Shown here piece by piece: positions 1-27,893 of a stretch of 27,893 nucleotides of DNA. The notes under the pieces are model-generated. The model saw only the letters and a list, made by a program, of their open reading frames with translations. It was not told the origin of the DNA and searched no databases. The translations under genes were made by a program, and so were the position numbers. Each line of letters opens with the position of its first letter. The first letter of the stretch is position 1. Origin of the DNA: a virus. The stretch lies in IMG/VR virus record IMGVR_UViG_3300025897_000059, positions 1 through 27,893 of that record; one strand, written 5' to 3'.

Positions 1-135
1 AAGATTATCATTAATATCATAGATATGTAATTCTACTACGTCTTCTTTTCTTCCAAAAGTTTTTACAATTACTTTTGAATTAATAGAATCAAGTTCTAAT
101 AATTGTGTGGAGGATATGTCTAATATTTGAGCCAT
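1..135 (-). CDS. Unrecognised tail-cluster protein, C-terminus cut by window edge
   Basis: An open frame starts at ATG 133-135 on the minus strand and runs off the left edge, so 45 N-terminal codons are visible, beginning MAQILDISS. It lies 12 bases downstream of the preceding gene in the same direction, which places it at the distal end of the baseplate/tail operon. The visible part is mixed strand-like sequence with no motif I recognise. Start choice is supported by the tight spacing. Its tail or structural role is inferred only from position. Confidence 0.6.
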   Translation of the reverse strand, partial: MAQILDISSTQLLELDSINSKVIVKTFGRKEDVVELHIYDINDNL

Positions 136-147
136 AAGGGTTATTTT

Positions 148-720
148 CTAATCATCAAATTGTCTTTCATCAAATCTATTTATTGACATTAAATCTACAT
201 TTAAGTCTTTTATTTCATCAATAGGAGGACCTGCTAATATACCCCCTATACAAGATTGGCTTACTAAAATTACAAAATCATCATCAGGTATGCCTTTTTT
301 ACCTGATCTTCTTTTAATAAGTTGTAAAGCTTCTCTATTATTTATTTGTCTTCTTCTTCCTGAATGCATATAATACATGTTTCCATTATTTTCTAAAACT
401 GATCCATTTTTAAAAAAGGGATGTTCATTTTCTATAGACCATATATCCTCATTTATTTGTTGTATTTGTGATCGTAATTCTTGAATATCTAAATCTTTTG
501 GATTTATAGGATAACCAGCATATCTTATACTTTCTTGTACTATATTAAAATGGGTATTACTTTTACCTTCTTTTATTATATCATAAAACAACAAATCATA
601 CATATTAAATAAATCATCTATTGTGTAAGGTTTAGGTACAAATTCTACAAATTCTTTGTCTAAAGAATCTTGAACTTTTGTAGCTCCATAAATAGTTTTA
701 GTTAAATTTAATGTTTCCAT
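148..720 (-). CDS. Virion/tail-cluster protein, paralogue of the neighbouring 441-residue protein
   Basis: A 190-residue protein with no family I can name. Residues about 33-140 share a pattern with the gene immediately upstream (734-2059). Both have an aromatic-rich LFYDI block, then a K-G-x-x-x-H region, an IVQ-S/x-x-x-Y segment, a coiled acidic stretch, a G-(S/T)-x-L turn and a final basic helix beginning (A/V)-(L/Y)-x-(L/I)-(I/V)-K-R. This suggests tandem duplication of a structural domain, with this copy lacking the long C-terminal part of its neighbour. It is 13 bases from the upstream gene and belongs to the same operon as the baseplate genes, so a baseplate or tail-fibre-attachment role is likely but unproven. 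Confidence 0.75.
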   Translation of the reverse strand: METLNLTKTIYGATKVQDSLDKEFVEFVPKPYTIDDLFNMYDLLFYDIIKEGKSNTHFNIVQESIRYAGYPINPKDLDIQELRSQIQQINEDIWSIENEHPFFKNGSVLENNGNMYYMHSGRRRQINNREALQLIKRRSGKKGIPDDDFVILVSQSCIGGILAGPPIDEIKDLNVDLMSINRFDERQFDD

Positions 721-733
721 AGTAATTATTTAT

Positions 734-2059
734 TTAACCGATTCCATAACATGAACCATCATCTGTATTGGCTTCAGGATTAGAATTAGCATAACCCTCC
801 TCAGCACAACCATATATTACTGGTACACAAGAATCATCATCAAATGATGCATTTGAATTATAATTAAAAGCTGTTGGGTCTGTACACCCACCTATTAAAT
901 CTGAAGATGTACTGTTAACTTGTTCTTCATAATTAAATACTTCTGTTGGTTTTCCTACAGGGTGGATATATTCGAATTCTAATAATCCTACTTTTTCAAA
1001 TAAACCATCATTTTCTCCTGATATTTGTTGTTGTAAAATTAAAGAATTAAGACCTAATGTTCTATCAGTTATGTCAAAAGATGGATTATCTTTTCTCCAA
1101 TATACTCTTTGTGTTTCTCCTGATTCTATTCTTCGAGAAGTAGTTCTAGTACCATCAAGTGTCCAATATCTTAATAAACATGCATCATATGATGAAACAT
1201 CAGAATTTATATCTAATGGGGATTCTAAACAAGTTACATCTGCAGCAAAATAATCTAATATATTAGCTAATGATGTGTCTATTTCTCTATCTGGACCTGA
1301 TGGTACATTAAGATCAACATCTGAAGTTATGTCTTTTCCTGTAGGTATTGCATTTAAATCATTTACGTGTAATAATTCTACTATATCAATATCTTTATCT
1401 CCTAAAAGTTCTTGTTTGTCTGTATCATAAGTCATATTAGTAAAACCAAGAGCTCTTTTAACTATTTTATATACATCATAACTTTTAAATTCTCTTTTTA
1501 ATCCTTCTTGCATAACCCAAATAGGAAGACCTTGAGGAACTCCTTCTACTACTTCAGCATTCCATCCATGTGTGCGTAAAAAAGTACCATTAGGGTAAAA
1601 TACATTTTCTTTAGGTTCTGGATTTTGTTTTAAATTTAGTTCTTCATCTTTTTTTTCTAAATCTTCTAATAATTTTTCTATTATAGATTCTTTAGGATCA
1701 TTGTAATCATTTATATATTCTTGACTTTGTACAATTAAAGAATTATGAGATTTTTCTCCCTTTTTAGGAATATCATAAAATAAATTTTCATAAACTTCAA
1801 AAAATTTAGGTATAGTATAATTAGGATTAGATTTTATAAGTTCAGAAAAAGAAGTATTTATAAAGTCAGTTGTTTGTTTATTTTTATAAACTTTTTTATT
1901 TAAACTAATTATTGCTTTTTTATTTTTTATTTTAGATTTTTGAAGAGATACTTTTATCTTAGATAACTTATCATTTTTTAAATCTTGCTTAGTATATAAA
2001 TTAGGTGTATTATCTTGAAATTTGGATTTAAGACTTATATTTTTAGATTTAGTAGCCAT
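734..2059 (-). CDS. Tail-cluster protein with C-terminal GCTD/DDGSC Cys repeats
   Basis: A 441-residue protein. It has a Lys/Asn-rich N-terminus (about 1-75), a domain at about 80-205 shared with the next gene (148-720), a middle region I do not recognise, and a C-terminal tail at about 391-441. The tail holds two copies of the repeat G-C-(T/A)-(D/E)...F/Y-N-x-N...A-x-x-D-D-(G/D)-S-C. That is the same repeat that fills the 1465-residue secreted protein at 15315-19712. The start overlaps the upstream stop by one base (TAATG), indicating translational coupling within the baseplate operon. The repeats presumably form small disulfide- or metal-stabilised modules exposed on the virion, which is inference. 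A fibre or fibre-adaptor role is possible. Confidence 0.75.
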   Translation of the reverse strand: MATKSKNISLKSKFQDNTPNLYTKQDLKNDKLSKIKVSLQKSKIKNKKAIISLNKKVYKNKQTTDFINTSFSELIKSNPNYTIPKFFEVYENLFYDIPKKGEKSHNSLIVQSQEYINDYNDPKESIIEKLLEDLEKKDEELNLKQNPEPKENVFYPNGTFLRTHGWNAEVVEGVPQGLPIWVMQEGLKREFKSYDVYKIVKRALGFTNMTYDTDKQELLGDKDIDIVELLHVNDLNAIPTGKDITSDVDLNVPSGPDREIDTSLANILDYFAADVTCLESPLDINSDVSSYDACLLRYWTLDGTRTTSRRIESGETQRVYWRKDNPSFDITDRTLGLNSLILQQQISGENDGLFEKVGLLEFEYIHPVGKPTEVFNYEEQVNSTSSDLIGGCTDPTAFNYNSNASFDDDSCVPVIYGCAEEGYANSNPEANTDDGSCYGIG

Positions 2060-3216
2060 TATCTAACTACTTTAAAATGATAATCATCATCATATATAGT
2101 AGTACCATCATTATTTTTATGTTTAAATAAAATACGATAATATCTTTCTGGTTGTAAACCTTTCATATATAATTTAAAATACATTCCTTCTGAATCAGCA
2201 CTCATTTTTGTAAAGTTATCATCAAAAGGGATAACTTCTTCTTCAGTGTAAGCATCTCTTATACTATAAAAAGATGATGTTGTAAAATATCCTACATTTA
2301 AATAATTTGATGTTGTTGAAAATGTTCTATTTGGGTATTTATCTCTAACATGAATTCTTAATAGTGCTTCATCATTTTGATTAAACTCTTGTTTATTTTT
2401 ATATAAAGTTACATTTAAACTTCCACTTTTTTTAGATACAGATTGTTTAGTGTGTGCACTATCATCCCATTTAAAACATAGTTTTGGAGGATATATTGTG
2501 TGAGTGTCAACTGAAAAATATTGCATCTCACCAAAACTACTTGATGTATTTTCTTCTACTGAATCTGGGTGTTTTACAATAAAACCATTATTAGTTACAC
2601 CTGTTGGGTAAGTATCTCCTGCAAATAAACTTGCTGAATGTTTTTGTACTATTGAAGTTACATCCATGTCAATATCTAAACTATCGCTATTTAAAAATTG
2701 TTGAGAACCTTGAAATAAACTACCTGTGTACCAACTTCCTCCTCCTTTTTCTAATCCACTTCCTGATATAATTGATCCTGTGGTTCCAGCTTGAAAACTT
2801 GATGTTGGCCATGGTGATTGAGTTACACTATTATCTCTATATTTCCATGTAACACCATTAGAACTTGTAGGTAAATTTGAATATCTACCTGATCCTTCAT
2901 GCCATGATTGAGACACAGCAAATGCTTCTACATTAAGAATAGTAGTTAAAGTTTGTGGTTGTACAGTTGTTAGTTGAAGATTTGCTTTTGTTGTTCCATC
3001 ATTAAACTTTGCAGAACCAATTGTATCTGAAATTATGGATTTTATTTCATCATTTTTAAATTTAATAAGAATTCTTGAAGGATAATGTCTTGAATTAGTA
3101 GTTCCTCTTTCTTTTACAAGTTCTAAGATTTCATCTTTACCTGCATTCATAAAGGTTCTGTCTGGGTGACTGTATATTGTTGAGTCTATTTCTGGAAATA
3201 TTGAGTAGTATGCCAT
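2059..3216 (-). CDS. Probable virion structural protein downstream of gp6
   Basis: A 385-residue protein rich in Ser, Thr, Gly and aromatic residues, in the beta-strand-dominated style of phage structural proteins. The N-terminus contains a segment around residues 30-60 (rich in K-E and I-L-I-K-F) followed by long Ser/Gly-rich stretches. The C-terminal 100 residues look like a beta-sandwich (LLRIHVRDKYP, then ...YRILFKHK). No catalytic motif or signal peptide is visible. It lies 2 bases after the gp6-like gene and overlaps the next gene by one base, so it is co-translated with the baseplate wedge set. A baseplate or fibre-associated role follows from position only. Confidence 0.7.
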   Translation of the reverse strand: MAYYSIFPEIDSTIYSHPDRTFMNAGKDEILELVKERGTTNSRHYPSRILIKFKNDEIKSIISDTIGSAKFNDGTTKANLQLTTVQPQTLTTILNVEAFAVSQSWHEGSGRYSNLPTSSNGVTWKYRDNSVTQSPWPTSSFQAGTTGSIISGSGLEKGGGSWYTGSLFQGSQQFLNSDSLDIDMDVTSIVQKHSASLFAGDTYPTGVTNNGFIVKHPDSVEENTSSSFGEMQYFSVDTHTIYPPKLCFKWDDSAHTKQSVSKKSGSLNVTLYKNKQEFNQNDEALLRIHVRDKYPNRTFSTTSNYLNVGYFTTSSFYSIRDAYTEEEVIPFDDNFTKMSADSEGMYFKLYMKGLQPERYYRILFKHKNNDGTTIYDDDYHFKVVR

Positions 3217-3218
3217 TT

Positions 3219-5111
3219 TTAATAAATTATTACTCGACCATTAATGTCTGAGTTTGGATATTTTAGTTCGAAAATACTTGGGTCTAATGAAGGATATATT
3301 ACTCCTTTTTTAGTAGCTCCCATAAAATCATATTTGTATTGTGAATAACCTAATGATGCTCCATTTTTATTTATAAGTTCTACTTTTTCTACTGTTTGAA
3401 CTCCAATTACTCCTGCTATTAAATTTTCTATTTCAGATATTATAATAGGTTGGTTTACTTGCCAGTTATCAATATTAAAGTAGTCTTTTAATTCATTAAT
3501 ACAATTTAAAATTACTTCATTATTATTATAATTTTTAAAAGAAGTTATTTCAAAATCAAGAGAAAAATTAATTACAAATGCATTTTTAATATTAATTGCA
3601 TCTGTTAGCATTCTAAATTGTTCAAGATATGTTGATAAATTAGTTTTTGTAGCTGTATTAAGATTTGTTAAATTTTTATTATTATCATATCCTAAAGTAT
3701 ATAAATTTAAAGCTAGTGGATTTGGAATACGATTAGGCTCTGTTGTAAGTGGTGATAATTGATCATCTTGAGTTATATAAGCTTTAGATACTCTTCCTAA
3801 TTGAGAAGGCATAGATAAAGTTCTAATTAAATAATCTTCTTTAGTTACTGTTCTTTGTTGAGCTGCAAAATTAGCCATTGCATTTTGTCTTATTTCTTCT
3901 ATAGTTTCTCCTGATCCCCCTCCTCTTGCTGCTTCTACATTATTAACTGCTACTGAACTTTTTACAAAATTTAACATTCCTCTATTTAAACCAATTCTGT
4001 TTGAAGATAAAATAGTTTCTATTTCTGTTATAGTATTTGCGTTAACATTTGAATTTAATCCTCCTCCTACAATGTAAGTGATTGTTAGTGTTGTATTTGT
4101 AGGTGTTTCTCCATAAGCTTTAGTATATAAGAAATTTGAAGGATCATATGCTACATCTAATTTACTTCTTCCATCATTAATTCCTAAACCTATATTATTA
4201 GGATCTGGTATTATTGCTGAATCTGAATTGTCAGTTGATCCAGGTCCAAATTGAATTTCTAACGTATTATCTTGTTTAAAACGTGTTACAAATCTTTTTG
4301 GTGTTTTTTTAATTTTTAAAAGAAAAGGTGTTTGTTGATTAAATTGATGTAAATCAGGATCATTAGCTGCATTATTTTTTAATTGTTCAAATATAGTATC
4401 TTGAGCTAAATAAGGAACTTCTGTCCAATTATTTCCATCTGAATCTACTATTGATTCTATTGATATTATATCTTTATCAAATAAACTTAATGTTTTAAAT
4501 TGTTCAGCACTACCTATAGTAAATGTTTTTGTTTTTTTAGTTCCTGATATTGATTTTACTTTCTTTTTTAATAAATAATATTCAGGATTATTTGATGAAT
4601 CAAACTGATATATGCTTGTTACTGTAGGGTCAAAAGAAGAAGAAAAACCAAATCTTACATCGTCTGTTGTGTAAAATTGAGAACCCTCAGTTGAATTAAA
4701 AGTAGATCCTGCTTCTATATTTAAAGTAAAACTATAATCCGGTAAATATTCTCCTGATTTATTTATAGAAGGAACTAATTGAAATAACTCTAAATCAACA
4801 GATGCAGCTGATGTTACTTTAGGTTTATATCCTAATGCATAAGATAAATTATATAAATTTTCTTTTTCTTGTGCTAATAATAAGAAACATTCTCTTAATT
4901 GTGTGTCTGTGTAAAAAGATAACACATCTCCTACATAAGATGCCATTTCAAGAAACATCATTCCTGGATTTCCTTCACTAAAATCATTAAAATTATTTGG
5001 AAAATATATTTCTGCAAAATCCATTAATTGGTTTTTGTAAGAATTATAATCTTTACTCAAATATTTAACGTCCTTATCTTGTGTTTTATTTGATATTTTA
5101 TTGTAAGCCAT
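3219..5111 (-). CDS. Baseplate wedge protein, gp6-like (baseplate J family)
   Basis: A 630-residue protein matching the T4 gp6 / baseplate-J organisation. Near residues 35-75 is the characteristic block with F-x-E-G-N-P-G-M-M-F-L-E-M-x-S-Y-V-G-D-V-L-S-F-Y, followed by repeated L-G-Y-K-P. A central region has an IQFGPG strand-turn. A basic A-R-G-G-G-S-G-E-T segment near residue 395 sits before the conserved Q-R-T-V-T-K-E-D-Y-L motif of baseplate J proteins. In T4-like phages gp6 forms the ring that joins the wedges and drives sheath contraction. It directly follows the gp25-like gene with a one-base TAATG overlap, and gp25 is its structural partner. The length fits the T4 homologue (about 660). 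Confidence 0.9.
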   Translation of the reverse strand: MAYNKISNKTQDKDVKYLSKDYNSYKNQLMDFAEIYFPNNFNDFSEGNPGMMFLEMASYVGDVLSFYTDTQLRECFLLLAQEKENLYNLSYALGYKPKVTSAASVDLELFQLVPSINKSGEYLPDYSFTLNIEAGSTFNSTEGSQFYTTDDVRFGFSSSFDPTVTSIYQFDSSNNPEYYLLKKKVKSISGTKKTKTFTIGSAEQFKTLSLFDKDIISIESIVDSDGNNWTEVPYLAQDTIFEQLKNNAANDPDLHQFNQQTPFLLKIKKTPKRFVTRFKQDNTLEIQFGPGSTDNSDSAIIPDPNNIGLGINDGRSKLDVAYDPSNFLYTKAYGETPTNTTLTITYIVGGGLNSNVNANTITEIETILSSNRIGLNRGMLNFVKSSVAVNNVEAARGGGSGETIEEIRQNAMANFAAQQRTVTKEDYLIRTLSMPSQLGRVSKAYITQDDQLSPLTTEPNRIPNPLALNLYTLGYDNNKNLTNLNTATKTNLSTYLEQFRMLTDAINIKNAFVINFSLDFEITSFKNYNNNEVILNCINELKDYFNIDNWQVNQPIIISEIENLIAGVIGVQTVEKVELINKNGASLGYSQYKYDFMGATKKGVIYPSLDPSIFELKYPNSDINGRVIIY

Positions 5112-5521
5112 TATTGGTTAAAATTAAGTTGTATTGCATCTACAGTATTATCTGAATTAATACTATATGTTATTTTTATAAATAATAAATGTTCATCTTC
5201 TAAAAAATTAATATCTGTGTCTATTAATGATATTTCAGGTATGTAAAAATTTATTTGTGCATTTATTAATGTATTTAAAGAATCTATATCTACATTTGGT
5301 TCAAATAAATAATGTTTTAATCCTACTCCAAAATTGGGTTCATTTACTCTTTCACCTGGTTGGGTTAATAAAACATTTAATAAATTAGATTTTACTTGTT
5401 CTTTTAAGGTTTGAGTTCCCTTAAACATATTATTATCATCTAAAGGAAAAGCAACCCCAATACTAACATTTTTGTTAATATCTAATGGACTTATTCTTCT
5501 TGTAGAATTTATTATGGGCAT
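5111..5521 (-). CDS. Baseplate wedge protein, gp25-like
   Basis: A 136-residue protein of the gp25 / phage W family. It has the typical N-terminal S-I-G-V-A-F-P-L segment, then L-K-E-Q-V-K-S-N-L-L-N-V-L-L-T-Q-P-G-E-R-V-x-x-P-x-F-G-V-G-L at about 40-70. That L-L-x-T-x-x-G-E-R segment is the family hallmark. The C-terminus is an alternating I-x-I-x-Y-S-I strand. Gp25 nucleates the sheath on the baseplate with gp6 and gp53, and the gp6-like gene follows immediately. The family was once annotated as lysozyme, but no catalytic residues are expected. The ATG at 5519-5521 is 3 bases from the previous gene. Confidence 0.9.
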   Translation of the reverse strand: MPIINSTRRISPLDINKNVSIGVAFPLDDNNMFKGTQTLKEQVKSNLLNVLLTQPGERVNEPNFGVGLKHYLFEPNVDIDSLNTLINAQINFYIPEISLIDTDINFLEDEHLLFIKITYSINSDNTVDAIQLNFNQ

Positions 5522-5524
5522 TTA

Positions 5525-5977
5525 TTATCTTCCTTTTTTCTTATCTATTGCTTTCATTAAACCACTATAATCTCTTGTAACTGCGTTTGCTACTGAATCA
5601 GGCATACCAGCTGTGTCCATTGGTAAGGGAGCTCCTGTTGAAAATGGTTGTGATAAATTTACAGGAGCATTTCCAGATTCTACATTTGTATCACCCATTG
5701 CTGTTTCATTTAATAATGCATTTAAAGATGCATCTTTTGTGTAATTTAAGTTTGGTGTTTCTTTTTTAATTATAGGATTTGTACCCATAATTTTTTGTTT
5801 TAAAGAATTTTTTACTGTTTTTGGAACTTCAACCATTCTTTCAGTGTGTTCTACTATTGTTGGTTTTAATTCATCACGTAAATCTTCTTTAAGTGATTTA
5901 ATTTCTCTGCGTAATGCATAATCGATTTCTTCTCTAACTACTTTTCTAATTAGATTTTCAAAAGTTTTTGCTTTCAT
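5525..5977 (-). CDS. Unrecognised small protein of the baseplate operon
   Basis: A 150-residue protein with a charged helical N-terminus (about 1-65, alternating R/K and E, probable coiled coil) and a C-terminal half that is low-complexity, Pro/Asn/Ser-rich and likely disordered, ending KKKGR. No enzymatic motif is visible. It sits between the hydrophobic protein at 6012-6938 and the gp25-like gene, 3 bases from the latter. The leader upstream of its start contains ATATTTATTA, a motif seen before two other genes in this window. A scaffold or tail-assembly role is a guess from position. Confidence 0.65.
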   Translation of the reverse strand: MKAKTFENLIRKVVREEIDYALRREIKSLKEDLRDELKPTIVEHTERMVEVPKTVKNSLKQKIMGTNPIIKKETPNLNYTKDASLNALLNETAMGDTNVESGNAPVNLSQPFSTGAPLPMDTAGMPDSVANAVTRDYSGLMKAIDKKKGR

Positions 5978-6011
5978 TGTTAATTGTGTTTATTAATAAA
6001 TATAAAATTTT

Positions 6012-6938
6012 TTAAGGTAATGGTACAGTTTTTACTTCATAGCTTGTTTGAAGATCATCTTCTGTTCTTATTAACCTTTCTATTATTTTTGTTTTTCCTT
6101 CTATTTCTAAATCTGTTAAAAGATCATTATATAATATAGTCATTTTATCTCGTATATCTGTTGTATCTAAGGAGGTTAATGTTCCTTGTGCTGCTTTATC
6201 TATTGATATTTGAATTTGTTCATCTAATAAGTCAGTGTTTATATTTCCTTCGTTATCCACTGGTGATTGATTAGATACATTACATTTTTTAATATAATTT
6301 CTATATAAAAATATAGCGAAATCCCTTAATTTAGTTATTACTGCTATTAGGCCTTTAATCGCAGCAATGACTACTTCCATAATGCTAAATAATTTTTCTA
6401 TTGCTTTTAGTATTGTTGGTAAAGTTGCTACTATTGTTAGTGCTAATTTTGCATATTCTTTTATTTTACCAAGAATTAATCTTTTTTTCTCTCCCATAAA
6501 ATCAATAACTTTTCCATTAGCAAAAGGACCTGAAGATGTTGCTAATGCTATTTCTGCCGCTATTACTACTATTAATAAAGCTGGTACTAAAATATCTTGT
6601 ATTATTTCTAATATTTTTCTTATTTTAGGTATTATTTTATCTCTTATTTTTTTTAATTTTTTATCTAAATTTTGAGTTTTTTCTAATCCTTTTTGAGGAA
6701 TTTTTTGTAAATTATCTAAAAGTTTAATAAGTTTTTCATATGTTTTTGTTACTTTTGCTTGAGATTTAATATCACAAGCATCAGATATAAATTTATCTTT
6801 AAGTTCGTCTTTATTAGGAAGTTTTTCTTTTACTTTTTGAACTTGTTTTGTACCTTGATTTCTTAAATCTCCTTTAACTTTATAAAGCTGTTTGTCTATT
6901 TGACTATTTATTAGATTTCTTATTGTAGTTGATGACAT
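6012..6938 (-). CDS. Coiled-coil protein with central hydrophobic helices (tail-cluster)
   Basis: A 308-residue protein. Residues about 1-110 are highly charged and Lys-rich, predicted as long helices or coiled coil. Residues about 110-135 form one strongly hydrophobic segment rich in I, L, V and A. Residues about 155-215 contain two or three more hydrophobic helices. The C-terminal 80 residues are soluble and acidic. Phage tail genes with this arrangement often encode proteins packed in the tail or baseplate hub that insert into the host membrane, but I recognise no named family, so that role is inference. It starts 1 base after the preceding gene ends. Confidence 0.7.
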   Translation of the reverse strand: MSSTTIRNLINSQIDKQLYKVKGDLRNQGTKQVQKVKEKLPNKDELKDKFISDACDIKSQAKVTKTYEKLIKLLDNLQKIPQKGLEKTQNLDKKLKKIRDKIIPKIRKILEIIQDILVPALLIVVIAAEIALATSSGPFANGKVIDFMGEKKRLILGKIKEYAKLALTIVATLPTILKAIEKLFSIMEVVIAAIKGLIAVITKLRDFAIFLYRNYIKKCNVSNQSPVDNEGNINTDLLDEQIQISIDKAAQGTLTSLDTTDIRDKMTILYNDLLTDLEIEGKTKIIERLIRTEDDLQTSYEVKTVPLP

Positions 6939-6939
6939 C

Positions 6940-7434
6940 TTACGCTATTTTAGTTATTTTACTCTTAAAATTTTGAATATTATCTTTCAAATCTTCTATT
7001 TGTTGTTTTCTTAATGATAACATTGTTTTATTTGAAGGATTAGGACCTGTTGGAGCTCCAGGAGCTGTTGTAATAAATGCAACTTTTGTAACTAAATCAT
7101 CAATTAATCCTTCAAAACATTCTAATAAATCTAATAACCAAATATCTCCTAAATAATCTCCTAATACTGCTGGTTCTGTAGGTAATATATCTTCTCCATA
7201 TTCTCTTTTTAATCCTAAATAAATATTAGGAGAATTTATTACTACTTTACTTGCATTGTCTCCATCTTTTTTATCACTAGTATCAAAATGAATACTACCA
7301 TTAGTACTAAACCCTATTGCTTTATTAGAAAATAAAAGAATAGCATCATCTTTAGCATTAAATAATAATCTGTCTGAGTTTATTATTACTTGTTTTCCTT
7401 GATATATTTCTGGGGCGTCTGGTTTATAAGTCAT
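6940..7434 (-). CDS. Baseplate hub/spike-like beta protein
   Basis: A 164-residue protein. The first 80 residues are short repeated strands of the type V-I-I-N-S-x-R-L-L-F-N-A-K, I-L-L-F-S-N-K-A-I-G-F-S and S-I-H-F-D-T. These resemble the strand ladder of the gp5/gpV-type spike and of other tail-tip proteins. The C-terminus (about 95-164) is helical, with a Pro-rich linker (APGAPTGPNP) and a basic amphipathic helix. It is sandwiched between the M15 peptidase and the hydrophobic tail protein. The spike/hub interpretation rests on strand pattern and gene order, not on a firm family match. Confidence 0.6.
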   Translation of the reverse strand: MTYKPDAPEIYQGKQVIINSDRLLFNAKDDAILLFSNKAIGFSTNGSIHFDTSDKKDGDNASKVVINSPNIYLGLKREYGEDILPTEPAVLGDYLGDIWLLDLLECFEGLIDDLVTKVAFITTAPGAPTGPNPSNKTMLSLRKQQIEDLKDNIQNFKSKITKIA

Positions 7435-7436
7435 TT

Positions 7437-8249
7437 TTAATAAGTATATTGAGCATCACCAAATATATCTTTTTCTACTAATCGGATTGCAAGTGATTGA
7501 TTTTGATTTGTTACTCCTGGTCCTGGAGGACTTTCAACTCCTTCTTCATCTATTGTATAAGCATAAGATTTAAAACCTCCACTTTTAAAATAAAAACCAT
7601 ATTTACCTCTTACATATATAGCATTAGGATGTTTAGATACAGGAGGTTCTACATTTTCAGATTCTTCCATTATATATTCAGGATATGCTCTTTTTATATC
7701 ATGTTGATATTCTCCTATTTGAACTCCTCCATATTTTTTATGTAAAGTAGATGATTTAGAAGCTAATGATGTTTTTTTTCTATTATTATTACTTTTGTAA
7801 GATATATGAACCCAAGATCCATTTATTCCATTACCTTTTTCAGGGAATTCCCAAATCATTTGATCAAAATCTATATTTTGGTCAATAACCCAATTAAATA
7901 TTTCATATGATTTAAAATTTTTAATACTTACTAAATCAGAAGCATATCCATACATGTGTTGACTTTCATCAACCCCACCTATATATTTATTTAAAGCTTT
8001 ACTCCTATAAACTGAAGTTATAACTACATCAGGATATTGTGTTTTTATAGGATTAATACATTTATTCATAAGATTATTTATATTTGTAATAATAGTCTCT
8101 TGTTCTAAATCAGGTCTGTCTGGTGTATAATCATCCCCAGGAACATTGCCTCCTATTAATTCAGCTTCTTCATCTCCACAATAAAAAATACTATTTTTAT
8201 CTAAAGTTGAAGAATATATACATTGTTTTAAGGAAAAAAAAGTTGCCAT
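7437..8249 (-). CDS. Tail-associated peptidoglycan peptidase, M15 (VanY/D-Ala-D-Ala carboxypeptidase-like)
   Basis: A 270-residue protein whose residues about 45-155 match the zinc-dependent M15 peptidase fold. It has a V-I-T-S-V-Y-R-S segment (R82), then S-x-H-x-x-G-x-A-x-D (H98 and D105 as zinc ligands), then a W-E (catalytic E134 candidate) and W-V-H-I (H148 as third ligand). All expected residues are present, so it should cleave peptide cross-links in the host cell wall. The C-terminal 100 residues form an additional beta domain with Tyr/Gly repeats, perhaps for virion attachment. Its place inside the baseplate cluster argues for a virion-borne entry enzyme analogous to the lysozyme of T4 gp5, rather than a lysis endolysin. 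Confidence 0.85.
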   Translation of the reverse strand: MATFFSLKQCIYSSTLDKNSIFYCGDEEAELIGGNVPGDDYTPDRPDLEQETIITNINNLMNKCINPIKTQYPDVVITSVYRSKALNKYIGGVDESQHMYGYASDLVSIKNFKSYEIFNWVIDQNIDFDQMIWEFPEKGNGINGSWVHISYKSNNNRKKTSLASKSSTLHKKYGGVQIGEYQHDIKRAYPEYIMEESENVEPPVSKHPNAIYVRGKYGFYFKSGGFKSYAYTIDEEGVESPPGPGVTNQNQSLAIRLVEKDIFGDAQYTY

Positions 8250-8253
8250 AATT

Positions 8254-9390
8254 TTAAGGGGTATATTGTTCTAAATCTGTTTGGTCTAAAATAGCTGGAA
8301 TAGGTTCCATAAAAAAAGATCCTAAAGGTTTATTTAATTCTTCAGATGTTATATTATAATCAGCTATTGATTTTATTGATTTTTCATCTAATTGTACTTC
8401 TGTATTTTGATCTATTACATTATTATCTGAAGGAGCCACATCATAATACGCTACATTTTCTGATACTATTTCTTCTTCAAGTATTTCTTCTTTAACAACT
8501 GGTGGTGGGGAATTTAATATTGGTTCTTCTTCATCTGATATTTCTTGTTCTTCTATTTCAGGTTCACTTATAATATTTAAAGGTGGATCTGTTAGTAAAG
8601 TATTTATATTTTCAGATTGTTTTAAATTAGCTCCAAAAGATTTTTGGTAAATAGAAGCAGGTATAAATTTATCTAGTTTTTGATTAGATGTTAAATATAT
8701 ACTAGATGCATCATCATCTATATCTTCTATAGAATGTACCCATCCTTTACCATCTGTTTCTTCCAATTGACCATTTCTAATAATTAATATAGGATCTCCT
8801 ACTGTACTATTATCGCTCCATCTATTTTTATTTTCTTCTAATATACTTTCACCTATATTAGTAGAACCAAAACGAATTGAATTTCCAAATCTACCCTCTA
8901 TTATAGTATCCCCTTCATAAGGTAAAAGAGGTTTAATTTTTGTTTGTTCTTTAAAATAATCTCCTAAATCTATATTTGTGCCCTCATCCTCTATTTGTCT
9001 TACTGCTAATCCATTTTCTGTTTGTTTATAATCTCTTTTAGAGGCATCATCAGATATTCCTTTTGTAGTAGGAAGAGCATTGTGGTGGGGGTGATTCCAT
9101 ATATTTAAATTAGGAAAATAATAATTTGTAAAACCTCCTGTATTATATATGTTTTTATCATAGGAAGACATTATTAATACTATTTCATTTTTTAAAGGAT
9201 AATTTTTTAAAAAAGAAAAAATAGGTCTAGCTGTGTTATTTATATTTGTCCATGTTTGTTCTAAAGGTGTATTATCATCTAATTTAGTGAAAAAAATAGT
9301 CCCTATAGCATCATACCCCCCAAAATTAATTGCTTGAGGGTGTTCTATATTTAGAATAATATCTTTAACTCTTACAGCAACTTGTGACAT
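8254..9390 (-). CDS. Baseplate hub-like protein with OB-type segment and acidic tail
   Basis: A 378-residue protein. Residues about 150-215 contain L-P-Y-E-G-D-T-I-I-E-G-R-F-G-N-S-I-R-F-G-S-T followed by P-I-L-I-I-R-N-G. This strand pattern resembles the OB-fold hub domains of tail-spike and baseplate proteins. Residues about 265-345 are low-complexity Glu/Ile/Pro-rich and probably disordered. The N-terminus has an A-V-R-V-K-D-I-I-L strand motif. It precedes the M15 peptidase by 4 bases, so a hub protein and a cell-wall enzyme are adjacent, which are one polypeptide in T4 gp5. This is a structural inference, and the exact family is unknown to me. Confidence 0.65.
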   Translation of the reverse strand: MSQVAVRVKDIILNIEHPQAINFGGYDAIGTIFFTKLDDNTPLEQTWTNINNTARPIFSFLKNYPLKNEIVLIMSSYDKNIYNTGGFTNYYFPNLNIWNHPHHNALPTTKGISDDASKRDYKQTENGLAVRQIEDEGTNIDLGDYFKEQTKIKPLLPYEGDTIIEGRFGNSIRFGSTNIGESILEENKNRWSDNSTVGDPILIIRNGQLEETDGKGWVHSIEDIDDDASSIYLTSNQKLDKFIPASIYQKSFGANLKQSENINTLLTDPPLNIISEPEIEEQEISDEEEPILNSPPPVVKEEILEEEIVSENVAYYDVAPSDNNVIDQNTEVQLDEKSIKSIADYNITSEELNKPLGSFFMEPIPAILDQTDLEQYTP

Positions 9391-9391
9391 T

Positions 9392-9766
9392 TTATGATTC
9401 TTTTGGTGATTCTATTTGTTTAGGTTCTTCAACTGTTTTTGCTATTTCTTCCGCTACATCCATTAGTTGGTCCATTTCTTCAGCTGTTAATAATCCACCA
9501 TCTCCTGTTGAAGCAGCACCTGTAGATAAACGTTGTACAATAGCCGCCATCTTAATTAGTTGGTCGTCATTTTTAACACTTATTTCCATATATTCTTTTA
9601 TTAGTGGAACTACAACAGTAGCATCACCTAAAGATTGAACTAAAGGACGCAATTCAGCTATTAAGGATGCTAATTGGGTTGCCTTTTTCTTTTGATTACC
9701 GTGTATTTCTTTTAATAAATCTCCAAAAGATTTATCGTCAAATATTACTTGATTTAATGAATCCAT
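9392..9766 (-). CDS. Conserved-looking small helical protein of the tail operon
   Basis: A 124-residue, mostly helical acidic protein. It has an N-terminal F-G-D-L-L-K-E-I-H segment, a central L-I-A-E-L-R-P-L-V stretch followed by V-V-V-P-L-I-K-E-Y-M, and a C-terminus rich in Glu and Pro that is probably disordered. No signal, membrane segment or catalytic motif is visible. It starts just downstream of an ATATTTATAAC motif (9 bases upstream of the ATG) and ends 1 base before the hub-like gene, so it may open the hub gene group. Function unknown. Confidence 0.65.
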   Translation of the reverse strand: MDSLNQVIFDDKSFGDLLKEIHGNQKKKATQLASLIAELRPLVQSLGDATVVVPLIKEYMEISVKNDDQLIKMAAIVQRLSTGAASTGDGGLLTAEEMDQLMDVAEEIAKTVEEPKQIESPKES

Positions 9767-9793
9767 ATTGTTTTGTTATAAATATGGAATTTT

Positions 9794-10570
9794 TTAGATT
9801 CTTACGTATCCTGTATCTATATATTCACTATATAATTTTTTATATAGTACTTTTAATTTTTTAGTTACTTTAGTAATAACAGGAGTATCTACTTCAGTCA
9901 TTTCTCTTATGTAAATATAAAGTGCTTTTTTATTAAATATTTCTAGATTTTCTCTTCGTTTAAATAAAGTATTAATAGCATCACATACTTTTCTATCTTT
10001 ATCTTTTTTAAACATAGTAAACATGTGTTTATCTGTATATAATGTAAAATAATCTATAAAGTCTTTTATTTCTTGTTTACGTCCATCCCTACCTAATTGA
10101 TTTAAAATTCCTTCATCTTCATCTGCAGCCAATACATCTACTTTTTGTTTTTTCTTTTGATAATTGTTATTATTATAAAGTATAAGATAATTTTTACCTA
10201 CAATTGAAAAATAACTAAATGCTTTAGTACCTTTTTCTGGTTTAAAATAATCCAACTTTTCTAAAAGAAAACAAATTACTTCATGTTTTAAATCTTCCAA
10301 ATCATCTACTTCTGTATAATAAAATTTAAATGTATGTATTAGGTTTTCTGCAAGTTTATAGAAAGGATACCAAATTCTTGTTTTAAATATTTCATCTCTA
10401 TCATCTTGATTAGATGTAGCTAAATATTCTTTAATAGCTGCGTCTGTGTCTGGTGTAAAATATTGTTTTTTTGTTCTTTTTCTTCCTCTTTTTTTAGGTC
10501 CCGATATGGGTAAGTCTATAATTATAGGTTCGGGAGGAGGACTAGGGGCATACTTAAGTTTGTTTGACAT
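9794..10570 (-). CDS. Late-transcription sigma factor, gp55-like
   Basis: A 258-residue protein with a Pro/Lys-rich N-terminal arm (about 1-40). Its residues about 65-135 look like sigma-70 region 2: L-A-E-N-L-I at about 73-78, an acidic D-D-L-E-D-L-K-H-E-V helix, then L-D-Y-F-K-P-E-K-G-T-K-A-F-S-Y-F near residues 105-125. This is the same arrangement as T4-type gp55. The C-terminal 100 residues are basic and helical. T4 gp55 replaces the host sigma and directs polymerase to late promoters. Placement upstream of the structural genes, in the same direction, fits that role. No region 4 is visible, which is normal for gp55. Confidence 0.75.
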   Translation of the reverse strand: MSNKLKYAPSPPPEPIIIDLPISGPKKRGRKRTKKQYFTPDTDAAIKEYLATSNQDDRDEIFKTRIWYPFYKLAENLIHTFKFYYTEVDDLEDLKHEVICFLLEKLDYFKPEKGTKAFSYFSIVGKNYLILYNNNNYQKKKQKVDVLAADEDEGILNQLGRDGRKQEIKDFIDYFTLYTDKHMFTMFKKDKDRKVCDAINTLFKRRENLEIFNKKALYIYIREMTEVDTPVITKVTKKLKVLYKKLYSEYIDTGYVRI

Positions 10571-10587
10571 GTGGTTTTTACTAATTT

Positions 10588-10866
10588 TTATTTAATGGTA
10601 AACTCGTTTAGAGCTTCTTGAATTTTTTGTAATTCTCTAAAAAACCAGCCAACTTCATCATCAGAACGAAATATTCCTTTATCGTCTATCTGATTTAATC
10701 TTTCATTACAAGCATTAATGGCTTCACTTTGTTTAGCAATAAAATCTTCATATTCTGCTCTAATATCTTCTAGTCTTTCAGCTTGTTTTAGTAAATTTCT
10801 AATAATAAAAAAAGAAGCTACAAATACTATTGTTAATACTATACTAAGTGTTATTACTGTTGTCAT
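10588..10866 (-). CDS. Small single-pass membrane protein with coiled coil
   Basis: A 92-residue protein. Residues about 4-25 form a hydrophobic membrane helix (L-S-I-V-L-T-I-V-F-V-A-S-F-F-I-I), followed by a charged helical segment to residue 92 that is probably coiled coil and cytoplasmic or periplasmic. There are no cysteines that would suggest a lipoprotein. It lies between the HD phosphohydrolase (2 bases) and the sigma factor (17 bases). Such anchor-plus-coil proteins are common in phage genomes. A holin or spanin-like role is possible but not supported by the gene context. Confidence 0.65.
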   Translation of the reverse strand: MTTVITLSIVLTIVFVASFFIIRNLLKQAERLEDIRAEYEDFIAKQSEAINACNERLNQIDDKGIFRSDDEVGWFFRELQKIQEALNEFTIK

Positions 10867-10868
10867 AA

Positions 10869-11651
10869 TTAATCTTTAAAAAATGAATCAATTACATCTA
10901 ATGTTGCTGATGCTAATTTTGGATTATTTTGTGTATTTACTTTTTTAGCTGCTCTAAGTGTTTTATCACCTTTAGTAGCGTTTGCTGGTTTAGATTTAGT
11001 AACTGCTCCAGATGCATTATTCCATAATTCAAATTCAATTTGAGCCGCCATGTGATCTGCTTGGTGCATTAATAATGGTAAATGTGTTCTTAGTCTAGTT
11101 TCTTTTTGGCCAGACATAAAGTAAAACTTATTTGAATCATCATATAAACCATCATGAATTTTAATTGTAATAAACTCGTTTTGAGTCACTTTACAACCAA
11201 TTTCCTGTAAAATAAATAATGAACGTTCAGGGACTTTCATTGCGGGAATGTCAGTGTTAAACTTATACATTTGGCCTAATTTATCCATATGCCATTGTGA
11301 ATCGTTTGGTTGGTAATATTCGCCTTCTTGTTGACCCATCTTACCTAAATCATGGAATAATGCTGCGAAATGCATTTCTTCAACAGTATATGTGGATATA
11401 TCACCACCCATTGATTTCCACGTTTTATATAATTCATTTGCACAATCATAGACACGCAAAACATGGTCAGTATAACCACCTGCAAATGCTGAATGGTGCC
11501 AATTTTTACTTGAGGCAGGCATCATCATCATTCTACCTTTATATTTGTCTAAAAATGGTAATAGTATGTCTGTTCGTTCTTTTGAAAAACATGTTCCTAT
11601 TACATTTATATAACGATTCCAATTTGATTGGATTTTTTCAGCTGTCAACAT
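10869..11651 (-). CDS. HD-domain metal-dependent phosphohydrolase
   Basis: A 260-residue protein with the HD superfamily ligand set visible in order: H52/H53 and H63 (G-G-Y-T-D-H), the paired H100-D101 in A-L-F-H-D-L-G-K, further His/Asp at 166-167 (I-H-D-G), and D199 in H-Q-A-D-H-M-A. This is a complete set for a divalent-metal phosphohydrolase, so it is probably active on a nucleotide or cyclic dinucleotide. Substrate cannot be read from sequence. HD proteins also occur in T4-like cyanophages. It is 1 base downstream of a 72-residue hypothetical and 2 bases before the membrane protein. The C-terminal 40 residues are Lys/Ala-rich and not part of the core. Confidence 0.85.
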   Translation of the reverse strand: MLTAEKIQSNWNRYINVIGTCFSKERTDILLPFLDKYKGRMMMMPASSKNWHHSAFAGGYTDHVLRVYDCANELYKTWKSMGGDISTYTVEEMHFAALFHDLGKMGQQEGEYYQPNDSQWHMDKLGQMYKFNTDIPAMKVPERSLFILQEIGCKVTQNEFITIKIHDGLYDDSNKFYFMSGQKETRLRTHLPLLMHQADHMAAQIEFELWNNASGAVTKSKPANATKGDKTLRAAKKVNTQNNPKLASATLDVIDSFFKD

Positions 11652-11652
11652 A

Positions 11653-11871
11653 TTATATTCCTCCTGTATTTTGTGTACCTCTAGCTCCTAATGGGTTTGT
11701 ACTTGATATAGAAATCATATTTTGTAATTCCTCATATCTGTCTTTTAATTCACCTTCTTCCATAAAACGAAGAGCTGCTTGTTGTTCACCTCTTTTAATT
11801 AATGTTCTTAATCTAGCTAAAGATTCATCTAATCTTTCTAATGCTGTTTGTGCTTGTCCTTCAAATGCCAT
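11653..11871 (-). CDS. Small helical hypothetical protein
   Basis: A 72-residue protein with a heavily charged helical body (E-R-L-D-E-S-L-A-R-L-R-T-L-I at about 12-25) and a short Gly/Asn/Thr-rich tail. No motif is recognisable. It ends 1 base before the HD gene and starts 2 bases after the upstream small ORF, indicating a packed operon. Function unknown. Confidence 0.6.
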   Translation of the reverse strand: MAFEGQAQTALERLDESLARLRTLIKRGEQQAALRFMEEGELKDRYEELQNMISISSTNPLGARGTQNTGGI

Positions 11872-11873
11872 AT

Positions 11874-12011
11874 TTATTGTTTTTTATTTTTCTTAATTGT
11901 AGTAACTTTTTTTAGTATATCCAAATCTTTTTTACGAGGTTTTTTTCTTTTAATTTTTTCTACATAAGGATAATATTCCTCAGTCCATTTTTCAATGTTT
12001 CTAATTTTCAT
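11874..12011 (-). CDS. Very small Lys-rich protein
   Basis: A 45-residue ORF starting MKIRNIEKW and ending KKNKKQ, basic throughout after residue 18. It overlaps the end of the upstream gene (12001-12372) by 11 bases and stops 2 bases before the next gene, filling what would otherwise be a 129-base gap in a packed operon. That fit and the absence of internal stops are the evidence. There is no recognisable domain. The basic composition might indicate nucleic-acid or protein binding. Confidence 0.5.
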   Translation of the reverse strand: MKIRNIEKWTEEYYPYVEKIKRKKPRKKDLDILKKVTTIKKNKKQ

Positions 12012-12372
12012 TTATATATTTTTCATATTGTAAATTACACCAATTCATATTTTCTTTTAATATTTTTTTACGATCTGATGTTATATTAAGAAAATCTGTT
12101 GTTTCTATTAATAGACCAATAGCTATTATACGTTTTAGATCTTTATTTGTTCCATTTTCCTTAATAAATGATTTTAATAATTCAACACTTTTAAGATATT
12201 CATCTTTTTTAACTTCTGCTGCTGATTGTTGTTTTTGTAATTTATATTCTTCATCATTGTCATCGAAAAATGACATTATATTAGTACCTGAACGGTGTAT
12301 ACCTTTTAATTCATCGGATTTTTCCATCCGCTTCAGTGTCTTTTCTATGTTATGTGGATTATATTGTGTCAT
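12001..12372 (-). CDS. Hypothetical helical protein
   Basis: A 123-residue protein, charged and probably all helical, with M-S-F-F-D-D-N-D-E-E near residues 28-37 and a terminal W-C-N-L-Q-Y-E-K-Y. No catalytic motif, signal or membrane segment is seen. It follows an 81-base non-coding leader (12373-12453) that contains two potential hairpins, so it may be the first gene of a transcription unit running through the HD gene and the late sigma factor. Function unknown. Confidence 0.65.
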   Translation of the reverse strand: MTQYNPHNIEKTLKRMEKSDELKGIHRSGTNIMSFFDDNDEEYKLQKQQSAAEVKKDEYLKSVELLKSFIKENGTNKDLKRIIAIGLLIETTDFLNITSDRKKILKENMNWCNLQYEKYINEN

Positions 12373-12453
12373 TGTATTGGTGTTGCGGTCCGCCGTTCAC
12401 CTTAAAAACCCTACAGTTATAGGATATAACTTAAAAATGGGGTAACCAAATTT
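12373..12453 (-). promoter_or_regulatory. Structured intergenic leader (two potential hairpins)
   Basis: This is one of the few real intergenic gaps. On the minus strand it holds a perfect 6-bp inverted repeat (GTTATA-TCC-TATAAC, 12416-12430). Next comes a GC-rich element, GGTG..CGG-CGGA-CCG..CACC (about 12381-12402), with two stacked stems closing on a 4-base loop, just upstream of the start at 12372. The GC-rich patch stands out from the AT-rich surroundings. It could be a 5' UTR structure, an operator or a terminator-plus-leader. No T-run follows either stem, so a classic terminator is unlikely. Confidence 0.4.
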
Positions 12454-13593
12454 TTAGCCAAATATTTTATTAAAATGTAATTTCATAGCTCCTTGAGAAG
12501 CACCTATAGTAGCTTTACCTAAAATATCATTATAATTTTCAAATCTACCTTGATCTATATGCCAAAATCTTATAAAACCATTTATACTCATATCAGCTAA
12601 ATGTCCTCCCCACCCGGGTTTTCGGGCTAATTTATCCCCAATAAATTTAAACGCCATTTTTTTAGCCCCTTCTTCTGATGATTGAAAACCACCTAATTGT
12701 GTTTCAATATAATCTATATTCGATTTAATATCTTTAAATATAGGCCAAATTCCCGCTATTTGTTCTAAATCTACTTGTGATAGTGTATGTACCTGTTCAA
12801 ATGCATTTTTTAAATTATCTCCTGCCCATGTTAAAGCGTTTTTTTGTTTTTGGTCTTCTACATTACCATCAAAAGTAGCAGCTAATCCTGCAATACCAAA
12901 AACTGTATTTAGCATTTTTAAATTATCTCTAAATTTACCAAATCTACCTAAATCAATAACACCATTAGGTTTTCCATAAGCTTTTACTTCTACACCATCT
13001 ATACCATCTCCATTAAACCATAAATCAGGAGCATCATCTCCTCTACCTTCTGCTAATTTACCAGCAGTAGATGAATTTGAATGGTTATATAACCAATATA
13101 ATGATAATTCTCCTTTTCCTACTCCTAGTGTTTCTGTTTGATCTCCTGTTTTTTTCTTTGGCTTAACAGTCCATAATTTTCTCCATACTTCTAAATCATC
13201 TTCTTTTACTTGTACATCAAATGTAGATTTAGAAAAATTATAGGTATTTTTTGATTTAGGAATTTCACCACCAAATACAGTTTTAATTAACTCATCATAT
13301 TCAGTTGTTTCTCCTAATATTTCTTCTTCTTCTTCTTTTTCTTTTTCTTCGGGAGTTGGGGGAATTTCTGGTTTTTCTAATTCTTCTTCACCATCTAATC
13401 CAGGTTCTAAACCTGTTATTCCTGGTTCTCCATCTTTATTAGCATATGATACTTTTTTCATAATATCATCTGTAGGTAAATCTAACTGTTCTAATATTTC
13501 TTTTAAAAGGGAAATATCAGAAGGGCTACCCATGTCTGGGTACCCCTTTTCCGATCTATAAGACCATTCCAATAATAACTCATCAAGAGTCAT
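12454..13593 (-). CDS. Candidate PD-(D/E)xK-type nuclease with acidic linker
   Basis: A 379-residue protein. The N-terminus (about 1-50) is helical. Residues about 60-100 are an extremely Glu/Pro-rich linker. Residues about 115-379 form a globular domain. Within it a helix with E162 (G-K-G-E-L-S-L-Y-W-L) is followed by D190 (A-P-D-L-W-F) and E202-V-K204 (G-V-E-V-K-A). This is the spacing and hydrophobic context of a PD-(D/E)xK nuclease core. That is a motif reading, not a family match. The downstream G-R-F-G-K-F-R-D-N could be the DNA-facing loop. It lies among assembly-type genes, so a role in DNA packaging, head completion or host DNA degradation is conceivable. Confidence 0.6.
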   Translation of the reverse strand: MTLDELLLEWSYRSEKGYPDMGSPSDISLLKEILEQLDLPTDDIMKKVSYANKDGEPGITGLEPGLDGEEELEKPEIPPTPEEKEKEEEEEILGETTEYDELIKTVFGGEIPKSKNTYNFSKSTFDVQVKEDDLEVWRKLWTVKPKKKTGDQTETLGVGKGELSLYWLYNHSNSSTAGKLAEGRGDDAPDLWFNGDGIDGVEVKAYGKPNGVIDLGRFGKFRDNLKMLNTVFGIAGLAATFDGNVEDQKQKNALTWAGDNLKNAFEQVHTLSQVDLEQIAGIWPIFKDIKSNIDYIETQLGGFQSSEEGAKKMAFKFIGDKLARKPGWGGHLADMSINGFIRFWHIDQGRFENYNDILGKATIGASQGAMKLHFNKIFG

Positions 13594-13599
13594 ATAATA

Positions 13600-14067
13600 T
13601 TACTTAATAATATTAGCTAATTTTTGCATTCTTTCAACCCCTTCATTAAGAGATTTTGAATCTCCAAACCCTGTGTGACCACTTGTTTTTGAGAAATTCT
13701 TATATCCAGCTGCACCTAATGCTCCTGATTTAGTTGTAGTAGCGTTTTTAGAAGGATAAAATTCTTCTAAATCAGCTTCTTCATCCTTTTCACCTTCAAC
13801 GTCATCCATAGGCTCTTCACCATCTTCATCTTCATCACCATCCATATCATTATCTTCTCCATCATTTTCAAAATAATCTGATAGCATATTAAAGATAGCT
13901 CTTAAAGTGTCGTCTGAATCCATTTCTTCACCACCTTCATCACCCATTGATCCTATTGGATCTGCATCAACGTCAACATCTGGTTGTACGTCTACTGCTA
14001 CTTCTTCTTGTTCTAAATAATTGCTGTATTCTTCAGCTATCATTGATTTTAATTCTTTTAAATTCAT
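13600..14067 (-). CDS. Highly acidic protein, possible prohead core/scaffold component
   Basis: A 155-residue protein. A helical N-terminus (about 1-20, K-E-L-K-S-M-I-A-E-E-Y) is followed by an exceptionally Asp/Glu-rich stretch at about 25-103. The C-terminal 50 residues are Gly/Ser/Lys-containing, with a final amphipathic helix. Strongly acidic short proteins are known among T4-type prohead core components, but I see no specific family signature. The gene start overlaps the Lys-rich gene upstream (14064-14333) by 4 bases (ATGA). An acidic/basic pair made from coupled genes suggests that they interact, which is inference. Confidence 0.65.
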   Translation of the reverse strand: MNLKELKSMIAEEYSNYLEQEEVAVDVQPDVDVDADPIGSMGDEGGEEMDSDDTLRAIFNMLSDYFENDGEDNDMDGDEDEDGEEPMDDVEGEKDEEADLEEFYPSKNATTTKSGALGAAGYKNFSKTSGHTGFGDSKSLNEGVERMQKLANIIK

Positions 14068-14333
14068 TTTTTTGTCTTTTTAGTTTTATTATTGGTTTTG
14101 GTCTTTTTTTTATTTTTAATAGGTTTTTTTCCTCGTCTTTTATTCCCTTTTGCTGCGCCTACAACGTCTTTTGATTGTGCTACAACATTTTTAGCCGCTT
14201 TTTTTACATCTGCTAGTTCTTTTTTCATTTCTTTAATTCTAGCTTTTGCTTCTTTTAAAGCTGCTGTTGCTTTTTCATCTAAATCTGTAGATGCTAAAAT
14301 AGCATCCCATAATCTTTTAAAATATTCTTTCAT
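14064..14333 (-). CDS. Lys-rich basic protein with histone-like tail
   Basis: An 89-residue protein with an Ala/Lys/Glu helix at about 18-60 and a C-terminal tail (about 66-89) consisting almost entirely of Lys, Arg, Thr and Asn. The composition resembles H1-like DNA-condensing proteins, including Lys/Ala-rich bacterial ones. It is 3 bases from the upstream gene and overlaps the acidic-protein gene by 4 bases. DNA packaging or neutralisation of the acidic partner are both plausible. No direct family evidence. Confidence 0.65.
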   Translation of the reverse strand: MKEYFKRLWDAILASTDLDEKATAALKEAKARIKEMKKELADVKKAAKNVVAQSKDVVGAAKGNKRRGKKPIKNKKKTKTNNKTKKTKK

Positions 14334-14336
14334 AAC

Positions 14337-15263
14337 TTATAGTAAATCTGCGCTTTTTAGCATTTTTCTTAACTTAATAAATTCTTTTACATCTGGATTT
14401 GTTGTATAAGTTTTTAAATAATCTACTTTACCAGCTGGGTTCTTTTTTATTTTATCGTTTGTTTCTTTAGCTAATTTTTTAATATCTGGAGCTAATTCCT
14501 TAACCTTTTTCATAGCTAAAGCTAAAGCTTCTTTAGCATCTCCTATAGATTTATCTATTCCTTTAATTTGTTTTGTTGTAGGTTCTTTATCTTCAAAATC
14601 ATTACCTTTAGCTTCGTTTATATCTTCATTTCTTGATCTAGTCATAGACATACTTCTGGCTACTCCATCTTTACCTTTACAACACGCTTTACAACCATTT
14701 ACATTATCACAACCATTAATATGTCCTAGTGAAGCACCATTACCACATATACATTTATAAGCTTCATTTATAATATCTTTATCTTCTTCTTGTAAATGAT
14801 TTTTAATTTCTGCTTTAATAGCCTCTTTTAATGCTTTAAGTTTGAAATCACCCATTTTATCTGTTTTAAATTGGGTAGTATAATCTTCTTTTTTATATTT
14901 AGGTTCAGTCATTTTATCATGTGAAAATGATTTATCAACTTCTATCATATGATGATCTTCCATTTCTTTTAAGTAAGCTTTAAATGATGGTTTAGTTTGA
15001 CCTTCAGCTACATTACGATATTTTGTTTCATAATCAATTAAAGATGAATAATATCCACCATGTTCTTGTAAATTTTTAAGAACAGTTTCAGTAGCTTTTT
15101 GTCTTTCATCTTCTGTTGATTCTGCTAATCTAGCAATTCCCATGTTAACTAACTCATAATCCATACCTTTTTTAAATTCATATGGGTTTAATCTGTCTAA
15201 TCTATTTCCGTCTGCTTCTTTAGAAGAGTCCGGTGTGTATCCGTAAAGTTTATTGTTTGCCAT
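14337..15263 (-). CDS. Hypothetical protein with central Cys/His cluster
   Basis: A 308-residue, mostly helical, Lys/Glu-rich protein. A compact cluster of C171, C173, H181, C185, C191, C194 and C195 lies in an otherwise Cys-free chain, suggesting a bound metal such as zinc. The N-terminal segment (G-Y-T-P-D-S-S near 8-14, then L-D-R-L-N-P-Y-E-F) resembles the extended leading arms of phage structural proteins. The upstream gap carries an ATATTTATATA motif 19 bases before the ATG and no Shine-Dalgarno, so this may be the first gene of the assembly block. Function unknown. Confidence 0.65.
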   Translation of the reverse strand: MANNKLYGYTPDSSKEADGNRLDRLNPYEFKKGMDYELVNMGIARLAESTEDERQKATETVLKNLQEHGGYYSSLIDYETKYRNVAEGQTKPSFKAYLKEMEDHHMIEVDKSFSHDKMTEPKYKKEDYTTQFKTDKMGDFKLKALKEAIKAEIKNHLQEEDKDIINEAYKCICGNGASLGHINGCDNVNGCKACCKGKDGVARSMSMTRSRNEDINEAKGNDFEDKEPTTKQIKGIDKSIGDAKEALALAMKKVKELAPDIKKLAKETNDKIKKNPAGKVDYLKTYTTNPDVKEFIKLRKMLKSADLL

Positions 15264-15314
15264 TTTTATAATGTATTATTCCTATATAAATATAAATTTA
15301 TTTTAGAAGCTGTA

Positions 15315-18300
15315 TTATTGTTTAATTATTTTATGTGTTATTGTCTTATTGTTATATGTCATATATAATACATATATACCGTTAGAATATTCGCTTAAAT
15401 CAATTTGTTTTATATTATCACCAGATATAATTAATTCACCTAAAGGACCGTATAAATCAATTCTTGCGTCTTTTTTATATTCTAAATTAACAATATTTCT
15501 TGTTGGGTTAGGGTAAATCATAATATTATTTTCTCTTAAGAGCTCATTAATATTTGTAGGCATACCTAATTGACAGTAATCATATAATTGAACACAATTA
15601 ACATCCCAATCATCTGTACAACAGTATTCATCAACATCAATTACCCAAGCATAACATTCATCATTTAACCAATAAGGTATTCCAGGCCCACCATAACAAC
15701 CTGCATCATATAAACAAGCAGTTGAATCTGAAACGTTTGCTGTTGGATCAAAATTATAAGCAGCTACGTCAGTACAACCAGTAATAATTGTTACACATGA
15801 ACCATCATCAAAACATGCTGCAATATTATAATTTAGTGCTGATGGGTCAGTACATCCTGATATATAACAACATGAATTATCTGATGTGTTGGCTAAAGGA
15901 TCATAATTAAATGCGTTTATATCATTACACCCATAAACAAATGGTTCACAGCTTCCATTATCTACATTTGCTAGTGGATTATAATTAAACATAGTACTAT
16001 CTGTACAACCATAAATTGGTAATATACATGAACCATCATCTGTATTTGCTGATTGGTTATAATTTAAAGCATTTGGGTTAGTACAACCATAAACAAATGG
16101 TATACAAGTTCCGTTATCAGTGTTTGCTAATGGATTATAATTAAACATTGTTGAATCTGTACAACCATATATTGGATTTATACAACTTCCATCATCAGTA
16201 TTTGCAAGTGGATTATAATTTATTGCTATTGGATTAGTACATCCATAAACATATCCTATACAAGTATTATTATCTGTATTTGCTAATGGGTCATAGTTAA
16301 ATGCTGTTGAGTCTGTACAACCATAAACAAATGGTATACATGATCCATTGTCTGTATTTGCAAATGGAGCGTAGTTAAACATTGTATTATCAGTACAACC
16401 ATAAATAAATGGAATACAAGAACCATCATCAGTGTTAGCAAATGGATCATAATTAAATTGAGATGGATTTGTACATCCTAAAATTGGATAAACACACCCA
16501 TTATTTACGTTTGCTGTTGAATCATAATTAAGAGCAGTAGCATCAGTACAACCAATTATAACTGGTACACATGAACCATCATCTGTATTGGCATTTAAAT
16601 CAAAATTAAATGCTGTTGGGTCAGTACATCCATATATTGGGTAAATACATCCTGAGTTTGTATTTGCTAGTGAATCAAAATTTAACGCAGTAGGGTCAGT
16701 ACATCCTATAATTACAGGAACACAACTTCCATCGTCTGTGTTTGCATTAGGATCATAATTAAATGAATTTGGATTAGTACAACCAAATGTAGGGTAAATA
16801 CATCCTACATTAGTATTTGCTAATGAGTTAAAGTTTATAGCAGTAGAATCAGTACATCCATAAATGTAAGGTACACATGAACCATCATCTACATTTGCGT
16901 TTACATCATAATTAAATGCTGTAGGGTTAGTACATCCATAAACTGGATACACACAACCTGTATTTACGTTTGCTGTTGAATCGTAATTTAAAGCAGTTGG
17001 ATCATTACATCCTAATATAAATGGAATACACGAACCATCATCTGTATTAGCTAAAGGATCATAATTAAATTGGGTTGGGTCAGTACAACCATAATAAAAA
17101 GGTATACAACCAACGTTAGTATTTGCAAGTGGATCATAATTCCAAGCTGTAGAATCTGTACATCCATAAATTATTGGTAAACAAGATCCATCGTCTACAT
17201 TTGCAAGTAAATTATAATTAAATGCATTAGGGTTAGTACAACCATAAATAGGATAAATACATCCTGAATTAGTATTAGCTAAGCTATCATAATTAAGCGC
17301 AGTAGGATCCGTACATCCTATTGTAACTGGTACACATGAACCATCATCTACGTTTGCATTTACATCATAATTAAACGCTGAAGGATCTGTACAACCATAA
17401 ACTGGATAAGTACATCCAAAATTAACATTTGCTGTTGAATCGTAATTTAAAGCTGATGCATCAGTACAACCAATAACTATTGGTTGACATGAACCATCGT
17501 CTGTATTTGCATTAGGATTGTAATTGAAAGCAGATGGATCTGTACAACCTAATAATACTGGTATACAAGAACCATTATTTGTATTTGCATTAGTGTTAAA
17601 ATTAAATGCTAAAGGATCAGTACAACCAAATATTACTGGTATACAACTTCCATCATCAGTGTTAGCTGCTGCATTATAATTAAACATTGTATCATCCATA
17701 CATCCTAATATTACTGGAATACATGATGCTGGATCGTTTGTGTTAGCTGATGGGTTAAAATTAAATGCAGTTGAATCCATACATCCTATTACTTCAGCTA
17801 CACAACTACCATCATCAGTGTTAGCTAAAGGATCATAATTAAATGCTAAAGAATTAGTACAACCTAAAATAACTGGAACACATGAACCATCATCTGTGTT
17901 TGCACTATCTATATAATTAAATGCCGTTGAATCAGTACAACCAAATATAGCATCTATACAATAATCACCACAATAAGGTATTGCTGAATATGTTGTCCAA
18001 AAAGGGAATGAAAATGATTGTAATGCACCTTGACCATTATTTGCAAAAGGATTAGTTCCTTCGTGCATTAATACAACACCATTTGCATTTGTTAACTTAA
18101 ATGAATTGTGCCAAGTTTGAAATTGTACTTCTGCTGGAGGTTGTTGTGGTCCACCAACTTCAAAGTAATATACATTTACTGGTATACCAGCATCTAATAC
18201 TAATAAAAATGAATCTTGATAACTACCAGGACCCATTGTAAATGTACCAAAATTAATCCCATTTTGATAAACACCTAAATATGAATTACCCCAACCATCA

Positions 18301-19712
18301 CCACCAGCATCTCCAATCCATAATTGATATTGACAATCAGGTACTATATCATTAATAGTTGCATTAGGATCATAATTAAAAGCTGAAGGATCAGTACATC
18401 CATAAACGTGTAAATTTGCACATGAACCATCATCAACAGTTGCTAATGGATCGAATTCTTGGTAATCATCATCTGTACAACCATATACTGGAGGAGCAGA
18501 TAAACATGGTACACCGAATTGTTGTCCTGAATATAATATATTTCCAAATCCAGGATTATCCATATACCAAATAGTATCTCCTAAACAATCATAAATAACA
18601 ATCATACCATCTAATGAACCACCAGAAGTAGTTCCTGCCATACCATCACCATATGTATCTGTTACTATTAATTCAAAGCCTGCTGTTTGGTCTACACAAA
18701 AAGTGTAAGTGTAAGTTTGACCAATATCATTAAAATTATATGCTCCTGGAAGTTCTTCTTGTAATATACCATATGCACCACTTGTTATAGACCAACCAGT
18801 TTCACTTGGCCAATTATCAAATGTAATTTCCATTGTAATTTGATAAGTTGTATTAGTATCACAAGTTGTACCTGAACATGAACCATCATCAAATGTAGCC
18901 CATGGGTTAAATGTAGGTTGTGTTGGATCTGTACATCCCGCTATACAAGAAGTAGGAGTATATGCCATAGTATCCGAAAAAGTACTATCTGCAAATTCTA
19001 CCATACCATAATGTTCTACTGACCAATTAGGTGGCATTTGACCATTACCCGCATATACTGCAAAATCTTGTTGATTAGGACCAAGTCCATATTGAAAAGG
19101 ACCAACACCATTTTCATTCCAATACCAAAATCTAACTGGATTACAATTACCATTTGATATGTCGTTTTGCCAAAAGAATTGAACTAATGTTTGTCCTGTT
19201 GGTAGACAAGTTTGTTGTACAGTATCAGATAAAAGTCCACCACAAGTTGGATATGTACAAGGACCAGGGAAGTATGCTGTTGAGTCATAGTTTAATCCAT
19301 TAGGATCTAAACAACCAAATGTAGGAGGAGCACAAGGTGCAACAGTTAATGTTTGTACTAAACTGTCTCCAAAATCACCAGCAACATACATTAAAGTATC
19401 TTGACATGCATTACTAATCATAAACCAACCATCAGTCCCACCCCATTGAGATGAACCTAATCCATCACCAAAAGAATCATATATACCAGCAATTATGGTA
19501 CCACCAAGTTGAACAATAGTATCATACATTGTATTAGGTAGCATATTACTATCATTTTCTATAATAATAGGTGAACCTCCAGGAGGTGTAATATTCCAAC
19601 TTGTTTCAGACGGATAATTGTCTGTCATTAATTGGATGTGAATCCAAGAACCTTGTGTATAACCTAAAAAAGGTATTAAAATTGTTAGTAGTAATATCTG
19701 TATTTTTTTCAT
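15315..19712 (-). CDS. Giant T9SS-secreted Cys-repeat protein
   Basis: A 1465-residue protein. It has an N-terminal Sec signal peptide (about 1-19, M-K-K-I then a hydrophobic core ending G-Y-T-Q). Three beta-sandwich-like domains at about 23-130, 285-405 and 465-580 carry D-x-(Y/F)-G-D-G or related turns. Scattered Cys repeats are followed by 29 consecutive 25-26-residue repeats of the form G-C-T-D-P-x-A-x-N-Y-x-x-x-A-N-x-D-D-G-S-C. A Cys-rich segment follows. The C-terminal ~75 residues (I-Y-P-N-P-T-x-N ... L-S-x-Y-x-x-G-I-Y ... K-I-I-K) match the type A sorting domain of the Bacteroidetes type IX secretion system. The host T9SS should therefore export it to the cell surface or medium. Phage-directed surface remodelling, adhesion or superinfection exclusion are possible roles. 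It is the largest gene here. Confidence 0.9.
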   Translation of the reverse strand: MKKIQILLLTILIPFLGYTQGSWIHIQLMTDNYPSETSWNITPPGGSPIIIENDSNMLPNTMYDTIVQLGGTIIAGIYDSFGDGLGSSQWGGTDGWFMISNACQDTLMYVAGDFGDSLVQTLTVAPCAPPTFGCLDPNGLNYDSTAYFPGPCTYPTCGGLLSDTVQQTCLPTGQTLVQFFWQNDISNGNCNPVRFWYWNENGVGPFQYGLGPNQQDFAVYAGNGQMPPNWSVEHYGMVEFADSTFSDTMAYTPTSCIAGCTDPTQPTFNPWATFDDGSCSGTTCDTNTTYQITMEITFDNWPSETGWSITSGAYGILQEELPGAYNFNDIGQTYTYTFCVDQTAGFELIVTDTYGDGMAGTTSGGSLDGMIVIYDCLGDTIWYMDNPGFGNILYSGQQFGVPCLSAPPVYGCTDDDYQEFDPLATVDDGSCANLHVYGCTDPSAFNYDPNATINDIVPDCQYQLWIGDAGGDGWGNSYLGVYQNGINFGTFTMGPGSYQDSFLLVLDAGIPVNVYYFEVGGPQQPPAEVQFQTWHNSFKLTNANGVVLMHEGTNPFANNGQGALQSFSFPFWTTYSAIPYCGDYCIDAIFGCTDSTAFNYIDSANTDDGSCVPVILGCTNSLAFNYDPLANTDDGSCVAEVIGCMDSTAFNFNPSANTNDPASCIPVILGCMDDTMFNYNAAANTDDGSCIPVIFGCTDPLAFNFNTNANTNNGSCIPVLLGCTDPSAFNYNPNANTDDGSCQPIVIGCTDASALNYDSTANVNFGCTYPVYGCTDPSAFNYDVNANVDDGSCVPVTIGCTDPTALNYDSLANTNSGCIYPIYGCTNPNAFNYNLLANVDDGSCLPIIYGCTDSTAWNYDPLANTNVGCIPFYYGCTDPTQFNYDPLANTDDGSCIPFILGCNDPTALNYDSTANVNTGCVYPVYGCTNPTAFNYDVNANVDDGSCVPYIYGCTDSTAINFNSLANTNVGCIYPTFGCTNPNSFNYDPNANTDDGSCVPVIIGCTDPTALNFDSLANTNSGCIYPIYGCTDPTAFNFDLNANTDDGSCVPVIIGCTDATALNYDSTANVNNGCVYPILGCTNPSQFNYDPFANTDDGSCIPFIYGCTDNTMFNYAPFANTDNGSCIPFVYGCTDSTAFNYDPLANTDNNTCIGYVYGCTNPIAINYNPLANTDDGSCINPIYGCTDSTMFNYNPLANTDNGTCIPFVYGCTNPNALNYNQSANTDDGSCILPIYGCTDSTMFNYNPLANVDNGSCEPFVYGCNDINAFNYDPLANTSDNSCCYISGCTDPSALNYNIAACFDDGSCVTIITGCTDVAAYNFDPTANVSDSTACLYDAGCYGGPGIPYWLNDECYAWVIDVDEYCCTDDWDVNCVQLYDYCQLGMPTNINELLRENNIMIYPNPTRNIVNLEYKKDARIDLYGPLGELIISGDNIKQIDLSEYSNGIYVLYMTYNNKTITHKIIKQ
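15706..17945 (-). repeat. Coding tandem repeat array, 29 units of ~75-78 bp
   Basis: This array lies inside the T9SS cargo gene. By eye I count 29 adjacent units, and four more degenerate copies lie earlier in the gene near 19310, 18935, 18480 and 18400. For at least seven consecutive pairs, two subtypes alternate. A 26-residue unit ending D-D-G-S-C is followed by a 25-residue unit ending N-x-G-C, giving a higher-order unit of about 51 residues (153 bp). Nucleotide divergence between units is substantial, so the array is old rather than a fresh expansion. It is protein-coding, not CRISPR. Confidence 0.9.
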
Positions 19713-19731
19713 TTGTAATTTGTATTTTGTA

Positions 19732-20112
19732 TTAGAAAGCGTCCATCAATATTTCGTCTATTTTTCCTTGGACTTCTTTTTTTTCTGTTTCCATCTTCAT
19801 CATTATATTTGCTTGAAATCTTGCAACTTCTGTACCTCCATTAAATATTAATATTGTAGGCACAACTACTATTTTATATTTACCAGCTGCAGCTACATCT
19901 GTTTGAATATCAATAAACGTATTTTTGCAATCTTTTAATTCAATAACCCATGGTACTTTGTTAGCTTCATTAAATCCAGCATTAAATTGTACTACACATA
20001 AATCATCATTTCCACAAGGTGATTGACCCATAGCCGGATTTGAAACTAACATAAATAATAATATTAATATATAACCTAAAAATAATTTTATTGTTGTATA
20101 ATCTTTTTTCAT
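19732..20112 (-). CDS. Exported thioredoxin-fold protein lacking the CxxC active site
   Basis: A 126-residue protein from the ATG at 20110-20112. That start is preferred because it lies 1 base after the upstream stop and gives a proper signal peptide (M-K-K, hydrophobic core about 11-24, cleavage near A-M-G-Q). Longer starts would overlap the upstream gene. The mature part aligns with thioredoxin: V-V-Q-F-N-A-G-F at 40-47, then the position of W-C-G-P-C, and I-V-V-V-P-T-I-L-I-F-N-G-G at 81-93 with cis-Pro at 85. Both redox cysteines are replaced by Asn (N48-E-A-N51). It is therefore probably not a classical oxidoreductase but a redox-inactive binding or chaperone-like protein. It lies directly before the Cys-rich T9SS cargo. 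Confidence 0.8.
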   Translation of the reverse strand: MKKDYTTIKLFLGYILILLFMLVSNPAMGQSPCGNDDLCVVQFNAGFNEANKVPWVIELKDCKNTFIDIQTDVAAAGKYKIVVVPTILIFNGGTEVARFQANIMMKMETEKKEVQGKIDEILMDAF

Positions 20113-20113
20113 G

Positions 20114-20452
20114 TTATTTATTTCTACGTTTATCAATTTTACCTCCTTTTACATATCTAATACTATCATAAGTGCCATCTTCATAATCTAATCTTTCTAA
20201 GATATACACTATATCTTGTTTAATGTTTGTTATGTCGTTTTGGGTGTTTGAAATTATAGTGTACATACTATCTTGATAAAGGATATCTTCTTTAGTAGGG
20301 ATCCATATTTTTTCTTCTGTTTTGTCCTCTATTATTACTATTTCTTCAGTCCATACATTTGCAAATACTATTGTACTAAATAATAAAGCAACTATAATCA
20401 TTATTGACACTGGTGACGTTAAACATATATTCTTGTTAAATAATTTTATCAT
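20114..20452 (-). CDS. Small membrane-anchored or exported protein, unknown
   Basis: A 112-residue protein with a hydrophobic segment at about 14-32 (V-S-I-M-I-I-V-A-L-L-F-S-T-I-V-F-A) that could be a signal peptide or anchor. A soluble acidic and helical region follows, with coiled-coil character at about 68-92, and a basic terminus (D-K-R-R-N-K). Genes on both sides are 1 base away and encode envelope-type proteins, so it belongs to the envelope operon. A periplasmic coiled coil would be compatible with a spanin-like or scaffold role, but there is no specific evidence. Confidence 0.65.
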   Translation of the reverse strand: MIKLFNKNICLTSPVSIMIIVALLFSTIVFANVWTEEIVIIEDKTEEKIWIPTKEDILYQDSMYTIISNTQNDITNIKQDIVYILERLDYEDGTYDSIRYVKGGKIDKRRNK

Positions 20453-20453
20453 A

Positions 20454-20735
20454 TTATCTACCGTATAATTTGTCTTCTATTTTTTCTAAAGTTTCTTTAA
20501 TTTCTTCTACATCTTTTTGAGTATCCATAATAGTTTGTCTTACTAATTGATCTTTCATGTCAAATTCCATTCGAGTAATTGTTGGTGGGGGTGGAACTGG
20601 TAATTCTTTTGCTTCAGCTATGTCTGCTTGTAATGCAAACCACATACCTACAATTGTAGCTATTAATGCTGCTATTCCTCCTAATGTTTTTAAACTTACC
20701 TGTACGTTAGTGTCTTCACTTAATTCCTTTGCCAT
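20454..20735 (-). CDS. Small one-pass membrane protein with C-terminal coiled coil
   Basis: A 93-residue protein. Residues about 14-34 form a membrane helix (L-G-G-I-A-A-L-I-A-T-I-V-G-M-W-F), then a Pro-rich linker (L-P-V-P-P-P-P-T) and a charged helix (about 55-93) ending in E-D-K-L-Y-G-R. One helix plus a charged coil is the layout of several phage holin-like or lysis-control proteins, but also of unrelated anchors. It is packed between the barrel protein gene (12 bases) and the previous entry. Function unresolved. Confidence 0.65.
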   Translation of the reverse strand: MAKELSEDTNVQVSLKTLGGIAALIATIVGMWFALQADIAEAKELPVPPPPTITRMEFDMKDQLVRQTIMDTQKDVEEIKETLEKIEDKLYGR

Positions 20736-20747
20736 TTTTTATTTTGA

Positions 20748-21824
20748 TTAAAATACTCTATAATTTACTCCCGCACTAAATTCGTGCCATTCTCTATTCC
20801 AGTATTTATTATAAGTTCCTTCAACAAATACTCCTAAATTCTTATTGAACCAATGTCCATATACTATACCTGCTGAATAATCCATCCATTGTCCATCATT
20901 ATATTTGTGATATGAAAATTCCCCACCTTGATCTAAATGCCAAGGCATTAAATTACCCCAAGCATGTAACCAGCTTCTTTTTTCATATTTGTAATAATCA
21001 AATCCTACTACTAATGAATGTTGTATTGTGTTTTTTAATTGATCTCTTTTTTTCTCAGTATAATTTGCTAATACTGTTGGAATAACTACTGCTTCCCAAA
21101 CTTCTGTACTTGTTGCTACTGAATTTCCTGATGGATCAAGATACTCTACTGCACCATTTCCATCAAAAATAACTTCATATCCTTCTTGTATTGCTAAATT
21201 AGTGTAATGTATATTTCCATTTGATAATAACCATTCTGCTAAAGGATCATAACCATAAGGTTCAGCTAATCTTTGAGCTGCACCAATATTAAGTGTTAAA
21301 TTTTTTACTTGTGGGTGGATGTATGTAAGTCTTTCTGAAGCTTCAAAGTATTTTATATCAGCAAAACCATCTTCTAAATATTCTATTTTTGCAACAAAGT
21401 GTTTAAAACAAAAATTTTCTCCACAACCATCATTACCTACATATCTAATAAAATGGTGTTGATCTAAATAAGTTTCACCTTGTTGTCTTTTATATTCACC
21501 TTGAAATAAGAATTCAAAGTTATTTTCCCAATTACCTAGAGTAGATGCATCTGAAAATGAAGACTCTAATCCTCTTTTAAACGCTTCTTTAGGCTGATAA
21601 CCAAATTGCTTCATTTTTCTTACCCCAAATAATATGGAATAATCATATGGAGTTTCGTTTACTGATGATTGTAAACCGTTTGTTACTGAATAAATATCTT
21701 CATCTGATAAAGAGGTACCGCCGTTTACTGCACCATATACTGTACCAAATTTGAATATTTCTTTTAAATTTTGTGAGTTTACCAACAGAGGTAAACAAAA
21801 TAGTAGAACTAGTAGTTTTTTCAT
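20748..21824 (-). CDS. Predicted outer-membrane beta-barrel protein
   Basis: A 358-residue protein with a Sec signal peptide (M-K-K-L-L-V-L-L-F-C-L-P-L-L-V-N-S-Q, cleavage near 18). The chain shows alternating amphipathic strands with aromatic girdles, for example Y-S-A-G-I-V-Y-G-H-W and V-F-V-E-G-T-Y-N-K-Y. It ends F-S-A-G-V-N-Y-R-V-F, where a terminal Phe after an alternating strand is the usual mark of a BAM-inserted barrel. It would place a phage-encoded protein in the host outer membrane. It is the first gene after the tmRNA terminator and heads the envelope operon that continues to the T9SS cargo. Receptor masking or superinfection exclusion is an attractive but unproven role. No Shine-Dalgarno precedes the ATG. 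Confidence 0.75.
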   Translation of the reverse strand: MKKLLVLLFCLPLLVNSQNLKEIFKFGTVYGAVNGGTSLSDEDIYSVTNGLQSSVNETPYDYSILFGVRKMKQFGYQPKEAFKRGLESSFSDASTLGNWENNFEFLFQGEYKRQQGETYLDQHHFIRYVGNDGCGENFCFKHFVAKIEYLEDGFADIKYFEASERLTYIHPQVKNLTLNIGAAQRLAEPYGYDPLAEWLLSNGNIHYTNLAIQEGYEVIFDGNGAVEYLDPSGNSVATSTEVWEAVVIPTVLANYTEKKRDQLKNTIQHSLVVGFDYYKYEKRSWLHAWGNLMPWHLDQGGEFSYHKYNDGQWMDYSAGIVYGHWFNKNLGVFVEGTYNKYWNREWHEFSAGVNYRVF

Positions 21825-21857
21825 ATACGAATATTATAATATACGGAAATAAGTATA

Positions 21858-21887
21858 GAAAAAAAAGAGCAGCCTGTGGCTGCTCTT
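21858..21887 (-). terminator. Rho-independent terminator of the tmRNA gene
   Basis: On the minus strand, AAGAGCAGCC / GGCTGCTCTT forms a perfect 10-bp stem with a 3-base loop (positions 21887-21865), immediately followed by a run of T. It ends the structural RNA transcript and insulates it from the barrel gene that starts at 21824. Confidence 0.9.
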
Positions 21888-22109
21888 AAGAACTTTAACG
21901 ATATATGTCCTATTATACCCGTTGGTGTTGGGTGCCTAATTAGGCAGCCATAGCATACACTGACTCTTCAGTAGCTACAGTTTCTGTTGCCAGAAGTCTG
22001 ATTGCTGCTAATGAAGCGAAAATACCTGCTTTCACCGATTTAATCTGTGTGCCGATTACGCGTTTGATCTTCATCATATCCTTACTTCCTGTCAAATCCA
22101 GTCACCCCC
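21888..22109 (-). ncRNA. tmRNA coding piece
   Basis: It begins with GGGGGTG, the D-like region and the 5' strand of helix 2. It continues through smaller helices, including TAATC/GATTA near 22058-22041 and TGAA(A)GC/GCTTCA near 22034-22011, and the GCAA hairpin. The tag frame and a stop-codon hairpin TGCCTAATTAGGCA (21946-21933) follow. A short ACCC/GGGT stem comes after the stop. Base composition is richer in G+C than the flanking genes, as expected for a structured RNA. The 3' end is not defined by sequence and lies before the terminator. Confidence 0.8.
21940..21975 (-). other. tmRNA proteolysis tag reading frame
   Basis: From the probable resume codon GCT (21975-21973) the frame reads A-T-E-E-S-V-Y-A-M-A-A and stops at TAA (21942-21940) in the loop of a hairpin, as in other tmRNAs. 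The A-x-A-A end is the signal recognised by ClpXP-type proteases. The length (11 codons) equals the E. coli tag. The resume codon is inferred from the tag length and from the GCAA hairpin ending 6 bases upstream. An upstream GCA (21990-21988) is inside that tetraloop and is less likely. Confidence 0.8.
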
Positions 22110-22125
22110 TAGGTATAAAAATTAG
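22110..22125 (-). other. tmRNA intervening segment removed during maturation
   Basis: Sixteen bases (CTAATTTTTATACCTA on the minus strand) join the acceptor 3' end to the 5' strand of the coding piece, so they would form the loop closing the acceptor stem in the precursor. In known permuted tmRNAs such a loop is excised by tRNA-type processing enzymes. The boundaries follow from the 7-bp acceptor stem. Confidence 0.75.
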
Positions 22126-22186
22126 TGGAGGTGGTGGGTTTCGAACCCACGTCCAAAAAAGCAGCTAATACAATTACTAGCGATCA
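22126..22186 (-). ncRNA. tmRNA acceptor piece
   Basis: This 5' part of the precursor contains the 3' strand of helix 2, the complete T arm and the acceptor 3' strand with discriminator A22126. The genome then reads CTA rather than CCA. The tail CCA would therefore be added after processing, as usual where it is not encoded. The 5' end near 22185 is inferred from promoter position. Confidence 0.8.
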
Positions 22187-22220
22187 CTTATATATATAAA
22201 AAACTAATTATTAATCCAAA
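22184..22220 (-). promoter_or_regulatory. Probable tmRNA promoter (Bacteroidetes type)
   Basis: On the minus strand TTTG (22220-22217) is followed after 18 bases by TATATATA (22198-22191), close to the Bacteroidetes -33/-7 consensus TTTG-N19-TAnnTTTG. The -33 element lies in the last codons of the upstream small gene. The predicted start is near 22185, just upstream of the helix 2 strand of the acceptor piece. Confidence 0.5.
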
Positions 22221-22381
22221 TCTTCCCACTGAAGACCTCCTTCACTTTCATGTCGAAAAACATAATCTTCAATGTCTGTTTTTAATTTATATAATGCCAT
22301 TAATAAATCTTCATTTGATATACTATCATTTCCTTCCATCTCATCTATAAGTCTTCCTACTTGTTCTTGTATTTCTTCCAT
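22211..22381 (-). CDS. Small acidic protein
   Basis: A 56-residue ORF, start ATG 22379-22381, stop TAA 22211-22213, strongly acidic and helical (begins MEEIQEQVGR, ends QWEDLD). Its start overlaps the stop of the preceding small ORF by one base (TAATG), which supports real coupled translation. Codon use is AT-rich like its neighbours. No recognised domain. Its 3' end carries the -33 element of the tmRNA promoter. Confidence 0.6.
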   Translation of the reverse strand: MEEIQEQVGRLIDEMEGNDSISNEDLLMALYKLKTDIEDYVFRHESEGGLQWEDLD

Positions 22382-22551
22382 TATTCCTTAATTCTAATTA
22401 ATGCATATTCCCATCTTTCACAGGCAGTTTTATTATTATGTTTATCCTGATTTGACATTTTTTTAAGTTGTTTGTCAAATTTTTTACGAAGTCCCTTTTG
22501 TTCAACTTCTTGATGAATTTCATAAAATGTATCTTCTGTTTGTTTACTCAT
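22381..22551 (-). CDS. Small basic protein
   Basis: A 56-residue ORF, start ATG 22549-22551, stop TAA 22381-22383, beginning MSKQTEDTFY. It is rich in Lys, Asn and Gln, with a C-terminal E-R-W-E-Y-A-L-I-R-I-K-E helix. The C-terminal segment resembles the 'C-x-R-W-E-Y-A' ends of small phage proteins but I cannot name a family. It overlaps the upstream gene by 8 bases and the downstream gene by 1 base. Confidence 0.6.
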   Translation of the reverse strand: MSKQTEDTFYEIHQEVEQKGLRKKFDKQLKKMSNQDKHNNKTACERWEYALIRIKE

Positions 22552-22723
22552 AATCGTTTATTATTTCATGGTATGCTCTTACATATGCATCAATTCTAGA
22601 AAACACATGAAATTGTGTATTTTTTTCTCCATATATTTTTTCTGCTGCTGCTTCTACTTCGAGTCTTAAATTATAAGCATTAGCTTCTTCTAATATTTCT
22701 TCGATTTGTTCTTCTTCCGACAT
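22544..22723 (-). CDS. Small acidic helical protein
   Basis: Fifty-nine residues from ATG 22721-22723 (MSEEEQIEEI...), an acidic helix followed by E-V-E-A-A-A-E-K-I-Y and a final Y-H-E-I-I-N-D-Y-E. This start is chosen because it follows the upstream stop by 1 base. An in-frame ATG at 22858 would force a 134-base overlap with the upstream gene, and that extension reads as a basic shadow sequence. Function unknown. Confidence 0.6.
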   Translation of the reverse strand: MSEEEQIEEILEEANAYNLRLEVEAAAEKIYGEKNTQFHVFSRIDAYVRAYHEIINDYE

Positions 22724-22724
22724 A

Positions 22725-23075
22725 TTAAAATTTCTTTTTTCTACCACGTTTTTTAGGTTTATCTTCTGGAAAGAGTTTATAATGTTCTTTCCAATACGCT
22801 GTCTCAGTAATTTCCATCTTGATTTTGTCAACCTTAGTTGTTCTTTTTTTCCTGCCATTTTCGTGATATTTTGGGGTTTTTAAACGTTCTAATTTTTCAT
22901 ATAATTTTTCTAATTTATCATATGTTGTATCTGTCATTTCTACTAAATAAGGACCTTTATCAAATTTATCTAAATCATAATACCAGATAGTATCATCATA
23001 TACTCTAGTAAATTGTCTAGGAGCTTCAATTGGTTGTTCTGATGGTCTTCCTCTATTTTCTACTCTTTTTTTCAT
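22725..23075 (-). CDS. Lys-rich hypothetical protein
   Basis: A 116-residue protein. It has a basic start (M-K-K-R-V-E-N-R-G-R-P), a central part with W-Y-Y-D-L-D-K-F-D-K-G-P-Y and a helical Y-D-K-L-E-K-L-Y-E-K-L, and a basic end K-K-R-G-R-K-K-K-F. The two R-G-R/basic ends resemble AT-hook or nucleic-acid-binding tails. The start overlaps the stop of the VWA gene by one base. No enzyme motif is visible. Confidence 0.65.
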   Translation of the reverse strand: MKKRVENRGRPSEQPIEAPRQFTRVYDDTIWYYDLDKFDKGPYLVEMTDTTYDKLEKLYEKLERLKTPKYHENGRKKRTTKVDKIKMEITETAYWKEHYKLFPEDKPKKRGRKKKF

Positions 23076-24892
23076 TATGATACCAAGTTTTGTTTTAAGA
23101 ATAAATTATTTAATGTCTTAGTAACTTCATACATGTTTTTAGGATCAATAAATGATGCTTCTTTACCATACATAATTTGAAAATTTTCCATCAATTCTTC
23201 TTCTTTAGTTTGTGTTGTAGATGATTGTATAAAATAGCTTAATATATTAACCCCTTTCTTTTTAATATTTTTTACAGCCTTGGCAGTGTCTAATATAGCT
23301 TCTTCACCTTTATATGTAAATTTACCATATCTTTCAAATGTTGGATAACCATCACTCATATTAATTAAATAACTGTCAAGATAATATGATGAATTTGGTA
23401 TATACTCATTTAATGCGTTTAAACACATTCCTTCTGGTGTTAATCCCTTTGTTTTATAATGGCCTAATCTTTTTAAGTCAGCTAATGTGTGTTTTTTACT
23501 ATTAAAGGCTAAAATTAATAATGGAACCTGTGCAGTCATAGAGGATTTACTTAAATCTCTGCCGGTTGTTCTAATTGATATAGTTAAATCAATATTATTC
23601 ATATGTAAAGAAATATAACCTAATGCAATTGTATTAATTAATGTTTGCCACCACTTTGTACCTTCCATACTACCACTACCATCAATTGTAACATGTAAAC
23701 TAATTGGCTTGTAATTTGCTCTGTCTATTTTATAAAATAAATCATCTTCAAAATTAGCAGCATAAATTCGTCTAGGATCAATTTTACCTGACTTTAATCG
23801 TTTTGATGCTAATGTTATTTGTTCATTTCTAATTCGTAATTTACGTAGTAACTTTTTTCCTTTAGCAACACCCTCATCAATTTGTTTATTCATTAAATTA
23901 ACTCTACCAAATACTTCATATAAGTTACTTTCTATAATTGTAGGTGTAATACCATCAATAACATGAACAGGTATGTTTGTGTGTTCAATTCCTTTACTGT
24001 CTGTTGCTTTTACATTTTTTATGTCAATATTAGACTTTGAAATTGCTTCAACTTGCTTTCTTTCTTTATGAGTTATTGGTGATTTATATACATTACCTTT
24101 TAAGAATTCTTGTTGTTTACTAAATGCTTTTTTAATTTCTTCCTTTGACGTTTTATTTTGTTTAGCACCTTTTCTGTTTTCTTGTGCCTGGTGTTTATCT
24201 TTTGAATTCAAAATAAAATGCATGTTTATTAGTTGATATATTGTAATAGCCAATTCTAATGAATGTTTAGTTGATGTTAATCTACCAATATTTTCTAAAT
24301 CAACTACTTTATATACTTGAGGTAACATTTTAAGTGCTGTAGGATCAGCATTTTTATTAAACATATTAATAATTCTAAACATATAATGTTCCCAATTTTC
24401 CCCTCTATATTCTTTACCTTTTAACCCTTTATCTACTGTCTTGCTGTAAAAATATCTATCATACATTGCCCTATAATAATCTTGATAACCTGGAGCGTTA
24501 TGATAAACTAAATTGTCTATCCTTTTATCTTCAATAAAATTTAAAAGAAGTTCGATCCATCTACGTCCCCCCATTAAATTAACTTCAAGTAAACGATTTG
24601 CAATTTTCTTTAACACAAAAAAGTCCGTGTATTTACAATGCGCAGCTTCATGAAGCGCAGTACCTATAACAGCGTCTAAATTACGCGTGTTAATCGTTGA
24701 TGATATCACTATCTTTTTACCATCTGTCATTGAATCACAATTATTATTTGGGATAAATTCAATAGGTATCTCTTTACCTGTTTGTATTTTTACAAAATTA
24801 GAAATTGCACGTTGTGTGTTAGCTAATTCTATTAAATTAAAATTTTCATTATTATTTATATTATTAGTAAGCCAAAATTTGGATGTCTTCAT
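23075..24892 (-). CDS. HExxH metalloprotease-like + VWA domain protein (CobT-like)
   Basis: A 605-residue protein with two parts. The N-terminal part has H81-E-A-A-H85, a gluzincin/metallopeptidase-like zinc motif, followed by N-F-I-E-D-K-R-I-D at 118-126, which could supply the third ligand and is typical of CobT-type phage proteins. A Lys/Gln-rich linker covers about 230-290. The C-terminal VWA domain has an intact MIDAS: D404-G-S-G-S-M409, and a later M-S-D-G-Y-P. CobT-like VWA proteins work with a MoxR/CobS-type AAA+ ATPase. CobS/CobT-like genes occur in T4-like marine phages, and the partner ATPase is not in this window. It overlaps the upstream lipoprotein gene by 29 bases. True cobaltochelatase activity is unlikely to be its role, and remodelling of a protein complex is more plausible. 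Confidence 0.85.
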   Translation of the reverse strand: MKTSKFWLTNNINNNENFNLIELANTQRAISNFVKIQTGKEIPIEFIPNNNCDSMTDGKKIVISSTINTRNLDAVIGTALHEAAHCKYTDFFVLKKIANRLLEVNLMGGRRWIELLLNFIEDKRIDNLVYHNAPGYQDYYRAMYDRYFYSKTVDKGLKGKEYRGENWEHYMFRIINMFNKNADPTALKMLPQVYKVVDLENIGRLTSTKHSLELAITIYQLINMHFILNSKDKHQAQENRKGAKQNKTSKEEIKKAFSKQQEFLKGNVYKSPITHKERKQVEAISKSNIDIKNVKATDSKGIEHTNIPVHVIDGITPTIIESNLYEVFGRVNLMNKQIDEGVAKGKKLLRKLRIRNEQITLASKRLKSGKIDPRRIYAANFEDDLFYKIDRANYKPISLHVTIDGSGSMEGTKWWQTLINTIALGYISLHMNNIDLTISIRTTGRDLSKSSMTAQVPLLILAFNSKKHTLADLKRLGHYKTKGLTPEGMCLNALNEYIPNSSYYLDSYLINMSDGYPTFERYGKFTYKGEEAILDTAKAVKNIKKKGVNILSYFIQSSTTQTKEEELMENFQIMYGKEASFIDPKNMYEVTKTLNNLFLKQNLVS

Positions 24893-25481
24893 TTGATTTT
24901 TTTTCTAATTCATAACTTATTGTTCTATTCCACCAGTTTCCATATAAAGGAGGGCAAGTATAATATTGTTCTAATGTAATTGTATTATTAGTAGATGTTG
25001 TAATAATTTTAAATGTAGAAGTAAAAAATGTAGTATCATTAGCACAAGAAACATAATAAAGATCAAATGACACTGAATCATTATTTAATGAATAATCTGT
25101 CATTGTAAAAGTAAAAATCTTATTATGGTTTTCAGCTGACCCCCATGGTCTAAAAGGAAATGTTAGATCATTTGGAATTACATTACTTTTTAAATAACCT
25201 GTTCCATCATTTGCTACTTTAAGTTCTCCCAAATTATAACGTGTATATGTAATTATATCATTACTTTCAGGAGCAAGATAATATGCATCTTCATGGTATT
25301 GGTAAAAATTAGATGTTTTAATACTATATTTATCTTCTTCAATAGTATATAAAAAATATTGATCACTACTTGTTCTTAAAGATGGATCATTTGGGTTTGG
25401 TGGTACTGGTAGTAAATCTTCATTTTTACTACATGATGTTAATATTGCAATTAGTGCAAATAATAATGTTATGTTTTTCAT
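24864..25481 (-). CDS. Secreted lipoprotein
   Basis: A 205-residue protein starting with a textbook lipoprotein signal: M-K-N-I, a hydrophobic core and the lipobox L-T-S-C17, followed by S-K-N-E-D. A polar +2 residue and an S-K-N stretch like this are frequent in Bacteroidetes lipoproteins. The mature part is rich in Tyr, Asn, Thr and Ser with alternating strands, probably a small beta-barrel or lipocalin-like fold, with C109-type scattered cysteines. It directly follows promoter P1 (25493-25554). A phage-encoded lipoprotein in the envelope suggests receptor blocking or exclusion of other phages, which is inference. Confidence 0.8.
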   Translation of the reverse strand: MKNITLLFALIAILTSCSKNEDLLPVPPNPNDPSLRTSSDQYFLYTIEEDKYSIKTSNFYQYHEDAYYLAPESNDIITYTRYNLGELKVANDGTGYLKSNVIPNDLTFPFRPWGSAENHNKIFTFTMTDYSLNNDSVSFDLYYVSCANDTTFFTSTFKIITTSTNNTITLEQYYTCPPLYGNWWNRTISYELEKKSNEDIQILAY

Positions 25482-25492
25482 AATTTTTTTAA

Positions 25493-25554
25493 TTTATTAA
25501 TATGACGTCAATATACGAACCCTATTTGGCTCCTCCAAGTTTTTCCGTGGAAGT
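25493..25554 (-). promoter_or_regulatory. Promoter P1, Bacteroidetes sigma-type, duplicated element
   Basis: On the minus strand an A-tract is followed by TTGG (25538-25535), a 19-base spacer and TATATTGA (25515-25508), close to TTTG-N19-TAnnTTTG. The same 62-base element, ungapped and 53 of 62 identical by eye, recurs at 26658-26719. Transcription would start near 25502, about 20 bases before the lipoprotein ATG. Conserved CTTCCA upstream of the A-tract and TGACGTCATATTAATAAA downstream are part of the repeated unit. Confidence 0.75.
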
Positions 25555-25556
25555 TT

Positions 25557-26039
25557 TTAAATGTATTTTTGTCCTAAATCTTCTACAGCTTCTTTTGCTT
25601 CATTTAAAGATATTGCGAAAAACTCACGATCTTTTGATATTCTGTGACCCTGTAGTTGTTTATGGACTTCACCTTCTAATCTTTCTGCGTTAAAGCAACG
25701 AAATGCCCATTCTAAAGTAAAAGGAGTCGCAACTGATGTGGATCTAGACAATTGTTTAACGCGCTTGTCAACATCTTCATGTGATGTGTAGCCAATTTTA
25801 TACATTCCTGGCTGAGATTTATTAGATAATATATAAACCCATGAATCTCCATCGCCTTTACGACCTTCATACATTCTTACTCGGCGGGGTAAATAATAAG
25901 TCACATCTTCCCAATCTTCCCCACGTTTTGATGGTGATAATGTATAGTATGCTGCATCATCTAAGTCAGATTTCATGTCGTTTCTTAAAGGTACAAATTG
26001 TTTTGCTTCTTCTACTGTTATAAATTCTAAAGATCCCAT
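25557..26039 (-). CDS. GIY-YIG (T5orf172/MUG113-type) nuclease-like protein
   Basis: A 160-residue protein. The N-terminal 60 residues are variable and charged. Residues about 67-148 match the T5orf172 branch of GIY-YIG: W-V-Y-I-L-S at 67-72, K-I-G-Y-T at 81-85, R93 in D-K-R-V-K-Q-L, A-E-R-L-E-G-E-V-H-K-Q-L at 118-129, and R-E-F-F near 138-141. The catalytic Tyr, Arg, Glu and His positions all appear present, so it may cut DNA. The family is widespread in phages, with homing or regulatory roles. Its end abuts promoter P1. The start overlaps a tiny ORF (26027-26098). Confidence 0.8.
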   Translation of the reverse strand: MGSLEFITVEEAKQFVPLRNDMKSDLDDAAYYTLSPSKRGEDWEDVTYYLPRRVRMYEGRKGDGDSWVYILSNKSQPGMYKIGYTSHEDVDKRVKQLSRSTSVATPFTLEWAFRCFNAERLEGEVHKQLQGHRISKDREFFAISLNEAKEAVEDLGQKYI

Positions 26040-26098
26040 ACGCTTTTTCTTTTATGTTTTAACCATTTATATTTTAACCAATCTATAAGTTTAATCAT
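26027..26098 (-). CDS. Tiny ORF between lysis gene and GIY-YIG gene
   Basis: Twenty-three codons from ATG 26096-26098 to TAG 26027-26029, a basic amphipathic peptide beginning MIKLIDWLKY. It overlaps the stop of the transglycosylase gene (ATGA) and the start of the GIY-YIG gene, which is the arrangement expected of a translated coupler. An amphipathic Trp/Lys peptide could act at membranes. Evidence is limited to gene packing. Confidence 0.35.
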   Translation of the reverse strand: MIKLIDWLKYKWLKHKRKSVWDL

Positions 26099-26649
26099 AT
26101 ATCTAATTGATTTTTTACCTTTTCCCAATACCCTGCTGTCATTTTATTTTTCATACCACTAGGTCCCCCATTCCAACACCTAGCTATTTCTTCTGCTGTA
26201 ATTAATCCATAATGTTTACAATACACATCAAACATTTTTATAGATTTAGCTCTTGACCATCTATCATCATATGTAAAACTTAAAGGGGATTTTTGTCTAC
26301 GTAATATTCTATTAACATCTTTAACCATACATTTTCTTATTTGTAAACAACCAACAGCATCTTCACTAGCTACATAAGCTGAATCATTATAACTACTTTC
26401 AACAAACATAATAGCTGATAATAAATGAGTTGTATTATTTTCTATATTATGGTCCCAAATTTCTTTTTCCCATAATAACGTATCAATTTTTAAATTTAAA
26501 CTATCTAAAATTTGATTTTGAGTATCTATTTCTTGTTGTAGTTGGTCTACTTTATCAGATGCTCTATTTACTACAAAAACTAAAGCTATAATTAACAATG
26601 CAATAGCAGCAGCAGTAAAATATATTTGATCACTGTTTGATTTTACCAT
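26095..26649 (-). CDS. Membrane-anchored lytic transglycosylase (SLT-like)
   Basis: A 184-residue protein. Residues about 10-28 form an N-terminal membrane anchor without a cleavage site. Residues 31-65 are a coiled coil. Residues about 75-184 are an SLT-type lytic transglycosylase core: A-I-M-F-V-E84-S-S-Y-N with the catalytic Glu, then D-A-V-G-C-L-Q-I, and a C-terminal A-R-C-W-N-G-G-P. The enzyme would cut the glycan strand to 1,6-anhydro-muramic ends. The anchor, stalk and catalytic domain suggest a signal-anchor endolysin or a periplasmic wall-remodelling enzyme. It is the first gene after promoter P2 and separate from the tail M15 peptidase, so it is the better lysis candidate here. Confidence 0.85.
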   Translation of the reverse strand: MVKSNSDQIYFTAAAIALLIIALVFVVNRASDKVDQLQQEIDTQNQILDSLNLKIDTLLWEKEIWDHNIENNTTHLLSAIMFVESSYNDSAYVASEDAVGCLQIRKCMVKDVNRILRRQKSPLSFTYDDRWSRAKSIKMFDVYCKHYGLITAEEIARCWNGGPSGMKNKMTAGYWEKVKNQLDI

Positions 26650-26657
26650 GTTTTTTA

Positions 26658-26719
26658 TTTATTAATATGACGTCAAGATACGAAAAGTATTTTGCTTCTC
26701 CAAGTTTTTTTATGGAAGT
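26658..26719 (-). promoter_or_regulatory. Promoter P2, Bacteroidetes sigma-type, duplicated element
   Basis: On the minus strand TTGG (26703-26700), 19 bases, then TATCTTGA (26680-26673), with the same flanking sequences as P1. The -33 is preceded by a long A-tract that may act as an UP element. The start would fall near 26667, about 18 bases before the transglycosylase ATG at 26649. Confidence 0.75.
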
Positions 26720-26725
26720 CTTTAA

Positions 26726-26929
26726 TTAATTACAAGATTTTTGTTTGTATGGAAACCACTTATTCCATAAATCTTTTCTTCGATCGCACCCACAATCTTC
26801 TTCACCATAAATCCATTTAACTAGTCGTTTAATACCAGTAAAAATCATTATTTTTTCAAATGTATCACCAAAACCTTTACTTTTTTTATCTTCTTGTAAT
26901 TGTTGTTTAATTTGATCTTTTAAATCCAC
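26726..26929 (-). CDS. Small Cys-containing protein
   Basis: Sixty-seven residues if started at GTG 26927-26929, seven bases after the upstream stop. The ATG at 27001 would give 91 residues but overlap the upstream lipoprotein gene by 65 bases, and its first 24 residues look like an out-of-frame shadow. The protein has a charged helix, a G-I-K-R-L-V-K-W-I-Y segment and a C-terminal C-G-C-D-R-R-K-D-L-W-N-K-W-F-P with a last Cys (S-C-N). Two to three cysteines near the end could bind metal. Function unknown. Start choice is uncertain. Confidence 0.55.
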   Translation of the reverse strand: MDLKDQIKQQLQEDKKSKGFGDTFEKIMIFTGIKRLVKWIYGEEDCGCDRRKDLWNKWFPYKQKSCN

Positions 26930-26936
26930 AATATTA

Positions 26937-27113
26937 TTATTTAATTTTAGTAGATTCAATTTTGTTTTTACAGCAATCGTCTGTTTTTTTAGTAGTAGCA
27001 CAACTACTGAATAGAGTTGCTATAACTATTAATATTATCATTCCTAGTATGCTATATCCTGCGAATTTTGTACTATCTTCTAATTGTTTGTCTGTTTTAC
27101 CTTGGTTATTCAT
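26937..27113 (-). CDS. Small lipoprotein
   Basis: Fifty-eight residues from ATG 27111-27113. A GGAG sequence 5 bases upstream and overlap with the previous stop favour this start. An in-frame ATG at 27122 is an alternative, and the ATG at 27176 would overlap the upstream gene heavily. After about 20 polar residues comes a hydrophobic stretch (G-M-I-I-L-I-V-I-A-T) ending in the lipobox L-F-S-S-C, then A-T-T-K-K-T-D-D-C-C. A small outer-membrane lipoprotein next to a transglycosylase could be an o-spanin-like lysis partner, which is inference. Confidence 0.6.
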   Translation of the reverse strand: MNNQGKTDKQLEDSTKFAGYSILGMIILIVIATLFSSCATTKKTDDCCKNKIESTKIK

Positions 27114-27363
27114 ATTCTCCATATAAGTTAAATGTTTTAATTGGTTCTGGTTCAGGTTCTGCGATTTCATTTTCATGGTAAATAAATACTTTACCTTCTG
27201 CGGCCTTTATTACATAATCACGTTCTTGTGTTGATTGAAAAACCCACTCAATACCTTCTGTTAAATTAGAAAATATTGGTTGATCAGCATCAGATGGTGT
27301 CCATCTATCACCTGGTGGGAATCTTTTTAGGACTTGTTTTAGGTTTATATCTTTTTCAGCCAT
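27106..27363 (-). CDS. Hypothetical small protein
   Basis: An 85-residue protein with V-L-K-R-F-P-P-G-D-R-W-T-P near residues 11-23, a beta-like middle ending K-V-F-I-Y-H-E-N, and a C-terminal Glu/Pro segment. No motif is recognised. It lies 1 base after the zinc-ribbon gene and overlaps the lipoprotein gene by 8 bases. Confidence 0.55.
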   Translation of the reverse strand: MAEKDINLKQVLKRFPPGDRWTPSDADQPIFSNLTEGIEWVFQSTQERDYVIKAAEGKVFIYHENEIAEPEPEPIKTFNLYGEYE

Positions 27364-27364
27364 A

Positions 27365-27580
27365 TTATTGTTTTAAATAATTTTTAATATCTTTTTTGCT
27401 TGGGTATCCTATATGTTTAAGACATCTATCACACACATACATAATAATAGTTGATGAGGAATCCAAACGTTCTTGCACACTTCTTACAGAAAAATTAAAA
27501 TGAGGACATTTGTTTTGAATGTCCTCAATTTTTTTATTAATTTTTTGCCTTTCTTCTAGAAGTTCGGCTATCTTTTTCAT
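27365..27580 (-). CDS. Small zinc-ribbon-like protein
   Basis: Seventy-one residues: a coiled N-terminus, then C25-P-H27, a loop, C50-D-R-C53 and H56. The paired C-x-H and C-x-x-C with a nearby His make a treble-clef or zinc-ribbon arrangement, so zinc binding is likely. Nucleic-acid or protein binding would be usual for the size. An AAACCC/GGGTT hairpin lies just upstream in the 25-base gap before the start. Confidence 0.6.
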   Translation of the reverse strand: MKKIAELLEERQKINKKIEDIQNKCPHFNFSVRSVQERLDSSSTIIMYVCDRCLKHIGYPSKKDIKNYLKQ

Positions 27581-27583
27581 TAG

Positions 27584-27600
27584 TGGGGTTTAATCAACCC
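27584..27600 (-). other. Small stem-loop in intergenic gap
   Basis: On the minus strand GGGTT-GATTA-AACCC forms a 5-bp stem. It lies between the stop of the 27606 gene and the start at 27580. There is no T-run, so it is not a standard terminator. It may be a weak terminator, a leader structure or a processing site. Confidence 0.3.
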
Positions 27601-27605
27601 TTACA

Positions 27606-27893
27606 TTAATATTCTGTTGGTCCCATTGGTTCACCTTGTGGTCTTTTATTAGTAGGTAATTCAAATTTTCCAGTATCAGCTGGAATTGGTTCACATCCCG
27701 AAGCTACACAAGCTTGTAATGTTTGAAATGTTCCATTAGTTCCTGCCTGCATATTTTTATTACATTTTGTAAGACCATATTTAGGAGGATTAAATAATTG
27801 ACCACAATCATATCCATAAGCACAAGAACCATCATCCTGAGTAACTGATGAGTTAAAGTTATTTGCTCCTGGATCCATACATCCCATTACTGA
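27606..27893 (-). CDS. Cys-repeat protein, N-terminus beyond window
   Basis: The C-terminal 95 residues of an open frame continue past the right edge. They contain one G-C-M-D-P...A-N-N-F-N...D-D-G-S-C repeat of the same type as in the T9SS cargo and the tail protein, then two further Cys segments (C-G-Q-L-F-N and T-L-Q-A-C-V-A-S-G-C). The ATG at 27885-27887 sits inside the repeat motif (V-M-G-C-M-D), so the true start is probably outside the window. There is no sorting domain at this C-terminus, which ends P-M-G-P-T-E-Y. Role unknown. Confidence 0.65.
   Translation of the reverse strand, partial: SVMGCMDPGANNFNSSVTQDDGSCAYGYDCGQLFNPPKYGLTKCNKNMQAGTNGTFQTLQACVASGCEPIPADTGKFELPTNKRPQGEPMGPTEY

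Follow-up and report, generated by a model that had tools for sequence, protein, structure and literature searches.

We identified a tmRNA gene in permuted order on the minus strand of an IMG/VR virus record of 27,893 bases, the whole of which was analyzed and is called the window below. The gene occupies positions 22186-21889, and its terminator reaches position 21859. To judge from its sequence, the locus is a real phage-encoded, circularly permuted, two-piece tmRNA gene. We consider it very probable that it represents a working type of permuted tmRNA in a myovirus that infects marine Bacteroidota, a reading that takes in presumed steps of processing, charging and tagging. Three of its features look new: pseudoknot 1 is absent, with a covarying 5-bp hairpin in its place; the tag extends to 37 amino acids; and its 27 extra codons form a hairpin of about 93 nt. 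A first-pass annotation of this DNA had noted neither the missing pseudoknot, nor the resume hairpin, nor the length and structure of the tag.

That annotation had proposed a circularly permuted phage tmRNA, and had suggested a search with permuted covariance models and an analysis of covariation in related phages as checks. The tmRNA_permuted model (RF04321) matches positions 22185-21940 at 67.5 bits, above its cut-off of 47 bits (E value 3.3e-11 for the whole window), and this match, together with the covariation across relatives, bears out the proposal. ARAGORN also calls a permuted tmRNA in the window. In the covariance-model search of the window, the standard tmRNA model gave nothing above its cut-off, and the window holds no standard-order tmRNA that could otherwise account for the pieces. 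Two lineage-specific models scored under their cut-offs, namely cyano_tmRNA (RF01851; 48.1 versus 70 bits) and alpha_tmRNA (RF01849; 6.3 versus 50 bits). A blastn comparison of the window tmRNA with cultured phages returned no match.

Within this single gene, the T arm and the 3' acceptor strand lie ahead of the 5' acceptor strand and the tag frame, and the acceptor stem has seven pairs, G3-U70 among them. The tag frame has a resume codon, a stop codon and a hydrophobic end (GTQIK...AMAA, then stop). Coordinates that we computed directly agree with those previously given for the acceptor stem with its G3-U pair, the 16-nt spacer and the terminator. The last of these, described earlier as strong, is the sole terminator-like site in the stretch, where 0.2 would be expected. 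The elements of the locus are as follows.

22187-22203, minus strand: A/T-rich box directly upstream of the tmRNA, a possible promoter element judging by its position
22182-22186, minus strand: helix 2c, acceptor-piece strand UGAUC, pairing with 22069-22065 (covariation)
22168-22174, minus strand: helix 2b, acceptor-piece strand, pairing with 22079-22073 (covariation)
22157-22160, minus strand: helix 2a, acceptor-piece strand, pairing with 22090-22087 and extendable in the window (covariation)
22134-22150, minus strand: T arm, GUGGG-UUCGAAA-CCCAC (RF04321 alignment, covariation)
22127-22133, minus strand: 3' acceptor strand, CACCUCC (RF04321, covariation)
22126, minus strand: discriminator A (sequence)
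22110-22125, minus strand: 16-nt intervening sequence, presumably removed from the precursor
22103-22109, minus strand: 5' acceptor strand, GGGGGUG, with G3 of G3-U70 (covariation)
22091-22102, minus strand: D-loop-like region, ACUGGAUUUGAC (RF04321 alignment)
22087-22090, minus strand: helix 2a, coding-piece strand (covariation)
22073-22079, minus strand: helix 2b, coding-piece strand (covariation)
22065-22069, minus strand: helix 2c, coding-piece strand (covariation)
22041-22058, minus strand: resume hairpin, UAAUC-GGCACACA-GAUUA, whose loop begins at the resume codon GGC (relatives)
22053-22051, minus strand: resume codon GGC
21940-22053, minus strand: tag frame of 37 codons and a stop, GTQIKSVKAGIFASLAAIRLLATETVATEESVYAMAA (open and of equal length in all nine complete copies)
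21945-22037, minus strand: long imperfect hairpin of the extra tag codons (covariation)
21934-21945, minus strand: short palindromic stem around the stop codon, at the position of helix 5 (sequence)
21889-21923, minus strand: predicted H-type pseudoknot after the tag (prediction)
21859-21887, minus strand: intrinsic terminator (hairpin 21887-21865 and a T run)

A scan for sigma-70-type promoters found none. In 41 of 64 relatives, a TATTTATA-like box occupies a constant position immediately ahead of the tmRNA, the one that the A/T-rich box takes up in the window; it is possibly a phage promoter element.

Relatives of the gene were collected from IMG/VR by using a pattern that combines the T arm, spacer and D region, which retrieved 49 contigs, and a second pattern with a D-loop variant, which retrieved 27 contigs, two of them already in the first set. 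In this way, we obtained about 70 related phage loci with the same permuted order, about 64 of which belong to the same close family; more-distant permuted tmRNAs are L024, L029, L038, L042, L086 and L092. Close relatives have an intervening sequence of 16-23 nt. Several bases (TCCA, GG.G and TTTGAC) are set by the patterns, so that only positions left free count as evidence; the G3-U70 pair of the relatives is itself fixed by the search pattern.

Covariation at the free positions was assessed in 56 distinct sequences. The acceptor stem is 100% paired, with 22 doubly changed cells compared with a shuffled mean of 6, and its fifth pair varies among C-G, G-C and U-A. The T stem is likewise 100% paired (43 doubly changed cells; shuffled mean, 13). 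In the helices that bridge the two pieces, paired cells amount to 97.1% for helix 2c (46 doubly changed; shuffled mean, 10), 97.4% for helix 2b (23; shuffled mean, 3) and 88.8% for helix 2a (55; shuffled mean, 17). Sliding one strand by 1-3 columns, as a control, destroyed the pairing. The covariation that had been suggested as a check is thus strong for the acceptor and helix 2 in related phages, with 89-100% pairing and compensatory changes. Helix 2 is indeed interrupted, as the first-pass annotation held, but the 8 + 7 pairs given there do not stand: comparison of the relatives favors a description as three helices, of 4, 7 and 5 pairs.

These pairings also bear on two other explanations of the locus. 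It could be an ordinary small protein gene, read from ATGATG at position 22080 (MMKIKRVIGTQIK...), and in the window the in-frame ATG does have an AAGGAU-like ribosome site. This explanation is very improbable, given that L039, L040, L011 and others have no in-frame ATG there and that covariation shows the start region to be paired with the acceptor piece. Still more improbable, to the point that we give it almost no weight, is a decaying fragment of a host tmRNA gene acquired by the phage. Phages can integrate at ssrA and carry pieces of it (PMC9004378), but the gene in the window is complete, every helix exhibits compensatory changes across the phage family, and synteny is conserved in the long-tag clade.

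Two members of the long-tag set have unusual arrangements. In L054 (2354-2549, plus strand), the tag frame is intact but the 5' acceptor, the D region and the coding-piece strand of helix 2 are missing, owing to either a deletion or an assembly fault; the tmRNA gene is therefore not always intact. In L055 (4786-4860, minus strand), the tmRNA spacer encloses a complete tRNA-Ala(TGC) gene. A tRNA-Ala in the spacer has also been described for GCA-2688965, a permuted tmRNA labeled "archaeal" (PMC11915505); in view of the resemblance, this "archaeal" gene might be a phage contig.

A permuted phage tmRNA is in itself of a known kind, and annotated records extend this kind to Bacteroidota phages. Permuted tmRNAs have been reported from marine phages, with 53 of 133 unique phage tmRNA structures classed as two-piece (PMC9004378). 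We found that the annotated tmRNAs of two cultured Bacteroidota phages, Maribacter phage Panino (PP540027) and Chryseobacterium phage MA9V-3 (PV245944), score as permuted with RF04321 (62.2 and 64.7 bits, respectively). The earlier statement that none was known in Bacteroidota phages is consequently contradicted, and its claim to priority is weakened by these two phages and by the marine ones. We found no paper that describes a permuted tmRNA in Bacteroidota phages. Panino and MA9V-3 resemble the window in their permuted order, their Bacteroidota hosts and a stem loop that starts at the resume codon, but differ from it in sequence outside the tRNA-like part and in their tags of 16-17 amino acids.

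By analogy with the tmRNA family, the gene could operate as follows. According to sequence and covariation, the order of elements is helix-2 strand, T arm, 3' acceptor, spacer, 5' acceptor, D region, helix-2 strand, resume hairpin, tag frame, predicted pseudoknot and terminator. These would be transcribed as one precursor, from which RNase P and 3'-end processing would remove the spacer before CCA is added. The two pieces would stay joined through the acceptor stem and helix 2. Host alanyl-tRNA synthetase would charge the molecule by recognizing G3-U70, and host SmpB would carry it to stalled ribosomes. Translation would then resume at GGC (22053-22051) and add the 37-amino-acid tag ending in AMAA, which would mark the product for host proteases. 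Reliance on host SmpB is consistent with the result that no SmpB was found in 14 related phage records. The phage might in this way take over ribosome rescue, as the first-pass annotation suggested. Its likely benefit would be the recycling of ribosomes that stall during infection, but the degradation of truncated proteins or some property of the long tag may also be what it gains.

Alternatively, the RNA could be a decoy that titrates host SmpB or blocks host trans-translation. Such activity has been shown for a tag-less form of tmRNA in mycobacteriophage DS6A (PMC11915505, PMC4131195). Unlike DS6A, the window retains a tag frame, a stop codon, the helix 5 position and the predicted later pseudoknot, and we regard a decoy function as improbable.

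Within the preferred reading, that of a working-type tmRNA, the region between helix 2 and the tag is the first unusual element. Two-piece tmRNAs typically, but not strictly, have one pseudoknot on each side of the tag, termed PK1 and PK2 (PMC3985003). In the window, PK1 is absent, and a pseudoknot is predicted after the tag; the two-stem layout of this predicted pseudoknot appears to recur in most relatives. Only 6 nt separate helix 2c from the next stem, which leaves no room for pseudoknot 1. That next stem is the resume hairpin. In most relatives, it has a 5-bp stem and an 8-nt loop (UAACU-GGCGAACA-AGUUG), and throughout the family the stem has 4-5 pairs and the loop 8 nt, L088 being the sole exception among complete members. 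The closing pair varies among phages (U-A, A-U or C-G), as does the one after it (C-G or U-A). The loop begins exactly at GGC, and aligning the family with standard Bacteroidota tmRNAs (tags such as GENNYALAA) identifies this GGC as the resume codon.

A similar hairpin is present in Panino, L024 and L042 and, by eye, in L086 and L092, although in L086 the loop begins one base ahead of the resume codon. The continuous resume stem of MA9V-3 is shorter, at three pairs, and no resume hairpin was found in L029 or L038. Among standard Bacteroidota tmRNAs, one of ten (L098) has a comparable stem. According to a review, tagging needs pseudoknot 1, but an engineered small stable hairpin can substitute for it (PMC3968760). 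The family described here would be a natural case of such a replacement, in which pseudoknot 1 would have given way to a small hairpin whose loop opens with the resume codon. This family, which comprises more than 60 phage loci lacking pseudoknot 1 but conserving the hairpin, offers a natural test of what a tmRNA needs.

The second unusual element is the tag. The first-pass annotation had suspected an unusual tag, and this holds in part: the tag has 37 amino acids, compared with 10 in most relatives (GEQVELAMAA or similar) and 9 in standard Bacteroidota tmRNAs. A 37-amino-acid tag ending in AMAA is encoded in the window and in L039, L053, L055, L011, L040, L051, L052 and L054. A tenth long tag, in L087, is cut by the end of its contig, so that at least nine relatives besides the window carry one. 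The additional length always consists of the same insert of 27 codons, which the tag frame of this lineage would have gained and which also folds as a long hairpin. Standard annotation misreads or misses such tmRNA genes: the tag that ARAGORN assigns to the window (AATGCSFF...) was rejected in favor of the conserved GTQIKSVKAGIFASLAAIRLLATETVATEESVYAMAA, and on long-tag loci the program yields a wrong tag, a shortened one or none. A TGGC variant of the long-tag pattern matched a sole site, in L068, that proved unrelated.

Given a structured insert of this type, we weighed whether the 27 extra codons act purely as an RNA structure (for example, a protein-binding or stabilizing hairpin, or a palindromic insert) in which an open frame is merely tolerated. 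Strong covariation in the hairpin speaks for this reading. The extra codons form an imperfect hairpin of about 93 nt; when the resume hairpin is included, pairing extends to 96.4% of cells and ten pairs are changed on both sides, a level reached in 0 of 500 shuffles, and slid versions of the structure are 35-49% paired. In codon-shuffle tests, the long hairpin of the window is not more stable than the shuffled versions, but those of most relatives are, significantly. Pairwise dN/dS values among the long tags are mostly 0.6-1.0, indicating fast evolution at the protein level, as would also suit an RNA domain.

Several observations argue against a role for the RNA alone. The nine copies have no stop in the tag frame and no change of length, whereas the other two frames contain 19 and 23 stops, and 0.2% of column shuffles of the insert are free of stops. 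When neutral evolution is simulated along the insert's own tree, every copy retains an open frame in just 3.5% of runs, and the in-frame amino-acid identity of the insert exceeds that of 2000 of 2000 column shuffles. Also, no convincing second copy of the insert occurs elsewhere in the examined loci, apart from L087, which is another long-tag tmRNA. We therefore think that a purely structural insert is unlikely, if well worth keeping in mind. The open frame and the covarying hairpin together indicate that coding and RNA-structure constraints both act on the insert, and the dN/dS values suggest that the constraint on the peptide is modest.

What the peptide might do is a more speculative subject. 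Compared with PHROGs, the nine tag peptides gave a single match at chance level only, and a tblastn search of cultured phages with the tag gave none. AlphaFold2 models each of the nine tags as one long helix, which is weak evidence at a mean pLDDT of 67. One could imagine a dual-purpose element, in which a helical 37-amino-acid peptide has a function beyond that of a degradation mark (for example, the delivery of stalled proteins to a particular protease or to the membrane) and is encoded within a selected RNA hairpin, in a tmRNA that was separately permuted from the Bacteroidota type and whose pseudoknot 1 was naturally replaced by the hairpin at the resume codon. We hold this full combination to be doubtful. 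The long-tag clade nonetheless makes two questions accessible, namely the role of a much longer tag and the ability of rescued ribosomes to translate a structured frame.

With the two-piece tmRNAs of alphaproteobacteria, betaproteobacteria and cyanobacteria covered by RF04321, the window shares the order of elements, the acceptor stem with G3-U70, the T arm, the D region, a helix 2 that bridges the pieces and an alanine-rich tag end. It differs from these lineages in falling below the lineage models, in lacking pseudoknot 1, in having a resume context and tag start of the Bacteroidota type and in its long structured tag. The tmRNAs of Methylophilales phage Melnitz and of pelagimyophages (PMC9004378) are, like that of the window, phage-encoded, permuted and from marine myoviruses. 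That of Melnitz was reported to be related to alphaproteobacterial genes and to occur with a glutamine riboswitch (PMC9004378), whereas the window derives from a Bacteroidota phage and no riboswitch was found in it.

Standard Bacteroidota tmRNAs (L094-L103) match the window in the context before GGC and in the tag start GE; the likeness comprises the resume context ..AACUGGCGAA (in several), UUUGACAG and GGACGAGGGUUCGA. They differ in being one piece, in having pseudoknot 1 in a longer stretch between helix 2 and the tag, and in their 9-amino-acid tag. Cellulophaga phages Calle and phi38:1 (L104/L107) also encode a Bacteroidota phage tmRNA with a long alanine-rich tag, but in the standard gene order (RF00023). 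When read from GGA, the tag of Calle_1 has 30 amino acids, GNNTNAVNAQIEANMEAVNAILNLEVAVGV. In Bacteroidota phages, long alanine-rich tags may have more than one origin.

Other genes were noted in the window, the first of which informs on the host. They are these.

15315-19712, minus strand: 1465-amino-acid repeat protein with a C-terminal type IX secretion sorting domain (PF18962, 38 bits; TIGR04183, 37.8 bits)
23075-24892, minus strand: 605-amino-acid protein, weakly matched to a cobalamin biosynthesis family in PHROGs and conserved beside long-tag tmRNAs
25557-26039, minus strand: protein with a T5orf172 / MUG113 domain, likely a nuclease of the GIY-YIG type

Type IX secretion is a secretion system of Bacteroidota. 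The 1465-amino-acid protein contains many GCTDxxAxNY...DDGSC repeats, and all ten long-tag records that were searched have the type IX sorting domain, as do two short-tag records; the phage seems to make a protein for the secretion system of its host. Flavobacterium phage immuto has matches to the baseplate, phosphohydrolase and sigma-like proteins at 41-48%, and the record of Microcystis phage Mel-JY01 gives a slightly better match (49%) for the baseplate protein. A Bacteroidota host, as assumed in the first-pass annotation, is supported by the sorting domain and the Flavobacterium phage homologues.

The history of the gene appears to involve exchange. Long-tag phages share synteny around the tmRNA, and in trees of the tRNA-like and post-tag parts their loci form two supported groups. 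A close syntenic relative of the window, L044 (3389-3555, minus strand), has the short tag GEQVELAMAA, as a result of either allele exchange or loss of the insert. In a tree of the 605-amino-acid neighbor, L044 stands beside long-tag loci, with the forks open. This disagreement in detail between the trees of the neighboring protein and of the tmRNA suggests that tmRNA alleles are exchanged between phages, and as such mosaic exchange is likely, we do not state a number of origins for the long tag. The resume context, UUUGACAG and the T arm are nearer to standard Bacteroidota tmRNAs than to the consensus for the three permuted lineages known so far. A gene of the Bacteroidota type may thus have undergone a permutation of its own, a hint to be weighed against the shortness of the sequences, the presence of TTTGAC in the search patterns and possible convergence to host machinery.

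One close relative came from a bacterial genome assembly. Contig L056 (CAJQJC010000010.1), from a species-representative genome labeled Pelagibacter in GTDB, shares 99.7% identity with the window across 6443 bases. The same genome also carries an alphaproteobacterial permuted tmRNA of its own, which gave no match to cultured phages. Since this own tmRNA is present, L056 is most simply explained as a misbinned phage contig, and such a contig in a Pelagibacter metagenome-assembled genome can mislead surveys of tmRNA form by bacterium.
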